Origin: Arthrobacter russicus | GTDB lineage: Bacteria; Actinomycetota; Actinomycetes; Actinomycetales; Micrococcaceae | DNA: 64,000 nt | NCBI RefSeq assembly: GCF_031454135.1 | Contig: NZ_JAVDQF010000001.1 | Location: 1,116,001-1,180,000 of the forward strand | Direction of reading: 5' to 3' | In this document: positions 1 to 64,000 of the stretch, piece by piece | Layout: each line of letters starts with the position of its first letter | How positions within the stretch are numbered: the first letter of the stretch is position 1 | Translations under genes and position numbers: made by a program | Notes under the pieces: generated by a model | Told to the model about the DNA's origin: nothing | The model's database searches: none | Seen by the model: only the letters and a program-made list of their open reading frames with translations

Positions 1-173
1 GGGGAGCCACCGGAGTCGCACTCACCGCAATTCTGGCCACGTTGATCTTCGGGGAAAACTTCACCCCGTTGATGGGCCTTGGCTTAGCCATTATTATGGG
101 CGGGGTTCTCGTCGTTCAGATCGGATCACAGAAGGCAATCCAAAAAGCTGCAGCGCTAGGACCGGATAACTAA
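1..173 (+). CDS. SMR-family efflux subunit, 5' truncated by window edge
   Basis: Only the last 56 codons are visible; reading starts at base 3 and ends at TAA 171-173. The fragment contains the last two hydrophobic segments of a small multidrug resistance protein, including the GATGVALTA stretch typical of the third helix and the LIFGE motif, followed by a short polar tail. SMR proteins are four-helix proton-coupled exporters of cationic drugs or guanidinium-type compounds, acting as dimers in the membrane. The stop codon overlaps the start of the next SMR gene (TAATG), which suggests a paired heterodimeric transporter of the EbrAB/YkkCD kind. The substrate cannot be told from sequence. Confidence 0.85.
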   Translation, partial: GATGVALTAILATLIFGENFTPLMGLGLAIIMGGVLVVQIGSQKAIQKAAALGPDN

Positions 174-493
174 TGGCCTGGATTGTCCTCTTCGTCGCAA
201 TCGTCACGGGAGTTTCCGGAACTCTTTCGCTCAAACTCGCCAGCCTGGGCCATAAACGCTGGTACATCGCTGTCGTCGCCGGCTACACCACGGCATTGAC
301 CTTACTCTCGGTCACGCTCCGGATGGGTCTGCCGCTGAACATCGTGTACGGAATTTGGACCGCAACGGGAGTTGCGCTCACCGCGACGCTGGGCAGATTG
401 ATCTTCAAAGAGCCGCTCAGCCGGACCATGGTGCTCGGCATCGGAATGATCATCACTGGCGTCTTGCTGCTCGAATTAGGAAATATGCGCTAG
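173..493 (+). CDS. SMR-family small multidrug resistance efflux protein
   Basis: This 106-residue protein has the usual SMR length and four hydrophobic helices. The third helix carries the conserved GIWTATGVALTA stretch and is followed by LIFKEPLS. The expected helix-1 acidic residue (Glu14 in EmrE) is not at the usual place: the segment reads IVTGVSGTLSLKLA, so this subunit may be the non-acidic partner of a heterodimer. The ATG overlaps the stop of the upstream SMR gene by one base, so the two are translationally coupled. Membrane location and drug/metabolite efflux are family knowledge; the substrate is unknown. Confidence 0.85.
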   Translation: MAWIVLFVAIVTGVSGTLSLKLASLGHKRWYIAVVAGYTTALTLLSVTLRMGLPLNIVYGIWTATGVALTATLGRLIFKEPLSRTMVLGIGMIITGVLLLELGNMR

Positions 494-597
494 GCATCCC
501 GTTCCGGCTCTTCGACCCTGCAAGCACTCTGCCGTCTGGCGCGCTGGCCACCGAACCGACTAAACCGATCAGGTGACTGGTCTGGAGTCCAACCCGG

Positions 598-2832
598 CTA
601 CTGGCGCCGGGACAATCGGGATGGCCACCAGATCACCGCACCCAAGTCGTAAGCCAACGCCGGGACCAGGATTGACCGCACGATCAGGGTATCCAGAAGC
701 ACTCCGAAAGCCACGATAAATGAGATCTGAGCCAAGAAGAGGATCGGAATCACGCCGAGGGCGGCGAAGGTCGCCGCGAGAACCACGCCGGCAGAAGTGA
801 TGACACCTCCGGTGACGCCCAGACCACGTAGCACACCGGGCCTGGTGCCAATCCGCAATGATTCCTCGCGGACTCTGGTCATCAAGAAGATGTTGTAGTC
901 GACGCCCAGGGCAACCAGGAAGACGAAGGCGAAAAGCGGCACCGCGGCATCGGCTCCAGGGAACCCGAAGAGGTTATTGAAAACAAGAGCTGAGACGCCC
1001 AGAGCTGCCAAATAACTCAAAACGACTGAGCCGATCAGCAAGACCGGCGCCAACACCGAACGCAACAAAAGCATGAGAATCAGCAAGATCACGACGAGCA
1101 CTAGCGGGATGATCTTGAACAAGTCGCTTTGCGCGGTCAGATTGGTATCCAGTGCCACCGCGGTCGCACCGCCGACCAGGATTCCGCTGTCGATCTGCTT
1201 CAGTTCACTCCTCAGCTGAAGTACCGTGTTCTCCGCTTCGGCAGAGTCTGCAGCGGTGTCCAGGGTCGCATTGACGAGCACCCGGCCCTCCCTGACCAGA
1301 GGTAAGGCCTCGGGGTCTGGCCGGCCCGATCCCTGATACACCGAGACGGAGGAGATCAACGGCGTCTGCTCCAGCTTTTCGATCACGCGCTCCTGCGAAG
1401 CCTGCTGCGCAATCACGACTACCGGGCTTCCGCTACCAGCGTCGAAATGCTGGGCGAGTGCTTTCTGCCCGTCTACCGCATCGGACTGCTTCAAAATCAA
1501 TGCAGTCTGCGGCACGCCATTCGCCTGTAACTGGAGCACCCCGGCAGCACCAGCGACTAGGAGCAGGACGGCAGCCATCCAACTGATCCGGGGGCGACGC
1601 GCCACCATGGATCCGACCCGCCGCCACGCCCCGGAAATTCCGGCCAATCCGGGGACTGCGGCCGACGGCGAAAGCTTGCGATGCGTTCCTTCTTCAGCTG
1701 ATCTGACTGCAGGACGAAAGGGCCAGAAGGCGGCCCGGCCGAACAACACCAAGAGCGCCGGTAGCAGCGTCAAGGATGCGGTGAACGAAAAAACGATGCC
1801 GATCGCGGCAATCGGGCCCAAACTACGATTGGAGTTCAGGTCGGAGATCAAAAGACAGAGCAAAGCCACGATGACGGTTCCGGCGGAGGCCAGGATCGGC
1901 TCCCATGACGCCCTCACGGCTCGTCCGATCGCCGCCCACCGGTCCTGGACCTGGTGCAGCGCCTCCTTGAACCTGGAGACTAAAAGCAACGAATAGTCAG
2001 TCGCCGCACCGATCACCAAAATACTCAAGATGCCCTGGCTTTGCCCGTTGAGCACGATCCAGCCCCAACTGGCGAAGGCATAGACCAGAAGAATCGATGC
2101 GGTCAAGGCAAAGACCGAAGTAAGCAAGACCAAGAACGGCAGCACTATTGAGCGGTAGACAATCAGCAGGATGATCAGCACCGCAAGCAATGCCACGAGC
2201 AGAAGTATTCCGTCGATGCCGCCGAACGCGCTGCTCAAATCCGCGCTGAGTCCGGCCGGCCCCGTGACATAGGACGTCAACCCGGCTGGCGTGTTCTGCT
2301 CTACGCTCTCCCGCAGAGCGGCGACGACCGTTTTGAGGTTCTCCGTGTCCGCTACCGGGACGATGAATTCCACGGCCTTGCCATCCTGCGAGGGGAGAGG
2401 CCCGGCCACTGGGCTGGTTCCCGGTGTCGGTGGCCCCTGAAGACCGGGGACTGCGCTGAGCGCACTGCCGAACTCACCCAGTTCAGCTAGCTGACCGGGA
2501 GTCAGCTCGTTGCTCGAACTGAACAAGACAATCGCTGGGATTGCCCCGGAATCGGAGAACTTCTTCTGCCATTCGCTAGCTTCAGTTGACTCTGCGCTGG
2601 CCGGCAGGAAACTCGATTGGTCATTGGTCGAAACACCCGAGAGTTTACCGAACGTCGGCCCGCCGAACGAGGCCGCAAGCAACCAGAGCAGCAGCAGCAT
2701 CGCTGGCAAGGTGAGCCGCAGCCAACGGCGTGGCCGCCAATCTTTGGCGCGTCCGGTCGAAGGCTCAGCATTTGCCGCATCGGCGTTCCGTGCCAGATCA
2801 TAGGAAGAAGTTCCAGCATCAAGTCTCTCCAT
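598..2832 (-). CDS. MMPL/RND-family membrane transporter
   Basis: The product is 744 residues from the ATG at 2832. It has an N-terminal membrane helix (about residues 40-60), a large extracellular loop, a block of five to six helices, a long cytoplasmic stretch, then a second matching loop-plus-helices half: the duplicated topology of MMPL/RND exporters. Such proteins move lipids or hydrophobic drugs out using the proton gradient. A longer reading frame continues 31 codons upstream, but it would run through the divergent marR start. A -10-like TATTAT at 2840-2845 (reverse strand) and TTGCTT at 2862-2867 place transcription start next to the ATG, so the message is probably leaderless. It is divergent from and probably repressed by the adjacent MarR protein. 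The cargo is not predictable. Confidence 0.9.
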   Translation of the reverse strand: MERLDAGTSSYDLARNADAANAEPSTGRAKDWRPRRWLRLTLPAMLLLLWLLAASFGGPTFGKLSGVSTNDQSSFLPASAESTEASEWQKKFSDSGAIPAIVLFSSSNELTPGQLAELGEFGSALSAVPGLQGPPTPGTSPVAGPLPSQDGKAVEFIVPVADTENLKTVVAALRESVEQNTPAGLTSYVTGPAGLSADLSSAFGGIDGILLLVALLAVLIILLIVYRSIVLPFLVLLTSVFALTASILLVYAFASWGWIVLNGQSQGILSILVIGAATDYSLLLVSRFKEALHQVQDRWAAIGRAVRASWEPILASAGTVIVALLCLLISDLNSNRSLGPIAAIGIVFSFTASLTLLPALLVLFGRAAFWPFRPAVRSAEEGTHRKLSPSAAVPGLAGISGAWRRVGSMVARRPRISWMAAVLLLVAGAAGVLQLQANGVPQTALILKQSDAVDGQKALAQHFDAGSGSPVVVIAQQASQERVIEKLEQTPLISSVSVYQGSGRPDPEALPLVREGRVLVNATLDTAADSAEAENTVLQLRSELKQIDSGILVGGATAVALDTNLTAQSDLFKIIPLVLVVILLILMLLLRSVLAPVLLIGSVVLSYLAALGVSALVFNNLFGFPGADAAVPLFAFVFLVALGVDYNIFLMTRVREESLRIGTRPGVLRGLGVTGGVITSAGVVLAATFAALGVIPILFLAQISFIVAFGVLLDTLIVRSILVPALAYDLGAVIWWPSRLSRRQ

Positions 2833-2840
2833 GATGGAGA
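2826..2840. promoter_or_regulatory. Putative MarR operator over the MMPL start
   Basis: There is a perfect inverted repeat with 7-bp arms around one central base (TCTCCAT G ATGGAGA). It covers the MMPL start codon and predicted transcription start, and lies just upstream of the marR ATG at 2849, so a bound dimer could control both divergent genes. Its right arm also contains the GGAG used as the marR ribosome-binding site. Size and position fit MarR-family operators; binding is inferred. Confidence 0.6.
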
Positions 2841-2848
2841 TAATACTC

Positions 2849-3343
2849 ATGAATGAAGCAGAAGCAAATAATCCCGACCACGGCGAGCTGAGCGAGCAGC
2901 TGCTCCGGTTGTTGCAAGAGTTCACCGTCCAGACGGATCACTTCGTCGAGGAGGTCAGCCACCACAATGGCCTGCACCGCACCGACCTCAATGCACTAGC
3001 TCACCTGGCGAAAATGGCCCGCTCCGGAGAAGCGGCAACACCCGGAAAATTGGGGCAAGCTTTGAACCTGAGTTCCCCGGCCACCACCGCACTCATCGAT
3101 CGTTTGACGCGGGCAGGGCATTTGGAACGCCATCGGGACGCGGCTGACCGGCGGCAAGTGCACTTGCGAAGCACGGAAAAGGCCCAGGGAACCGGGCGCG
3201 CGCTCTTCGGCCCTTTGGCCAAGCATCTCAGTAGGGCGATGGCTGGTTACACCGACGAAGAACTTCAACTGGTGGCTCGGTTCATCATCGACATGACCAC
3301 GGCAACCGAAACTGCAAAGTCGGCAGTCGTCCGACACGGCTAA
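2849..3343 (+). CDS. MarR-family transcriptional regulator
   Basis: This 164-residue winged-helix protein contains the MarR core: an N-terminal dimerisation helix, a recognition region around LGQALNLSSPATTALIDRL, and the wing GHLERHRDAADRRQVHL with the conserved DRR. MarR proteins repress efflux or stress genes and release DNA on binding small phenolic or lipophilic ligands. The ATG at 2849 was chosen over 2831/2834 because GGAG (2836-2839) lies nine bases upstream and because the earlier ATGs lie inside the divergent gene. Neighbouring MMPL transport is the likely target. Confidence 0.9.
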   Translation: MNEAEANNPDHGELSEQLLRLLQEFTVQTDHFVEEVSHHNGLHRTDLNALAHLAKMARSGEAATPGKLGQALNLSSPATTALIDRLTRAGHLERHRDAADRRQVHLRSTEKAQGTGRALFGPLAKHLSRAMAGYTDEELQLVARFIIDMTTATETAKSAVVRHG

Positions 3344-3401
3344 GCCGCCCCGGTAGCTCCGAGCCAGTACTGCTCGCCCCAGAGCAGCCTAAACTGGTCT
3401 G

Positions 3402-4412
3402 GTGACTAACGTGGAGTTCAACCCGGAACCGGTGTCCTGTCCCGGCTCCACCCCATCGACACCGTGCGTGCAGCTCTGGCCGGCGCGAAATGTACCACTG
3501 GGCGGAGTACGCGGCGTCACCGTGGCACGGACGCTGCCGCAGCGCGGCATGCCGACCGTTGGAGCGTGGTGCTTTCTGGACAGCTTCGGTCCGGCTGCCC
3601 CAAACATGTCGGTGTTGCCACACCCCCACATTGGCCTGCAAACCGTGACCTGGCCACTGTCCGGAATGATTCGGCACCGGGACTCTCTCGGCTCGGACGT
3701 CTTAGTCCGGCCGGGCGAGCTTAATCTGATGACCGCAGGCAACGGCGTGGCGCACAGCGAATTTTCCTGGCTGGGCGAGTCAACCGACGATGCTGCCGTC
3801 GGCACCATGCGCGGCCTGCAATTGTGGGTGGCCTTGCCCGAGGAATCTCGGCACCGTGCAGCAAGCTTCGAGCAGCACCGCGAACTGCCCGTCGGCACGA
3901 TCGATGGCCTGTCAGTTACCGTGTTACTCGGCGAGTTAGCCGGGCTGCGCTCGCCCGCCACCACGTTCAGTCCGATCGTCGGCGCGCAGCTTGAATGCTC
4001 GGCGCGCAGCTCGACAGTACCGCTGAACCGGCTTTTCGAACACGCGATCCTGGTTCTCGATGGCACCTTGGAAATCGACGGCACGACAATTCCCGCCGGA
4101 CCATTGGCTTTCCTCGGTGCCGGTCGCGCCGAGTTGACCGTCCGGGCTGCGGCAGACAGCAAATTTTTGCTGATCGGCGGCGAGCCGTTCGGCGAGGATC
4201 TGCTCATGTGGTGGAATTTCGTCGCCCGCAACCAGACCGAAATCGAGGCTGCCCGGGCGGATTGGGAATCCGTCAGCCAGGACACCGCCTCGGCTCGGTT
4301 CCCGGTGGTCGCCGGGCATGGGCCAGAGGCCGGTGCCGAAGCCGGGCGGATCCCGGCGCCGCCTTTGCCCGCCGTGAAACTCACCCCGCGCCGGCGCAAC
4401 CCGCAGACCTAA
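3402..4412 (+). CDS. Pirin family protein
   Basis: This is a 336-residue bicupin with a GTG start. The N-terminal half carries the pirin iron-site pattern: HPHIG near residue 72, HRD about 20 residues later, and GNGVAHSE with the third His and the Glu ligand. The C-terminal cupin (from about residue 170) resembles the Pirin_C domain, and the protein is somewhat longer than the usual 290-300 residues. Pirins are metal-binding proteins; some act as quercetin 2,3-dioxygenases, others as redox-sensing co-regulators. Its neighbours give no pathway clue. No strong Shine-Dalgarno sequence was seen before the GTG. Confidence 0.88.
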   Translation: MTNVEFNPEPVSCPGSTPSTPCVQLWPARNVPLGGVRGVTVARTLPQRGMPTVGAWCFLDSFGPAAPNMSVLPHPHIGLQTVTWPLSGMIRHRDSLGSDVLVRPGELNLMTAGNGVAHSEFSWLGESTDDAAVGTMRGLQLWVALPEESRHRAASFEQHRELPVGTIDGLSVTVLLGELAGLRSPATTFSPIVGAQLECSARSSTVPLNRLFEHAILVLDGTLEIDGTTIPAGPLAFLGAGRAELTVRAAADSKFLLIGGEPFGEDLLMWWNFVARNQTEIEAARADWESVSQDTASARFPVVAGHGPEAGAEAGRIPAPPLPAVKLTPRRRNPQT

Positions 4413-4428
4413 CCACCGGCCAGTGCGT

Positions 4429-5340
4429 TCAGCCGGTCTGCGCGGCGAGATCCAGGACGCCGAAGATCGGATCCTGGTCGAGCACCCGGACCTCGTGGTA
4501 GCCGCTGGCAGCCAGCTGCCGCCGGAAGACCTCCTGCAAGGGCGGTTGATGCATGCCCAGTCCGGACCCGAGCACGATTGGGCCCTGGACCCGCAGCTGC
4601 CCCGCCACCTGGGCGGCCAGTTCCGCCAAATCGGTACCGGCCCGTTCGATCATCGCGCTGCTTTCCGGATGGCCTCCCGCTGCCGCATCGAAGACCAAGG
4701 GCGACATCGCGGCCCAGTAACGCCGCGACGTGCCGGAGTGGAAATGCGCGATCAGCTCGCCGGGCTCGGCCAATCCGCATTTCGCCAGCAAGGCCTTGGT
4801 CAGCCCATCCGGTGCCAAGCCCAGATTCATCCGGTGCAGGCTGTGCCGCACAGCCTCCCGCCCGAACCAGTAGCCGCTGCCTTCGTCGCCGAGCAGATAG
4901 CCCCAGCCGCCGGCCCGGGCCTGCTCGCCCCCGGCGTTGATGCCCCAAGCTGCGGAACCGGTTCCGGCGATCACCGCGACCCCGGTATCGGCATGGCCCG
5001 CGGCCAGCAGCAGCCTGGTGTCATGGACCACGGTCACCGGCACTCCCGGCACGTTGGGCCGGATCAGCGCAGCCAGCGCTTCGGCGTCGGCCTCGGTGTC
5101 GATTCCGCCGGAACCGGCGAACACGCGATCGACGGAGCCCGCGGGGAAACGCGAAAACAGCACGCGCAGATTTTCCCGCGCCTCGTCCACACTGACGTTT
5201 TGCACATTGGCGCTGCCAGTTTGTTCATCGGCGACCACTTCGCCGTCGGACCAGAGAATGCCGCGGGTTTTGCTACCGCCGATGTCCAGGCCGATGATCG
5301 CCGGGGCAACGTGGTAAACCGGTACAGGAGTTGAGTTCAC
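4429..5340 (-). CDS. BadF/BadG-type ATPase, probable N-acetylglucosamine-type sugar kinase
   Basis: The protein is 303 residues from a GTG at 5340. It shows the ASKHA actin-fold signatures: phosphate-1 loop GLDIGGSKTRG near residue 17, the phosphate-2 motif AVIAGTGSAAWGI, and GDEGSGYWFGREAVR as in eukaryotic-type GlcNAc kinases. The family phosphorylates amino sugars with ATP in the cytoplasm; substrate here is inferred only. An in-frame ATG at 5370 would add ten residues but overlaps the start region of the divergent nitronate monooxygenase, so the GTG just before the conserved region is preferred with moderate confidence. Confidence 0.82.
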   Translation of the reverse strand: MNSTPVPVYHVAPAIIGLDIGGSKTRGILWSDGEVVADEQTGSANVQNVSVDEARENLRVLFSRFPAGSVDRVFAGSGGIDTEADAEALAALIRPNVPGVPVTVVHDTRLLLAAGHADTGVAVIAGTGSAAWGINAGGEQARAGGWGYLLGDEGSGYWFGREAVRHSLHRMNLGLAPDGLTKALLAKCGLAEPGELIAHFHSGTSRRYWAAMSPLVFDAAAGGHPESSAMIERAGTDLAELAAQVAGQLRVQGPIVLGSGLGMHQPPLQEVFRRQLAASGYHEVRVLDQDPIFGVLDLAAQTG

Positions 5341-5368
5341 GTCCCTAAGGATAGTTGGCAGGAGGATC

Positions 5369-6391
5369 ATGTTTTCGTCATCGATCATCGTGGCGCCGAT
5401 GGCTGGCGGCCCGAGCACCCCGGAACTCGTCGTTGCGGCCGGCCAAGCCGGCCAACTCGGGTTCCTGGCCGGCGGCTACAAAACCGCCGAGGCATTGGCC
5501 GGGCAGCTGGACCGGCTGGCCGACTCCGGGGTTCCGTTCGGCGTGAATCTCTTCGTCCCGGACCCGCGCCCGGTGGACCAGCAGGCAGTGCGCGGCTATC
5601 GCGAAAAACTCCGTCATGAAGCTGCCCGCTACGGCATCCGGCTCCCGGAGTTGGCCACCGAGCCGGACACCGACGCGTGGTCCGCGAAAATGGACCTGCT
5701 GTTCCAACAACCAGTGCCATTCGCCAGCTTCGCCTTCGGCCTGCCCAGCGCGGCCGAAGCCCGGCGGTTGCGCTCGCTGGGCACCGAAGTCATCGCTTCG
5801 GTGACCACGCCGGTGGAAGCAGGTGCCGCCGCTGCGGCCGGCGCCACCGCGCTCATTGTGCAGCATGCCAATGCCGGCGGGCACAGTGCGGCCTTCCTCG
5901 ACCTCGACGCGAAGCCCGGCAAGGCGCCGCTCGGCGAGCTGCTCGCCGCCGTCCGGCAGGTCAGCAAACTGCCTCTGGTGGCAGCCGGCGGCATCGCCGA
6001 CGCCGCCGGAGTCGCCGCCGCGCTCGACGCCGGCGCTTCGGCGGCGCAACTGGGCACCGCTTTCCTGCTGGCAGACGAGGCCGGGACCCGGGCAGTGCAC
6101 CGGGCGGCCCTGGCCGGCGGCGAGTATCCGGAAACCGCCCGCACCCGGGCGTTCAGCGGCCGATGGGCCCGCGGCCTGGCGAACCGGTTTCTCCTGGAAC
6201 ACCGGGACGCGCCGAACGGATACCCGCAGATCCACCATTTGACCTCGCCGATCCGGGCCGCTGCGGCAGCCGCCGGAGATCCCGACGGCGTCAACCTCTG
6301 GGCCGGCACCGGATTTGCGAAAACCAGTTCCGGCAGCACTGCGGAAATCATTGCGCGGCTTTCCGGTTCGTCCGGCGGACCGAGCCGTTAG
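5369..6391 (+). CDS. Nitronate monooxygenase (2-nitropropane dioxygenase family)
   Basis: This 340-residue TIM-barrel flavoprotein starts at ATG 5369 behind GGAGGATC. It contains APMAGG at the N-terminus, the QHANAGGHSAAF segment, LPLVAAGGIADAAGVAAAL and AAQLGTAFLLADEA, which together form the FMN-binding face and active site of the family, including the catalytic His of the GGH motif. These enzymes oxidise toxic alkyl nitronates such as propionate 3-nitronate to aldehydes or ketones. It is divergent from the sugar kinase and followed after 14 bp by an Lrp-type gene. A related enoyl reductase (FabK) fold cannot be fully excluded but the motifs favour NMO. Confidence 0.85.
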   Translation: MFSSSIIVAPMAGGPSTPELVVAAGQAGQLGFLAGGYKTAEALAGQLDRLADSGVPFGVNLFVPDPRPVDQQAVRGYREKLRHEAARYGIRLPELATEPDTDAWSAKMDLLFQQPVPFASFAFGLPSAAEARRLRSLGTEVIASVTTPVEAGAAAAAGATALIVQHANAGGHSAAFLDLDAKPGKAPLGELLAAVRQVSKLPLVAAGGIADAAGVAAALDAGASAAQLGTAFLLADEAGTRAVHRAALAGGEYPETARTRAFSGRWARGLANRFLLEHRDAPNGYPQIHHLTSPIRAAAAAAGDPDGVNLWAGTGFAKTSSGSTAEIIARLSGSSGGPSR

Positions 6392-6405
6392 AATGGGTGA
6401 CTATT

Positions 6406-6906
6406 ATGGCGCAGACGAATCAGCCGAAAAATGACCTCCCCTACGGCGCGGAAATCCTGGACGAAATCGACCGGAAGATCGTCGATCTGCTGATCGCCGA
6501 TGCCCGGATCACGAATCGGGATGTCGCCGACGCGGTGGGCATTGCGCCGTCCACCGCGCTCATGCGCACCAGGGCTTTGGTTGAACGCGGTACCGTGACC
6601 GGGTTCTCGGCACAAGTGAGCTTGGCCGCGATCGGCCGCTCGGTGCAAGCCCTGGTCGCGGTCCAGCTGCGCGCGCACGATCGGGTGGAAATCGACCGGT
6701 TCACCTCCACGGTGCCGAAGCTCCCCGAGGTGCTGACCACCTTCCACACGTCGGGATCGGTAGACTACCTGCTGCACATCGCGGTGCCCAGTGCCAGCGC
6801 ACTGCGGGATTGGGTTTTGGACAACCTGACCACCGATCCGGTGGTCGGCCACACCGAGACCACCCTGGTGTTCGAGCAGATGCCGGGTTACCCCGGGCCG
6901 CTCTGA
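6406..6906 (+). CDS. Lrp/AsnC-family transcriptional regulator
   Basis: The product is 166 residues. An N-terminal helix-turn-helix (EIDRKIVDLLIADARITNRD, then VADAVGIAPSTALMRTRALVERG) precedes a C-terminal RAM/AsnC ligand domain with the characteristic HTSGSVDYLLHIAV strand-loop. Family members form octamers that sense amino acids and bend DNA. The ATG at 6406 lacks a clear ribosome-binding site; GTG 6397 is an in-frame alternative. A TAGAAT at 6389-6394 would make the transcript nearly leaderless. It probably forms a unit with the upstream nitronate monooxygenase. Confidence 0.87.
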   Translation: MAQTNQPKNDLPYGAEILDEIDRKIVDLLIADARITNRDVADAVGIAPSTALMRTRALVERGTVTGFSAQVSLAAIGRSVQALVAVQLRAHDRVEIDRFTSTVPKLPEVLTTFHTSGSVDYLLHIAVPSASALRDWVLDNLTTDPVVGHTETTLVFEQMPGYPGPL

Positions 6907-6923
6907 GCCGTTCGCGGCGCGGG

Positions 6924-7115
6924 CTAGCGCAGATTCCGGATGTGCATTTCGGCTTGTATCCGTGCCGATTCACTCTCCGCGCGCTCCCGGAAAATAGTCG
7001 AATCAATCGGTTTCTGATCGTGCCGGGTCGCCCAATCCTGCAGCGCGACTCCGGTCGATTCCGCCATTGAAGCGATGACGCTGCGCCGGCGGCGGGGCAA
7101 ACGGTCCTTGTTCAT
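6924..7115 (-). CDS. Small Arg-rich hypothetical protein
   Basis: This 63-residue ORF has its ATG overlapping the TGA of the upstream winged-helix regulator (ATGA at 7112-7115), with a GGAG-like site inside that gene, so it is very probably translated. It begins with a strongly basic patch (KDRLPRRRRS) and continues as a predicted amphipathic helical region ending in ARIQAEMHIRNLR. No membrane segment or recognised domain was seen. Coupling to an ArsR-type repressor suggests a partner or accessory role, but no function can be assigned. Confidence 0.6.
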   Translation of the reverse strand: MNKDRLPRRRRSVIASMAESTGVALQDWATRHDQKPIDSTIFRERAESESARIQAEMHIRNLR

Positions 7116-7783
7116 GATTGCTCCTCGGTTGGGTTCGTCGGCACCTCGGCCGGTTCCGGAAAAGCGTCCAGCCGCGGGTCCAGAATCGGGAATGCGTTGA
7201 TATGGATCTGCACCGCCCGTTGGCCTTCGAGTTCTCCGACGGCTTTGATCTGGTCGAGCAGGGTCCGCGAATATTCGTTGATCTTCTCGACGTAATCCGC
7301 GAGCTGGGTGGAATTCATCGGCAAGGTCGCCGTGCCGGATGAACTGGCCTGCGCCCAATCCAGGTCCAGCACGTCGTCGCCGTATCTGGTGAATTCGGCC
7401 AGCAACTCGGAGCGGTATGCCGCGTAGTTCCGGTCGATCAAGCGCACGGCTTCAACCATGTCCGGGCTGCTGAAGGACCTCGATGACGGGATATTGATCC
7501 CGCCGGGCGTGCGCTGCCACCAACGTTCCCGGGTGGTCCCTTTGCCTTCGATCTCTTCGACCAGCCGGTGTTTGGCCAATTGCCGCAGGTGGTAGCTGGT
7601 GGAACCGCTGGACTCGTCCAGGAGCTCGCCCAGACTGCATGCTGTCTGCGGGCCGAACTGGGACAGCGTATTCAGGATTTTGACCCGCAGCGGATGCGCC
7701 AGAGCCTTCAGCGAGGCCATATCGAGATCCCGGGGCGCATTGGATCTGCGACTTGTCGGACTCTGCTCCGCTGGCGTGCTCAT
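7112..7783 (-). CDS. ArsR/HTH_20-type winged-helix regulator
   Basis: The protein has 223 residues. Residues about 20-105 form a winged helix of the ArsR/HTH_20 kind: MASLKALAHPLRVKILNTL, then CSLGELLDESSGSTSYHLRQLAKHRLVEE and a wing with TTRERWW. The C-terminal 110 residues are helical and of a type common in actinobacterial regulators controlling MFS exporters. The ALAHPLR and SYHLRQL motifs are diagnostic. It lies directly downstream of an MFS gene on the same strand, and its 77-bp upstream gap holds two near-identical palindromes, suggesting autorepression. No metal-binding Cys cluster is apparent, so the ligand is probably not a metal. Confidence 0.88.
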   Translation of the reverse strand: MSTPAEQSPTSRRSNAPRDLDMASLKALAHPLRVKILNTLSQFGPQTACSLGELLDESSGSTSYHLRQLAKHRLVEEIEGKGTTRERWWQRTPGGINIPSSRSFSSPDMVEAVRLIDRNYAAYRSELLAEFTRYGDDVLDLDWAQASSSGTATLPMNSTQLADYVEKINEYSRTLLDQIKAVGELEGQRAVQIHINAFPILDPRLDAFPEPAEVPTNPTEEQS

Positions 7784-7797
7784 GTCTCGAGATTACG

Positions 7798-7846
7798 CTT
7801 GCAAAGAAGTCTTTGCAAGCATTTCTTTGCAAAGACTTCTTTGGAA
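7798..7846. promoter_or_regulatory. Tandem palindromic operators upstream of the ArsR-type gene
   Basis: Two copies of TTGCAAAGAnnTCTTTGCAA were found. The first (7798-7819) is a perfect 10-bp-arm inverted repeat with a 2-bp centre; the second (7827-7846) has one mismatch. Their centres are 28 bp apart. They fill the gap between the regulator start (7783) and the end of the MFS gene (7861). Paired operators of this form are typical autorepression sites of winged-helix dimers; binding is inferred. Confidence 0.65.
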
Positions 7847-7860
7847 ATTGCCGACCCTGC

Positions 7861-9108
7861 TCAACGGCGGTCCAGCGCGCCTCGGAGCAGGACCGCGCTC
7901 AGCGCCAGAAGTGCGGTGACGACCAAGGCGATGAATCCGAGGATCGCCGCGGGCAAACCCCACCGCGCGGCGGCCGCCCCCAAGCCCAGCACCGGAAACG
8001 CACTGCCCAGATAGGTCAGAACATAAACCGTGCTCACGATCTGCGCATGCTTGGCCGGCTCCACCGCCAATGACACCCGATTGAAGACCACCCGGAAGGC
8101 CAAACCCTGGCCCGCTCCCGCGGCCAGGCAGGAGACCACCAGAAGCCAACCACTCCCGGTGGCTCCGGCGACGCCCAACAACCCGAGCGATGCCGCCAAC
8201 ACCAACAGGCCCGCCGGCGCCAAGAACTTGCCGCCGGCGCGGAACAACTGGCTCAACGCCGAGGCAGCCAGCGTCAGGCCGGCCAGGAGTCCGATCAACG
8301 GGCGCGAGTCGGTGCCGACGATCTGCGCGAAATAGCCCGGCGCCAGGGACAGGCAGAAGCCGAAGACCGCGAAACTCAGGAACCCCACGGCAGAGGCGGT
8401 CCAGAATTGGCTTCTGGCCTCCCGGGAAACCGAAGGCCGGCGCGGCGCCAGCGCTTTGACCGTCGGAGTCGCGCCGTCGTTACTGGAAAACGCGATCGCC
8501 GGGCGGGCCCGGAGCACGGTCAAGGGAACCAGCAAAACCAGCAGCAGCACCGCGTGCAGGTAGAACGGCGTTCGGGTGTGCTCCGGCAACAACGAGAGCA
8601 GACCACCCACCAGCGGCCCGGCAGCGACTCCGCCGGAGGAAGCGAACAGGGTGAATCGGGACGCCCATTCGGGCCGGCTGGGCAGCAGCTCGCGCAGGGC
8701 CGCGGAACTCGCTCCGGTAGCCAAGGCCACACCCAGACCCTGCAAGGCCCGGCCCAGGCTCAAGCCCAGCAGATCCTGCGCCGCACCGAACAGCACTCCC
8801 CCGGCCAGGCCGAGCAGCACCGCAATCAGCAAGGCGGCGCGGCGGCCGATGTGATCCGACCAATGGCCCGCGGCCAGCAAGCCGGCAATGAGCGAGAACA
8901 CATAGGCGCTGAACGCAATGCTCACCGCCCAGGAGTCCAAGCCCAAGGAACTCTGCAGCAGAGGATAGAGCGGCGTCGCCAAGTTGGCGCCGATCAGCAG
9001 CACGAAAAGCGTGGCGCCGGCGAGCACCAAACGAGTGGAGCGCGAAGCGTCCCAACCCCGGCTGCCAGCCAGGGCGGGCCGCATCCTGAGTTCCGAAAGA
9101 ATGGTCAT
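7861..9108 (-). CDS. MFS transporter
   Basis: The product is 415 residues from ATG 9108, with about twelve hydrophobic segments. The loop between helices 2 and 3 reads GHWSDHIGRRAAL, the MFS signature for drug or metabolite exporters, and SLGRALQGLGVALATGASSAALRE resembles the antiporter motif region of DHA1-type pumps. It precedes an ArsR-type regulator gene that could control it. A TTG at 9144 would add twelve residues but has no visible ribosome-binding site. It is divergent from an Lrp gene across a 155-bp AT-rich gap. The exported substrate is unknown. Confidence 0.88.
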   Translation of the reverse strand: MTILSELRMRPALAGSRGWDASRSTRLVLAGATLFVLLIGANLATPLYPLLQSSLGLDSWAVSIAFSAYVFSLIAGLLAAGHWSDHIGRRAALLIAVLLGLAGGVLFGAAQDLLGLSLGRALQGLGVALATGASSAALRELLPSRPEWASRFTLFASSGGVAAGPLVGGLLSLLPEHTRTPFYLHAVLLLVLLVPLTVLRARPAIAFSSNDGATPTVKALAPRRPSVSREARSQFWTASAVGFLSFAVFGFCLSLAPGYFAQIVGTDSRPLIGLLAGLTLAASALSQLFRAGGKFLAPAGLLVLAASLGLLGVAGATGSGWLLVVSCLAAGAGQGLAFRVVFNRVSLAVEPAKHAQIVSTVYVLTYLGSAFPVLGLGAAAARWGLPAAILGFIALVVTALLALSAVLLRGALDRR

Positions 9109-9263
9109 GTGTTCCCGATCACATTGTGGTGACGAAAAGTTCAAGCACTTTTGATGCTTTCAGCCATCAGATTGCGTCATTGCTGACCCAAAACACCAAG
9201 AAATTCTTTCAAATTGGTAAAAATAATCAATCATGACGATTTGCGATGCGGAATACTGATCAT

Positions 9264-9749
9264 ATGAATCAGTTGGACGCCACCGACCTCGCCCTGCTGC
9301 TCGAGTTGATCGCCGATCCCCGCGCCCAGATCGGCGAGCTGAGCGACCGTTTGGGCGTGGCCCGCAACACCGCGCAATCCCGGATCCGCCGCCTGCTCAA
9401 ATCCGGCGTGCTCCGCGACGGCGGACGCGAAGTGGACCTCGCCGTCGTCGGCTATGACGTGGTGGCGTTCGTCACCATCGAAGTCAGCCACCGGGAGCTG
9501 GACGGCGTGATCGCCGCCTTGCGGAAACAGCCGCAAGTGCTCGAGGTGCACGAGATCTCCGGCCGTGGCGACGTCTGGTGCCGGCTCGCGGCACGCGACG
9601 TGCAGCATCTGCAGAGCGCGCTGCGGACCGTGTTGCGGATCCGCGGTGTGATCCGCACTGAAACGTCGCTCGCCCTGCACGAACACATCCCGTACCGGGT
9701 CGAGCCGCTGTTGCACGGCATGGCCAAACGGAAATCCACGCCCGGATGA
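9264..9749 (+). CDS. Lrp/AsnC-family transcriptional regulator
   Basis: The product is 161 residues from ATG 9264 (ATG 9246 is an in-frame alternative adding six). An N-terminal DNA-binding domain (LDATDLALLLELIADPRAQI, then LSDRLGVARNTAQSRIRRLLKSGVL) is followed by a RAM domain with EVHEISGRGDVWCRLAA. The basic C-terminus is slightly longer than usual. It is divergent from the MFS gene, so it may regulate that promoter, and lies 14 bp before corA. Effector unknown; amino acids are usual for the family. Confidence 0.87.
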   Translation: MNQLDATDLALLLELIADPRAQIGELSDRLGVARNTAQSRIRRLLKSGVLRDGGREVDLAVVGYDVVAFVTIEVSHRELDGVIAALRKQPQVLEVHEISGRGDVWCRLAARDVQHLQSALRTVLRIRGVIRTETSLALHEHIPYRVEPLLHGMAKRKSTPG

Positions 9750-9763
9750 GTTGATAATGGACC

Positions 9764-10759
9764 GTGACCATCATCGACAACGCCGTGTATGTCAACGGGC
9801 GGCGTACCGCCGATCCGGTAAGCCTGCAGCAGACCTATGAGACCCTCGCCGAGCGCGGCGGGATGGCCTGGATCGGGCTGTACCGGCCGACGGCGGAAGA
9901 AATGGCTTCGGTCGCGGAGGAATTCGGACTGCACGAACTCGCGGTCGAAGACGCAATCGCCGCGCATCAACGGCCGAAGCTCGAACGGTACGACGACAAT
10001 CTGTTCACCGTACTCCGGCCGGCCCGCTACCTGGACTCCGAGGAAGAGGTCGAGTTCGGCGAGCTGCACATCTTCACCGGCAAAGATTTCGTGATCACGA
10101 TCCGGCATGCCGAAACCTCGGGGGTGGCCCAGGTCCGGCAACGACTGGAGGCGGAACCGGAGCTCCTGGCGCTCGGCCCGGAGGCGGTGCTCTACGCGAT
10201 CCTGGACCAAGTGGTCGACGACTATGGACCGGTGGTGGCCGGCTTGGAGAACGATATCGATGAAATCGAAGACCAGTTGTTCGCCGGCGACCCCCAGGTT
10301 TCCCGGCGTATTTACAAGCTCTCCCGGGAAGTGATCCTGTTCCAGCGCGCCATCCAACCGCTGCAAGCGATCATGGAACAACTCAAAGGCGGGTTCGAAA
10401 AGTACGATGTGAACATCGAGCTGCAGCGGAACCTGCGCGATGTGGCAGATCATGTGGCCTCGCTGAACACCAAGGCCGACGGCTTCCGGCAATTGCTGCA
10501 GAACGCGCTCACCGTGGACGGCACGCTGACCGCGAACCGGCTCAATGAGGTCAGCGCGAAACAGAACGAAGAGGTCAAGAAGATCTCCTCCTGGGCGGCG
10601 ATTTTCTTCGCGCCGACCTTCGTGGCCAGTGTCTACGGGATGAACTTCGAGATCATGCCGGAACTGAAATGGGACTTCGGTTATCCCTTCGCGATCTTCC
10701 TGATGGCGCTGCTCTCCGGCGGCATGTTCCTGATCTTCAAAGCCAAGAAATGGCTCTAG
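9764..10759 (+). CDS. corA: CorA-family magnesium/divalent cation channel
   Basis: This 331-residue protein starts with GTG. A long cytoplasmic helical funnel domain precedes two C-terminal membrane helices; the first ends in the signature GMNFEIMPELKW (YGMNF near residue 288), which forms the selectivity mouth of the CorA pentamer. It ends in a lysine-containing tail (KAKKWL), as is usual. CorA proteins let Mg2+ enter, with cytoplasmic Mg2+ sensing by the funnel. It follows the Lrp gene by 14 bp and may be cotranscribed with it. No Mg2+ riboswitch was seen in the short leader. Confidence 0.92.
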   Translation: MTIIDNAVYVNGRRTADPVSLQQTYETLAERGGMAWIGLYRPTAEEMASVAEEFGLHELAVEDAIAAHQRPKLERYDDNLFTVLRPARYLDSEEEVEFGELHIFTGKDFVITIRHAETSGVAQVRQRLEAEPELLALGPEAVLYAILDQVVDDYGPVVAGLENDIDEIEDQLFAGDPQVSRRIYKLSREVILFQRAIQPLQAIMEQLKGGFEKYDVNIELQRNLRDVADHVASLNTKADGFRQLLQNALTVDGTLTANRLNEVSAKQNEEVKKISSWAAIFFAPTFVASVYGMNFEIMPELKWDFGYPFAIFLMALLSGGMFLIFKAKKWL

Positions 10760-10892
10760 ACCCAGGGCCCAAGCCGTCGCGCACTTCGCACGGCCGCTGG
10801 ATTCCCAGCGAAATCCCACCTCGGAACCGGAATAAGATCCTTGACCCTCCGGTTGCCGCCAAAGTAAGCCGAAATCCCAAGGAGAATACTCA

Positions 10893-11741
10893 GTGACCGT
10901 CAACGTCCCCAACGTCACCCTCAACAACGGCGTCAGCATGCCCCAGCTCGGACTGGGCGTGTGGCAAGTGCCGGACGACCAGGCCACCGCAGCGGTGCTC
11001 AGCGCGCTGAACTCCGGATACCGGAGCATCGACACCGCGGCGATCTACGGAAATGAAGCCGGGGTGGGCCAAGCCGTCGCCCAGTTCCTCGCAGAGTCCG
11101 GCGTCGACCGGTCCGAGCTGTTCATCACCACCAAGTTGTGGAACGCGGAACAGGGATACGAGAAGACTCTGGCCGCCTTCGACGAGAGCCTGAACAAGCT
11201 GGGGCTGGATTACGTGGATCTCTATTTGATCCACTGGCCCGAGCCGAACCACGATTTGTACGCCGACACCTGGCGGGCTTTCGAGGAGATCTACGCTTCC
11301 GGCAAGGCGAAAGCGATTGGCGTCTCCAACTTCGAGCAGGACCACCTGCAGAAGCTCATCGATCTCGGCGGCACGGTTCCGGCGATCAACCAGATCGAAC
11401 TGCACCCGAATTTGCAGCAGCGTGAATTGCGAGCTTTCGGCAAGGCGCACGGCATCCACACCGAGGCCTGGAGCCCGCTGGCCCAGGGCCATCTGCTGGA
11501 AGATGCCGCACTCGCCGAAATCGCGGCGGCGCACGGCAAATCGCCGGCCCAGGTGATCATTCGCTGGCACCTGCAAACCGGCAATGTGGTGATCCCCAAG
11601 TCGGTTACCCCGGAACGGATCGCGGCGAACATCGATGTCTTCGATTTCGAGCTCAGCGATGCCGAGATGGCCGTCGTGGACGCCTTGGACAAAGCGGGCC
11701 GAGTCGGTCCGCACCCGAACGATTTCCACATGGAGAAGTAA
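10893..11741 (+). CDS. Aldo/keto reductase (2,5-diketo-D-gluconate reductase-like)
   Basis: This 282-residue NADPH-dependent TIM-barrel enzyme has a GTG start behind AAGGAG. The catalytic tetrad is visible: Asp and Tyr in SIDTAAIYGNE, Lys in ITTKLWN, His in YLIHWPEP. The coenzyme motif IPKSVTPERIAANIDVFDF is the AKR5-type signature. Such enzymes reduce aldehydes and ketones such as 2,5-diketogluconate or methylglyoxal. A possible promoter, TTGACC then TAAGCC with an 18-bp spacer, lies in the 133-bp gap upstream. It is followed immediately by palindromic repeats. Confidence 0.92.
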   Translation: MTVNVPNVTLNNGVSMPQLGLGVWQVPDDQATAAVLSALNSGYRSIDTAAIYGNEAGVGQAVAQFLAESGVDRSELFITTKLWNAEQGYEKTLAAFDESLNKLGLDYVDLYLIHWPEPNHDLYADTWRAFEEIYASGKAKAIGVSNFEQDHLQKLIDLGGTVPAINQIELHPNLQQRELRAFGKAHGIHTEAWSPLAQGHLLEDAALAEIAAAHGKSPAQVIIRWHLQTGNVVIPKSVTPERIAANIDVFDFELSDAEMAVVDALDKAGRVGPHPNDFHMEK

Positions 11742-11755
11742 CTCCCTCCTTTCAA

Positions 11756-11828
11756 CCCAACGCGCGAGTGCACATTTGGTGCGGGTGTTTCCGGAACACA
11801 TCCGCACCAAGTGTGCACTCGCGTTGGG
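11756..11828. repeat. REP-like long palindrome, copy 1
   Basis: A roughly 73-bp near-perfect palindrome runs from CCCAACG to CGTTGGG, folding around a central TTTCCGGAACA. Arms share the core GAGTGCACA-TTGGTGCGG. It lies just after the AKR stop codon and is one of three related elements around the next AKR gene. It lacks a T-run, so a role as a simple intrinsic terminator for either convergent gene is possible but not typical. Confidence 0.7.
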
Positions 11829-11863
11829 TCCCTACGTGGCGAACGGAGTTCGACACGAAAGGG

Positions 11864-11889
11864 CGCGAGTGCGCACGTGTGCACTCGCG
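11864..11889. repeat. REP-like short palindrome, copy 2
   Basis: A 26-bp palindrome with 13-bp arms and one mismatch (CGCGAGTGCGCAC / GTGTGCACTCGCG) ends in the same GCGTTGGG as copy 1. It looks like a collapsed version of the longer element lacking the central TTGGTGCGG part. It lies 13 bp from the end of the minus-strand AKR gene. Confidence 0.65.
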
Positions 11890-11902
11890 TTGGGATCGGG
11901 GG

Positions 11903-12916
<1,014 letters not shown>

Positions 12917-12918
12917 TC

Positions 12919-12949
12919 ACGCTACGACTTGGAGTGCACTCCAACGCAA
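12919..12949 (-). promoter_or_regulatory. MerR-type promoter with 19-bp spacer
   Basis: Reading the minus strand, -35 TTGCGT (12944-12949) and -10 TAGCGT (12919-12924) are separated by 19 bp. The spacer region holds the perfect 16-bp palindrome TTGGAGTGCACTCCAA (12929-12944). An over-long spacer filled by a dyad is the hallmark of promoters twisted into shape by MerR-family activators. It drives the AKR starting at 12886. Confidence 0.65.
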
Positions 12950-12963
12950 GGGCCGGCCAAAAT

Positions 12964-13032
12964 CTCGCGCGAGCGCACAGTTCACGCGAGTGTTTTCGGA
13001 AAACACCCGCGCCAAGTGTGCGTTCGCGCGAG
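12964..13032. repeat. REP-like long palindrome, copy 3
   Basis: A 69-bp palindrome runs from CTCGCGCGAG to CTCGCGCGAG-like ends around the centre GTGTTTTCGGAAAACAC. It shares the outer CGCGAGYGCACA arm and the central GTGTTTTC-type core with copy 1. It lies between the MerR-type promoter and the end of tetR, so the AKR gene is bracketed by these elements. Confidence 0.7.
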
Positions 13033-13079
13033 GAGGAGGGGTGCGAGGTGCGGGTGCAGTTTGCTGATACGGGTTTGGC

Positions 13080-13637
13080 TCAGGGCTGACTGAGCCGGCC
13101 GACGGCGGTGACCACTGATCGGCGCAAATCCTCCCGGTCGGCGTCGGAATGATCCGGCGGAAGTTGGAATACCGTCTGGGTGACCAGGGCGCTCACCATC
13201 ATGTGCAAGACCTGCGCCGGCAGATCACCGGAAATGACCCCTGCCTCCTGCGCCTGCTTGATCGACGCCGCTTTGCGCTCGCCCGCGGCCAGGACCTCGC
13301 TGCTGCGGACGCCAGCGCCGTGCCGCTCCAATTGGTCCCAGAACACCAAACGCATCTGCTCGGCCCGGGCCAGCGAGAAATCGAACAATCGGCCGGCATA
13401 GCCGGGCAGGTCGGCCGTATCGATGGGCACTTGATCGATGACCGCGATCACCATCGCCTCGAAAACCGCCTCGAAAAGCCCGTCTTTGGAACCGAAATAG
13501 GTATAGATCTGCGCCTTGTTCGAACCCGCTGCAGCGGCGATCCGGTCCACCCGGGCACCGGCAATGCCGTACTGGGAGAACTCTTGGATCGCCGCCTCGA
13601 GAAGCCGCTGTTTGGTTGCCTGTGCATCACGTGCCAT
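13080..13637 (-). CDS. TetR-family transcriptional regulator
   Basis: The product is 185 residues. The N-terminal TetR domain reads TKQRLLEAAIQEFSQYGI, then ARVDRIAAAAGSNKAQIYTYFGSKDGLFEAV, with the usual recognition helix and YFGSK signature. The C-terminal domain is a helical ligand pocket with no specific recognisable subfamily. It is divergent from the SDR gene, and the 97-bp gap contains a perfect dyad plus a degenerate copy, suggesting control of both genes. Ligand unknown. Confidence 0.88.
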   Translation of the reverse strand: MARDAQATKQRLLEAAIQEFSQYGIAGARVDRIAAAAGSNKAQIYTYFGSKDGLFEAVFEAMVIAVIDQVPIDTADLPGYAGRLFDFSLARAEQMRLVFWDQLERHGAGVRSSEVLAAGERKAASIKQAQEAGVISGDLPAQVLHMMVSALVTQTVFQLPPDHSDADREDLRRSVVTAVGRLSQP

Positions 13638-13648
13638 GACTCGATATT

Positions 13649-13711
13649 ACTAACCAGTTAGTTGACAAACAAGTCAAAAGCAGTTTTACTAATTATCAAC
13701 CAACCAGTTAG
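13649..13711. promoter_or_regulatory. TetR operator pair between tetR and SDR genes
   Basis: There is a perfect 14-bp dyad ACTAACCAGTTAGT at 13649-13662. A second, imperfect copy CCAACCAGTTAG at 13700-13711 shares AACCAGTTAG. The first lies 12 bp from the tetR ATG, the second 24 bp upstream of the SDR ATG, so each divergent promoter has one copy. Assignment to this TetR protein is by position. Confidence 0.55.
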
Positions 13712-13734
13712 AAACTTCAGATACGGAGCACCCG

Positions 13735-14649
13735 ATGTACAACGTTCCAGACCAAAGCGGCAAACTCGCCATCGTCACTGGCGCCAATTCCGGCACTGGC
13801 AAGGAAGCTGCAACCCGGCTCGCCGGAGCCGGCGCGAAAGTCATCCTCGCGGTCCGCACGCCGGAAAAGGGCGACGCTGCGGCGGCCGACATCCGCAGCA
13901 TCCATCCCACGGCCGACCTCGAGGTCCGGCGCATCGACCTCGCGGACCTGGCCAGCATCAAGGACTTTTCGGACGGCATGATCGCCGACGGCAGGCCGGT
14001 CGATTTGCTGCTCAACAATGCCGGAGTGATGACTCCGCCCAGCCGAATCGCCACCAAGGACGGCTTCGAGCTGCAATTCGGCAGCAATTTCCTGGGCCCG
14101 TTCGCACTGACCAATCGACTGCTCCCCCTGGCACTGAAGGCTGCGCGCCCGCGGATCACCACGATGAGCAGCGGGATGGCGAACTTCGGAAAAATCAATT
14201 TCGACGATTTGAATTGGACCCGCAAGTACCGCAGCGCCGCGGCCTACTCGCAATCCAAACTCGCCGACCTAATGCTTTCCCGGCGCCTGGCGGATGTAGC
14301 GCTGGAACGCGGCTGGGATCTGATCAGCAATGCTGCGCACCCGGGCTTCACGAATACCAATCTGCAGACTGCCGGTGCCAGCCTGGGCCAGGAAAAGCCG
14401 ACCAATGCCTGGTTTACCCGGCTGGGCCTGCTGCCTTCGCAGGAACCGCAGCAAGGTGCCGAACCGATGCTCTACGCGGCCACCAGCCCGGAAGCCATCA
14501 ACAAGGGCTACTACGGACCCTCCGGCCGCTTCGGCTTGGTTGGCCCGACCGGCGTCGCCGGGCTCAATCGCCGGATGCGCGACGACGAAGTGGCCCGCAG
14601 ACTCTGGGACGCTGCCGAAGAACTGACCAGTACCCAGCTTCCGGCCTGA
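13735..14649 (+). CDS. SDR family oxidoreductase (retinol-dehydrogenase-like)
   Basis: This 304-residue Rossmann enzyme starts at ATG 13735 after ACGGAGCACCCG. Cofactor loop: TGANSGTGKEAATRLA (the last Gly of the usual TGxxxGxG is kept). It has LLNNAGVM, catalytic Ser in TTMSSGM, and Tyr/Lys in AAYSQSKLADLM. The basic residue after beta-2 (VRTPEKG) suggests NADP(H). Length and motif order match the WWOX/retinol-dehydrogenase-like SDRs. It is paired with a divergent TetR gene that probably represses it. Substrate unknown. Confidence 0.9.
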   Translation: MYNVPDQSGKLAIVTGANSGTGKEAATRLAGAGAKVILAVRTPEKGDAAAADIRSIHPTADLEVRRIDLADLASIKDFSDGMIADGRPVDLLLNNAGVMTPPSRIATKDGFELQFGSNFLGPFALTNRLLPLALKAARPRITTMSSGMANFGKINFDDLNWTRKYRSAAAYSQSKLADLMLSRRLADVALERGWDLISNAAHPGFTNTNLQTAGASLGQEKPTNAWFTRLGLLPSQEPQQGAEPMLYAATSPEAINKGYYGPSGRFGLVGPTGVAGLNRRMRDDEVARRLWDAAEELTSTQLPA

Positions 14650-14717
14650 GTTCACCGGCAGTTCACCCGCTCTGGTTAGGCTCATGCCGATAACCAATAG
14701 ACACCATGGGGAGCGTC

Positions 14718-14921
14718 ATGAACCACAGCCAACGGAGCAAACTCAAAGCCGGTGACCGGATTCGCCTGGAGTATCCGCACGGCGCGGCCACCGCCGGCGT
14801 GGTGGACGAACACACCGCCGATTATTCTGTGGTTTGGGTGCATTTGGACCACGGTCAGGGACGCACCATGCTGTTGGCCGGCGACGACGTTTCGATTGTG
14901 CGGCAGCCAAGCGCCGGCTGA
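14718..14921 (+). CDS. Small conserved-looking hypothetical protein
   Basis: This 67-residue protein starts at ATG 14718, preceded by GGGGAGC; ATG 14706 is an in-frame alternative but overlaps that ribosome-binding site. The sequence KLKAGDRIRLEYP...GVVDEH...VVWVHLDHGQGRTMLLAGDDVSIVR looks like one small beta-barrel (SH3/KOW-like) with alternating hydrophobic residues. No catalytic motif is visible. It is followed by a strong terminator at 14989. Function unknown. Confidence 0.6.
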   Translation: MNHSQRSKLKAGDRIRLEYPHGAATAGVVDEHTADYSVVWVHLDHGQGRTMLLAGDDVSIVRQPSAG

Positions 14922-14988
14922 GAAATTCCCAGGCCGGAAAGTTAACCATTTAGACGCATCTTCTTCATGTAAGCCTGGCGGCGAATTC

Positions 14989-15032
14989 AGCGAAGCCCCC
15001 AAGGGTTAGAACCCTTGGGGGCTTCGCTTTTT
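14989..15032 (+). terminator. Strong Rho-independent terminator
   Basis: A perfect inverted repeat AGCGAAGCCCCCAAGGGTT / AACCCTTGGGGGCTTCGCT (14989-15007 and 15010-15028) is followed by a run of five T. It ends transcription from the small gene at 14718. The minus-strand exit has no U-run, so it is directional. Confidence 0.9.
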
Positions 15033-15056
15033 CCATCTTCATTCGAAAGTGCCTTC

Positions 15057-15581
15057 ATGTCCGTCGTTCGCATAATGGTTGCGTCCTTCAGCAATTCCCA
15101 GGACCTCGTTTTGCATAGCTGGCTCCGGCATCGCAATCGGGTGATCGAAGGCCGGTTGATCGCGGGCTCCAGCCTCGACGACGAGGCTTTCGACCCGAGC
15201 ATCGGTGCCGCGTGGAAACCGATCGAACCCAAAGACTTCGGCCAGGAATTCGATGTGGACCGGGTCTTCGCTTGGCGGCTCCTGACCTCTAACAACCGCG
15301 AATTGGCGCGCAGCGCGGGGCTCTTCTTCCGATTCGCCGACGCCCAGGCCGACGCCGCCGACGCGCAGCAGAGCGCCGCCCGGATGGAGTTCGACGCCGT
15401 CGTCGACGGCTCCGAAGGCACGCAGACGTGGCGCGGCAGCCTCGCCGGACGACCAGTCGTTTTCGGTTCGCGCTGGTTCCGGATGGAACGCGACCGGGAA
15501 CGCGCTTTGCAGAATGCGTTGGCGATTTTGCCGATGGCGCATTTGGCCGAAACCGCGCAATCCGTGGGGTCTTCCCGGTGA
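15057..15581 (+). CDS. Hypothetical protein, 174 aa
   Basis: This ORF starts at ATG 15057, 25 bp after the terminator. It has no hydrophobic helix and no signal peptide. The segment VFAWRLLTSNNRELARSAGLFFRFADAQADA resembles in layout the short strand-turn-strand repeat of YegP/DUF1508-like proteins, but this is a weak impression. The second half (GRPVVFGSRWFRMERDRERALQNAL) is basic and probably helical. No good ribosome-binding site is visible, and an antisense ORF of similar size exists, so coding status is likely but not certain. Confidence 0.5.
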   Translation: MSVVRIMVASFSNSQDLVLHSWLRHRNRVIEGRLIAGSSLDDEAFDPSIGAAWKPIEPKDFGQEFDVDRVFAWRLLTSNNRELARSAGLFFRFADAQADAADAQQSAARMEFDAVVDGSEGTQTWRGSLAGRPVVFGSRWFRMERDRERALQNALAILPMAHLAETAQSVGSSR

Positions 15582-15897
15582 TTTCACAACCGAGGGTCGC
15601 AATTTCTCAGAAAAGAAAGCCGCGACACCCAATGTTCACCCAACGGCCAGCGGTACTTCGTGTTCGCGTGGACGGAGCGGGCGGGCCGCGCAGCAGAATG
15701 GATTCAGGTTGCTCAGAGATAATCCAGCAATCTCACAGTGAATCATCAGAACTTCCTTGTTGAAGGCTGGCTATAGCCATGTCTTGACGAGGATGGCCCG
15801 CCCCGGGTTAGAGCCGGGACGGGCCAAAAACTACAGAGGTAATCCGCGTCTGTAGTAACGTAGTAACAAAGCATTCTATCAAGGAGATATACCGAGA
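15582..15897. other. 316-bp leader/promoter region of the surface-transport operon
   Basis: No convincing gene was found. It contains a palindrome GGCTATAGCC near 15769, a GC-rich hairpin GGCCCGCCCCGG / CCGGGACGGGCC (about 15794-15825, one mismatch, followed by AAAAAC rather than T), and a tandem 8-mer GTAGTAAC-GTAGTAAC (15852-15867) just upstream of the ribosome-binding site AAGGAG (15881-15886). The direct repeat is a candidate activator-binding or -10 region for the following operon; a standard PHO box was not recognised. Confidence 0.5.
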
Positions 15898-16983
15898 ATG
15901 AAGAAGTCTGTTCTTTCGCTCGCCGGTGCCGTTTCTGTCGGCGTCGTTGCCCTTGGTTTGATCGGTTCTTCCGCTGCTGTCGCCGATCCGGGGTCGGCCA
16001 CCGACTACCGCACCTACGCGGCCGTCGGCTCGGACACCACCCAGTCAGTCTGGAACGGCTTGGCCAACGGCACGGTCAGCCCGTCCGTTGCTTCCTGGGA
16101 TGCCTTCCCGCCCGCCCCGTCCGCCACGATCCAGACGAAGAGCTCCGGCCCTTCGTTCAACCGTCCGCAGGGCTCCGGCGCCGGCGTTCAGGCTTTGAGC
16201 GCTTCCTTCGATGCTTCGAACCACAACTACCAGGGTGTCGACATCACCAACCAGGTCGATTTCGCCCGTTCGTCCTCCGGCGCTGCCAAAGACGGCACCG
16301 ACCTGACCTACCTGCCGTTCGCCCGCGACGCGGTCAGCTTGGCAGTCAAGACCTCGGCCGCCGGCAGCGTCGATGTTTCAACCCAGCAGCTGGCGAACAT
16401 CTACAGCTGCGTCGCCGGTGCGAACACCATCACCGTGGGCACCACCACGGTCACGGTCAACGCCAAACTGCCGCAGGCCAGCTCGGGCACCCGCGCTTTC
16501 TTCCTCAAGGCAATCGGCGTGGCCACCCCGGGCTCCTGCGTCACCACGGTGGGCGCTGAGAACGACGGCGGTCAGCTGACCGCCAACGGCGATGTCATCC
16601 CGTTCTCGGCTGCACAGTGGATCGGCCAGAAGAATGGCGTTGCCACCAACACCATCACCAACGACGAGATCCTTGCCTCGGTCAACACCTTGGCTCCGAC
16701 CGCCGGCAGCGGCTCCAGCCTGACCCCGGGCGCGCTTTACGGCAGCACCTCGGCCGAACCGTCTACCGCTGCAGGCACCTTCGCCCGCGACACTTACAAC
16801 GTGGTGACCACCGCCGCGTACACCTCCAACTCGGCGCTCGCCACCACGGTGCTGAAGTCCGACCTGAAGAAGCCCGCCGCGATCAACCTGATCAAGAGCT
16901 ACGGCTTCCTCACCCTGAGCTACGTCGGCGACCCGACCGTCGGCGCCGGCCTGGCTTCGCACCAGTCCAAGTTCAAGCACTAA
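15898..16983 (+). CDS. Secreted PstS-like substrate-binding protein
   Basis: This 361-residue protein has a classical signal peptide (basic KK, hydrophobic core, cleavage near AAVADPG at residue 30). The mature part has the type-II periplasmic-binding fold markers of phosphate-binding proteins: GSDTTQSVWN near the start, DFARSSSGAAKD, YLPFARDAVSLAV, and ASSGTRAFFLKAIG, corresponding to the oxyanion-binding loops. Unlike the other two binding proteins in the operon it has no C-terminal membrane helix, so it is either released or held by partners. It is the first gene, separated from the rest by a strong hairpin. Phosphate is the family ligand; another oxyanion or a polymer-derived ligand is possible. 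Confidence 0.75.
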   Translation: MKKSVLSLAGAVSVGVVALGLIGSSAAVADPGSATDYRTYAAVGSDTTQSVWNGLANGTVSPSVASWDAFPPAPSATIQTKSSGPSFNRPQGSGAGVQALSASFDASNHNYQGVDITNQVDFARSSSGAAKDGTDLTYLPFARDAVSLAVKTSAAGSVDVSTQQLANIYSCVAGANTITVGTTTVTVNAKLPQASSGTRAFFLKAIGVATPGSCVTTVGAENDGGQLTANGDVIPFSAAQWIGQKNGVATNTITNDEILASVNTLAPTAGSGSSLTPGALYGSTSAEPSTAAGTFARDTYNVVTTAAYTSNSALATTVLKSDLKKPAAINLIKSYGFLTLSYVGDPTVGAGLASHQSKFKH

Positions 16984-17007
16984 GCACCACTCGAACCAGT
17001 AACCACG

Positions 17008-17040
17008 GACGGGCGGCGGACTCCCAGTCCGCCGCCCGTC
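17008..17040 (+). terminator. Strong intergenic hairpin after first operon gene
   Basis: A perfect 15-bp stem (GACGGGCGGCGGACT / AGTCCGCCGCCCGTC) has a 3-base loop. It is followed by TGGTTA rather than a U-run, so it is probably a partial terminator or mRNA 3'-end stabiliser between the secreted binding protein and the anchored components. Confidence 0.65.
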
Positions 17041-17095
17041 TGGTTACCCCCCAGCACCTCCCGTCGATTGCTCGCATCCTAGAGAAAGCTCCGTC

Positions 17096-18637
17096 GTGTT
17101 GATCAAGAAATCCGGAAAATTCGCGCTCGTGCTCGGAATCTCGCTGCTAGTCCCGGCTTTGGCCATCGGCGGGGTTTCGGTTGCCAACGCCGCAGACCAG
17201 ACAACCTCCGGCGGATCCGCCACACTTGTCCTGCAACCCAGTTCCGGCTCTTGGGCGAGCGGCAACGCCGGAGACCCTTCGCCGATGGTCAAGTTGAGCG
17301 CGAAGGTGACCTGCCCTTCCGGTAGCGATTTTCTGACTCCGTTCATCACGGAGCCCGGCAGCGAGCTTCCTGCCGTGACCGCGACGTCGACGGTTCGCAG
17401 CGCCTACAAGATCTCCCGACCGGATTCACCGGTGTCGCTTTCCGGCCCGGTTTTCGAATCGGACCTGCTCGATGTGTCGACCTTCGGCAGCTACGCCACC
17501 GCGCAATCGGCGAGCATCCCCGACGTGAGAGCCGCGTTGGAGGCCAACCACACCTACAGTTTCGGCCTGGCCTGTTCGGTATACGGCTCGGATATGACCT
17601 TTACGCTCAGCGACGGGAAACCCATCGTCGTCTGGACTGCTTTCAAAACCGATGCGGCCAAGAACTGGAGTGTTCCAGCGCCCAAGGCCGACACCACGGT
17701 GAAGCTCAACGGCGCCTCCGCCGAGCCGACCAGCGCGACGCTCACCGCCGAGGTCGATTCGGCTGCCGCCGGCGGAACGGCATCCGATGCCAAGGGCAGC
17801 GTCGAATTCTTCTCCGGCGGCAAGTCCGTCGGCACGGCAGCTGTTTCCGCAGGAAAGGCTTCGTTCAAGGCCAGCGGGCTGACCGCCAGCACGAAATACA
17901 GCTACACCGCCAAATACGCGCCTGCTGCGGATGACGAAAAATACAACGCCTCTCCGATGTCCGACGAAGTCAGCGTGACCACCGCCAAAGATGGCAGCAG
18001 CACCGCGAACGGTTCGGATGCCGGCAGCACCACGAACGGTTCGGCGAGCGCATCCGGAGCCAACGGCAGCGCCACTTCCTCTGGCGCGAACGCCGGCGCC
18101 ACCGCGAATGGTTCGACGGCCGCCTCCGGATCGAATGCCGGCGCAGCAGCCGGTGGCGACACCGCCGCGGCCAACTCGAACGCCAGCAGCGCGGCCAACG
18201 GCACCCCGCCGACGCTCAGCGAGGGCGGCAGTATCGAGGCAGGCAAAAGCTACACCGTGGCGGCACCGGCCGGAACCTTCACCGCGGGCGACTCGATCGC
18301 CGGAGAACTCCACTCGGACCCGATCGCACTGACCGAAACCGCTTCCGCCGCGGCAGACGGCTCGGCGAGCTACACCTTCACGGTGCCGGCTTCGCTGCCG
18401 GCCGGCGCGCACCAACTAATCCTCACCGGGACCCCGTCCGGGGCGAAATACACCCTGAACCTCACTGCCTCAGGCACCGGGAACAGCCCATTCGCACCCT
18501 TGACCAATTGGATTTCCAGCAGCGCCGCAACTCCGGCCGGGATCACCATGATCTTCGGCCTGCTGCTGCTCCTGGTTGCCGCGACCGCGGTTGGCTGGCA
18601 CTTCCTGATCAAACGCCGCGCACCTCGCGAAAACTGA
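17096..18637 (+). CDS. Membrane-anchored surface protein with Ig-like domains
   Basis: This is a 513-residue protein with a GTG start. A signal peptide (residues 1-33, ending VANA) is followed by a unique N-terminal domain with two Cys (about 70 and 157). A bacterial Ig-like domain follows at about 200-295 (TLTAEVDSAAAG...GSVEFFSGGKSVGTAAV). Next come a 75-residue Ser/Ala/Gly/Asn low-complexity linker (300-375), a second small beta domain and a C-terminal helix (about 487-506) with tail IKRRAPREN. The tail has the shape of a sorting signal but no LPXTG or LAXTG was found, so it is probably membrane-tethered. It sits in an operon with sortases and a Pst-type importer; a stalk or wall-spanning role is inferred. 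Confidence 0.7.
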   Translation: MLIKKSGKFALVLGISLLVPALAIGGVSVANAADQTTSGGSATLVLQPSSGSWASGNAGDPSPMVKLSAKVTCPSGSDFLTPFITEPGSELPAVTATSTVRSAYKISRPDSPVSLSGPVFESDLLDVSTFGSYATAQSASIPDVRAALEANHTYSFGLACSVYGSDMTFTLSDGKPIVVWTAFKTDAAKNWSVPAPKADTTVKLNGASAEPTSATLTAEVDSAAAGGTASDAKGSVEFFSGGKSVGTAAVSAGKASFKASGLTASTKYSYTAKYAPAADDEKYNASPMSDEVSVTTAKDGSSTANGSDAGSTTNGSASASGANGSATSSGANAGATANGSTAASGSNAGAAAGGDTAAANSNASSAANGTPPTLSEGGSIEAGKSYTVAAPAGTFTAGDSIAGELHSDPIALTETASAAADGSASYTFTVPASLPAGAHQLILTGTPSGAKYTLNLTASGTGNSPFAPLTNWISSSAATPAGITMIFGLLLLLVAATAVGWHFLIKRRAPREN

Positions 18638-18700
18638 TCCCGCACCGGGATCAGTCCAGCGAATCCGCATGATCGGCAACCATATCGGGGGGACCCTGCA

Positions 18701-21445
18701 ATGAAATTTTCACCATCTGCGCTTCTGCGATCGGCCGCAACGATTGCTTGTGCAGCACTAGTGCTCGGCGGCTTGCCGGCATTCCCGGCTCAGGCGGTTC
18801 CTGAGCCGGGAAACTGGGGAGCCAATGGCAGCGTCGTGACGCCGTCCGCGGTCACCGCACGTTGGGACAACAAAGACAACCCGGCCACGAGCCAAGTCCC
18901 TCGGGATGAAACCCAGGCTCTGAGCCACACCGCCGGCAAAACCTATGCCGACATTCCGCCCTTGATCCAAAACCGGTACCGGACCGCCTTCGGCGCGGAC
19001 AACGGCCAGGGCGGGCTGCAGATGACCGTGTCGCAGACCACCGGCCTAGTCAACCAAGCGATCAAAGTGAGTTTCTCCGGGGGGCCGAAGAACGCCGTGA
19101 TCGGCGGAAACCAGTTCAAATACGTCCAAGTCTTCCAATGTTGGGGAGCTATCGGGGCCGACGGCAAACCCGATCCGCAAGCCAGCGCTCCGGATCCGAG
19201 CACCTGCCAGATCGGGGCCAACTCCAACCCGACCGATTTCATGACCCAAGGCAGCCGGGGCCTGTTCGCGGATCCGCTGCTCAAAGGCGGCGATCGAGAG
19301 ACTGCCGCGAATGCCCCGCTCGTCGGCATCGACGGCGCGACGTCGCCGGTCGACGTGGCAAGCAACAAATTCTTCAACCAGACCACGACCAATGAGATCA
19401 ACGCACTGCCTTTCGATGGCGAAGGCAAAGCCCAAACCGTTTTCGAGGCGCAGACCGGCGCCGAGGCCAATTTCATGGGTTGCGGGGCGGCCAAAGACCG
19501 TCCCAGCACTCCGTCCTGCTGGCTCGTGGCCATTCCCAAGACACCGGACATCGACCAGTTCAGTTATCCCTATGCCTACCGTTCCACCTTCGCACCGTCG
19601 GTCTGGGCGCAGCGGATGCAAATAAAAATCGAATTCCGGGATGCTCCGGCGTACTGCTCAGGCAGCGCTGCCCGGACGCTCTCCGCTGGTTCGGAATTGC
19701 TCGCCTCGGCGATGTCGTCCTGGATCCCGGCGATGTGTTCGAACATCAAACTGGCCACCGGATTCTCTTCGCTCTCCGATGCCCAGGCCCGCCGCCAGCA
19801 GGCAGACAATGCGCAGCCGATGATCTTCACCACCGAACCTTCGGCCGGAGCGCTGCACGCCCCGGCGGCCTTGGCCGGCGTCGTAATCAGTTTCAACATC
19901 GGCATGCTGGACCAGACCGCCGGATACCTGGGGCCGGTGCCGCAGTTGAAACTGAATGCCCGCCTGGTCGCGAAACTGCTCACCCAGTCGTACCAAGCCG
20001 GCATGGGATTGGACGCCAACTCCGACGGCGGCAAGGTCTTCGCCGCCAAGGTGCCCTGGGCCAAAGACTTCTTGCCGTCCATCATCACGGACCCGGAATT
20101 CGTCAAACTCAACCCGGGGCTCTCGAAATTCATCAACAAAGGTTCCTTCACCGGCGGCAACATCCAACTTGAAGCGCTCAAATCGGATGCCGCAGACCGG
20201 CTCTGGAAATGGATCGCTGCGGACCCAGCCGGTTCCGGTTTTTTGAACGGATGCCCGGATGAGAGCGGCAACGTGGTGAATCCGTTCTACTCCACCCGCA
20301 GCTACCAGGGCTGCCAAGCCCAAGCGGGGGAACTCGAAGCCGTCGCGAAAGCCCGGCGGCAAGCAACCGCTACCCCGCCCACCTATGCCAACCTTCCACT
20401 CGGCTACCCGACGGACGGCACCAGCTACCCGCTCCCCGGCTGGTATGAATCCATCCCGATCATCCGAACCGGCGATGGTCCGGTTCTGGATCCCCAAGGG
20501 AATACCCAGGTCGACCCCAATAAGCTCCCGTTGACCATGCCAGACGTCTACCCGCGCCAGGATTCCATGCAGGCCACCGGGAAAAACGCCTTCCGGGCGA
20601 TCACGCCGAGCAATCAGACGTGGTGCGGCAAAAAGGAGGCCTGCGTGCAGCCGGACTTCCCCGGAGTCGGAAAATGGACCTCGAGCACCAAGACGCCGGC
20701 GGACCTGGCCTCGCGGTTCTCCCTCGCGGTCACCGATACCGCCACTGCCGCACAGTACCAGCTGCCTACCGCCCTGCTCTGCGATTCGAGCGGCAACGCC
20801 TGCGTCGGCGCGGACAGTACTAGTTTGACCAAGGAAGCCTCGCGGTCAACTGCCGCCGGACCGGACGGCGTCTTTCCCCCGGCTCCCGGGCCGGATTACG
20901 CCGGCGGTGCTTATCCCTTGACGCTTCCGGTGTACGCAGCGGTGCGGACCGAGGGAATCCTGCCGGAACAAGCAAAGCCTTTCGCCCAGCTGATCCAGTT
21001 CATCACCGGCACCGGCCAGATCCCCGGTACCGCTTCCGGCCAGTTGCCGCCGGGGTATGCGCCGCTGACCCCGGCGATGACCGCCCAAGCGGCGGCCGTG
21101 GTCAAAGCGCTCAATGAGATCAAGGCGAAGCCGGCCCCGCAGGTGGAGAATCCGGCCGCCCAGCCGGGGATCGTCCCCGTGCCGGCAGCCGATTCGCCCA
21201 GCGACCAATCCCCTCCCGAGCTGCTGAAGCCCGATGGGGCAAATGCGCCGGCCGCGGAATCGGCAGCCAAGCGGACCAAACCCGCCGATGCCCCGGAAGT
21301 CAGCAGCGCCTCAGGGACTACCGACGCCATGTCCAGCATCATCGGCCAATTCACGCTGTTGATCTTGCTCGGCCTCGGCCTGCTCGCCGCTCTGGCAGCT
21401 CCAATTCTGCGTCGGATCGGCAAAAAGACCGGGGCCGGTTCATGA
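18701..21445 (+). CDS. Large surface-anchored PBP-like protein
   Basis: This 914-residue protein has a signal peptide (cleavage near PAQA-VPEP, residue 32) and a single C-terminal helix (about 882-902) followed by RRIGKKTGAGS. In between lie a N-terminal beta-rich domain (KVSFSGGPKNAVIGGNQFKY; several Cys) and a region resembling PstS-type binding folds (FTTEPSAGALHAPAALAGVVISFNI, later YPLTLPVYAAVRTEGILPEQAKPFAQLIQFITGTGQ). The Pro/Ala-rich segment 800-860 looks like a wall-spanning linker. A fusion of this size is unusual for a transporter-binding protein. Its stop overlaps the pstC start by 4 bp (ATGA), tying it to the importer. The ligand is unknown. Confidence 0.65.
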   Translation: MKFSPSALLRSAATIACAALVLGGLPAFPAQAVPEPGNWGANGSVVTPSAVTARWDNKDNPATSQVPRDETQALSHTAGKTYADIPPLIQNRYRTAFGADNGQGGLQMTVSQTTGLVNQAIKVSFSGGPKNAVIGGNQFKYVQVFQCWGAIGADGKPDPQASAPDPSTCQIGANSNPTDFMTQGSRGLFADPLLKGGDRETAANAPLVGIDGATSPVDVASNKFFNQTTTNEINALPFDGEGKAQTVFEAQTGAEANFMGCGAAKDRPSTPSCWLVAIPKTPDIDQFSYPYAYRSTFAPSVWAQRMQIKIEFRDAPAYCSGSAARTLSAGSELLASAMSSWIPAMCSNIKLATGFSSLSDAQARRQQADNAQPMIFTTEPSAGALHAPAALAGVVISFNIGMLDQTAGYLGPVPQLKLNARLVAKLLTQSYQAGMGLDANSDGGKVFAAKVPWAKDFLPSIITDPEFVKLNPGLSKFINKGSFTGGNIQLEALKSDAADRLWKWIAADPAGSGFLNGCPDESGNVVNPFYSTRSYQGCQAQAGELEAVAKARRQATATPPTYANLPLGYPTDGTSYPLPGWYESIPIIRTGDGPVLDPQGNTQVDPNKLPLTMPDVYPRQDSMQATGKNAFRAITPSNQTWCGKKEACVQPDFPGVGKWTSSTKTPADLASRFSLAVTDTATAAQYQLPTALLCDSSGNACVGADSTSLTKEASRSTAAGPDGVFPPAPGPDYAGGAYPLTLPVYAAVRTEGILPEQAKPFAQLIQFITGTGQIPGTASGQLPPGYAPLTPAMTAQAAAVVKALNEIKAKPAPQVENPAAQPGIVPVPAADSPSDQSPPELLKPDGANAPAAESAAKRTKPADAPEVSSASGTTDAMSSIIGQFTLLILLGLGLLAALAAPILRRIGKKTGAGS

Positions 21446-22461
21446 CAGTCATCGATCAGGCACCCGCAGCCGACGCCGAAGCGGCCACACCGCGCGCCAT
21501 CCGGCAACGCCCGGAACGGGCCGATCACGTTTTCCGCAGCCTGACCCGCGGCGGCGGAATCATCGTGCTCACGGTGATGATCCTGGTGGGCCTGTTTCTG
21601 ACGGTCAACGCAGTCCAGGCGATCTCCGCACGGGGACTGGTCGAGTTCATCACCACACAGGACTGGGCACCGGAATCGAACAACTTCGGAATCGCGGCGG
21701 TGCTGAGCGGCACGGTGATGATCGCCATCGTCGCCCTGACCCTGTCGTTGCCATTGTCCTTGGGCACCGCGCTTTTCATCACCGAGATCGCCCCGCCGCG
21801 GATCCGCGGCATCCTCACCTCGGTCATCGATCTGATGGCGGCCGTGCCTTCGGTGGTGTTCGGACTCTGGGGGCTGGCTTTCCTGCAGGTGAACATCGTG
21901 CAGTTCAGCCAGTGGCTCTCCACCTGGTTCGGCTGGATCCCGATCTTCCGCGTGGACGGCGCCGACCCGGCAAATCCTTTGCCCAATGACGCGTTGTACA
22001 CCTCGTCCACGTTCATTGCCGGGCTGGTCGTCGGCCTGATGATCGTGCCGATCCAGACTTCGATCATGACCGAGTCGTTTTCCCGGGCCCCGATCGGCGA
22101 GCGCGAAGGCGCCTTCGCACTGGGCGCCACCCGTTGGGGCATGATCCGCTCTGTGGTGCTCCCGTTCGGCCGCGGCGGGATCATCGGCGGAACCATGCTG
22201 GGACTCGGCCGCGCGCTCGGCGAGACCATCGCGATCTACTTGATCATCTCGCCCATCTTCACGATCAACTTCCACATTCTGCAGAACGGTTCCAACTCAG
22301 TTGCCGCGCTCATTGCCCTCCGCTATTCGGAATCGAACGAGTTCACCATGTCCGCGTTGATGGCTGCCGGGCTGTCCCTGTTCCTGCTCACGATGGCGGT
22401 CAATTTCACCGCTTCGGCGATTATTTCCCGCTCCCGCTCCGGCGCGGAAAGCGAGGGCTGA
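21442..22461 (+). CDS. pstC: ABC transporter permease, PstC-type
   Basis: The product is 339 residues with six membrane helices. The N-terminal cytoplasmic segment and first helix are followed by a periplasmic loop and the MetI-fold core. The EAA-type coupling loop reads EREGAFALGATRWGMIRSVVLPFGRGGIIGG, with the helix LGRALGETIAIYL typical of PstC. A loop insert of about 45 residues (FGWIPIFRVDGADPANPLPN) is longer than in standard PstC. The start overlaps the upstream stop (ATGA). It forms the transmembrane pore with the PstA-type permease seven bases downstream. Phosphate specificity is family knowledge and not proven here. Confidence 0.85.
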   Translation: MTVIDQAPAADAEAATPRAIRQRPERADHVFRSLTRGGGIIVLTVMILVGLFLTVNAVQAISARGLVEFITTQDWAPESNNFGIAAVLSGTVMIAIVALTLSLPLSLGTALFITEIAPPRIRGILTSVIDLMAAVPSVVFGLWGLAFLQVNIVQFSQWLSTWFGWIPIFRVDGADPANPLPNDALYTSSTFIAGLVVGLMIVPIQTSIMTESFSRAPIGEREGAFALGATRWGMIRSVVLPFGRGGIIGGTMLGLGRALGETIAIYLIISPIFTINFHILQNGSNSVAALIALRYSESNEFTMSALMAAGLSLFLLTMAVNFTASAIISRSRSGAESEG

Positions 22462-22468
22462 GGACGGT

Positions 22469-23755
22469 ATGGACACCATGACCAGGCGGCGGGATTCCCG
22501 TGCCGCCGAACCAAAGACCTTCCTCCCCCGGGAGCTGATGCCGGCCGAAGCCGTCGCCGAACCGCGGGTCCGGGTAGGCATCTCGCTGCACGAAGTGCTC
22601 ACCGCCGTCGGGTCGTTGCTCGCAGGTTGCGCGATGGGGCTGCTGTTGAGCCTGGGGCTGGGCTTGATCCCGCTCGGCTGGGCGCCGATCGTTTCCTTCA
22701 TCTGGTTCTTGATGTTTTACACCTGCCTGGTTTTCCTCAGCGACCGGGGTCCAGCGGTCCGGGATCGGTTTTGGAGCGTGATCCTCTGGTCCGCTGGGGC
22801 GATCGTGGTCGGTTGCCTGGTTCTGGTCATCGGCTTCACCGCGACCCGTGGCTGGGACGTCTTCCGCTACGGAAACTTCTTCGTCCAGGACATGAGCCTC
22901 ACCGGCCCACTGGCCGGCCTCGACAGCGGCGGCATCCTGCACGCTCTGGTCGCGACGCTGGAGCAGATCAGCATCGCGCTGCTGCTCTCCGTACCGCTGG
23001 GGTTGACCACCGCGATTTTCCTGAACGAAGTGGGCGGCAGGTTCGCCAAGTTCGTCCGCACCATCGTCGAGGCGATGACCGCGCTGCCTTCGGTGGTCGC
23101 CGGCCTTTTCATCTACGCGGCGATCGTGGTCGGGGTGACCCGGCAGTTCAACGGCTTTGCAGCCTCCTTGGCGATTACCGTCCTAATGCTGCCGATCATC
23201 ATCCGCTCCTCCGACGTCGTGCTTCGCCTGGTCCCCGGAAACCTCCGCGAAGCTGGTCTGGCACTCGGCGCCGGGCAGTGGCGCGTGGTGCTGCACGTGG
23301 TTTTGCCGACCGTACGGTCCGGTCTGACCACCGCGATCATCCTCGGCACCGCGCACGGCATCGGCGAAACCGCCCCGGTGCTGCTGACCTCGGGCGTCAC
23401 CAACAACTTGAACTTCGACCCGTTCAACGGTCCGCAGACCTCGCTCCCCTTGGCGGCTTTGGAATTCGTCAAATCGCCGCAGCCGAACATGATCGCCCGA
23501 GGTTTCGCGACCGCGGCCTTCTTGCTTTTCGTGGTGCTGGCGATGTTCATCACGGCGCGCATCCTCGGCGGCAAGGAAGCGGGGAAGTTGAGCAGCCGGC
23601 AGCGCCGGCAACGGGCCACCCAGTCCCGGTTGACCTTGATGCGCATCAACCGGTCGAATGCCGAACGCAACGTCTATTCGCGGGACGCCGCCCTGCGGTC
23701 CGAGCCCGATGGCCCAACCGGGTCAGAAGACCAATCCAGGAAAGTACCGCAATGA
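22469..23755 (+). CDS. pstA: ABC transporter permease, PstA-type
   Basis: This 428-residue protein is longer than standard PstA (about 290) because of an N-terminal extension with two extra hydrophobic helices and a C-terminal cytoplasmic tail rich in Arg/Ser (SSRQRRQRATQSRLTLMRINRSNAERN). The MetI core carries the coupling motif NLREAGLALGAGQWRVVLHVVLPTVRSGLTTAIILGTAHGIGETAPVLLTSG, which is PstA-like. The gene starts 7 bp after pstC and its stop overlaps the next start (ATGA). The added helices and tail suggest contacts with the atypical surface components. Confidence 0.85.
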   Translation: MDTMTRRRDSRAAEPKTFLPRELMPAEAVAEPRVRVGISLHEVLTAVGSLLAGCAMGLLLSLGLGLIPLGWAPIVSFIWFLMFYTCLVFLSDRGPAVRDRFWSVILWSAGAIVVGCLVLVIGFTATRGWDVFRYGNFFVQDMSLTGPLAGLDSGGILHALVATLEQISIALLLSVPLGLTTAIFLNEVGGRFAKFVRTIVEAMTALPSVVAGLFIYAAIVVGVTRQFNGFAASLAITVLMLPIIIRSSDVVLRLVPGNLREAGLALGAGQWRVVLHVVLPTVRSGLTTAIILGTAHGIGETAPVLLTSGVTNNLNFDPFNGPQTSLPLAALEFVKSPQPNMIARGFATAAFLLFVVLAMFITARILGGKEAGKLSSRQRRQRATQSRLTLMRINRSNAERNVYSRDAALRSEPDGPTGSEDQSRKVPQ

Positions 23756-25431
23756 AATTCAGTCGTATTGCCCGTCCGCTCGCCGTGCTCCTCGCTGCGT
23801 TCTTCGCAGTCTCTTTGATCGCACCTCCGGCGAATGCGCTGGACCGGATCTCCGGCAATGGCTCGTCCTGGGCCGGAAATGCCATCAACCAATGGGTGAC
23901 CGATGTCAAAGCACAGGGCCAGACGGTCGACTACACTCCGGACGGTTCCTCCTCCGGCCGGAAGAATTTCGCCACCGGCCTCAGCGACTTCGCGATCTCG
24001 GAAATCCCGTTCAAAGGCGACACCGCCGACAAACAGGACACCAACTTCCCGAATTTCGCCTACTCGATGCTCCCGGTCGTCGCTGGCGGGACGTCGTTCA
24101 TGTACAACCTCCAGGTAGGCGGAAAGCGGTTGCAGAACCTCCGACTGTCCCAGGACACCTTGGCTGCCATCTTCAGCGGCGACATCACGCAGTGGAATGA
24201 CAAGGCCATCGCGGCCACGAACCCCGGCGTAGCCCTCCCCGCGCAACGGATCACCGTAGTCGTCCGGTCCGACGGCTCGGGGGCCACCGCGCAGTTCACG
24301 CTCTGGATGCTCCGCAAGTTCCCACAGCGCTACGCCTCGCTCTGCGCCAAAGCCAAATGCGACCCCAGCGCAGCCACCAGCTACTTCCCGTACCAGAACA
24401 TCAGCAACTTCACGGCCCAGTCAGGCTCGAACGGCGTGACGACCTACACCACGAACACGCCCTTCACGATCAACTACGACGAGTTCTCCTACGCCAAAGG
24501 CGTGGGTTTCCCGGTAGCCCAGATCCAGAATGCCGCTGGCTTCTACACGATCCCCACGGATTCGGCCGTGGCGGTGGCTTTGACCCAGGCCCAGATCAAC
24601 AAGGACAAGAATTCGCTCAACTACCTCAGCCAGGACCTCTCGAAGGTCTATGGCCACGGCGATCCGCGAACCTATCCGATTTCCGCGTACTCCTACATGA
24701 TCGCCCCGGCCCAGCTGCAGGGGAATTTCAGCAACAACAAGGGCGCAGCGTTGGCGAACTTCGCCGCGTATTCATTGTGCGAAGGCCAACGGACCATGGG
24801 GAGCTTGGGCTACTCGCCGCTGCCGATGAACTTGGTGCTCGATGCCATGGACCAGGTCCGGAAGATCCCTGGTATCGACGCGGGCACTCTGGCGAAGCTC
24901 GAAGCGACGACCAAGAGCGTATCCACCAGCGCCGGCAACCCCTGCAACAACCCGACCTTCAAGCCCGGTGACGATCCCCAGGTAAACCAACTGGTGCGCA
25001 CGGCGCCGTTCCCGGAAGGCTGCGATGCCAAATGCCAGGCTCCGTGGTCGAAAGTCAATGCAGCGGTGAACGGCGGTGGCGCCGGCGGGCCGGCGCCAGC
25101 CGGGCCCGGCGCCGGAGACAAGCCGGCCGCCGGCGGAACCGGTGCGGCGGCTACCGATGCCAAGCCCGATGATGCCGCAGCGGCGCAGACCGATGCCACC
25201 GAATGCGATCCGGAAACCGGGCTCTGCGCTACCGGGGGCCAGAAGGCCGGAACGGGCGCCGGACAAGCCGCCGTGGCGAATCCGATCGTGCTGGCCGGAA
25301 CCAACGGCTGGGGGTCCAAAGAAACCATGTTGGTAGTCGCCTGCGTCTTTGCCGTAGCCTTTTTGCTGGTCCCGCCATTGATCTTCCGGATGACTTCCAG
25401 CCCGCGAACCCGCCGTCGAAACGGGCAATGA
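23752..25431 (+). CDS. pstS: PstS-like binding protein with C-terminal membrane anchor
   Basis: The product is 559 residues. A signal peptide ends near NALDRIS. The phosphate-binding loops are clear: GNGSSWAGNAINQW, PDGSSSGRKNFATGLSDFAIS, VVRSDGSGATAQFTLWM. After the roughly 400-residue binding domain come a Cys-containing segment (CDAKCQAP), a Gly/Ala/Pro/Asp-rich linker (about 435-520), a helix (about 525-547) and the tail RMTSSPRTRRRNGQ. Just before the helix lies VLAGTNGWG, close to but not matching the LAXTG recognised by class E sortases (Asn instead of Gly). Overlaps of 4 bp on both sides couple it to the permease and to a sortase-fold gene. Ordinary PstS proteins are lipoproteins without such a tail. 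Confidence 0.85.
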   Translation: MKFSRIARPLAVLLAAFFAVSLIAPPANALDRISGNGSSWAGNAINQWVTDVKAQGQTVDYTPDGSSSGRKNFATGLSDFAISEIPFKGDTADKQDTNFPNFAYSMLPVVAGGTSFMYNLQVGGKRLQNLRLSQDTLAAIFSGDITQWNDKAIAATNPGVALPAQRITVVVRSDGSGATAQFTLWMLRKFPQRYASLCAKAKCDPSAATSYFPYQNISNFTAQSGSNGVTTYTTNTPFTINYDEFSYAKGVGFPVAQIQNAAGFYTIPTDSAVAVALTQAQINKDKNSLNYLSQDLSKVYGHGDPRTYPISAYSYMIAPAQLQGNFSNNKGAALANFAAYSLCEGQRTMGSLGYSPLPMNLVLDAMDQVRKIPGIDAGTLAKLEATTKSVSTSAGNPCNNPTFKPGDDPQVNQLVRTAPFPEGCDAKCQAPWSKVNAAVNGGGAGGPAPAGPGAGDKPAAGGTGAAATDAKPDDAAAAQTDATECDPETGLCATGGQKAGTGAGQAAVANPIVLAGTNGWGSKETMLVVACVFAVAFLLVPPLIFRMTSSPRTRRRNGQ

Positions 25432-26378
25432 TGACCCTTCTCGTCGAAAATCAGAGCACCGAAACGCTCGCCGAACCAAAAGTCGCGCCCGCCCCAGCCC
25501 CGGTGCCGGAGGCCGTGGAAGCACCCAAACGCTGGATCTGGGACGTCGGAATCATCCTGCAGATGTTCGCGGTTCTGGTCATCGGGCTGCTGCTGAACCT
25601 GGTCTTCGTGTCGCAGCTGCAGTATTCGACCTCCCAATCCGCCTTGCGGCAGGATTTGCGCTTGCAGCTGGCACAGGGATCGGCGCCGATCGGGCAGAAC
25701 ACCATCGAGGGAACGCTGACCCCGTTGGGAACTCCCATCGCCTTGCTGGAGATCCCGCAGTTGAAGAAATCCGAAGTCATCGTCGAGGGAACCACGTCCG
25801 CGCAGACTGCGGTGGGCGTCGGCCACCGCAGGGATTCCTCGTTCCCCGGCCAGGCCGGCACCGCAATCCTGATGGGGCGCTCCGGCGCGTACGGTGGTGT
25901 CTTTTCGGCGATCGGCACCTTGAAGCCGGGGGCCCGCTTCGCCGTCACCACCGGGCAAGGGACCTTCACTTACCAAGTCATCGGCAGCCGACGCGCGGGC
26001 GATCCGATGCCGCCGACGCCTAAGCCGACCGAGGGGCGGTTGACCTTGACCACGGCCGCAGGAGTTCCGTTCATGCCCCAGGACGTCCTGCGCGTCGACG
26101 CGCGCCTGGTCTCGGAAGTGGCGCCCACCCCGCCCAGGGTCTTTGCCGCCGGTGAGAAGAAACTCCCGGAATCCGAGCAGACGATGGGTCAGGACTTCTC
26201 CGGCATGCTGGGCATCATCATCTTGTTCCAACTTCTCACCGCAGCGGTCATCGCGGCCATTTGGTGTTGGAAACGATGGGGCAAATGGCATACCTGGATT
26301 GCTCTGGCCCCCATCCTTTTGACCATTTCGATTCTTCTCGGGAATCAAATCAACATGATCCTTCCCAACCTTTTGTGA
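25428..26378 (+). CDS. Degenerate sortase-fold membrane protein (pseudo-sortase)
   Basis: This 316-residue protein has an N-terminal cytoplasmic segment, a helix at 38-60, a sortase-like beta-barrel (about 100-230) and two further C-terminal helices (about 258-280 and 288-308). The fold signatures are IALLEIPQLKKSEVIVEG, GVGHRRDSSFPGQAGTAIL and RLTLTTAAGVPF followed by DVLRVDARL. Where sortases have the catalytic His (AGHR) this protein has MGRS (Arg151), and where TLxTC ends in the nucleophile it has TLTTA (Ala210); the Arg (222) is retained. It should therefore be unable to cleave sorting signals and may serve as a scaffold or binding module. The start overlaps pstS (ATGATGA). Confidence 0.75.
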   Translation: MMTLLVENQSTETLAEPKVAPAPAPVPEAVEAPKRWIWDVGIILQMFAVLVIGLLLNLVFVSQLQYSTSQSALRQDLRLQLAQGSAPIGQNTIEGTLTPLGTPIALLEIPQLKKSEVIVEGTTSAQTAVGVGHRRDSSFPGQAGTAILMGRSGAYGGVFSAIGTLKPGARFAVTTGQGTFTYQVIGSRRAGDPMPPTPKPTEGRLTLTTAAGVPFMPQDVLRVDARLVSEVAPTPPRVFAAGEKKLPESEQTMGQDFSGMLGIIILFQLLTAAVIAAIWCWKRWGKWHTWIALAPILLTISILLGNQINMILPNLL

Positions 26379-26385
26379 GGCCCCG

Positions 26386-27252
26386 ATGAGCACAGATTCC
26401 CTTTTCACCGAAACCATTCCGCAGCTGAGCCTGGATGAAGCACCGCCCCAGCTGCCCGAGCTGTTCGGCCCCGAGGTCGCCTCCGAACTGGATGCCCGCA
26501 ACATCAGCGCCTGGTTCGGCGACCACAAGGTCTTGGACCGGGTCTCGCTGACCATGCACGCCGGGCAGGTCACCGCATTGATCGGCCCTTCGGGCTGCGG
26601 GAAATCGACCTTCCTGCGGATCCTGAACCGGATGCACGAGATGATCCCCTCCGCATCCTTGGCCGGCGAGGTGCTGCTCAACGGCACCGACATCTACGAT
26701 CCCGGCCAGAAGATCACCGCGGCTCGGCGCAACATCGGCATGGTGTTCCAGAAGGCCAACCCGTTCCCGGCGATGTCCATCTACGAGAACACCATCGCCG
26801 GTCTCAAACTCTGCGGCATCCGCGCCAATCGGGCGCAGAAGGACTTCCTGGTCGAAGACTCGCTGCGCAAGGCCTCGCTCTGGGAAGAAGTCAAAGACCG
26901 TCTGGAACAGCCCGGCGGCGGTCTCTCCGGCGGTCAGCAGCAGCGTTTGTGCATCGCCCGCTCGCTGGCGATCAGCCCGCAGGTGCTGCTCATGGACGAA
27001 CCCTGCTCCGCCCTGGACCCGACTTCCACCCGCCGCGTCGAGGAAACCATCGAATCCTTGCGCGGCCAGGTGACCATCGTGATCGTGACGCACAATATGC
27101 AGCAGGCTGCGCGGGTCTCCGACACCTGTGCGTTCTTCCTCGCCTCGCAGAACACCCCGGGAGTGATCGTGGAGCACGGCGAAACCCACGCGATGTTCAA
27201 CTCGCCGCAGGACCAGCGCACCAACGACTACGTCAACGGCCGCTTCGGCTGA
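26386..27252 (+). CDS. pstB: ABC transporter ATP-binding protein, PstB-type
   Basis: This 288-residue ATPase has Walker A GPSGCGKST (near residue 67), Q-loop GMVFQKANPFPAMSIYEN as in PstB, signature LSGGQQQR, Walker B VLLMDEPCSALDP and switch His in VIVTHNMQQA. The VFQKxNPFPxSI stretch and the AFFLA...G...EHG end are diagnostic of phosphate importers. A roughly 30-residue N-terminal extension (TIPQLSLDEAPPQLPELFG) precedes the ABC domain. It energises the PstCA-type permease from the cytoplasmic side. No phoU follows, which is unusual for a regulatory Pst system. Confidence 0.9.
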   Translation: MSTDSLFTETIPQLSLDEAPPQLPELFGPEVASELDARNISAWFGDHKVLDRVSLTMHAGQVTALIGPSGCGKSTFLRILNRMHEMIPSASLAGEVLLNGTDIYDPGQKITAARRNIGMVFQKANPFPAMSIYENTIAGLKLCGIRANRAQKDFLVEDSLRKASLWEEVKDRLEQPGGGLSGGQQQRLCIARSLAISPQVLLMDEPCSALDPTSTRRVEETIESLRGQVTIVIVTHNMQQAARVSDTCAFFLASQNTPGVIVEHGETHAMFNSPQDQRTNDYVNGRFG

Positions 27253-27256
27253 TCCG

Positions 27257-28048
27257 ATGAACCGGAAGTTGCTCTTCGCCGTCAATTTCAGCGCCATTGC
27301 GGTGATCGCCGCGGTCACGCTCTGGCTCTGCATCATGCCGAAGGCCCAGGCCAGCGCCGGATCCGGCGACGCCGCACGGGCAGCGCCGGCGGACTCGGTC
27401 GCGGAAAACCCGGCGGAACCGGCGCTTCCGGCTCAGGGGTCCGTCTCCGGTGCCCGCGCCGACACCGCCTGGCTCGACACCACGTCCGCCAGCACCGGAA
27501 TCCCGGTCCGCGCGCTCCAGGCCTACGCCGCAGCTACCGCCCGGGTCAAGCGCGAGCAGCCGGAGTGCGGACTGGCCTGGAACACCTTGGCGGCTTTGGG
27601 CCTGATCGAATCCGACCACGCGCGCGGTCGGCTCACCGCGAAGGGCGATGCGGTGCCGAAGATCATCGGCCCGGTGCTCAACGGCAACGGCTTCGCGGAG
27701 ATCCCCGATTCCGACGGCGGCGCGTTCGACGGCGACGACCGTTGGGACCGGGCGGTCGGGCCCTTGCAGTTCATCCCGCAGACCTGGCGGAGCTATGGCC
27801 GGGACGGCAACGGCGATGGCGTCGCCGACCCGCAGAACATCGACGACGCGGCGCTGAGTGCGGCCGCTTACCTCTGCACCGCTGCCGCGGAGACCGGGAG
27901 CAGCGGGCTGCGTTCGGCCGCTGGCTGGAGCCACGCGATTCTGGCCTACAACCAATCGTCGGCTTATCTCAAGGACATTTTCGACGCCGCGCAGCGTTAC
28001 GCCGCGCAAACCCAACCAGCGGTCATAACCCAACAGGACGCGCCATGA
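27257..28048 (+). CDS. Membrane-anchored lytic transglycosylase
   Basis: The product is 263 residues with an N-terminal signal anchor (about 7-27) and an extracytoplasmic domain. The catalytic Glu is in ALGLIESDHARGRL; GPLQFIPQTWRSYGRDGNGDGVADPQNIDDAALSAAAYLC is the substrate-binding region typical of MltB-like (SLT_2) enzymes of actinobacteria, and ILAYNQSSAYLKDI closes the fold. These enzymes cut peptidoglycan between MurNAc and GlcNAc. It starts 4 bp after pstB, and its position between an ATPase and a sortase suggests it opens the wall locally to place the surface assembly. Confidence 0.85.
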   Translation: MNRKLLFAVNFSAIAVIAAVTLWLCIMPKAQASAGSGDAARAAPADSVAENPAEPALPAQGSVSGARADTAWLDTTSASTGIPVRALQAYAAATARVKREQPECGLAWNTLAALGLIESDHARGRLTAKGDAVPKIIGPVLNGNGFAEIPDSDGGAFDGDDRWDRAVGPLQFIPQTWRSYGRDGNGDGVADPQNIDDAALSAAAYLCTAAAETGSSGLRSAAGWSHAILAYNQSSAYLKDIFDAAQRYAAQTQPAVITQQDAP

Positions 28049-28773
28049 GCACCGGCCGCCGCAGAGCCTGGCCGCGCATTGCCTTGATCAGCCTGGTCGC
28101 GGCCTGCCTGGTTGCCATCGGGATCCTCACCGGCCAGCTCCTGGCACCGGGAAAGCTGCCGATCGCCACCGCCTTGTTCCCCACCGCTGCGGCGGCCGAC
28201 AGCACCGCGGAAGCACCGAATACGGTCAGCGTCCTGGACGCGAACGTCGCCGAGGCCACGCAGAAACAGCAATTGGTCCAGCAGCCGCCGGCACCCGGTC
28301 AACCACTGCGCGTCCAAATGCCGGAGCTCGGTTTGGACGTGCCGGTGGTGGCCGCGAAACTAGCCGCAGACCGGAGTTTCAATCCGCCGTCGAACGTCTT
28401 GGCCTATTGGATCCGCGACTACGGCATCGCCGGTCCGGAGGCCAAGAACACGCTTTACCTGGCCGCCCATTCCTGGAACAACGGCTATGCCGCATTCAAC
28501 CCGCTGATGGACCAGAAGTCCGGCAGCTCAACGGCCAAGGCCGGCCAGAAGATCTCGGTGCAGACCGCGGCCGGCCGGTACAGCTATTCGGTGACCTCGG
28601 TGGCCGACTATGCAAAGTCCGGGATCGCCGGCGAAGCAGACCTGTGGCAGGCGGTACCGGGCAGACTGGTTTTGGTCACCTGTTTCCAGCTCAATGACGC
28701 CGGGGCGAACCGCAACCTCGTGGTCTACGCGCAATTGGATGCAGCCACGCCGGACCCGGGACCCCGCAAATGA
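28045..28773 (+). CDS. Class E/F-type sortase
   Basis: The protein has 242 residues with the start overlapping the previous stop (ATGA). A helix at about 11-33 anchors it to the membrane. The sortase domain (about 85-232) carries the complete triad: His142 in LYLAAHSWNNG, Cys213 in RLVLVTCFQ and Arg223 in GANRNLVVYA. Sortases cleave a sorting signal and join the protein to peptidoglycan or to another subunit. Size and the compact barrel suit class F or E of actinobacteria. With the catalytically empty paralogue four genes upstream it forms an active/inactive pair. Its own substrates are not obvious because no canonical LPXTG is present in the operon. Confidence 0.85.
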   Translation: MSTGRRRAWPRIALISLVAACLVAIGILTGQLLAPGKLPIATALFPTAAAADSTAEAPNTVSVLDANVAEATQKQQLVQQPPAPGQPLRVQMPELGLDVPVVAAKLAADRSFNPPSNVLAYWIRDYGIAGPEAKNTLYLAAHSWNNGYAAFNPLMDQKSGSSTAKAGQKISVQTAAGRYSYSVTSVADYAKSGIAGEADLWQAVPGRLVLVTCFQLNDAGANRNLVVYAQLDAATPDPGPRK

Positions 28774-30248
28774 CCGCTTTGCACGGCACCCGGAACCTGC
28801 AGCGCGGCCTGCTCAACGGCCGCTACCAGCTGGGCCCGTTGTTGTCCCGCGAAGGACCGGTGCAGATCCGCCGCGGCTGGGATGCTTCCCTGCACCGCAC
28901 GGTTTTGCTCCGGATCCTCCTGGAAGGCACGGCGGCAGAGGTCTCCCGGTTCCGCAGTTCGGTCAAGAGCAGTGCCGAGCTCATGTTGGAGCGCGCCATC
29001 ACGGTGTACGACGCCGGAGCACAACAAAGCCCGGAAGGCCGGCTTTGGTGGGCGGCCACGGAATTCGTCGAGGACCAGCGGCCGCAGCGGTTCGCGGCTG
29101 CCCAGATCCAGGACTTGGCGGGACAACTGGCGGAGACTCTGGGCCAAGTCCATGCGCTCGGCTCGGCTCATGGGAACCTGGGCCCGGATCAGGTCTTCGT
29201 ACTCGCGGACGGCCAGCTTCGGGTAGGCGGCTTCGCCGGCACCCGGGATGAAACCGCACGGCAGGCAGACCTGTTGGGTTACCGGGCGGTGCTGCTGGAT
29301 TGGCTGGCGCACTGCCCGTTCCCTTCGGCCCTGCGCCGCAGGTTGAGCGACATCGCAGAGCAGTGCGGATCTGGTTTGGCCGACTTCGACGATGTGCGGC
29401 ACGCGCTCAACCAGCAAACCGGGCCGGAGCAGCGGACCAGGCGGCCCGCCCAATCGGCGGTAGCCACCGCGCAGCTGCCGCTGGTCCGGCGTCCGGGTGG
29501 CCAAACCAGAACTGCGCCCGCCGTCGACACCCGGCGGCAACGCCGGCAGCGGCGCAACAGCGCGATCGCGGTTCCGGGCTTCGTGATCGTGATCCTGCTG
29601 GGCTTGATCGCAGCGTTCTGGGGGCTGAGCACGCTCAACAACCAAGCCGCCGCCGAGCATCGGGTGCCGACCGTCATCGATCTGCCGATTGCCGAGGCCC
29701 AGGCGAAGCTCGCCGCAGCCGGCTTCGAGTTGGGCGGGCAGCGCACCGAGCCGTCGATGACGGTGCCCGCCGGGCAAATCCTCGCCACCGACCCGGCGGC
29801 CGGCCAGAAAACCGCCGAAGGCAGCTTCGTGGTCCTGGTGGTCTCGGCCGGAAAGCCGCAGATCAAGCTCCCCGAGGTCGCCGGAGCTCCGGCCAGCACC
29901 CTGCAGTCGAGACTGGAAGCCGCCGGACTCAAAGTCCAGTCCAGCGAAAAGGACGGGCCGGATCCGGCCGGCACGGTGCTCTCGATGTCCCCCGCCGCCG
30001 GCACCAGCGTCGAAGCGGGCAGCACGGTGAAGCTGAGCACCGCTTCCGGGTTCCAACGGTTGCCCGCCGGGCTGCTCGGCAAGTCAGCAAAAGATGCGGT
30101 CGCGGCACTGCATGCCGCGGGTTTCACCGCCCGGGTGGCGAAATCGCCGGGCTTCGGAGCGCCGGTGGACACGGTTCTGGCCGTCGAGCCGAGGGATCGG
30201 GCGCCGGTGAAGGGCATCGTGACCATGAGCGTGGCTGCGGAGCAATAG
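28770..30248 (+). CDS. PASTA-domain pseudokinase
   Basis: This 492-residue protein starts with ATGA overlap. Residues 16-215 have the layout of a PknB-type kinase but lack catalysis: the VAIK Lys is Arg48 (LLRIL), the HRD loop is HGNLGPDQV (134-142, no catalytic Asp) and DFG is GGF (153-155). A membrane helix follows at about 267-287, then three PASTA repeats: from VPTVIDLPIAEAQ (299), LPEVAGAPASTLQ (about 372) and LPAGLLGKSAKDA (about 437). PASTA domains bind uncross-linked peptidoglycan or muropeptides. The protein probably senses or docks to wall precursors and scaffolds the operon's machinery. Confidence 0.85.
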   Translation: MTALHGTRNLQRGLLNGRYQLGPLLSREGPVQIRRGWDASLHRTVLLRILLEGTAAEVSRFRSSVKSSAELMLERAITVYDAGAQQSPEGRLWWAATEFVEDQRPQRFAAAQIQDLAGQLAETLGQVHALGSAHGNLGPDQVFVLADGQLRVGGFAGTRDETARQADLLGYRAVLLDWLAHCPFPSALRRRLSDIAEQCGSGLADFDDVRHALNQQTGPEQRTRRPAQSAVATAQLPLVRRPGGQTRTAPAVDTRRQRRQRRNSAIAVPGFVIVILLGLIAAFWGLSTLNNQAAAEHRVPTVIDLPIAEAQAKLAAAGFELGGQRTEPSMTVPAGQILATDPAAGQKTAEGSFVVLVVSAGKPQIKLPEVAGAPASTLQSRLEAAGLKVQSSEKDGPDPAGTVLSMSPAAGTSVEAGSTVKLSTASGFQRLPAGLLGKSAKDAVAALHAAGFTARVAKSPGFGAPVDTVLAVEPRDRAPVKGIVTMSVAAEQ

Positions 30249-30255
30249 GCCCGGG

Positions 30256-30885
30256 CTATCCGGGCTGCGTCATCAGCCGCGCCAACCCCGGCCCGGACAG
30301 CTGCGGCCAATAGGCCTTGCGCCCGGTCATCGCCATGATGAGCGCGAGTGTTTTGCCGCGGATCAGCGGACCTTCGCCGGTGGCGAACCCGCTGTCCTCC
30401 GCCTCCAGCCGGAGCCCGCGGACCCGGCTCCGGGCCAGCACCACTTGGTCGCTGCCGGCATAATATTCGGCCAAGGCTTGCAGCACCGGGAGCGGGTGCT
30501 CCCGGACCAGCCCCAGAGGATGCCGGATGTCTTCGCCGTGCACCACGGTTTCGCCCAGCAAAGCCAGCTTCGGCACCGGAGGCGAGGTGCGGCTACCGAT
30601 CGTCGCTTCGAACCTGGCCAGGGTCTCGGCCGGATTCGCGCCGAGCTGCTCCTGCAAGCGCTGGGCGACCTGTTTGTCGAAATCGAAGCGTGCCCGCAGC
30701 ACCCCGAAGAACCAACGCGGGCCGGACAGCACTCCGCTCGCCGTCAGGTGCGCCAACACTTCGCGCACCGACAAACCGGTGCACAGCGACGAGGTGTCCC
30801 ATTGCTCTGGCTGTAGCCCGGCCAATTGCCCTGCCAGCGCAGTGCGCTCACCGTCGATGCTCTGCCAAACCTCAGCGATCTCCAT
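30256..30885 (-). CDS. Mycothiol-dependent maleylpyruvate isomerase-family protein (DinB-like)
   Basis: The protein has 209 residues. The N-terminal four-helix bundle has EQWDTSSLCTGLSVREVLAHLTA, with the conserved WxxPSLC-type region and the His of the metal site; later LLGETVVHGEDIRHPLG supplies further His ligands, as in the MDMPI/TIGR03083 family. Members use mycothiol, the actinobacterial thiol, in isomerisation or detoxification. It is convergent with the PASTA gene (7 bp apart) and divergent from the polyamine operon. The substrate is not predictable. Confidence 0.85.
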   Translation of the reverse strand: MEIAEVWQSIDGERTALAGQLAGLQPEQWDTSSLCTGLSVREVLAHLTASGVLSGPRWFFGVLRARFDFDKQVAQRLQEQLGANPAETLARFEATIGSRTSPPVPKLALLGETVVHGEDIRHPLGLVREHPLPVLQALAEYYAGSDQVVLARSRVRGLRLEAEDSGFATGEGPLIRGKTLALIMAMTGRKAYWPQLSGPGLARLMTQPG

Positions 30886-31195
30886 GCGCCCAGCCTAAAC
30901 GCTCCGCCGCTTTCCGGCTCCGCGATCGGGCTGGGCCAGACGGCCGGTCCCCGGAAGCAGATCGCCACGGCCACCGGAGCCGTTGCCGGCATTCATCCCG
31001 AGGCGCCTGCAGCCCGCTGGCGATCCGGCTCGGACGCGCGGCGAGCCAACCCAGACAGATCTACGTAAAACGAAGCAAAATCGGACATAAGCAACGATAT
31101 TCGTTGAATTTAATCCGCAATTAACACCAAAGCCTTGTGATCTGCAACATAGAGTCACTACGTTGGGGAGCAATCGATACCCGGGAGAGATCGCC
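30886..31195. promoter_or_regulatory. 310-bp divergent control region of the polyamine operon
   Basis: The first 170 bases are GC-rich with no convincing ORF. The last 130 bases are AT-rich and hold a perfect dyad CAACGA-TAT-TCGTTG at 31092-31106, followed by TTGAATTTAATCC, a likely promoter and operator zone. The leader ends with CGGGAGAGATCGCC before ATG 31196. The dyad is a candidate site for one of the Lrp/AsnC or PucR regulators nearby. Confidence 0.55.
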
Positions 31196-32596
31196 ATGAC
31201 TGAAGCACTCCGCGCCGCACCGAAGGCTTCCGCGACGCAACGCGCGGCGCACCGCAACCTCTGGATGCATTTCGCGAACCAGCCCGCCGACGCCGCCGAC
31301 ATTCCGATGATCGTCCGCGGCGAAGGCGCCTACGTCTACGACCAAAGCGGCAAAGCCTATTTGGACGGCCTCGCCGGCCTGTTCACCGTCCAGGTCGGGC
31401 ACGGTCGCCGAGAGCTCGCCGACGTCGCGGCCGCCCAGGCCGAACAGCTGGCGTTCTTCCCCTTGTGGTCCTACGCCAATCAGCCGGCCGCCGAACTCGC
31501 CGAACGGCTCGCGGGGTTGGCCCCCGGAGACCTGAACCGGGTGTTTTTCACCAATAGCGGCAGCGAATCGGTCGAAACCGCCTGGAAGCTGGCGAAGCAG
31601 TATTTCGGCCTCACCGGACGGCCCCGGAAGCACAAAGTCATCTCCCGGCAGACCGCCTACCACGGCACCACGCAAGGCGCACTTTCGATCACCGGAATCC
31701 CCGGCCTCAAAGAGCCCTTCGAACCGCTCGTACCGTCCACCCACCGCGTGCCGAATACCAACTTCTACCGGGCGGCCGAACACGGCTTCGCCGGGGACCC
31801 GGACGACGCCGAGGCTTTCGGCCGGTGGGCCGCCGATCAGATCGAGGCGGTGATCGAAGCCGAGGGCGCCGAAACCGTCGCTGCGGTCTTCCTGGAGCCG
31901 GTGCAGAATGCCGGCGGCTGCTTCCCGCCGCCGCCGGGATATTTCCAACGGGTCCGGGAGATCTGCGATCGGCACGACGTGCTGCTGGTCAGCGATGAAG
32001 TGATCTGCGCGTTCGGCCGGCTGGGCGAATACTTCGGCGCGAGCCGGCTGGGCTTCCAACCGGACATCATCACCACGGCGAAGGGACTCACCAGCGGGTA
32101 CTCCCCGATGGGCGCGGTGCTGGTCTCCGACCGGCTCTACGAGCCCTTCGCCAGCGGCGAGCAGATGTTCCTGCACGGCTACACCTTCGGCGGCCACCCG
32201 GTTTCCGCCGCAGTCGCCTTGGCGAATCTCGACATCTTCGAACAGGAAAGACTCAACCAGCGGGTCCAGGACAACGAGGCCGCATTCCTGGCCACCCTGG
32301 GCAAACTCCACGATCTGGAGATCGTCGGCGACGTCCGCGGGGCCGGGTACTTCTACGGCATCGAACTCGTCCAGGACAAGAAAAGCAAGGCCACCTTCAC
32401 CGCCGAACAGAGCGCCCGGGTCTTGAAAGGATTCGTCTCGAAGGAGCTCTTCGCCAACGGACTGTACTGCCGCGCCGACGACCGGGAGGATCCGGTGATC
32501 CAGCTGTCCCCGCCGCTGATCGTCGGGCAAGCCGAATTCGACGAGATGGAACAAATCCTTCGGCATGCCCTCACCCAGGCCCAGGAGTTGCTCTGA
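31196..32596 (+). CDS. Class-III aminotransferase (putrescine/omega-amino acid type)
   Basis: This 466-residue PLP enzyme starts at ATG 31196 behind GGGAGAGA. Motifs: FTNSGSESVETAWKLAKQY (cofactor phosphate), AYHGTTQGALSITG, LLVSDEVICAFGRLG (Asp binding pyridine N), and Lys in ITTAKGLTSGYSPMGAV. The family covers putrescine-pyruvate, beta-alanine-pyruvate and GABA transaminases. The downstream FAD oxidase, PotABCD-like importer and aldehyde dehydrogenase point to putrescine or a similar diamine (SpuC-like). Two base pairs separate it from the oxidase gene. Substrate inferred from context. Confidence 0.88.
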   Translation: MTEALRAAPKASATQRAAHRNLWMHFANQPADAADIPMIVRGEGAYVYDQSGKAYLDGLAGLFTVQVGHGRRELADVAAAQAEQLAFFPLWSYANQPAAELAERLAGLAPGDLNRVFFTNSGSESVETAWKLAKQYFGLTGRPRKHKVISRQTAYHGTTQGALSITGIPGLKEPFEPLVPSTHRVPNTNFYRAAEHGFAGDPDDAEAFGRWAADQIEAVIEAEGAETVAAVFLEPVQNAGGCFPPPPGYFQRVREICDRHDVLLVSDEVICAFGRLGEYFGASRLGFQPDIITTAKGLTSGYSPMGAVLVSDRLYEPFASGEQMFLHGYTFGGHPVSAAVALANLDIFEQERLNQRVQDNEAAFLATLGKLHDLEIVGDVRGAGYFYGIELVQDKKSKATFTAEQSARVLKGFVSKELFANGLYCRADDREDPVIQLSPPLIVGQAEFDEMEQILRHALTQAQELL

Positions 32597-32597
32597 A

Positions 32598-34040
32598 ATG
32601 CCGGTCAACGAACCGGGCAAAAGGCAGCGCACTGTTTTCGAACGCCACGCACCGGCGGACTCCGTCGTCGAACACGCTCTGGCCGGGAGCAGTTCGGAGC
32701 CGTTCTGGCTCGCCGACATCGAGCTTGACGACTATCCGTCGCTGGACGGAACGCACGACGCGGACCTGGCCGTCGTCGGCGGCGGCTACACCGGGCTGTG
32801 GACTGCGCTGCTCGCCAAGCAACGGCACCCGCAGTGGCGGGTGGTCCTGCTCGAAGCCAGAACCCTGGGTTGGGCGGCGTCCGGACGCAACGGCGGATTC
32901 TGCGAAGCCAGCCTGACCCACGGCGAAGAGAACGGCGCCAACCGGTTCCCGGCCGAAATCGAACGGCTCAACCAGCTCGGCCTGGACAACCTCGACGCCA
33001 TCGAAGCGCAGGTCGCAAAGCTCAAACTCGACTGCGACTTCGAGCGGACCGGGTCGATGGCGTTGGCCGTCGAACCGTATCAGATCGAGTATCTGCAGGA
33101 CGGGCCCGGCCCGGACCAGGTCTACTTCGACCAGCCGGCCATCCGGGCGGAAATCAACTCCCCGACCTACCTGGCCGGGCTGTGGAGCAAACGCGAGGCC
33201 GCCATGGTCCACCCGGCGAAACTCGCCCGGGCCCTGGGCCGGGCGGCGAGCGCGGCCGGCGTCGAAATCTTCGAGCACAGCAAGGTCACCGGGCTGCATA
33301 CCGACGACCGCGGCAGCCGGCTGGCGGTGCAGCACGGTTCCGGCAGCATCCGGGCGAAAAAGGTGGCACTGGGCACGAACGTGTTCCCTTCGCTGCTCAA
33401 GCGCAACGCTCTGATGACGGTCCCGGTGTACGACTACGTGCTGATGACCGAGCCGTTGAACCGCGAGCAACTGGCCAGCATCGGCTGGCAGCGCCGGCAG
33501 GGGCTCTCCGATCTGGCCAACCAGTTCCACTATTACCGGCTCTCGGCGGACAACCGGATCCTGTTCGGCGGCTACGACGCGATCTACCACTACGGCCGCC
33601 GGGTCAATCCGGAGTACGAGAACCGGCGGGCGAGCTATCGGAAACTGGCCAGCCATTTCTTCACCACCTTTCCGCAGCTCGAAGGCCTGCGGTTCAGCCA
33701 CCGCTGGGCCGGCGCCATCGATACCTGCACGAGGTTCTGCGCGTTTTACGGGACCGCCCGCGGCGGGAAGATCTCCTATGCCGCGGGATTCACCGGATTG
33801 GGCGTGGCCGCAACCCATTTCGCCGCGGAAGTGATGCTGGATCAGCTCGAAGGCCTGGACACCGAACGGACCCGGCTCACGATGGTCCGCAGCCGCCCGC
33901 TGCCGTTCCCGCCGGAGCCCCTGGCCTCAATCGGCATCCAAGCCACCCGGGCCGCACTGAATCAGGCAGACCACCGCGAGGGGAAGCGGAATCTGCTGCT
34001 CAAATCACTCGACGCGGTAGGCCTCGGTTTCGACTCCTGA
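32598..34040 (+). CDS. FAD-dependent amine oxidoreductase (PuuB/DAO family)
   Basis: The product is 480 residues from ATG 32598, with AGGAG inside the preceding gene. The FAD-binding Rossmann motif [21 protein letters not shown] is near residue 60, followed by [17 protein letters not shown], the flavin-contact region of gamma-glutamylputrescine oxidase and related D-amino-acid-oxidase-fold enzymes. The C-terminal [19 protein letters not shown] and [20 protein letters not shown] complete the flavin site. It should oxidise a primary or secondary amine to an aldehyde, releasing H2O2. It is part of the polyamine operon; a second paralogue ends the operon. Confidence 0.87.
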
Positions 34041-34092
34041 CCCGCCGGGCACTCGCGCACCGCACCTATCACACCAAGGGGATGAGAATTCA

Positions 34093-35220
34093 TTGACCAT
34101 CGACACCCAGCAGGAAAAACCTCCGGCCAGCGCCGGGACCGCGGAAGCCGGCTCGGTAGAGCTGCGCGGCGTGAGCAAGCTCTTCGGCACGGCCAAGGCG
34201 GTGGATGACATCAGCCTCACCGTCGAGGCCGGGGAGTTCATTTCGCTGCTCGGACCGTCCGGTTGCGGCAAGACCACGCTTTTGCGGATGATCGCGGGCT
34301 TCGAGCATCCGGACGCCGGGGACATCCGGATCGGCGGCCAGTCGGTCACCGGCCTGCCGCCGAACAAACGACCGGTCAACACCGTGTTCCAGTCCTACGC
34401 TTTGTTCCCGCATATGAGCGTCGCGGAAAACGTCGGTTACGGCCTGCGCCAGCAAAGAGTCCCGAGAGCCGAGATCAGCAGCCGGGTGATCGACGCCCTG
34501 CGGATGGCCCGGATGGAAGCCTTCGCCGACCGCAGCCCCGGCAAGCTCTCCGGCGGCCAACAACAGCGGGTCGCACTGGCCCGGGCCCTGGTGAACCGGC
34601 CCAAGGTGCTTCTGCTGGATGAACCGATGTCCGCTTTGGACCGCAAATTGCGTGAGGAAATGCAGCTCGAACTGACCGTGCTGCAGGCCGAGCTGGGCAC
34701 CACTTTCATCTTCGTCACCCATGACCAGGAGGAAGCCCTGACCATGAGCGACCGGATCGTGGTGCTCGACCAAGGCCATATCCAACAGCTCGGCAGCGCC
34801 GAGGAGATCTACTCGAAGCCGGCGAACTTGTTCGTCGCCAAGTTCATCGGGAAACGGAACTTCCTTCCGGTCGAGGTCGATTCGGTGGGTGCCGTGAGTT
34901 TGGCCGGGACGACCTTCGGTCCGGGCCACTCCGCGGTCGATGAGGTTCGCGGCAAAGGGGTCCTGGCGGTCCGCGCGGAAGACATCTCGGTCAGTACGGC
35001 GGCGCCGCAACCCGGGCAGAATGCGGTATCGGGCAAACTCGTGGACATCGCCTACTTGGGCGAGGTCAAGCAATACCTGGTCCGTGGCGCGGACGGCGTG
35101 GAGATCCTGGCCCGGACGCCACCGTCGAAAGCGGAGCCGGTCGACTTCGGCGATCAGGTCTGGTGTTCCTGGGCGCCGCCGGCCGGCCAGTTGTTCCGCG
35201 CCGACGAAACCGAGGCCTGA
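34093..35220 (+). CDS. potA: Spermidine/putrescine-type ABC transporter ATPase
   Basis: The product is 375 residues with a TTG start at 34093 (the ATG at 34082 hits a stop after four codons), preceded by AAGGGGATGAG. Walker [10 protein letters not shown], signature [16 protein letters not shown], Walker [13 protein letters not shown] and switch [11 protein letters not shown] are all intact. The C-terminal third is a TOBE domain, as in Pot[19 protein letters not shown] and the domain order match polyamine importers. It powers the PotB/PotC permease with the PotD-like lipoprotein. Confidence 0.92.
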
Positions 35221-35221
35221 G

Positions 35222-36382
35222 ATGGCGACCATCCGCGCCCTCGTCCCGACCCAACTCGAACGCCGCATGAAAACCCCGGCTTTCGGCCGCCGGGCCTTGC
35301 TGGCCGGGTTCGGCATCGGCGCGCTCGGCGCGCTGACCGGCTGCCGGGCCGAAGGTTTCGCCCCTTCGGCAGTGCCGAACGGGAACATCGGCAGCAACCT
35401 GAACATCTACACCTGGGGCGACTACAGCGACCCCGCGAACCTCGAGGAGTTCGGCCGGCAAGGCGTCCAGGTGCAAACCGACAGCTTCGCCTCGAACGAG
35501 GAGCTGATTGCCAAGCTCGGCGCGACCCGCGGCACCAGCGGCTACGACATCGTGGTGCCCACCAGCACCTACTTGACCTTGATGAGCAAGAACGGGCTGT
35601 TGGAGAAGCTGGATCTGGGCAAAATCCCCAATCTGGCCAATCTCGACCCGGAGTTCCAGGATTCCATCGCGGATCCGCAGAATGCCTACGCCGTCTGCAA
35701 GAATTGGGGAACCACTGGATTCCTCTACGACAGCACCGTGATCAACCGGCCGATGAACTCCTGGGCAGATTTCCTGGAGGCGGCGCAGAACGAGGCGAGC
35801 AACAATGTCTCGCTTCTGGAAGACCCCGCGGAAATCGCGGTCATCTATTTGGCCGCCAAGGGATACGATCCGCTCAGTACCGATCCCAAAATCGTCGCCG
35901 AATGCGCCGATTACCTGACCAACCAACTCGCGCCGCATGTGCGGGCGTTCAGCTCCACCCCGCAGAATTTCATCATCCAGGGCTCCATGACCCTGGTGCA
36001 CGCGTTCAACGGCGACGCCCGCCGGGGTTACTTAGAAGCGGAGAACCCGGAACGCTGGAAGTGGGTATTCCCCACGCCCACCGCGAATCGCTGGATGGAC
36101 ACCTGGGCGATCCCGGTCGGAGTGCAGCACCCCGATGCCGCCTACGCGTTCATCAACTTCATGCTGCAACCGGATCAGGCCCTGAAAGACGTCGACTACA
36201 TCGGCTACTCCACCGGGCTGACCGGCCAGCGCGAGTTGGCCGAGGCCGCCGGCTTGAAAATGCTCGACGTGCTTTTCCCGCCCGCCGAGATCCTCGACCG
36301 GCTGGTCAGTTTGGAAATCACCGAAGCCAGCGGCGCCTGGGTGGACATGTACGGCGCAATGCAAGCGAAAGCAGGTGCCTGA
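35222..36382 (+). CDS. potD: Polyamine-binding lipoprotein, PotD-like
   Basis: The product is 386 residues. A twin-arginine-like segment FGRRALLAGFGIGALGALTG leads to a lipobox Cys41 (LTGC). The mature protein begins as type-II binding proteins for polyamines do: LNIYTWGDYSDPANLEEF, then GYDIVVPTSTYLTLM, and ends with the helical C-lobe. NWGTTGFLYDSTVI and WVFPTPTANRWMDTWAIP hold the aromatic/acidic ligand-cage positions known from PotD/PotF. It delivers putrescine or spermidine to the permease. The start is 1 bp after potA, and the stop overlaps the potB ATG (TGATG). Confidence 0.9.
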   Translation: MATIRALVPTQLERRMKTPAFGRRALLAGFGIGALGALTGCRAEGFAPSAVPNGNIGSNLNIYTWGDYSDPANLEEFGRQGVQVQTDSFASNEELIAKLGATRGTSGYDIVVPTSTYLTLMSKNGLLEKLDLGKIPNLANLDPEFQDSIADPQNAYAVCKNWGTTGFLYDSTVINRPMNSWADFLEAAQNEASNNVSLLEDPAEIAVIYLAAKGYDPLSTDPKIVAECADYLTNQLAPHVRAFSSTPQNFIIQGSMTLVHAFNGDARRGYLEAENPERWKWVFPTPTANRWMDTWAIPVGVQHPDAAYAFINFMLQPDQALKDVDYIGYSTGLTGQRELAEAAGLKMLDVLFPPAEILDRLVSLEITEASGAWVDMYGAMQAKAGA

Positions 36383-37405
36383 TGGCTGCTCGGACAGCTC
36401 CGAACCGGCCGACGTCGAACCTGTCCGCGGCGCCGGCCAAGGCCCGCAAACGCGGCGGCGGCACCGCACTGGCTTTCCCCACCTGGGCGTTCCTGCTGTT
36501 CTTCTTCGTCATGCCGATCGGCCTCGTCCTCTGGTACAGCTTCGGCCAGAAGCCGGATTTGTTCAGTGCCCACGACAACTCGGTGTTCAGCTTCGACCGC
36601 TATTTCGAGGCGCTCAACGAGACCTTTTTGAAGACGTTCTGGAACACCCTGGGCATCGGCTTGACCGGGACGCTCATCTGCTTGCTGATCGCGGTGCCGT
36701 TCGCCTATTGGCTGGCGATCAAGGCGCCTGGCTGGTTCCGGCCGTTGGGCCTGGCCCTGGTCCTGGTGCCGTTCTGGACGAATTTCCTGGTGCGCACCCT
36801 GGGCTGGCAGATCCTGCTGGCACCGGAGGGCCCGGTCTCCAACTGGCTGCAGCAACTGGGCCTGAGCGCCGCACCGTTGGACTTCCTGTATACCCGCGGG
36901 GCGGTCCAATTGGGGCGTGGTCTACAACTACCTGCCGCTGATGATCCTGCCGCTTTTCGTGGCCATCGACCGGGCCGGGCCGGCGTTGCGCGAAGCCAGC
37001 CGGGACCTCGGCGCCAACCGCTGGCGCACCTTTTTCACCATCACCTTGCCACTGGCCACGCCCGGCATCGCCTCCGGCGCTTTGCTGGTCTTCATCCCGC
37101 TGATGGGTGATTACGTGACCGCATCGGTATTGGGCGGCGCACAGGGCAATATGGTGGGCCAGCTGGTGGCCAACCAGTTCAATGTGGCGCAGAACTGGGC
37201 ACTCGGATCGGCCATGGCGGTGGTGCTGATGCTGTTCATCGCGGCCGCGGTGCTCTGCGCCGGGCTGCTCGCCTTCCTGGCCAGAGCGCTGATCCGACGG
37301 AACCGGCGGATCGACCTGAGCCAACTTAAACCGAGCCAGCTGGCCGGCATCGGTCCGAAAGCCGGAATCCATCAAAAAGGAGGCCCCGATGAAACGCCGA
37401 ACTGA
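36382..37405 (+). pseudogene. potB: Polyamine ABC permease PotB-like, disrupted by a +1 frameshift
   Basis: The first part (36382 to about 36911) encodes an intact N-terminal half: cytoplasmic basic segment, FPTWAFLLFFFVMPIGLVLW, and helices up to DFLYTRGAVQLG. The same protein continues in the next frame from 36917 as VVYNYLPLMILPLFVAIDRAG with the coupling loop LREASRDLGANRWRTFFTITLPLATPG, ending at TGA 37403-37405. Removing one G from the GGGG at 36912-36915 restores a single 340-codon potB. The overlap with potC (17 bp) and the upstream spacing are normal. This is either a genuine inactivating mutation or a homopolymer error in the assembly. As written, the frame-1 product would be nonfunctional. 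Confidence 0.85.
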
Positions 37406-38255
37406 TCCGCTCACGGTGCTGCTGGGCGTCTTGGGTATTTTGGTCTTCGCTTTCCTCTTCCTGCCGATCGTGGTGATCCTGGTCTATTCCTTCAACAACG
37501 GCACGCTGCTGGCGGCATGGCGGGGATTCGGTTTCGACGCCTACTCCGCGGCTGCCGGCAACTCCGTGATCCGCGGCGCCGTGCTGACCTCGTTGACCGC
37601 TGCAGCCGGATCCGCGCTGCTCGCCACGGTGCTGGGCACCTTGGGCGGCATCGCCCTGGCCCGCTCTTCGCTGGCCCAGTCGAAATCCGTGAAATTCTGG
37701 GCCATCGGGTTGACCGTGCTGCTCGGCTTGACCATGGTCACCCCGGAAATCGTCGATGCCGTCTCGCTCTTGCCGTGGTTCGTTTCCCTAGGCACGGATC
37801 TGGGCATCACTCCCCTGAACAACGGATTGGTCCGTCTGGTGATCGCGCACAGCGTGGTCTCGATCGCGATCGTGACCTTCATCGTCCGGGCCCGGATGCA
37901 GGGCGTGGACCAATCGCTCGAAGAAGCCGCCGAGGATCTTTACGCCAGCCGGTGGCATGCCTTCTGGCAAGTGACCTTCCCGATCGCCGCACCGGGCATC
38001 CTCGCCGGCGCCCTGATGTCCTTCACGATCAGTCTGGACAACACCATCGTCTCCAGCTTCGTGCAGGTTCCGGGCACTACCCCGTGGCCGGTCTACATCT
38101 TCTCTTCGCTCAAAGTCGGTTTGAAACCCGAAGTCGCAGCGGTTTCCGCAGTGATGTTCCTGCTGACCCTGCTGGCCTTGGCCTTTGTGGCAATCGTCTT
38201 GCGGCGCACCGGCGGATCCACGAAAGAAATCGCCGCGACCATGACGGGAGGCTGA
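37389..38255 (+). CDS. potC: Polyamine ABC permease, PotC-like
   Basis: The product is 288 residues with six helices, starting at ATG 37389 behind AAAGGAGGCC. The coupling loop LEEAAEDLYASRWHAFWQVTFPIAAPGILAGALMSFTISLDN is highly characteristic of PotC, including the SLDNTIVSSF stretch. It pairs with PotB to form the channel. It overlaps the end of potB by 17 bp and lies 1 bp before a cupin gene. If potB is truly frameshifted, this subunit would lack its partner. Confidence 0.92.
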   Translation: MKRRTDPLTVLLGVLGILVFAFLFLPIVVILVYSFNNGTLLAAWRGFGFDAYSAAAGNSVIRGAVLTSLTAAAGSALLATVLGTLGGIALARSSLAQSKSVKFWAIGLTVLLGLTMVTPEIVDAVSLLPWFVSLGTDLGITPLNNGLVRLVIAHSVVSIAIVTFIVRARMQGVDQSLEEAAEDLYASRWHAFWQVTFPIAAPGILAGALMSFTISLDNTIVSSFVQVPGTTPWPVYIFSSLKVGLKPEVAAVSAVMFLLTLLALAFVAIVLRRTGGSTKEIAATMTGG

Positions 38256-38256
38256 A

Positions 38257-38640
38257 ATGGAACCGAATACCGCGATCCGCGCCGCCGACGTCGTGGTCGT
38301 GCTCGAAGACATCGAACCGCGGCGGCTGCACTCGGCGAGCGCGCAGGACGGCGCGACCGAATTGGGAATCCTCGGCGGCGTCGAATTCGGCATCTGGGAA
38401 ATGACCGAGGGCACGGCGAGCGACACCGAAAATGACGAGGTGTTCCTGGTGATCTCCGGTTCGGCGACCATCGATTTCCCCCAGGAACGGCGGTCTCTGC
38501 GCGTCGGCCCCGGCGATCTGGTCCGGCTCGGCGCCGGAACCCGAACCACCTGGACCGTGCACGAGCAGCTCCGCAAGCTCTACCTGACCCTCCCGGACGA
38601 CACTCCAGGCCCGATCGACGAAAGCGGACCCCATGACTGA
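38257..38640 (+). CDS. Cupin-domain protein
   Basis: This 127-residue single-domain cupin has EFGIWEMTEGTASDTENDEVFLVISGSATIDF and a closing GPGDLVRLGAGTRTTWTV segment. The metal-ligand positions are partly kept (Glu of NDEVFLV; the His expected before it is Asp/Asn here), so it may not bind metal in the standard way. This subfamily (DUF861-like) is frequently found in polyamine and ureide operons, where it may aid amine-derived aldehyde handling. It overlaps the aldehyde dehydrogenase start by 8 bp. Confidence 0.8.
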   Translation: MEPNTAIRAADVVVVLEDIEPRRLHSASAQDGATELGILGGVEFGIWEMTEGTASDTENDEVFLVISGSATIDFPQERRSLRVGPGDLVRLGAGTRTTWTVHEQLRKLYLTLPDDTPGPIDESGPHD

Positions 38641-40141
38641 ACTCGAATCCTTGTACTTCGACGGCGGCTACCACCCGGCATCCGGGCCCCGGATGGAGCT
38701 GCGCAATCCGGCCACCGGGCAACTACTCGGGAGCTTCGCCGAAGCAGCGCCGGAGGACGTCGCAGCGGCGGTGGCCGCGGCCAAGCGTGCACTGCCCGGG
38801 TGGTCCGGCGCGACGCCAGCGGAACGCTCGGCGGCGATGCTCCGGTTGGCCGCCGAGCTCGGCGAACGCGCCGAGGAACTGGCGCAGCTCGAATCCAGCC
38901 AGGGCGGCAAAGCGATCCGGTTGGCCCGTGAATTCGATGTGCCCGGCACCGTGGACAACGCCGAGTTCTTCGCCGGAGCAGCCCGGCACCTCAACGGCCT
39001 CGCGGCCGGCGAGTATTCGCCGGAGCACACCTCGATGGTCCGTCGGGAGGCGATCGGCGTGGTCGGTTCGATCTCGCCGTGGAACTACCCGTTGCAGATG
39101 GCCGGCTGGAAAATCCTGCCGGCGATCGCTGCCGGCAACACGATCGTGCTCAAACCTTCAGAACTCACCCCGGGAAGCACCTTGCTGTTCGCCGAAGCGG
39201 CGAGCGCCGCCGGGATCCCGCCCGGTGTGGTCAACGTCGTGGTCGGCACCGGGCAGCGCACCGGCGAAGCCCTGGTCCGGCATCCCGACGTGGCCATGAC
39301 TTCGTTCACCGGCTCCACCGCCGTCGGCCGCAAAATCATGGCAATGGCCAGTGAACGCGGCAATCGGGTGCATCTGGAACTCGGCGGGAAGGCGCCTTTC
39401 GTGGTCTTCGAGGACGCCGATCTGGAAGCTGCTGCGCAGGGTGCGGTCGCCGGTTCGTTGATCAACGGCGGGCAGGATTGCACCGCGGCCACCCGGGCGT
39501 ATGTGCACCGCAGTTTGTTCCCCCGGTTCTTGGACCGGGTCGGCAAGCTGATGCGGGCCGTGCGGGTGGGCGACCCTTCGGACCCGGAAACCGATCTGGG
39601 CTCGCTGATTTCGACGGCGCACCGCGACCGGGTGGCCGGATTCGTCCAGCGGGCCGCCGAGGCCGGAGCCACGGTGCACTGCGGCGGCGCGGTACCGGCA
39701 GCTGCGGATCCGGCCGGCGCGTTCTACTCGCCCACTTTGCTCAGCGGCATCGCCCAGGACGCCGAGGCAGTCCAGCAGGAGATCTTCGGACCGGTTCTGG
39801 TCGCGCTCCCCTTCGACAGCGAAGCGGAAGCGATCCGGCTGGCCAATGACACTCCTTTCGGCCTCGCCGCTTCGGTGTGGACCAAGGACGTGGCCCGCGC
39901 GATGCGCGCCAGCGCCGCGATCCAGGCTGGCTGCGTCTGGGTGAACGACCATATTCCGATCATCTCCGAAATGCCGCACGGCGGATACAAAGCCTCCGGC
40001 TTCGGCAAAGACATGTCGGTGTATTCGCTCGAGGAGTACACCAATATCAAACACGTGATGATCGAGCGCGACGGCACCGCGGCCAAAGCCTGGCACCGCA
40101 CGGTTTTCGCCAGCTCGGACCCCGCCGGGAAGTTGCCGTGA
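38633..40141 (+). CDS. NAD-dependent aminobutyraldehyde/betaine-aldehyde dehydrogenase
   Basis: This 502-residue ALDH-superfamily enzyme contains ISPWNYPLQMAGWKILPAIAAGN, SFTGSTAVGRKIM, general base Glu in HLELGGKAPFVVF and catalytic Cys in NGGQDCTAATR, followed by EIFGPVLVALPFD. The closest visible resemblance is to gamma-aminobutyraldehyde and betaine-aldehyde dehydrogenases (PatD/PuuC). It would oxidise 4-aminobutanal from putrescine to GABA, using NAD. Position after the transporter and cupin fits this. The stop overlaps the following GTG start. Confidence 0.9.
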   Translation: MTELESLYFDGGYHPASGPRMELRNPATGQLLGSFAEAAPEDVAAAVAAAKRALPGWSGATPAERSAAMLRLAAELGERAEELAQLESSQGGKAIRLAREFDVPGTVDNAEFFAGAARHLNGLAAGEYSPEHTSMVRREAIGVVGSISPWNYPLQMAGWKILPAIAAGNTIVLKPSELTPGSTLLFAEAASAAGIPPGVVNVVVGTGQRTGEALVRHPDVAMTSFTGSTAVGRKIMAMASERGNRVHLELGGKAPFVVFEDADLEAAAQGAVAGSLINGGQDCTAATRAYVHRSLFPRFLDRVGKLMRAVRVGDPSDPETDLGSLISTAHRDRVAGFVQRAAEAGATVHCGGAVPAAADPAGAFYSPTLLSGIAQDAEAVQQEIFGPVLVALPFDSEAEAIRLANDTPFGLAASVWTKDVARAMRASAAIQAGCVWVNDHIPIISEMPHGGYKASGFGKDMSVYSLEEYTNIKHVMIERDGTAAKAWHRTVFASSDPAGKLP

Positions 40142-41511
40142 CGGTCAACGGCGAAGTCTCTTTCTGGTTCGATCCGCTGCCGGAACCCGGGCCGGGGCTG
40201 CCCGGCGACGCGGAAGCGGACGTGGCCATCGTGGGCGGCGGTTTCACCGGTCTGTGGACCGCCTACTACCTGGCCAAGGCCCGGCCCGGGCTGCGGATCA
40301 CGGTGCTCGAACAACGGTTCTGCGGCTACGGCGCCTCCGGGCGCAACGGCGGCTGGCTGACCAATAGCATCACCGGCGGCCGGGCATCGTACGCCGCAGC
40401 GGGCAAGTCCGCGGTGGAAGAGTTCCAAGCGGCGATGAACCAGACCGTCGACGAAGTCATCCGGATCGCCGCCGAAGAAGGCATCGACGCCGATCTGCTG
40501 CGCGGCGGGGAACTGACCGTGGCCCGGAATCCTGCGCAATGGCAGCGCGCCCAAGCCTTCGCCGCAGCCGAAGCGCAATGGCGCGGCGCCGACGTGGTGC
40601 TGCTTTCCGCCCCGGAACTCGCCGAGCGGCTGCAGGTCGCCGGTGGACTGGGCGGCACCTGGCAGCCGCACTGCGCCCGGCTCAATCCGGTGAAACTGCT
40701 GCGCGGGCTGCTCCGGACGGTCCGTTCGCTCGGCGTACAGGTCTTCGAGTCCAGCAAAGTGCTCTCGATCGAACCCGGGCTGGTGCGCACCGAACGCGGC
40801 GAGGTGCGCGCACCTCAGATCGTCCGCGCCACCGAAGGGTTCACCGCGCAACTGCCCGGCCTGCGCCGCCGCTGGCTGCCGCTGAATTCTTCGATGATCG
40901 TCACCGAGCCGCTCGGGCCGGAAGCCTGGAACCGGATCGGTTGGCAAGGCGGCGAAACCGTGGGCGACTTCGCCCACGTCTACATGTACGCGCAGCGCAC
41001 CGCGGACGGCAGGATCGCGCTGGGCGGCCGGGGCAAACCCTATCGTTTCGGTTCCGCGGTGGATGCGGACGGCGCGACCCCGGAAGCGACGTTGGCGTCG
41101 CTCACCAAGCTGCTGCGCGAAATGTTCCCGGCGGCAGCACCGGCCCGGATCGAGCACGTCTGGAGCGGCACCCTGGGCGTACCACGGGATTGGCGCGCCT
41201 CGGTGACCTACGACGCCGGCACCGGGCTGGCCGCCGCGGGCGGATATGTGGGCACCGGAGTGGCGACCACGAATCTGGCCGGGCGGACGTTGCGCGATCT
41301 GCTGCTCGGTACCGATTCAGAGTTGGCCCGGCTGCCCTGGGTGAATCGGAAAGTCCAGCAATGGGAACCCGAGCCCTTGCGCTGGCTCGCGGTCAATGGG
41401 CTCTACGCCGCCTACCGGGCCGCCGATGCGCAGGAATCCGCCGGCGCCCGAGCCGGTGCCGGCACGTCATTCATCGCCAGCGTGGCCGATCGGATCTCCG
41501 GGCACCGCTGA
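40138..41511 (+). CDS. FAD-dependent oxidoreductase, second amine-oxidase paralogue
   Basis: The product is 457 residues from GTG 40138 (GTGA overlap with the ALDH stop). The FAD motif ADVAIVGGGFTGLWTAYYLAK lies near residue 30, then GYGASGRNGGWLTNSITGG, and near the end WSGTLGVPRDWRASVTYDAGTGLAAAGGYVGTGVA. It has the same DAO fold as the oxidase at 32598, but they differ in length and termini, so they probably act on different amines or on successive steps. It ends the polyamine operon. Confidence 0.88.
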   Translation: MTVNGEVSFWFDPLPEPGPGLPGDAEADVAIVGGGFTGLWTAYYLAKARPGLRITVLEQRFCGYGASGRNGGWLTNSITGGRASYAAAGKSAVEEFQAAMNQTVDEVIRIAAEEGIDADLLRGGELTVARNPAQWQRAQAFAAAEAQWRGADVVLLSAPELAERLQVAGGLGGTWQPHCARLNPVKLLRGLLRTVRSLGVQVFESSKVLSIEPGLVRTERGEVRAPQIVRATEGFTAQLPGLRRRWLPLNSSMIVTEPLGPEAWNRIGWQGGETVGDFAHVYMYAQRTADGRIALGGRGKPYRFGSAVDADGATPEATLASLTKLLREMFPAAAPARIEHVWSGTLGVPRDWRASVTYDAGTGLAAAGGYVGTGVATTNLAGRTLRDLLLGTDSELARLPWVNRKVQQWEPEPLRWLAVNGLYAAYRAADAQESAGARAGAGTSFIASVADRISGHR

Positions 41512-41533
41512 ACTCCGGACCGCCGGCCAGCAG

Positions 41534-41608
41534 CAGAGTCCGCGGATGGCCCGGTTGGGCCGGGAAATCACCGATTCCGGCAGCCGAATCCGCATTTCGC
41601 GGACTCTG
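41534..41608. terminator. Palindromic region between convergent genes
   Basis: An 11-bp inverted repeat CAGAGTCCGCG / CGCGGACTCTG (41534-41544 and 41598-41608) encloses a small hairpin GGCCC-GGTT-GGGCC (41548-41561). Downstream is a 15-bp imperfect tandem repeat (CTCTGYTGCCGGAAA). It is likely a bidirectional, T-poor terminator for the oxidase (+) and Lrp (-) genes. Confidence 0.5.
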
Positions 41609-41646
41609 TTGCCGGAAACTCTGCTGCCGGAATCAGGCACCGGAGC

Positions 41647-42108
41647 CTACCGCGTCCCCCAGTTGTACAACTGTTTCTGCAACTTCAAATACATGAACGA
41701 CTCGGTGGAAACCACCTGCGGAGCCGTCCGGATCCGGCCCAGGACATCGAGCAGATGCTCATCGTCTTCGCAGACCACCTCCACCAGGAGGTCGAAACTA
41801 CCGGCCGTGATCACGATGTAGTCGACTTCGGGAAAAGCCTCGAAGTTCTCCGCGACGGCCTGCAGATCACCGGACACCCGGACTCCGATCATCGCCTGCC
41901 GGGTGAAACCGACTTTCACCGGATCGGTGACCGCGACGATCTGCAGCAATTTCGAATCGATCAGCCGCTTCACCCGTTGCCGCACCGCGGCCTCGGACAG
42001 TCCTACGGATTCGGCAATCGCGGCGTACGGTTTCCGGCCATCGGCCTGCAGCTCCTCGATGATCCGCTTGGCGAGCTCATCGAGGAGCTGCGGCTCGGAG
42101 CCGTTCAC
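41647..42108 (-). CDS. Lrp/AsnC-family regulator
   Basis: The product is 153 residues from GTG 42108 (GTGA overlap with the upstream aminotransferase stop). The HTH reads LAKRIIEELQADGRKPYAAIAESVGLSEAAVRQRVKRLIDSKLL, and the RAM domain DYIVITAGSFDLLVEVVCEDDEHLLDVL. It is the last gene of a three-gene unit with an aminotransferase and a semialdehyde dehydrogenase, and adjacent to the polyamine operon, so amines or amino acids such as beta-alanine or GABA are the likely effectors. PtrR/PatR-like regulators of this type are known in other bacteria. Confidence 0.87.
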   Translation of the reverse strand: MNGSEPQLLDELAKRIIEELQADGRKPYAAIAESVGLSEAAVRQRVKRLIDSKLLQIVAVTDPVKVGFTRQAMIGVRVSGDLQAVAENFEAFPEVDYIVITAGSFDLLVEVVCEDDEHLLDVLGRIRTAPQVVSTESFMYLKLQKQLYNWGTR

Positions 42109-43493
42109 GGTTGCGGTCGCCCGGTGTTCGCCGCCACGTAGGAGTCGGCGATCGTGAGTGCTTCGTCGATGATCGCCAAGCCGCGCCGCAGGTCTTGCTC
42201 CGAGATCACTAGCGGCGGGGCCACGTGCACCCGGTTGAAATGCGTGAACGGCCACAGCCCTGCGGCTTTGCAGGCCGCGGCCACTTCGTTCATCGGCGCC
42301 GCCGCCTCGGCGGAGGCGTTGAACGGGACCAGCGGTTCCCGGCTCTGCGGATCCCGCACCAGCTCGACCGCCCAGAACAGGCCCCGGCCCCGGATCTCGC
42401 CGACGCTCGGATGGCTTTGCGCCCAACGTTCCAGTTCCGGACGCACCACCCGTTCGCCCAGATCACGGACCCGTTCCAGAATTGCTTCGTCTTCGAACAC
42501 GCGCACCGTTTCGACGCCCACCGCGCAAGCCAAGGGATGCCCGGAGTAGGTCAGGCCGCCCGGGTAGGCACGCTCGGCGAAGGTCGCCGCGATCGCGTCG
42601 GAGATCAGTACGCCGCCCAGCGGCACGTACCCCGAGTTGATTCCCTTGGCGAAGGTGAGCAGATCCGGGACCACATCGAAAGCGTCCACCGCGAACCACT
42701 CGCCGATCCGGCCGAAGCCGACCATCACCTCGTCGGCGATGTACACCAGGCCATAGCGGTCGCAGATCTCCCGAACGCCCTGCAGGTATCCCGGCGGCGG
42801 CACCAGGACCCCATTGGTGCCGACCACGGTTTCCAAGATGATCCCGGCGACGGTCCCTGGCCCCTCGAGTTGGATCACCGATTCCAGATGCTCCAGGGCC
42901 CGCTGGGTTTCCTCTTCCGCGGAGGCCGCATGGAAGGCCGAGCGGTAAGCATAAGGCCCGAAGAAGTGCACCACCGAAGCGTCACCGGGGTCGTTGGCCC
43001 AGCGGCGGGGTTCCCCGGTGAGGCTCATCGCCGTCGTGGTACCGCCGTGGTAGCTGCGGTATGCGGCGAGGATTTTCCGCCGTCCGGTGTGCTGCCGGGC
43101 CATTCGGACCGCATGTTCGTTGGCGTCGGCCCCGCCGTTGGTGAAGAACACCTGGTTCAGCTCGCCGGGCGCGCGCTCGGCGAGCAAACGCGCCAGTTCG
43201 CCGCGGACGTCGTTGGCGAAGGCCGGCTGGATGGTCGCCAGCTTGTCCGCTTGGCGTTTGATCGCAGCCACCAACCGCGGATGCTGGTGGCCCAAGTTCA
43301 GGTTGACCAGTTGCGAGGAGAAGTCGAGGTACTGGTTCCCGTCGTAATCCCAAAAGGTCGAACCCGATCCCCCGGCTACCGGCAACGGATCGATCTTGGC
43401 TTGCGCGGACCAGGAGTGGAAGACGTGCTGACGGTCATCGGCTTTGACCTGGGCCTTGGCGGCTTGCTGCGCATTCTGGGTCTCGGTGCTCAT
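42105..43493 (-). CDS. Class-III aminotransferase (beta-alanine/omega-amino acid)
   Basis: This 462-residue PLP enzyme contains VFFTNGGADANEHAVRMARQ, YRSYHGGTTTAMSLTGEPR, LVYIADEVMVGFGRIGEWF and Lys in LTFAKGINSGYVPLGG. The GGADANEHA and EVMVGFGR forms are typical of omega-amino-acid:pyruvate/oxoglutarate transaminases. It lies upstream of an Lrp gene and 12 bp downstream of a CoA-acylating semialdehyde dehydrogenase, which suggests conversion of beta-alanine to malonate semialdehyde. The ATG at 43493 follows GAGAGGATCGAAGC. Confidence 0.88.
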   Translation of the reverse strand: MSTETQNAQQAAKAQVKADDRQHVFHSWSAQAKIDPLPVAGGSGSTFWDYDGNQYLDFSSQLVNLNLGHQHPRLVAAIKRQADKLATIQPAFANDVRGELARLLAERAPGELNQVFFTNGGADANEHAVRMARQHTGRRKILAAYRSYHGGTTTAMSLTGEPRRWANDPGDASVVHFFGPYAYRSAFHAASAEEETQRALEHLESVIQLEGPGTVAGIILETVVGTNGVLVPPPGYLQGVREICDRYGLVYIADEVMVGFGRIGEWFAVDAFDVVPDLLTFAKGINSGYVPLGGVLISDAIAATFAERAYPGGLTYSGHPLACAVGVETVRVFEDEAILERVRDLGERVVRPELERWAQSHPSVGEIRGRGLFWAVELVRDPQSREPLVPFNASAEAAAPMNEVAAACKAAGLWPFTHFNRVHVAPPLVISEQDLRRGLAIIDEALTIADSYVAANTGRPQP

Positions 43494-43505
43494 GCTTCGA
43501 TCCTC

Positions 43506-45008
43506 TCAGTGATTGCTCGGAAAGCCCAGGTCCACGCTCGACGACGCCGGATCCGGCCAGCGCGTGGTGACCACCTTGGAGCGGGTGTAGAAATGGATGC
43601 TTTCCGGTCCGTAGATATGCGAATCGCCGAACAGCGAGTCCTTCCAGCCGCCGAACGAGAAACTTCCGACCGGAACCGGGATCGGCACGTTCACGCCCAC
43701 CATGCCGGCTTCGATCTCGAACTCGAACTGCCGTGCCGCACCGCCGTCGCGGGTGAAAATCGCAACCCCGTTGCCGTACTGGTTTTCATTGACCAGGCTC
43801 ACGGCTTCCTCGAAACTCGGCACCCGGACCACGGAGAGCACCGGTCCGAAGATCTCATCCCGATATGCCTGCATCCCGGTCTCCACCTGGTCCAACAAGC
43901 TCACGCCCAAGAAGAAACCGGGGCCTGCCGCCACCGGGTCGGCGGTTCCGTCGACCACCACGGTGGCCCCTTCCGCCGGCGCCCGATGCACATAACCGGC
44001 CACCTTGTCCCGATGCTCCGCGGTGATCAACGGTCCCATTTCGGAAGCGGCCTCGGTTCCGGAGCCGATCGTCAGTTTCGAAATCCGGGTTTGGATCGCA
44101 GCGACCAGGGCATCGCCCACCCCGCCCACGGCGACCAGTACGCTCACTGCCATGCAACGTTCGCCGGCCGAGCCATAGGCCGCCGACACCGCCGCATCCG
44201 CAGCCGCCTCGATGTCGGCATCCGGGAGCACCACCATGTGGTTCTTCGCACCGCCGAGCGCTTGCACCCGCTTGCCTTTCGCACTGGCCCGCTCGTAGAT
44301 CGAGCGCGCGATCGGCGTCGAACCGACAAAGCTCACCGCCCGGACCTCCGGACTGTCCAGAATCGCGTCGACGGCTTCCTTGTCGCCATTGACCACGTTG
44401 AGCACTCCCGGCGGCAAACCTGCTTCGGTGAACAACTCGGCCAGCAGCAAGGCCGCGGACGGGTCCTTTTCGCTGGGTTTGAGCACCACAGTGTTGCCGC
44501 AGGCGATGGCGTTGGAGACCATCCAGAGCGGCACCATCACCGGGAAGTTGAACGGCGTGATGCAACCGACAACGCCCACCGGCTGCTTCACCGAATGCAC
44601 GTCGACGCCATTGGCCACCTGCTCGCTGTAGTCGCCCTTGAGGTGTTGGATCAGGCCCGCGGCGAATTCGACGTTTTCCAACCCTCGCGCGACCTCGCCT
44701 GCGGCGTCGGAGAGGACTTTCCCGTGTTCCGAAGTCACCACAGCGGCCAACTCGTCCCGACGCTGGACCAGCAGGTGCCGGAGCTTGAAGAAGACATCGG
44801 CCCGCTTGGTCAACGACGTGGCGCGCCAACCGGGAAGTGCCGCTGCCGCAGCCGCAATCGCCTCGGCCACCCGGGCCGCCGAGGCGAACGCCAACTGATG
44901 TTGCGCTTCGCCGGTCGCCGGGTTGAAAACCACCCCGTAACGCTGCCCGGATTCCGCCTCCGGCGGCGCAGCGTGGACGCCGTTGATGTAATGACCGATC
45001 AGTGCCAT
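43506..45008 (-). CDS. CoA-acylating methylmalonate/malonate-semialdehyde dehydrogenase
   Basis: This 500-residue ALDH-family enzyme starts at ATG 45008 after GAGGAGAAAC. It has FNFPVMVPLWMVSNAIACGNTVVLKPSEKDP, SFVGSTPIARSIYERA and catalytic Cys in AYGSAGERCMAVS; QALGGAKNHMVVLPDAD replaces the ELGGK of hydrolytic ALDHs, which is the MmsA/IolA signature. It oxidises (methyl)malonate semialdehyde to acetyl- or propionyl-CoA. With the adjacent transaminase it can form a complete beta-alanine (or beta-aminoisobutyrate) breakdown route. It is divergent from pucR. Confidence 0.92.
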   Translation of the reverse strand: MALIGHYINGVHAAPPEAESGQRYGVVFNPATGEAQHQLAFASAARVAEAIAAAAAALPGWRATSLTKRADVFFKLRHLLVQRRDELAAVVTSEHGKVLSDAAGEVARGLENVEFAAGLIQHLKGDYSEQVANGVDVHSVKQPVGVVGCITPFNFPVMVPLWMVSNAIACGNTVVLKPSEKDPSAALLLAELFTEAGLPPGVLNVVNGDKEAVDAILDSPEVRAVSFVGSTPIARSIYERASAKGKRVQALGGAKNHMVVLPDADIEAAADAAVSAAYGSAGERCMAVSVLVAVGGVGDALVAAIQTRISKLTIGSGTEAASEMGPLITAEHRDKVAGYVHRAPAEGATVVVDGTADPVAAGPGFFLGVSLLDQVETGMQAYRDEIFGPVLSVVRVPSFEEAVSLVNENQYGNGVAIFTRDGGAARQFEFEIEAGMVGVNVPIPVPVGSFSFGGWKDSLFGDSHIYGPESIHFYTRSKVVTTRWPDPASSSVDLGFPSNH

Positions 45009-45093
45009 GTTTCTCCTCGCTCGGAACCGTTTTCGACTGGGCATCGTTCACACAACACATTTCGTATGATTCGATGTCTACTATTGTCACAAG

Positions 45094-45155
45094 GAACTGA
45101 GCCAGTTCAAGGACAACAATTGTCGCCTGGCAAGCATTTTCAGGACATTTTGTCC
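45094..45155. promoter_or_regulatory. Cluster of dyads between the dehydrogenase and pucR genes
   Basis: Three inverted repeats lie in this short stretch: GAACTG-AGC-CAGTTC (45094-45108), GACAA-CAA-TTGTC (about 45112-45124) and GGACA-TTT-TGTCC (45143-45155). They sit in the 170-bp divergent gap and are likely binding sites for PucR and/or an Lrp protein controlling both directions. Confidence 0.5.
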
Positions 45156-45178
45156 GACATGTTGAGAGGATGCGTTTG

Positions 45179-46714
45179 ATGTTGCCCAGTGTGCGCCAAG
45201 TCCTGGCCTCCGAGGAGCTGCAACGCGGCGCTCCCGAGGTGCTGGCCGGGCGGGCGGAATTGGACCGGGAAGTCCGTTGGATCCATATCGTGGAGACCAC
45301 TGATGTGGCACCGGTGCTGCGCGGCCAGGAACTGGTGCTCAGCACCGGTGCCGCCTGGCCCACCCAGCCGCAGGCGCTCGAGTCGTTGGCCGCAGCCCTG
45401 GCGAAAGTGAACGTCGCCGGTTTGGTCCTGGAACTCGGCGACCGGCTCCCGCACCCGCCCGGCGCCCTGGTGGAAGCCTTCCGGCGGCATCGCCTGCCGT
45501 TGATCGTCCTGCACTCACCGGTTCAGTTCATCGCGGTGACCGAAAGCGTGCACAGCACCATCGTGGCGCAGCAGATGGCCACTTTGCGCGCCCGCGAAGA
45601 CCTCAACGCGCGCTACGCCCAGATGATCGCCCGGGGCTCCTCCAGCACGTTCATCCTGCAGCAGAGCAGCGAACTGCTCGGCCAACCGGTGCTGCTCGTC
45701 GATCCGGCAGGACGGATCGTCACCATGGCCCTGGCCGGCCGGGACGCCGCGGCCGTGGTCCGGTCATGGCGGGAAAACCGGCCCAAGTGGAGCAGCGCGC
45801 AAGTGATGGCGCACGGCCAACACTGGGGCGCGCTCTGCGCCCAACCGGCCACTCCGCAGGCCGCCGTGCACCCGGCCGGTGTGGACTATTTGCTCAGCCA
45901 GGCCGCGCTCGCGCTCGCGGTCGGCCGATTGGCGGCCGGAAGCGAAAACCCCTGGCGGGCGGACCGCGACCAACAGCTGCTGACCGCGGTGCGCACCGGC
46001 AATTACGCCACCGATGCCGAGGTCGAGGACTTCACTGCGGCGATCGGCTTCCGAACCGGCAAGACGCCCAGCTTCGGGGTAGCGGTATCTTTGCCCGCCG
46101 ACGCCGAGGAGATCTCGGCGAACCGGCTTGCCGAAGCCCTGGAAGCGGAGGCGTTGCAGGTCTGCGTCGCCAAAGACGCCACCGTACAGCGCCGGCAGCA
46201 GTTTTCGCTGCTGCTTTCCGGCGAAACAACCGAGGTCTTGGCTGCGGTGCTCCGTTCCGGTTGGCCCGATGCCCGGATCGCGGTGGGCCGCGCCGCCGGC
46301 AGCACTCCGGAGCTGAGCGCTTCGCTGCATCAGGCGACCAGCCTCTTGTCGATGCCGAGCACCGGAGCCGAATCGCTCGGCCGGGGCCCGGTGCTCCGTG
46401 CCGATGCGCACCAATTGCGTTTGCTGATTCGCGGCTTGCGTTCGCAGCCCAGCCTTCCGGCATTCGTCCAGATGACCCTGGGGCCGATCCTGTCCTGGGA
46501 CGCGAAGAACTCCGGGGACTTGCTCCAGGTCCTCCGGGCCTATTTGCGCCACCCGGGCAATCGGACCGCCGCAGCCTCGGAAAGCCATCTTTCCCGTTCC
46601 GTCTTCTACCAACGGCTGGCTCTGATCGAGGAGGTCCTCGAAGCCGACCTGAGTTCCGGGGAGACGATTTCCGCGCTTTACTCGGCGGTACTGGCCCACG
46701 ATTCCCTGTCCTGA
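45179..46714 (+). CDS. PucR-family transcriptional regulator
   Basis: The product is 511 residues from ATG 45179, with GAGAGGA eight bases upstream (an earlier ATG at 45170 abuts that site). The N-terminal PucR domain (about 1-125: LPSVRQVLASEELQRGAPEVLAGR...RQVRWIHI-like with ETTDVAPVLRGQELVLSTG) is followed by a GGDEF-like region and a C-terminal HTH_30 domain (LLQVLRAYLRHPGNRTAAASESHLSRSVFYQRLALIEEVL). PucR regulators activate purine, ureide, GABA or amine catabolic genes. The divergent dehydrogenase operon and the downstream amidohydrolase are likely targets. Confidence 0.88.
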   Translation: MLPSVRQVLASEELQRGAPEVLAGRAELDREVRWIHIVETTDVAPVLRGQELVLSTGAAWPTQPQALESLAAALAKVNVAGLVLELGDRLPHPPGALVEAFRRHRLPLIVLHSPVQFIAVTESVHSTIVAQQMATLRAREDLNARYAQMIARGSSSTFILQQSSELLGQPVLLVDPAGRIVTMALAGRDAAAVVRSWRENRPKWSSAQVMAHGQHWGALCAQPATPQAAVHPAGVDYLLSQAALALAVGRLAAGSENPWRADRDQQLLTAVRTGNYATDAEVEDFTAAIGFRTGKTPSFGVAVSLPADAEEISANRLAEALEAEALQVCVAKDATVQRRQQFSLLLSGETTEVLAAVLRSGWPDARIAVGRAAGSTPELSASLHQATSLLSMPSTGAESLGRGPVLRADAHQLRLLIRGLRSQPSLPAFVQMTLGPILSWDAKNSGDLLQVLRAYLRHPGNRTAAASESHLSRSVFYQRLALIEEVLEADLSSGETISALYSAVLAHDSLS

Positions 46715-46765
46715 GCAAAGCAATTTCACTGATCCAATCAGTTGAAGGCACCGAAGGAGCTGTCC

Positions 46766-48397
46766 ATGACCCAAGGAAATCCCAGCATGTTGATCGAGAA
46801 CGCCCGCCTGCTGTTGCCCGGCGGCATCAGCCGCGGTTCGATTCTGCTCGAGGCGGGCAAGATCGCAGCCATCGGCGATGCCGCGGCACGGGCCGGCGCG
46901 GATTCGGTGATCGACGCGGAGAACTGCCTGGTTTCCCCGGCTTTCCAGGACGCGCATCTGCATCCGCACGGCGCCGGTCTGGAAATGCTGCGCTGCGACC
47001 TGAGCGGAGGCGGCGGTTTTTCCGACTACTCCCGCACCATCGGCGAATATTTGGCAAACCATCCCGACGTCGACTGGGTTTTGGGCGGCGGCTGGTCGAT
47101 GGAGCACTTCGACGGCGGCAACCCGACTGCCGAGGCCCTGGACCGCTTGGTCCCCGACCGCCCGGCTTTTTTGCTCAACCGGGACCACCATGGCGCCTGG
47201 GCCAACTCAGTGGCCCTGCGCCTGGCCGGCATCGACGCCGGCACCCCCGATCCACGGGACGGCAGAATCGAACGGCACCTGGACGGCTCGCCCAGCGGAA
47301 CGCTGCACGAGGGCGCGATGGATCTGTTCCGGCAGCTCGCCCCGGCACCCGGCCAGGCGGATTTGGACGCCGGCTTCGAACTCGCCCAGGCGCAGATGTT
47401 CGCCTGGGGAGTGACCCGCTGGCAGGACGCCATCGTCGGCGATTCGGCGGTCTGCCACGATGCCTACGATTCCTACCTGAGAATGGCCGACGACGGCAGG
47501 CTCAAAGCGACCGTGACCGGAGCCCTCTGGTGGGACCGCGAGCGCGGCCTGGACCAGATCGAGTTCCTGAGCCAGCGCCGGGCGCGGGCGCAACGGCCGA
47601 CGTTCCGGGCCGGTTCGGTCAAATTGATGCTCGACGGCGTGGCGGAGAACTTCACCGCCTCGATGTTGGAGCCCTATCTGGATGCCTGCGGCTGCGTGAG
47701 CGGCAATTCCGGCAAAGTTTTCATCCCCACCGAGGAGTTGCTGCCGGCGGCGCTGCAATTGGACGCGCTGGGCTTTCAAATGCATTTCCACGCGCTGGGC
47801 GACGCTGCGGTGCGCCAGGGCCTGGACGTGCTGGAGCAGGTCCGCGCCTGCAATGGACCCCGTGATTCCAGGCATCACTTGGCGCATTTGCAAGTGGTCC
47901 ACCCCGATGACATCCCGCGCTTCGCCGAGCTGGGTGCAGTGGCCAATATGCAGCCGCTCTGGGCCAGCCATGAGGAGCAGATGGACGTGTTGACCATTCC
48001 CTTCCTCGGCGAACGCCGGGCATCCTGGCAGTACCCGTTCGGCGGATTGCTGCGTGCCGGCGCCCGCTTGGCCGGCGGCAGTGATTGGCCGGTTTCCACG
48101 GGCAACCCGCTGGAACTGATCCACACCGCGGTCAACCGCAGCAGCCTGGACCGCGGGCCGGAGGCCCAGCCGCTACTCGCCGAACAAGGGCTCTCGTTGC
48201 AGGATGCCTGGCTGGCGCACACCTCCGGCACCGCTTTCGTCAACCACGACGACGATCGCAGCGGCAGCTTGGAAACCGGCAAGGACGCTGATTTGGTGGT
48301 CCTGGACCGGGATCCGTTCCTGGGCCCGCTGCACCGGATCGGCGAAGCCTCGGTCCGGTACACGATCGCCCGGGGCGAGGTGGTGTTTTCCGGCTAG
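46766..48397 (+). CDS. Amidohydrolase family protein (YtcJ-like)
   Basis: This 543-residue metallohydrolase starts at ATG 46766, with AAGGAG at 46754-46759. The metal-binding HxH motif is in AFQDAHLHPHGAG; further ligands are in HFHALGDAAVRQG and SRHHLAHLQVVHPDD, and the catalytic Asp is in LAGGSDWPVSTGNP. The C-terminal LETGKDADLVVLDRDPF closes the small beta-sandwich. YtcJ/NfdA-like enzymes hydrolyse N-acylated amines or amino acids such as N-substituted formamides. Placement after pucR suggests feeding an amine into the neighbouring catabolic genes. Confidence 0.88.
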   Translation: MTQGNPSMLIENARLLLPGGISRGSILLEAGKIAAIGDAAARAGADSVIDAENCLVSPAFQDAHLHPHGAGLEMLRCDLSGGGGFSDYSRTIGEYLANHPDVDWVLGGGWSMEHFDGGNPTAEALDRLVPDRPAFLLNRDHHGAWANSVALRLAGIDAGTPDPRDGRIERHLDGSPSGTLHEGAMDLFRQLAPAPGQADLDAGFELAQAQMFAWGVTRWQDAIVGDSAVCHDAYDSYLRMADDGRLKATVTGALWWDRERGLDQIEFLSQRRARAQRPTFRAGSVKLMLDGVAENFTASMLEPYLDACGCVSGNSGKVFIPTEELLPAALQLDALGFQMHFHALGDAAVRQGLDVLEQVRACNGPRDSRHHLAHLQVVHPDDIPRFAELGAVANMQPLWASHEEQMDVLTIPFLGERRASWQYPFGGLLRAGARLAGGSDWPVSTGNPLELIHTAVNRSSLDRGPEAQPLLAEQGLSLQDAWLAHTSGTAFVNHDDDRSGSLETGKDADLVVLDRDPFLGPLHRIGEASVRYTIARGEVVFSG

Positions 48398-48546
48398 CCG
48401 CAGCTGGCGATCAACTCCGCGCACAGCTGCACGTCGTGCTGCCCGCAATCGCAACGGAAGTAGCGCACCGCACCCTGGCTGGTGCAGTGTTCCGAGGCCA
48501 GGGTCCAGAGGTGGGGACCGCCGTCGGCGGCGAAGCAATATCTCAT
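48394..48546 (-). CDS. Small cysteine-rich protein, possible zinc ribbon
   Basis: A 50-codon ORF on the minus strand starts at ATG 48546 and ends at TAG 48394-48396, overlapping the amidohydrolase stop. It begins MRYCFAADGGPHLW and contains EHCTSQGAVRYFRCDCGQHDVQLC, ending in ASCG. Six Cys and several His are spaced like a small treble-clef or zinc-ribbon, and the composition (Trp, aromatic, Cys) is not that of a random antisense frame. Its start is divergent from the CGNR gene 61 bp away. Too short for most gene finders; function unknown. Confidence 0.55.
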   Translation of the reverse strand: MRYCFAADGGPHLWTLASEHCTSQGAVRYFRCDCGQHDVQLCAELIASCG

Positions 48547-48607
48547 GAACCCAGTCTCAAGTAAGGCTGTTATACCGGTAAACCATTACATGTGCTTGAC
48601 TTGGCTC

Positions 48608-49153
48608 ATGTTGGTCAACCCATATGGCGAAGACCCTTTGCGACTCGCCGTCCATCTGGTCAATTCACCCCCGGCCGAGCCGGCCGCACTCCGTGAAATC
48701 TGTCTGGCCGCCGGGGTGGTGCTCGAGCGTCCGGTCGACCAGCGGGACCTGGTGCAGACCGCTTGGATGCTGGAGGCTTGGCAACGCGTCGTCGATGCGC
48801 CCGAACCGGACCTCCGGGCGCAGATCCTCAATGCCCTGCTGGCCGAATCGGCCACCTACCCGAGCTTGACCAACCACAACGGCCAGGGCTGGCACCTGCA
48901 CTACCGGGAAGCCGACTTGGCACTTTGGCAGATCTTGCGCACCATGGTCTATGTGGGCACGGCGCTGCATTTCGCCACTCGCGGCATCCATCGGCTGGGG
49001 CGCTGTTCCGCGGTGGGATGCCGGCGGATCTATGCCGACTTCTCCCGCCCCGGCACCCAGCGGTACTGCTCCCCCTCCTGCGCGAACCGGGACGCGGTGC
49101 GCCGACACCGGAACCGGCTGGATTCCGTTCGGATCGCAGGCTCCGGCGGCTAG
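48608..49153 (+). CDS. CGNR zinc-finger protein (ABATE/stress-response-like regulator)
   Basis: The product is 181 residues from ATG 48608 (an ATG at 48593 is possible). The N-terminal ABATE-type domain begins DPLRLAVHLVNSPP, and the C-terminal CGNR zinc finger reads LGRCSAVGCRRIYADFSRPGTQRYCSPSCANRDAVRRHR, with all four Cys. The CGNR sequence is CANR here. Such proteins are DNA-binding regulators found widely in actinobacteria. No ribosome-binding site is evident, so it may be leaderless. It precedes an SDR gene by 35 bp. Confidence 0.85.
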   Translation: MLVNPYGEDPLRLAVHLVNSPPAEPAALREICLAAGVVLERPVDQRDLVQTAWMLEAWQRVVDAPEPDLRAQILNALLAESATYPSLTNHNGQGWHLHYREADLALWQILRTMVYVGTALHFATRGIHRLGRCSAVGCRRIYADFSRPGTQRYCSPSCANRDAVRRHRNRLDSVRIAGSGG

Positions 49154-49188
49154 GCTGTCGATATCCCGATCCGACGAGGAGACCAATC

Positions 49189-49959
49189 ATGGACATACCG
49201 CAACGGCTCACCGGAAAAACCGCCTTGATCACTGGAGCAAGCCGTGGCATCGGCTTGGGCATCGCGCAGCGCCTGGTCGCCGAAGGGGCAACCGTGGCGA
49301 TCACTGCCCGCAAGGCCGAAGGCCTGGCCGAGGCGGCCCAGACTATGCCGCCGGGCGCCGTGCTCAGTTTCACCGGCAAATCCGATGATGCCACACACCG
49401 CGCAGCGGTTCTCGACGGCATCGCCGAACAGCTCGGCGGCTTGGACATCCTGGTCAACAACGCCGGCATCAACCCGGTCTTCGGGCCGCTTTCCGAGGTC
49501 GATCTGGACGCCGTCCGCAAGATCCTCGAGGTCAATGTCATCGGCACGCTCGGCTGGGTACAGGAGGTTTTGGCGCATCCCGGCTTGGCTTTCCGGCACC
49601 GGCGCGGCTGCATCGTCAACATCTACTCGGTCGCCGGACGGATACCGAGCCCGGGCCTGGGCAGCTATGGGGTTTCCAAAGCGGCGAATTCGCACCTCGC
49701 GGCGACCTTGGCAGTGGAACTGGGCCCGGAAATCCGGGTGAATGCCGTGGCGCCGGCAGTCGTGAAAACGGATTTCGCGAAGGCGCTCTACGCAGGACGT
49801 GAAGCGGAAGTCGCCGCGCAGTATCCGCTCAACCGGTTGGGCACCGTAACGGACGTTGCCGCGGCGGTGGCGTATCTGGTGTCCGAGGACGCGTCGTGGG
49901 TGACCGGGCAACTGCTCACGCTCGACGGCGGGCTGCTCACCGCGGGCGGCCGGGCATAG
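49189..49959 (+). CDS. SDR family oxidoreductase
   Basis: The product is 256 residues from ATG 49189 behind GAGGAGACC. Cofactor motif TGASRGIGLGIAQRLV, LVNNAGIN, catalytic Ser in VNIYSVAG, Tyr/Lys in GSYGVSKAANSHLA, and C-terminal WVTGQLLTLDGGL mark a classical 3-oxoacyl-ACP-reductase-like SDR; Arg in TARKAEG suggests NADP(H). It follows the CGNR gene and may be regulated by it. It could be part of the adjacent specialised-metabolite locus, but its orientation and spacing do not show this. Confidence 0.9.
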   Translation: MDIPQRLTGKTALITGASRGIGLGIAQRLVAEGATVAITARKAEGLAEAAQTMPPGAVLSFTGKSDDATHRAAVLDGIAEQLGGLDILVNNAGINPVFGPLSEVDLDAVRKILEVNVIGTLGWVQEVLAHPGLAFRHRRGCIVNIYSVAGRIPSPGLGSYGVSKAANSHLAATLAVELGPEIRVNAVAPAVVKTDFAKALYAGREAEVAAQYPLNRLGTVTDVAAAVAYLVSEDASWVTGQLLTLDGGLLTAGGRA

Positions 49960-50171
49960 CCTCCAGCCGCAGAACCAAAAGGCTCCAGGCCGTCCGGCCG
50001 CGAACGAATATAGACAATTCGAATATTTTTCAACGGATGATGTAATTGAAAGCATCTGCCGCATATTCTATTATCGGTCGAGTGGCATATTCAAACCATT
50101 TTGTCTTAGGATAATCTCGCATCACAGCATCGTTTTGAGGGGCAACTAAAACAATGACGATGGAGAGAATC

Positions 50172-50819
50172 ATGTCGAAAATCAACCGCAGGACATTGCT
50201 CGGTGCAGGAGCCTCGCTGGCCGGCGCCGCAGCGATGACCACCCCGGGATCCCCTTCCGCGACCGCCACGGCAACCGCAACTTCCTCCCCCTCCGACCCC
50301 GCCAATCCCTACCTTTTCGACCTCGCCGGAACCACGCCGGCCACCTTCGACGGCGGCAATCTGCGCGGCGCGAATGAAGAGAACTTCAAAGTCTTGAAGG
50401 ACCAGAAGTCAGCCACTTATCTGATCGAAATCGAGGTCGGCGGAATCCGCGAACCGCATTGGCACCCTAGCGCCTGGGAATCGACTTTCATCATTTCCGG
50501 CCAATCCAAGTGGTCGATCCTGGGTACGCACCCCGATGGGAAATACCACAATCTCCAATTCACCGCCGGGCCGGGCGAACTGGTTTTCATCCCCGAAGGA
50601 TTTTTCCACTATTTCGAAAACGCGAGCGACTCCGAGCCCTTGAAGGTGCTGGTGAATTTCAACAACAGCACGCCGGAGCCCAATGACGATCTGGGGATTG
50701 TCGCCTCGATCGCCTCGCTGCCCGATGACGTCTTGGACACCGTATTCGGCGTTCCTGCCGGCTCGTTCAGCAAGATCCCCAAGAAGCTCGAGCCCGTGAC
50801 CATCACGAAACGCAAATAA
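50172..50819 (+). CDS. Secreted (Tat-type) cupin protein
   Basis: The product is 215 residues from ATG 50172 with GGAGAGAATC before it; ATG 50154 is an alternative. The N-terminus NRRTLLGAGASLAGAAAM looks like a twin-arginine signal, followed by a Ser/Thr/Ala linker. The cupin domain has the germin motif REPHWHPSAWESTFIISG (two His and a Glu region) and GPGELVFIPEGFFHYFENAS (third His), as in oxalate-decarboxylase-like single cupins. A folded metalloprotein exported by Tat is a sensible reading. The 212-bp region upstream is notably AT-rich. It is followed by a strong hairpin and then the panD promoter. Confidence 0.82.
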   Translation: MSKINRRTLLGAGASLAGAAAMTTPGSPSATATATATSSPSDPANPYLFDLAGTTPATFDGGNLRGANEENFKVLKDQKSATYLIEIEVGGIREPHWHPSAWESTFIISGQSKWSILGTHPDGKYHNLQFTAGPGELVFIPEGFFHYFENASDSEPLKVLVNFNNSTPEPNDDLGIVASIASLPDDVLDTVFGVPAGSFSKIPKKLEPVTITKRK

Positions 50820-50826
50820 CCGGGCC

Positions 50827-50864
50827 CCGGAGGTCGAGGCCAGCCGACCGGCCTCGACCTCCGG
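50827..50864 (+). terminator. Long perfect hairpin after the cupin gene
   Basis: A 15-bp perfect stem CCGGAGGTCGAGGCC / GGCCTCGACCTCCGG has an 8-base loop, seven bases after the cupin stop. It has no U-run, as is common for terminators in high-GC actinobacteria. It separates the cupin gene from the panD promoter. Confidence 0.65.
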
Positions 50865-50909
50865 CGCACGCAGCGCCATGCGATGCCTCCTCCGCCGGCG
50901 GAGAATTCG

Positions 50910-50938
50910 TTGTACAAACCGACTGATCGGTTTATAAT
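50910..50938 (+). promoter_or_regulatory. panD promoter with embedded ARE-like palindrome
   Basis: -35 TTGTAC (50910-50915) and a perfect -10 TATAAT (50933-50938) are spaced by 17 bp. The spacer is filled by the dyad AAACCGA-CTGA-TCGGTTT (50916-50933). The 22-mer 50914-50935 resembles the autoregulatory elements of ArpA/ScbR-type receptors. The predicted start of transcription is about 50945, the A of the panD ATG, so the mRNA should be leaderless. Confidence 0.75.
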
Positions 50939-50944
50939 TGCACC

Positions 50945-51361
50945 ATGACCCGAACGATGTTTAAGTCAAAAATCCATCGAGCCACCGTTACCGAAGCAAA
51001 CCTGCACTACGTCGGATCCGTCACGGTCGACCTGGACCTCCTGGATGCCGCGGACATCCTGCCCGGAGAACTCGTTTCAATCGTCGACATCGACAATGGC
51101 GCCCGACTCGAGACCTACACCATCGCCGGAGAACGCGGCTCCGGAGTGCTGGGGATCAATGGTGCGGCAGCGCACCTGGTACACCCCGGCGACCTCGTCA
51201 TCCTGATCACCTACGCCCAAATGTCCCGGGCGGAAGCCCTCGACTTCGTTCCCAAGATCGTGCACGTCAATGAGCGGAACCAGATGGTCAAACTCGGCAC
51301 CGACCCGGCCGAATCAGTGACCGAAGGGCTTTCCCGACCGCCCTTCGCGGCGAGCCGCTGA
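50945..51361 (+). CDS. panD: Aspartate 1-decarboxylase (beta-alanine synthesis)
   Basis: This 138-residue pyruvoyl enzyme has [24 protein letters not shown], where self-cleavage between Gly and Ser (near residues 25/26) makes the pyruvoyl group. Lys and Tyr of the active site, and [24 protein letters not shown], are conserved. It turns L-aspartate into beta-alanine, normally for pantothenate and CoA. No panB or panC is nearby, and the strong, apparently repressor-controlled promoter suggests a dedicated beta-alanine supply for the neighbouring pathway. The basic C-terminal tail is slightly extended. It converges with the FAH gene across a terminator. Confidence 0.95.
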
Positions 51362-51407
51362 CCACCCATCCACCCTCCGCCGGCCGGTTGCAGCCGGTCC
51401 GCAATGA

Positions 51408-51447
51408 AGCCCGGCAGACGTCGCAAGAGCGAGTCTGCCGGGCTTTC
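51408..51447. terminator. Bidirectional terminator between panD and the FAH gene
   Basis: A 12-bp perfect stem AGCCCGGCAGAC / GTCTGCCGGGCT (51408-51419 and 51433-51444) contains an inner TCGC-AAGA-GCGA hairpin and is followed by TTTC. It ends panD transcription and, in the other direction, the nine-gene minus-strand run. Confidence 0.8.
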
Positions 51448-51463
51448 TGGTGTTTCGCGGTGC

Positions 51464-52309
51464 TCAGCCCGCGACGGGCGTGCAACGTGTCGTCATCCTG
51501 CCGATCTCGGGGGCGAAACTCTCCACCAGGTCGCCTGCCTCGAGGTATTGCGGCGGAGTCATCTGCATGCCCATCCCAGACGGGGTTCCGGAGAAGATCA
51601 GGTCACCTGGGTAGAGCTCGCAAATCGCCGAAATCCTCGATACCAGCTCGGCGATCGGGAAAATCAGCCGAGCGGTGCTGTCCCGCTGCACGGTCTTGCC
51701 GTTGACCGAACAGCCCAACTCGATGTCTTCGCGATCCGCAAACTCATCGGGGGTGACCAGAACCGGCCCGGTCGGCCCGAAGGACGGGAACGATTTGCCC
51801 AGCGAAAACTGCTTCGCCGGTCCGCCCAATTGCAGCTCCCGCTCGGAGAAGTCCTGGCCCAGGGTCAACCCGGCGACCAAATCCCAAGCCTCGGCCGCCG
51901 CAACCCGATAGCCGGGTTTGCCGATCACGACGACGATTTCGACTTCCCAGTCCACCGAGGCCGTAGGCAACGGAAGGTCTGCGTGCGGTCCCACGATACT
52001 GCTGGGGAACTTGGTGAAAATCACCGGCAGCTCATCGGAGCCGGCCACTACGGATGCCCGGCCGTGATAGTTGCTGGCGATGGCGAAGACTTGGCGCGGC
52101 CGAGGCGACGGCGCACCGAGTTGCTCCGGGTCCACCGCGATCCGGCCTTCCTGGGCCTGGGCTGAACCGTACCAGTCCCGGAACTCGCTCCACTGCTGGA
52201 ACAACGCCCCGGGATCGGCCGGAAACCGGCCACCGGAGGCGAGTTCGACGTCGATGGCGCTGTCGCCGTCGAACACCACCGCCCGGCCGGCCAGGTTCCC
52301 CAGCCTCAC
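51464..52309 (-). CDS. Fumarylacetoacetate hydrolase (FAH) family protein
   Basis: The product is about 281 residues from a GTG at 52309 with GGGGGAA upstream; a TTG at 52327 could add six. An N-terminal small domain precedes the FAH fold: VFAIASNYHGRAS (His of the metal site region), VDWEVEIVVVIGKPGYRV with the acidic metal ligands, FSLGKSFPSFGPTGPVLVTPDE and ICELYPGDLIFSGTPSGMG. FAH-superfamily members hydrolyse or decarboxylate 1,3-diketo or acylpyruvate compounds. As last gene of the run it may cleave or tautomerise a pathway intermediate. Start codon is uncertain. Confidence 0.87.
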   Translation of the reverse strand: MRLGNLAGRAVVFDGDSAIDVELASGGRFPADPGALFQQWSEFRDWYGSAQAQEGRIAVDPEQLGAPSPRPRQVFAIASNYHGRASVVAGSDELPVIFTKFPSSIVGPHADLPLPTASVDWEVEIVVVIGKPGYRVAAAEAWDLVAGLTLGQDFSERELQLGGPAKQFSLGKSFPSFGPTGPVLVTPDEFADREDIELGCSVNGKTVQRDSTARLIFPIAELVSRISAICELYPGDLIFSGTPSGMGMQMTPPQYLEAGDLVESFAPEIGRMTTRCTPVAG

Positions 52310-52345
52310 CGGCCGTTCCCCCGGCAAAATTCCGGAGCACCGGGT

Positions 52346-53677
52346 TCACGCATGGTCGAATTCCTTCTCCGCGGCGAAATCCCCGGCCAGCAGATCCGCG
52401 TCCCCGGCATCGTCGACCTGGTAGAGGATCTCCGCCAGCCGCTTGGCCTCGCGGTAGTCCTGTTCCAGCACTGCTTCGTCCGGATGGGTCAAAAAGGCCC
52501 GCAGCGGCGCGTTCATCAGATCCGTGGTCGGTTCGATCCGGTCGCCGGCCTGGTACTTGACCGTCATGGCGCAGACGCTCGGCAGTTCCCGGATCTGTTC
52601 CGCGATGTCCTGGTTCACCGCGGTCACGACGCCGTTCAGCGCGGTCGCCGCGTTGTAGACGAGGGCGCTTTGCCGTTTCTGGTAATTGCGGCCTTCGGTC
52701 TTGTCCAAGAATTGTTTGGCCTGCACATAGGCTTCCGCGCTCAGGCCGGCCTGGCTGTGGCCCAGGCAGATCTCCTGCAGACCGGGGTGGTTATTGCCGT
52801 TGATCCTGGCTCCGATCTCCACCAGCACCGGGCCGCGCTCGGTGATGATGACCTCGGCATGCGCCGGACCCCATTGGATTTCCAGGGCGTCCAGTACCTT
52901 GGCGATGTAGGGGATCATGACCTCCGCGGCCGGATCCTGCGGATCCACCAGGACGTCGCGGTCATAGATGTTCTTGCCCGAAGGCAAGAGGTTCTTCTGG
53001 TACTTCCAAACTCCGCACGCGTAGTGGTATCCGGCGCTGCTGACCGTGTCCACGATGTATTCCGGACCGGCCAGGAATTCCTGGATCAGCACTTCGTCGT
53101 TGGGCTCGCCGAAGAGGTTCGGCGAACCGAGGAGCTCCCGGATCGAGCGGTTGAGTTCTTCCCGGTTCGCGCAGATGACCACGCCGTCGGTACCCGCCGA
53201 TTTCAACGGTTTCACCACCGCGGGGTAGCCCACGGTCTCATCGACCCAGCGCAGCAGGTCCTCGGGGTCGTTGCCCTTCCGATGCTGCACGCAGGGCACT
53301 CCGGCGCTCCGGAGCGCTTCGACCATTTCGAATTTGTCCCGGCGGGCCAAGGAGAGCTTGGTGCCGTTGCTGACCACGCCGAGCCGTTCGCTGAGTTCGT
53401 CGGCCAACTCCACGCCGGTCTCCTGTCCCGGAACCACGCAGACCGGCGAGTACGCGCGCAGCCTTTCGAGCAGCTCATCGGTGACCTGCGAGTCCCGCAG
53501 CACGATGTTTTCGCGGTAGACCGTCAGATCCGGCGCCTTCATCGTGGCATAGAGTTCCGGAGTGCTTTGCACGTGGACCAGATCGACGCCCAGCGCACGG
53601 TAGGCCGCAGGCAGGAAATTCCCCGCCGAATAGCCGTCCACCACAATGGCGACCAGGGGCTCAGTCGAATTGCTCAT
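52346..53677 (-). CDS. ATP-grasp carboxylate-amine ligase
   Basis: The product is 443 residues, ATG 53677 overlapping the aminotransferase stop (ATGA). The N-terminal domain begins VAIVVDGYSAGNFLPAAYRALG. The ATP-grasp core has GYPAVVKPLKSAGTDGVVIC (ATP-binding Lys and mobile loop), VLIQEFLAGPEYIVDTVS and metal-binding HAEVIITERGPVLVEIGARINGNN. The layout matches BacD-type L-amino-acid ligases, which form peptide or amide bonds via an acyl phosphate. It is the clearest bond-forming enzyme of the locus. Substrates unknown; beta-alanine is a candidate. Confidence 0.88.
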   Translation of the reverse strand: MSNSTEPLVAIVVDGYSAGNFLPAAYRALGVDLVHVQSTPELYATMKAPDLTVYRENIVLRDSQVTDELLERLRAYSPVCVVPGQETGVELADELSERLGVVSNGTKLSLARRDKFEMVEALRSAGVPCVQHRKGNDPEDLLRWVDETVGYPAVVKPLKSAGTDGVVICANREELNRSIRELLGSPNLFGEPNDEVLIQEFLAGPEYIVDTVSSAGYHYACGVWKYQKNLLPSGKNIYDRDVLVDPQDPAAEVMIPYIAKVLDALEIQWGPAHAEVIITERGPVLVEIGARINGNNHPGLQEICLGHSQAGLSAEAYVQAKQFLDKTEGRNYQKRQSALVYNAATALNGVVTAVNQDIAEQIRELPSVCAMTVKYQAGDRIEPTTDLMNAPLRAFLTHPDEAVLEQDYREAKRLAEILYQVDDAGDADLLAGDFAAEKEFDHA

Positions 53678-55044
53678 GATTTTCCTTCCTGCCCGGTCCG
53701 GGCAGCATGATCGGTGATGAAACGGGCGAGCCGGGCGATGCCTTCGGCGATCTTCGCGGGTTCGAGATTGCTGACGCCCAGACGCAGCTGGCGCTCTCCC
53801 CCGCCCTCCGGATAGAACATGTTCATCGGGGCCCAGCTGACGCCGTATTCCCGCGCGGAATGTTCCATCAACGCGAGGTCGACGGCGAACGGCAGGTTGA
53901 GCACGATGAAAAAACCGCCGCGCGGCTCGTTCCAGCCCACCCCGTGCTGGTCCCACTTCGAGGGCGGGAAATGCAACGCCAGGTTCTCCAACGCCGCCTT
54001 CAACCGTTCCAGATAGACGTCACGGGACGGTTCCGAGGCCTTGCGGAGGTCGTAACCGCGTTCATGGAGCAGCCCTGCGATCAGCGCCTGGGACAGCGAC
54101 GAGGTGCCGACGCTGAACATGCTCTTCGCCAGCGAGAGCCGCTGCGCGAGGTACCGGGGGCTCTGCCCGCGGTACTCCAGGATCTGGTCCGCGATCAAAT
54201 AGCCCATCCGGGCACCGGGGAATGCCGATTTGGCGAACGAGCCCAAGAAGACCACGCGTTGCCGGGTGTCCAGGGCTTTGAAGGTCGGCAGTTGCTCCCC
54301 GTCCGGCGCGAAGATGCCATACGGATTGTCTTCCAGGATCAGCAGATCTTCCGCTTCGGCGATCTCAAGCAACCGCCGCCGGGTGGCGAGCGGGATCACG
54401 GTTCCGGAAGGGTTCGAAAAGTCCGGGATCAGGTAGAGCGCCCGCGGCCGCTTGCCTTCCGCCCGGGTAGCCCGGATGACTTCCAGCACGTTTTCGGCAC
54501 AGATGCCTTCCGGCCCTTCGAGCACTCCCCGGTAAGGGATGTCCAGCATCCGGGCGGCGCCCAGAATGCCGACATAGGCCGGAGCCACGGTCAGCAGGAC
54601 GTCGTCCGGGGAGCTGAACAGGCCGCGCAGCGCAATCAGCAGGGCTTCCTGGAAACCGTTGGTCACCATGATCGAGGCTTCGGGCACCTCGATGCCTTCC
54701 TGGACCCGCAGCATCTGCGCGATTTCAGCGAGGATGAAGCCGTTGACCGGCCCATAGTGGAACATCCGGCGGGCCAACAGTGCTTCCGGCACCCCGGCCT
54801 CCCGCGAACAGGCGAAATACTGTTCGATCTGGCGGGAGATCTGGTTCAGGTCGTAATCACCGTCGTACGGCGCTCCCGAGGAGAAGGACAGCGCGTCCGG
54901 GAAGGCCATCGCGGTCTCGCTCAGCACCCGCATGGAGTCCATTTTCGCGTCCAGCAACGCCGGGTGCAGGCCTTCCAGCGCGACCGGTCCCAAGTTCGGG
55001 AACTCCTGCGGCAGGATCGCCTCGGCGGTCAGTTGATCGGTCAT
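53674..55044 (-). CDS. PLP-dependent class I/II aminotransferase
   Basis: This 456-residue enzyme has the ATG at 55044 overlapping the YciI stop. It belongs to the 2-aminoadipate/MocR-aminotransferase branch without the GntR domain: FHYGPVNGFILAEIAQML, ASIMVTNGFQEALLIALRGLF, LYLIPDFSNPSGTVIPLATRR, ILEDNPYGIF and the PLP Lys in FLGSFAKSAFPGARMGYLIA. These enzymes transaminate alpha-amino acids such as aminoadipate, kynurenine or aromatic residues, or catalyse related PLP reactions. Tight coupling to an ATP-grasp ligase suggests it prepares an unusual amino acid for ligation. Confidence 0.9.
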   Translation of the reverse strand: MTDQLTAEAILPQEFPNLGPVALEGLHPALLDAKMDSMRVLSETAMAFPDALSFSSGAPYDGDYDLNQISRQIEQYFACSREAGVPEALLARRMFHYGPVNGFILAEIAQMLRVQEGIEVPEASIMVTNGFQEALLIALRGLFSSPDDVLLTVAPAYVGILGAARMLDIPYRGVLEGPEGICAENVLEVIRATRAEGKRPRALYLIPDFSNPSGTVIPLATRRRLLEIAEAEDLLILEDNPYGIFAPDGEQLPTFKALDTRQRVVFLGSFAKSAFPGARMGYLIADQILEYRGQSPRYLAQRLSLAKSMFSVGTSSLSQALIAGLLHERGYDLRKASEPSRDVYLERLKAALENLALHFPPSKWDQHGVGWNEPRGGFFIVLNLPFAVDLALMEHSAREYGVSWAPMNMFYPEGGGERQLRLGVSNLEPAKIAEGIARLARFITDHAARTGQEGKS

Positions 55045-55349
55045 CGGACAGTCCCGGCAGCCGCGCTTTCGGGTGCCCATTGGCCTTTGCCCGGCTGCCA
55101 CTCGCGGATCGTGGTGCCGGAGACCAAGCCGGCGAGCACATACGGCTCCGCAGCCAGAATGCCATCGAGCTCGCTCCGATCGGCGGCTTCGTACAACAAC
55201 AGCCCGCGGTTTTCACCGACCAGCGGACCGCCCAGTTTGAGCACGCCGTCCGCGGTGAGTTCACGGAGATATTCGACGTGGGCGGGATTGCTCGGTTCGC
55301 GTCCGGTTCGGTCGACGTTGTAGCTCAATTCGACAAGGTAGATCGCCAT
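55041..55349 (-). CDS. YciI-like protein
   Basis: This 102-residue protein has a ferredoxin-like fold with the YCII core: MAIYLVELSYNVDRTGREPSNPAHVEYLREL, GVLKLGGPLVGENRGLLLYEA and DPYVLAGLV-type AAEPYVLAGLVSGTTIREW. YciI proteins include 5-chloromuconolactone dehalogenase-like and cyclic-adduct enzymes; a His-Asp pair is expected in the pocket and His23 is visible. Its start is preceded by GAGAT in the 60-bp gap after the SDR gene. In this operon it might catalyse an elimination or isomerisation. Confidence 0.82.
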   Translation of the reverse strand: MAIYLVELSYNVDRTGREPSNPAHVEYLRELTADGVLKLGGPLVGENRGLLLYEAADRSELDGILAAEPYVLAGLVSGTTIREWQPGKGQWAPESAAAGTVR

Positions 55350-55409
55350 CTCAGGTCCTTTCGGGAAATTTCGGTTCGCTTCGGGTTCGGATTCCGGGTG
55401 CCGGAGTGC

Positions 55410-56162
55410 TCACATGTAGAGGCCGCCGTTGATGTCGATCACCGAGCCGGTGGTGAAGCCCGCACTCTCCGACGCCAGGTACAAGACGCTTCCCACGGCT
55501 TCGTGCACGGTGCCCATGCGGCGCATCGGCAGTTTGGACAGCACGGCCTCCTTTTGCGCCGGGTCCCGGCGCTCCCAGGCGCCGGCCACCCGCGCGGTCG
55601 CGATCGGACCGTGCGCCACGACATTCACGCTCACGCCGGTCGGCGCCAGTTCGTAGGCGATCTGCTTGGTCATGCCGATCACCGCGGCTTTCGCCGCGAC
55701 GTACGCGGCATTGTTGAAGTGGCTGTACGTGCGGCCGCCGGCCGAGGCGAAATTGACGATCCGGCCGTAGCCCGCCTCGACCATCGAGGGCGCCAACACC
55801 TTGATCGCGGTGAAAGTCCCGATGACGTTTTCCAAATACGAGGTTTCGAAAACCTGCTGGTCCAGTTCGGCATACGGAATCACCCGGGTGTCTCCGCCGA
55901 CGCCGTTGATCAGGATCGACGGTTTGCGCTGCAGGCCGGAGAGGAGCTGTTCCGCTTCCGCGGTCTTCGTGATGTCTCCGACGACGGTCTCCACATCGAC
56001 GCGGCCACGCAGTCGGGCCGCCATCTCTTCGAGTCGTGCTTCATCCCGATCGAACAGGATGAGCTGACAGCCTTGCGCGGCAAGTCCGTCGGCTACGTCT
56101 TGCAAGATCCCGCCGGCTGCGCCGACCAACAGGGCGGTCTGCGGTGAGGGTGCTGAAGTCAT
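55410..56162 (-). CDS. SDR family oxidoreductase
   Basis: The product is 250 residues; its ATG overlaps the epimerase stop (ATGA). The cofactor loop is atypical (LLVGAAGGILQDVADGLA instead of TGxxxGIG), but LINGVGG, Ser in NFASAGG, Tyr/Lys in AAYVAAKAAVIG and C-terminal TTGSVIDINGGLY are all present. Asp in FDRDEAR after beta-2 suggests NAD(H). It resembles 2,3-dihydro-2,3-dihydroxybenzoate/cyclohexanone-type SDRs. It acts in the middle of the biosynthetic run; substrate unknown. Confidence 0.88.
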   Translation of the reverse strand: MTSAPSPQTALLVGAAGGILQDVADGLAAQGCQLILFDRDEARLEEMAARLRGRVDVETVVGDITKTAEAEQLLSGLQRKPSILINGVGGDTRVIPYAELDQQVFETSYLENVIGTFTAIKVLAPSMVEAGYGRIVNFASAGGRTYSHFNNAAYVAAKAAVIGMTKQIAYELAPTGVSVNVVAHGPIATARVAGAWERRDPAQKEAVLSKLPMRRMGTVHEAVGSVLYLASESAGFTTGSVIDINGGLYM

Positions 56163-57373
56163 CTGGAAGTGCCTACCTTTTCTCGTTCTTCACGGTGTGT
56201 TTCTTGACTTGATTCGAGCGTGCGCCGCAAATTTGCGCTGGGCCGCAGGCCCAATCCGATGGACCGGTCGGCGGGCGCCGGAAGCAGGTACCGGTCCCGG
56301 TCGACGGCGATTGCCGGTTCGGTCAACGGCTCCGGGAACCACTGGTCGTGTTTCCCCGCTTCCACGGTGGCCAAGCCCGCATAGCTCCCAGCCAACAGGC
56401 GCATTGCACCCCAGAGCGGACCGATTTCGCCGACGTGCACCCCGAGCTGGGCCCGCAAGCCGAGCCCGTGGGCCACCCGCAGCAGACTCAGACTGCGCAG
56501 CAGGCCACCGCATTTGCTGATCCGGATATTGACCAGATCCGCAGCTCCGTGCGCTGCCGCAGCCTCGAGATCGCTGCGCGAGGCGAAGGATTCGTCCAGC
56601 ATGATCGGAATCCCCGAGGCTTCCCGCAGCGACCGCATCGTCGGCCAATCGCGCGGCCCCACGGGTTCTTCGATCCAACCGATCGACAGCCCGGCGAGCC
56701 GCCGGACGGCGGCATGCGCGAGCTCCGGCGTCCAAGCCCCGTTCGCATCGAGCACTACGGTGGCATCCGGGCCGAAGACCTCCCGCACCTGCAGCACCCG
56801 CTGCACGCAGTCGTCGAGGTCTGCGGAGACCTTGACCTTGACATGCCGGATCGAGGCAATCGCCTCGGGGCTCAGCGCCGAGGTCTTCGCCGCGACGCCC
56901 GAGGACAAATCCACCACGAAGCTGACCGGCGAGGCCACGGCTTCGCTGCGCAATATCGACGCAAAACTCTCCTGACTTTGCAACGCTTCGAAACCGGTCT
57001 TCCGATGGATGCTGCAGATCAGGTCGAAAAGCGCCAGTTCGACGGCGGCCGCAGCCGCCGGCATCGGCACCGGCCCGCCGAGCGCTGCTTCGAGGTCCAA
57101 TTCGCGCAGCGCGGTGATGGCACCCGCGAAGTCCGGAACCGCCAGGACCCGGTCGAGCAGATCCAGGTCCAAGGCTTCTATCGCCGCTTGCGCGGACTCG
57201 ACGGTCTCCGCGGTCACATACGAACGCGGTGCGCCCTCTCCCCAGCCGGTATGTCCGGAGGCTTCGGCGAACACCAGCACCGATGCCGTCGTCTGGCGCT
57301 TCGCACCGGCGTGCGAAAACGGCCGCGCCATCGGCAATTCGGCGGCGGCCACCCGGAACGAATCCAGTTTCAT
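56159..57373 (-). CDS. Enolase-superfamily enzyme, dipeptide-epimerase/MLE-like
   Basis: This 404-residue protein has the N-terminal capping domain and TIM barrel of the muconate-lactonizing subgroup. Catalytic Lys pair in IRHVKVKVSADL, metal ligands in TVVLDANGAW (Asp), GWIEEPVGP (Glu) and IMLDESFASR (Asp), and the second general base Lys in VNIRISKCGG are all in place. The family includes L-Ala-D/L-Glu epimerases, N-succinyl-amino-acid racemases and OSB synthases. Next to an ATP-grasp ligase, a dipeptide or N-acyl-amino-acid epimerase is the best guess. Its stop overlaps the SDR start and its start overlaps the hydrolase stop. Confidence 0.88.
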   Translation of the reverse strand: MKLDSFRVAAAELPMARPFSHAGAKRQTTASVLVFAEASGHTGWGEGAPRSYVTAETVESAQAAIEALDLDLLDRVLAVPDFAGAITALRELDLEAALGGPVPMPAAAAAVELALFDLICSIHRKTGFEALQSQESFASILRSEAVASPVSFVVDLSSGVAAKTSALSPEAIASIRHVKVKVSADLDDCVQRVLQVREVFGPDATVVLDANGAWTPELAHAAVRRLAGLSIGWIEEPVGPRDWPTMRSLREASGIPIMLDESFASRSDLEAAAAHGAADLVNIRISKCGGLLRSLSLLRVAHGLGLRAQLGVHVGEIGPLWGAMRLLAGSYAGLATVEAGKHDQWFPEPLTEPAIAVDRDRYLLPAPADRSIGLGLRPSANLRRTLESSQETHREEREKVGTSR

Positions 57374-58272
57374 CGCCGTTGCCCCTCCGGTTGCCCTGCC
57401 GTTCCGGCGGGGGTCAGCAGCTCCACCAGCCAGTGCCAGTAGTCGACGCGGCGCTCGGAGAACTCCAGATAATGTCCGGTGCAGGCGAAATTGCTGGTCT
57501 TGGCGTTCGGATGCAATTCCCGGATCACCGCGGCTGCCGCGGCGAGGTCGATGATCGGATCGCGGTCCACGGTCACGAAATGCACCTCGGCGTCGATTTC
57601 CGCGCTGCGGCCCCAGTACTGGTCTTCGATCGCCACCATGGTCGCCCGCGTGCGCTGGGTGATCTGACGCAGCATCAAATGGTCGTTCGCCATGAACTCC
57701 AAATACCGGGCCTTGGACGTGTAATCCTCGTCGGAAAGCCCCAGGCTGAACCGGTCGGCGCCGGTCAGGGCGCGCAGCTCCGGCAATTTCGCCACACCAT
57801 GCCGGGCGTTTTGTTGGCCCAGGGCCGGGGTGCAGTAGATCAGCCGCGCGACGCCGGGCAGCCCGACGACCGCCATCGAAGCCAGGATGCTCCCGCCGAA
57901 ACTCTGGCCGAGCACCGAGGTGGGGATTCCGCGGTGCCGCCGTTGCACTTCGGCGAGCCCCTGGAAGTAGTCGGCGGCGACCGCCTCCGCGCTGGGCAGA
58001 TCACCGGGTGTGCCGCTGCTGCGTCCCGAGCCCCGACGGTCCAGGGCGTAAACCGCGATGCCGAACCGGCTCAGCGTCCGGGCCGTTTCGATCAACCATG
58101 CAGCGTGGCTTTGGATTCCGTGGATGTAGTAGAGGACTCCGACGACTTCCGCCGGGTCGGCCGGCAGCCATGCGTGCAATGCCAGTTCGACGCCGTCTGC
58201 TGCGGTCAACGAACTCACGGCATAGTGCTCGGGCGTGGTTTCGGCAGCGATCGGACTGCTCACCAAGGACAT
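57370..58272 (-). CDS. Alpha/beta hydrolase (monoglyceride-lipase-like)
   Basis: The product is 300 residues. Oxyanion region LYYIHGIQSHAAWL, nucleophile Ser in SVLGQSFGGSILAS, acid Asp in FVTVDRDPIIDL and His in NFACTGHYLEFSE form a complete triad. YALDRRGSGRSSG is the usual post-beta-4 motif. The ATG (58272) directly follows the GH3 stop (TGA-ATG). It could be an esterase, amidase or thioesterase-like release or editing enzyme for the pathway. A separate role in lipid breakdown is unlikely given the coupling. Confidence 0.88.
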   Translation of the reverse strand: MSLVSSPIAAETTPEHYAVSSLTAADGVELALHAWLPADPAEVVGVLYYIHGIQSHAAWLIETARTLSRFGIAVYALDRRGSGRSSGTPGDLPSAEAVAADYFQGLAEVQRRHRGIPTSVLGQSFGGSILASMAVVGLPGVARLIYCTPALGQQNARHGVAKLPELRALTGADRFSLGLSDEDYTSKARYLEFMANDHLMLRQITQRTRATMVAIEDQYWGRSAEIDAEVHFVTVDRDPIIDLAAAAAVIRELHPNAKTSNFACTGHYLEFSERRVDYWHWLVELLTPAGTAGQPEGQRR

Positions 58273-60009
58273 TCAGGACACCACCCATGAGCTCATGCCG
58301 GCGCTTTGCAAGCGCTGCAGCAGGTCGTCGTTGCGCTGGATCCAGTAATGCTTCAACTGGCTGGCAGACGCCCCGGCGAGCCGCCGCTTTTCTTCCAGCA
58401 CCGCGAAGGTGCCGGGGCGGACGGTCAGCAGTTCCAAAGCGGTGAGCCGGTGGGTACGCCGCTTTTCGGCGTATTCGATATTGAGTTTCTGCAATTGGTC
58501 CTCGATGTGTTCCGCCATGGTCTGCTGGGAGAGTCCGATTTCGCCGGTCCATTCCAGGACCACGGTGTATCCGGGCGGGGTGCCCCAGACCGGCACGCAG
58601 GTGAAGAGCTGCCGGGCGGAAAAACTTTCTCCGCACGCGCGTCGGACGGCTTCGTGGATATCGCTTTCGGTGAGCTTCTCGCCGGTAAAGGAGCTACCGA
58701 ATCCGGCGCGCTCAGCGAACTCCAGTCGGGGCAGCTTGCCCACCATGTCGACCACCCGGTAGCGGTCGCCGAGGTCGTAGCGGTAGAGCCCGCTGGCTTG
58801 GCTGATCACCACGTTGTAGGTGGCACCGACGTCGAGCTCGTCGAAATTGAGGGTTTCGGCGTCCGGCGCCACGTCTGAACCGTCGTCGGATTCCGGCACC
58901 GGGACGAATTCGTACAGGCCCATGTCGACCGCCAGCGGCCCTGCCGAGGGATGCTCGTCGACCGGGATCGTGATAATCCCCTCAGTGCCCGTGGAGCTGA
59001 ACGGCAGTTTGGCGATCCCCGGTGTGACGTCCTCGAGCCAATGCCGGTAGAGCCCGGCAGATGCGGAATTCCAGGAAACCGTCAGGCCCAGCCCGGGCCA
59101 GAAATCCACGAGTTTGAGGCCCTTCGCGGAGCCGGCAGCTGCCGCAGCGAGCCGCTCGGCGAGCTCCGGGTTCGGTTCCGCCACCAGGCTTCGGCCGCGC
59201 AGGGTGCCCTGGGCGATGTCCTCGATGAGTTCTGCGGCGTTTTCCGCCAGCAGCTCGGCGAGACCGATGATTTTCGACGGGTTCAGCGCGACGATCGCAG
59301 CCACATCGGATCCGGCAAGCAGCCGGAGTTTGCGGTAGAGCGAGTCCCGGTAGTCCTCGGTCTACACCCCCTTGAACCAGCTTTCGTGGTACCACGGCGG
59401 CAACCAGTCGCCGCTGCTCACCGCAGCCGGACGCTGCGAGATCGGATACTGGTGCCGGGAATCCAGGTTCGCGGACAACGAAGCCCGTTCCCAGGACAAG
59501 TCCAGGACCGAAGCGCCCAACGCACGTTCCCGGCCCAGCTTTTCGAAATACAGCCCCCATTGCGAATAGAGCGCCCGGCCCCGGTAGGCGTCTCGCCAAT
59601 GCCGGGTGGTCGGGATCAGCTTCGGGACTCCGGTGGAACCGGAGGTGCGCAACAGCGCATAGGGCTCGCTGCGGGTCAGCACGTTGGTGTCGCCGTCGAC
59701 GAGTTTGTCGATGTAGGGCTTGTACTCCGGATAGCACCGGATCGGCGTCGCCTTTTTCCAGTCGGCCATGGTGCGCACCTGGGCCAATCCGTGCTTGCGT
59801 CCGAAATAGGTCTCCCGGGCCTCGCCCAGGATGTCCAAGAAGGTCCGGTGGAACACATCCTGCGGAGCCCAGCAAGTCTGCCGGCGCAGCTCGAGTTCGC
59901 TCAGCGACCGGTCCAAAAACCGACCCGTGATGGATGAAGTATTCATCCTCTGCCGGTCGACGGCATATTCAAGATCTTCGGATTCCAGTTCCAGCATTTG
60001 ACTGTTCAT
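58273..60009 (-). pseudogene. GH3-family acyl-adenylate amide synthetase, interrupted by in-frame TAG
   Basis: A 579-codon reading frame from ATG 60009 to TGA 58273-58275 is interrupted once, by TAG at 59362-59364, with the same frame continuing. The first 215 residues include the ATP motif LLRTSGSTGVPKLIP; the second part has NVVISQASGLYRYDLGDRYRVVDMVG and PRLEFAERAG, typical of the GH3 (auxin-responsive) fold. GH3 proteins adenylate a carboxylic acid and transfer it to an amino acid. The codon might have been GAG or CAG. GTG 59304 could restart translation, giving two halves. As the rest of the operon is intact, a sequencing error or recent mutation are both possible. Confidence 0.85.
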
Positions 60010-60092
60010 CGTGGCGCGTCTCCAATCTCGACGAATTCTCGTTGGGTTCACATGATCGACAGGTGGTATGGGAGGGTGCTGCCAGGGCCCGG

Positions 60093-61283
60093 CTAGGCGT
60101 CGGTTTTCGCGTCCGTCTTGGCGTGGCTTTCCTTGGGCACGGCGAGCAATTTGAAGCCCAGCCCGCCGAGCAGGCCCAGGACCAGGACGCCCAGCCACAA
60201 GGCGGGGTAGCCGAAGGCATTCGCGATCACGATGCCCAGTGGCCCGCCGATCATGAAAGCCGTGTTCCAAACGAAGAAATACGAGCTCATGTAACTGCTC
60301 GTCCGGCCCTCCGGAGCCCGGGCCGCGAGGTATCCGGCAGACATCGGCGCCCAGAGCACTTCCCCGATGGTCCAGAAAATCAACGCCACCAAGAAGAACG
60401 GCACATCGTGCGCGAAAGCATTCAAGCCGAAGCCGACGCCGACGAAAACCGAGGCGAGGACCAACGGAGTGCTGTCCGGCCACTTGGCGACCAGCTTGGG
60501 TACCAGGGGCAGCAAGACGATGGACAGCACCGCATTCACCGCGAGCACAATGCCGATCTGCGCGGAGTTGATGCCCTCGGACAGCATGTGCAAAGGCAGC
60601 GTCGAGTTCACCTGGAGGTAGATCAGGGCCACGATGAAGCACAGGACCAGGAAGACCACCAGGGAGCGCTGCCGATAAGGCTCGGCCAGGTCGCGGGCCA
60701 TGTTCTTGAGCGAAAAGGGTTCCGTTTTGGCCACCGTTTCGTCCGGCGGCAGGGACTTCGCGAATCCCCAGTACAGTGCGCTGCAGGCCGCCCAGACCAT
60801 GAAGATCCCGGGTGGGAAGATTTCAAGGAACAGACCGGAGAGCACCAGGCTCAGCGTGGTCCCGACGTTGAACCCCATTAGATGGAGTCCATAGGCCCGA
60901 GGGAAGTGGTCCGGCGACACCATGGTGGAAATCAGGGCGGCCCCGGCCGGACGTTCGATCGTGGAAAGTGCTCCGGAGAGCAGAGCGAGAATCCCGATCA
61001 GGATCGGATCGCGGACCACCAGGTAGAGCAGTGCGATCAGGACCGCGATCGGCTCCGCGATCAGGATGAGTTTCCGGGGTCCGATGGATTCGGCGAGGAC
61101 GCCGCCCAAGAGCCCGGCCAAAACGATTCCGACGCCGAACAATCCGACAATCAGCGAAGCCGCTGATTCGTTGATGATTCCGCTTCGTTGGAGGTAAATG
61201 ACCAGGAAAGCCGGTGCGATGAGCCCGATGCGGTTGAGGATCTGACCTGTCCAGAGCAGCCAATAGGCCTTAGTGAGTTTCAT
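60093..61283 (-). CDS. MFS transporter, probable product exporter
   Basis: The product is 396 residues from ATG 61283 (a longer frame reaches 61409 but runs through the regulatory palindrome). About twelve helices are visible; LLGGVLAESIGPRKLILI is the MFS loop 2-3 signature, RPAGAALISTMVSPDHFPRAYGLHLMGFNVGTTL resembles DHA1/MdtH-type exporters, and the C-terminus is polar (SHAKTDAKTDA). It leads the minus-strand run, 83 bp before GH3. An ARE-like site about 90 bp upstream suggests receptor control, as for many exporters of antibiotic-type clusters. Confidence 0.88.
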   Translation of the reverse strand: MKLTKAYWLLWTGQILNRIGLIAPAFLVIYLQRSGIINESAASLIVGLFGVGIVLAGLLGGVLAESIGPRKLILIAEPIAVLIALLYLVVRDPILIGILALLSGALSTIERPAGAALISTMVSPDHFPRAYGLHLMGFNVGTTLSLVLSGLFLEIFPPGIFMVWAACSALYWGFAKSLPPDETVAKTEPFSLKNMARDLAEPYRQRSLVVFLVLCFIVALIYLQVNSTLPLHMLSEGINSAQIGIVLAVNAVLSIVLLPLVPKLVAKWPDSTPLVLASVFVGVGFGLNAFAHDVPFFLVALIFWTIGEVLWAPMSAGYLAARAPEGRTSSYMSSYFFVWNTAFMIGGPLGIVIANAFGYPALWLGVLVLGLLGGLGFKLLAVPKESHAKTDAKTDA

Positions 61284-61371
61284 CAATTTCCGTTTGTAAG
61301 GACAAAACATGTGCGATGTAACAGGTGGCCCGCCCCACAACCATGGCCACAATCCACATCGTAACAGATAA

Positions 61372-61393
61372 ACATGACGATCGATCGGTTTTT
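61372..61393. promoter_or_regulatory. ARE-like 22-bp palindrome upstream of the MFS-led operon
   Basis: The sequence ACATGACGATC-GATCGGTTTTT has a perfectly palindromic 10-bp core CGATCGATCG (61378-61387). It matches the panD operator 22-mer at 16 of 22 positions, including the identical half GATCGGTTTnT. It lies 89-110 bp upstream of the MFS start, where a promoter is expected. Confidence 0.65.
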
Positions 61394-61462
61394 TAATTGC
61401 TCGAAACACTGCGTAGTGAATCGGCCCAGAGACCTCCCGCCACGACGTTCCGAGCCGGTTCT

Positions 61463-61506
61463 CCGGGGGCTTCGTGCGGCCTTTTCGGACCGCCCGAAGC
61501 CCCCGG
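61463..61506 (-). terminator. GC-rich terminator after the epimerase gene
   Basis: A 12-bp perfect stem CCGGGGGCTTCG / CGAAGCCCCCGG (61463-61474 and 61495-61506) has an inner GCGG/CCGC pairing, 30 bp beyond the stop of the minus-strand epimerase. It lacks a U-run. It insulates the downstream MFS promoter. Confidence 0.6.
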
Positions 61507-61535
61507 GACCTAGTACTGATACGGCACGGGCTGGG

Positions 61536-62498
61536 CTATCCGGCAAGCAGCCCGCGGTACCAGTCCGCAGTCGCCGGGTCGAAGAACTCCCGCGGCGCCG
61601 GGTTCAGCCCGGTCGCCTCGAAAGTTCCGGACGCATCGAACCAGGAATCGTGACACAGCATCTCGAGCGCACTGGAGCCTAGGCGCCTGCCGGCGGCGAT
61701 GTCCCGGGCTGCGGCCAAGGCCAACGGAGCCGTCGGCAGCTCGAGGCCCACCCGTTCCCCGAATGACCTGGCCAGCTCCGCAATGCTGACCGGTTCGAGT
61801 TCGGCCGCGGCATAGGCTCCTGGCGAACCGCGCTGGGCGAGCGCAGCAACCAATCCGCCCAAACGATCCACGTGGATCGCCGAAACCTTCGCCGCCCCGG
61901 CCAAAGGCATGCCGCCCAAGGCGCGCAACAATGCGGACATTCCGGGCATCACCCAACGGTCTCCGGCGCCGAGGATCAGCTGCGGCCGCACCACGGTGCC
62001 GCCGGCGTCCAAAACCATCCGGTCCGCCGTCGCGCGGTCCCGGCTCCGGAAACTGGTCGGTGCGTAGCCGAGTTGCCGCAGGTCGCTGCCGCGGAAGGGC
62101 CCGCGGCCGTGCACCGCAGCAGTGCTGACGTAGACCAAGCGCTGGATCTCCGACTCGCGGCTGATCTCGATGACCGTTCGCACCAGGTCCAGATTGACCG
62201 CCCGGCTGAGTTCCTGGTCCGCCCCCAGATAACTGGTCGCCACGATGACGGCCTCTGCTCCGCGGATGGCTTCCGCGAGCAAATCGGTGCGCCTGAAATC
62301 GAACGGGGCCAAGCCGACTTCAGCGACCGAGGACTCCGCCGTCGGCTGGATCTTTTGTCTCGCGGCCAGCCGAAGTGGGATACTTGGGCGAGTCTGCCCA
62401 AACGCGCGCCGGATACCCGATCCGATGAAACCGTTCGCACCGAGCAGAAGCGTCGGCGCGGCTGGGTGGACAGGAAAATCATTGGCTAGATTTTTCAT
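61536..62498 (-). CDS. NAD(P)-dependent epimerase/dehydratase-type reductase
   Basis: The product is 320 residues from ATG 62498. The cofactor motif TLLLGANGFIGSGIRRAFG is near residue 20, followed by extended-SDR features: VIVATSYLGADQELSRAVNLD, VYVSTAAVHGRGPF and the C-terminal substrate region. The catalytic Tyr of YxxxK is not in the normal place (FRSRDRATADRMV instead), so the chemistry may be atypical. Such reductases accompany afsA-type genes and can act in butyrolactone signal maturation. It is divergent from the receptor gene with only 34 bp between start codons. Confidence 0.8.
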   Translation of the reverse strand: MKNLANDFPVHPAAPTLLLGANGFIGSGIRRAFGQTRPSIPLRLAARQKIQPTAESSVAEVGLAPFDFRRTDLLAEAIRGAEAVIVATSYLGADQELSRAVNLDLVRTVIEISRESEIQRLVYVSTAAVHGRGPFRGSDLRQLGYAPTSFRSRDRATADRMVLDAGGTVVRPQLILGAGDRWVMPGMSALLRALGGMPLAGAAKVSAIHVDRLGGLVAALAQRGSPGAYAAAELEPVSIAELARSFGERVGLELPTAPLALAAARDIAAGRRLGSSALEMLCHDSWFDASGTFEATGLNPAPREFFDPATADWYRGLLAG

Positions 62499-62532
62499 CT
62501 GATCAGCAGCTTTCGAGGAGTCTAATTTTTTT

Positions 62533-63153
62533 ATGGCAATGCAGCAGCGAGCTATCGAGACTCGCGAAAGGATCGTGGCCGCCGCAGCGGAGATATTTTC
62601 CAAAATGAGCTTCGCGGAAGCGTCGATGTCGGACATCATCAAGCTCGCGGCAGTGACTCAAGGGTCGGTGTACTTCCACTTCGATTCGAAAATGGACCTG
62701 GCCAAAGAGATCGTGCACCGGCAGCACCTCATCTCGATGGAGCTGGGCAAAAATCGACTGGAGTCGCAGCGCCCGGCGATCGATTCCATGGTCGACCTGT
62801 CCTTCGACCTGGCCCGGTCGCTGCTGAGCCAACCGATCATGCGCGCCGGTCTGCGCCTGAGCACCGAATCCCTGGCGGTCTTCGACCAACCGATTGAAAG
62901 ACCTTATCTGGATTGGATGGAGTTCTGCACCACGCTCCTCGAGCGCGCTGCCGACGAAGGCGAACTCATCGCTGATCAGGACATCGAATCGATCTCCTTC
63001 GTGATCATCAGCTCCTTTACCGGAGCCCACGTCTTTGCCGCAGCGCTCGGCGAATTGGACACCCTCGAATCCCGACTGAGCAGCATGTGGCGGCTGCTGC
63101 TGCCCTCGATCGTCACGGACAAGGCGAAGACGCCGATTTTGTCCGCGCATTAG
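62533..63153 (+). CDS. TetR-family regulator of the gamma-butyrolactone receptor (ArpA/ScbR) type
   Basis: The product is 206 residues. The N-terminal QQRAIETRERIVAAAAEIFSKMSFAEASMSDIIK, VTQGSVYFHFDSKMDLAKEIVHRQ is the receptor-family DNA-binding signature (YFHFxSK followed by the long basic helix). The C-terminal domain has PYLDWMEFCTTLLERAADEGEL, including the Trp that lines the ligand pocket in CprB/ArpA. These proteins repress antibiotic or exporter genes until a butyrolactone binds. A GAGGAG lies 12 bases before the ATG. Neighbouring afsA and ARE-like sites support the role. Its stop overlaps the convergent afsA-like stop. Confidence 0.88.
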   Translation: MAMQQRAIETRERIVAAAAEIFSKMSFAEASMSDIIKLAAVTQGSVYFHFDSKMDLAKEIVHRQHLISMELGKNRLESQRPAIDSMVDLSFDLARSLLSQPIMRAGLRLSTESLAVFDQPIERPYLDWMEFCTTLLERAADEGELIADQDIESISFVIISSFTGAHVFAAALGELDTLESRLSSMWRLLLPSIVTDKAKTPILSAH

Positions 63154-64000
63154 AAGGCCAGCTCCAGAATCCGGTGAATCGAGGACACCGGCACCTCGAC
63201 CACTGCGGTGGCCAGCACGCTGCCGGACTGCCGGACGGAGAACCACTCCCGCACTGCCCCCGAAACGTCATAGTGGTCCGGGACTTCGCGGTGGATCTCG
63301 ATTTCCGGCTCGAACTCGGCGAACTTGGCGAAGCTGCAGTCGAATGACGACAGTTCGGACCCCGGACCGTGCACCTCGTGCACTGCCTGCCTGATCGCTT
63401 CGAGGAAGAGCATCCCCGGCACGTGGTCCAAGGGGTGGTCGAAGAACACCGAATGCCGAAACGGCACCTCGAGCTTCCAGACCGCCTCGCTGTCGATCGC
63501 TTCAATGAGCTTGCCGCAGGCGCTCGGCTTGCGGTCCGAGGGCGCGGCCAGGCTTCGACTGCCACGAATCTTGTCGTAGACCTTCCGCGGAACCACCCGG
63601 AGCTCCCCCCGGCCGGAGCCGAAATCGATTCCATCGGCCTCGAACCGCGCGTCGATGTCCAAGGCCCGCAGATTGCCGGCGGCATAGGCTGCGGAATCGA
63701 CGGAAAGCTGAATCGTGACATTCGTCGGACCAGTGCCTTCGCAGGGCGCGGGCTCCGACATCGAAACCATCAAACGGTCCATCAGGAAACTGCTTTCCAA
63801 AGGAACTCCGAGATATTCGTGGCAAACCACGAAAGCGGCCTGCCGCATGGCTTCGGCCAATAACGTCAAATTGCCCGGTGCTTGGTTAGGGCGGTAAAAA
63901 TGATGCTCCCGAGGCCATTGGCTGCCCAGCACGAAAGCCCGCTGGTCGCACTGCAGGGAGTCGGTGATCAGGACTTCGGCAATGGCCCGTTTATGGACCA
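63150..64000 (-). CDS. AfsA-family butyrolactone-type signal synthase (5' end outside window)
   Basis: The visible part is 283 codons; the reading frame is open to the window edge. Two AfsA (A-factor) repeats are recognisable: one with VHKRAIAEVLITDSLQ and SQWPREHHFYRP, the second with FRHSVFFDHPLDHVPGMLFLEAIRQAVHEV, the signature of ScbA/AfsA-type proteins. These enzymes join a beta-ketoacyl chain with dihydroxyacetone phosphate to make a butenolide precursor. With the adjacent receptor it forms a complete signal pair outside Streptomyces-like genera. The N-terminus and promoter are not visible. Confidence 0.9.
   Translation of the reverse strand, partial: VHKRAIAEVLITDSLQCDQRAFVLGSQWPREHHFYRPNQAPGNLTLLAEAMRQAAFVVCHEYLGVPLESSFLMDRLMVSMSEPAPCEGTGPTNVTIQLSVDSAAYAAGNLRALDIDARFEADGIDFGSGRGELRVVPRKVYDKIRGSRSLAAPSDRKPSACGKLIEAIDSEAVWKLEVPFRHSVFFDHPLDHVPGMLFLEAIRQAVHEVHGPGSELSSFDCSFAKFAEFEPEIEIHREVPDHYDVSGAVREWFSVRQSGSVLATAVVEVPVSSIHRILELAF

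Follow-up and report, generated by a model that had tools for sequence, protein, structure and literature searches.

A conserved Pst-type gene cluster with several PstS-fold proteins and a pseudosortase in Arthrobacter russicus

The window analyzed here is a stretch of 64,000 nucleotides of Arthrobacter russicus DNA (contig NZ_JAVDQF010000001.1), and all coordinates refer to it. Eleven genes, all ORFs on the + strand, occupy positions 15898 to 30248, as the initial annotation had stated. They combine the components of a Pst-type ABC importer with surface proteins, two sortase-fold proteins and a lytic transglycosylase. The first coordinate given for each gene is the start codon taken.

15623 to 15640, + strand: degenerate PHO-box-like direct repeat, CGACACC-CAAT-GTTCACC, starting 275 bp 5' of g1, 3 mismatches from GTTCACC-N4-GTTCACC
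15898 to 16983, + strand: g1, SBP1, secreted PstS-fold binding protein of 361 aa without a C-terminal helix
17096 to 18637, + strand: g2, read from its sequence as an Ig-like surface protein with a membrane helix at the C-terminus
18701 to 21445, + strand: g3, G3, 914 aa, with a beta-rich N-terminal part, a PstS fold (residues 325-805), a linker and a C-terminal membrane helix
21442 to 22461, + strand: g4, PstC permease
22469 to 23755, + strand: g5, PstA permease
23752 to 25431, + strand: g6, PstS with a long linker and a C-terminal membrane helix
25428 to 26378, + strand: g7, pseudosortase with a sortase fold, His replaced by Arg151 and Cys by Ala210, C-terminal hydrophobic segments and an LLPNLL-type end
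26386 to 27252, + strand: g8, PstB ATPase
27257 to 28048, + strand: g9, lytic transglycosylase (SLT_2), accessory
28045 to 28773, + strand: g10, accessory sortase, class F-like, in which His and Cys are kept
28770 to 30248, + strand: g11, PASTA protein, accessory

The genes are tightly packed. Five of the ten junctions are 4-bp overlaps and three are spacings of 4-7 bp, so that eight are as close as had been described; the two wider gaps, of 112 and 63 bp, separate g1 from g2 and g2 from g3. Profile searches bear out most of the assigned identities. PstC (TIGR02138, 246 bits against a cut-off of 196), PstA (TIGR00974, 199 against 193) and PstB (TIGR00972, 345 against 343) all pass their cut-offs; PstS, at 203.4 bits, falls 1.6 bits short of the TIGR00975 cut-off of 205 and scores above the cut-off for PF12849 (123 bits). 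Both g7 and g10 match the sortase family PF04203, and the SLT_2 transglycosylase and the PASTA protein are matched by profile as well. No kinase match was obtained in the profile search for the N-terminal region of g11, so the PASTA part of the proposed "PASTA pseudokinase" stands and the pseudokinase part is a reading from the sequence. G3 is matched by nothing in Pfam or NCBIfam at E 0.1; for SBP1, Pfam gives no match and NCBIfam a weak one (TIGR02136, 21.5 bits). The lack of phoU next to the pst genes, which the initial annotation had singled out, is unremarkable for actinobacteria.

The gene set was followed across 97 loci: the window, 16 loci retrieved using its G3 as query, and the 80 best among 446 related stretches that a G3 alignment picked out in species genomes. 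G3 is thus present in them by construction, and one locus, L066, is a near-copy of the window (99%). By their genera, the best 80 of 446 stretches are all from actinobacteria. Seven core families, namely PstC (C), PstA (A), tethered PstS (S), G3, SBP1, the sortase-fold protein (E) and PstB (B), occur together in 77 of the 97 loci. Of the 20 incomplete loci, 19 lie near the end of their sequence, which comes 0-3.3 kb past the outermost core gene on every side that lacks genes; in L064, 2.3 kb of upstream sequence is present without C, A and S, and in L061 the end of G3 is doubtful. The commonest order, C-A-S-G3-SBP1-E-B, is found in 47 loci, and the window's order, SBP1-G3-C-A-S-E-B, in 14 including the window and L066. 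Some strains carry two copies of the system (L091/L103, L109/L133, L089/L123, L112/L130 and L181/L182). Its distribution is patchy: the window's G3 as query has a match in 17 of 198 genomes of the order, its own genome counted, and in the family 5 of 197 genomes match. In the phylum 27 of 396 genomes match, 7 of them near full length, the other 20 being partial matches that may be ordinary PstS. Since the genes co-occur and their order is largely kept, the earlier reading of a single system is supported. The eleven genes form one unit. The conserved part is a Pst-type core with several binding proteins, which comprises seven genes and not the eleven first proposed.

Because this first set was chosen by G3, a second choice of loci was made with PstA alone among 40 genomes of the class, taking matches of 184-224 bits. 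Ten matches fall in this range, the tenth being the window's own. In seven of the other nine, G3 adjoins C, A and S; of the remaining two, one lies on a contig that stops inside PstS and one belongs to another transporter. One of the nine genomes, G407, had already matched G3 in the phylum scan. In a maximum-likelihood tree of 37 of the 87 system PstA sequences plus 8 more and 30 canonical ones, the system PstA form one group (support 98/92) separate from all 30 canonical PstA. The canonical sequences are not one single group, and one long row, L183, neighbors the system group. The window's genome also carries a canonical pstSCAB, preceded by a PHO box with 1 mismatch. In the system family PstC and PstA are highly conserved, and the Walker A, signature and Walker B columns of PstB are at least 93% conserved.

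The sortase-fold protein g7 is a conserved pseudosortase, which confirms its description as inactive. Its fold is supported by the PF04203 match (48 bits, cut-off 26.6) and by sequence matches to sortases in the PDB, and its best NCBIfam match is to class E sortases (57 bits, cut-off 160). In an alignment of 84 family members the catalytic His position is Arg in all 83 lettered rows, and in place of the catalytic Cys stand 81 Ala, one Ser and one Thr; one row is gapped. Five members from the PstA-chosen loci likewise have neither His nor Cys. As a control, a sortase encoded elsewhere in the genome retains the His, Cys and Arg motifs. The C-terminus of the family has hydrophobic segments and, in the 18 rows viewed, an LLPNLL-type end. 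In g10 the catalytic His and Cys are retained, and activity of this second sortase, as had been proposed, is plausible.

The C-terminus of both PstS and G3 is a membrane helix, and no LPxTG motif is present. In PstS a linker with a family median of 168 residues precedes the helix; of the G3 proteins only 73 of 97 have a C-terminal helix by a stricter helix rule. The initial annotation had placed both proteins as anchored in the wall. Tethering to the membrane is upheld, and sortase anchoring is unsupported since both end in a membrane helix without LPxTG. A search for LPxT/LAxT-type motifs in the last 80 residues found them in 4 of 92 PstS, 3 of 97 G3 and 1 of 93 SBP1. A lipoprotein nature of PstS was likewise rejected (lipobox-like motif in 0 of 92, counted on unreliable ORF starts), as was a relationship of G3 to SBP1 (none by profile comparison, 1.3%).

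The binding pockets of the two tethered proteins differ. G3 has a PstS-like fold in which the canonical phosphate loop is apparently absent; its anion pocket seems to be replaced, and it has probably lost phosphate binding. In PstS the oxyanion loop is mostly retained, and of the phosphate-binding residues (E. coli numbering) the Ser, the Arg and mostly the DGSG are kept. A Phe has become an invariant Trp, an extra invariant Arg is present, Asp is Glu in 54 of 89 members, and the position of Thr141 is Ser in 44, Thr in 28 and Ala in 19 of 91.

Direct repeats of the PHO-box type are enriched upstream of the operon across the family. When pairs of GTTCACC units at four-base spacing with at most 3 mismatches are counted, 36 of 86 loci have a repeat upstream of the first gene; the corresponding figures are 12 of 339 for regions upstream of internal genes and 4 of 86 for the opposite strand. 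The loci are related, which inflates these statistics, and a Fisher value does not refer to independent cases. The 86 are those of the 97 loci with a usable upstream region, L066 being left out, and 50 of them have no box at up to 3 mismatches. Among 16,384 heptamers scanned, 23 occur in at least 8 loci, and the best three are registers of the GTTCACC repeat. This direct repeat is the PHO-box motif reported for S. coelicolor (PMC4415409). The window's own box at 15623 is degenerate, and the congener L187 has a site with 2 mismatches at 2392, a place matching it; L188 and L189, two of the three further clade members, have no PHO site within 2 mismatches in 20 kb. The only site in the window within 2 mismatches is a perfect PHO box at 14650 that precedes a 67-aa ORF without a Pfam match; this stretch, 14650-14921, is possibly a small phosphate-starvation gene. 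The box is unlikely to serve the operon because a strong terminator-like site intervenes after this ORF, at 14989-15028. PHO boxes in part of the loci and the mostly kept oxyanion loop of PstS narrow the ligand, left by the initial annotation as phosphate, another oxyanion or a polymer-bound molecule, towards phosphate.

Other features also lie in the region upstream. Directly 5' of the operon is a 188-aa ORF (15015-15581) without a Pfam match, whose protein cluster is present in 22 examined loci, mostly upstream and on the same strand. A GC-rich hairpin was seen by eye at 15795-15825 in the presumed g1 leader; no Rfam match above gathering scores was found between 14500 and 31000. A scan for sigma-70 promoters, which does not cover other promoter types, found none.

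The remaining genes vary among lineages. Only some lineages have the transglycosylase, the active sortase and the PASTA protein; these accessory genes lie within or next to the cluster in 13, 11 and 13 of the 97 loci, respectively, in several arrangements. Best matches to the g2 family occur in 15 loci, mostly of the window's clade, where this Ig-like protein takes the place of WxL/WxLIP-like proteins; WxLIP-class proteins are encoded in 27 loci and WxL/Ig-class proteins in 37. At E 0.01, WxLIP_PGBD matches 21 of the 23 proteins scanned (from 33 WxLIP-class ORFs), and WxL matches, more weakly, 10 of 34 (30 of 68 WxL/Ig-class and 4 of 16 g2-class ORFs); several of the WxLIP_PGBD and WxL matches lie below the curated cut-off. 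The window's g1-g11 have no WxL or WxLIP Pfam match at E 0.1. Two g2 orthologues have a sorting-like motif before the membrane helix, LANTG in L072 (8048-9715) and LADTN in L067 (8384-9601); they are candidate substrates for g10, the accessory sortase.

The best explanation, to which we assign a probability of about 0.55, is that the cluster encodes a second Pst-type importer, controlled by PhoP, in which tethered receptors are held by the pseudosortase and phosphate is taken up. Phosphate starvation would induce the operon through PhoP and the PHO boxes, presumably also in the window's species. The pump would consist of PstB, PstC and PstA, and its ligand would be phosphate or a small phosphate-bearing anion. 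SBP1 would be secreted and capture the ligand further out, while PstS would be held to the membrane by its long linker and C-terminal helix. G3 would be a second tethered PstS-fold protein, and since its anion pocket seems replaced, it more likely docks or hands over the ligand than binds phosphate. The receptors may relay the ligand to one another. The pseudosortase could be a membrane subunit that keeps the receptors at the pump by gripping the sorting-signal-like tails of PstS and G3, which it would leave uncut. Lineages would supplement this set with WxL/WxLIP-like or Ig-like proteins that bind the wall, or with enzymes for wall remodelling and anchoring. Several observations weigh against this explanation: the degenerate box of the window, the upstream regions that have no box, the altered PstS pocket and the narrowly missed TIGR00975 cut-off, the G3 proteins in which the stricter rule finds no C-terminal helix, and the sparse distribution of the system. 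The fuller picture of a relay across the wall, in which a dead sortase has become a permanent subunit of an ABC transporter gripping uncut tails, and phosphate passes from a secreted receptor to a pocket-less PstS and on to the pump, is put forward only tentatively.

Of the alternatives, coincidence can be dismissed most firmly. A Pst operon lying by chance beside unrelated wall genes might account for three accessory genes found in a minority of loci, but gene-set conservation rejects it: the seven core families are complete in 77 of 97 loci, the PstA clade tracks the gene set, and in the window 8 of 10 junctions measure less than 10 bp. A different cargo is a more serious contender, though an unlikely one. 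The importer would then carry another phosphorus-bearing or oxyanion ligand, such as an organophosphate or phosphonate, possibly released from a surface polymer, and PHO control would still hold. The altered PstS pocket with its invariant Trp and extra Arg, the presence of a canonical phosphate importer in the same genome, and the several binding proteins of differing types speak for such a ligand. The permeases and the ATPase nevertheless score above the Pst equivalog cut-offs, the oxyanion loop of PstS is mostly kept, and no phosphatase or phosphonate gene was recognized among the 22 largest flanking protein clusters, judged by eye.

It is more improbable still that import is secondary, with the ATPase and permeases serving as a phosphate sensor or transceptor, or driving surface assembly, and the PstS-fold proteins mainly sensing. 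Conserved ATPase motifs in PstB, highly conserved PstC and PstA, and the lack of any regulator among the seven core families all argue against such a role, which would suit the seeming absence of a phosphate loop from G3, the lack of catalytic residues in the pseudosortase, and the PASTA proteins that 13 of 97 loci encode within or next to the cluster.

Although phosphate import is known from textbooks and 446 stretches related to this locus came from a single scan of species genomes, the seven-gene version seems to be undescribed; among the matches listed in searches of the open-access literature no description of it was found. The results suggest that the system is present in many actinobacteria and is a hitherto undescribed means of phosphate collection in bacteria with thick walls. 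Among its notable parts are a conserved pseudosortase and a PstS-fold protein whose pocket seems lost, together with actinobacterial WxLIP-like proteins. The system provides a testable model of receptor retention across such a wall, and it may be relevant to phosphate scavenging by actinobacteria that live in soil or with hosts.

Several known systems resemble parts of the cluster. Class E sortases are the housekeeping sortases of actinobacteria; g7 shares their fold and has its best NCBIfam match among them, but it differs in the absence of His and Cys from all lettered members and in hydrophobic C-terminal segments that close with an LLPNLL-type motif. Several wall-spanning receptors feed an ABC importer in the Isd haem relay of Staphylococcus aureus. 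The likeness lies in this idea; here the window's proteins yielded no haem-binding domain, the receptors have no LPxTG and the core has no active sortase. WxL/WxLIP surface gene clusters (PMC9772566, PMC10599100) share with relatives of the locus proteins that match WxLIP_PGBD and, more weakly, WxL, but more than 91% of the 938 WxL sequences counted in PMC9772566 are in Firmicutes. The present loci belong to Actinomycetota and are joined to an ABC importer, and the window has an Ig-like protein instead. With PstSCAB, the high-affinity phosphate importer, the system shares homologues of PstC, PstA, PstB and PstS, and PHO boxes in part of the loci. In contrast to PstSCAB, the system has its own PstA clade, a PstS tethered by a C-terminal helix, and SBP1, G3 and the pseudosortase in addition, and it exists beside a canonical copy in the same genome.
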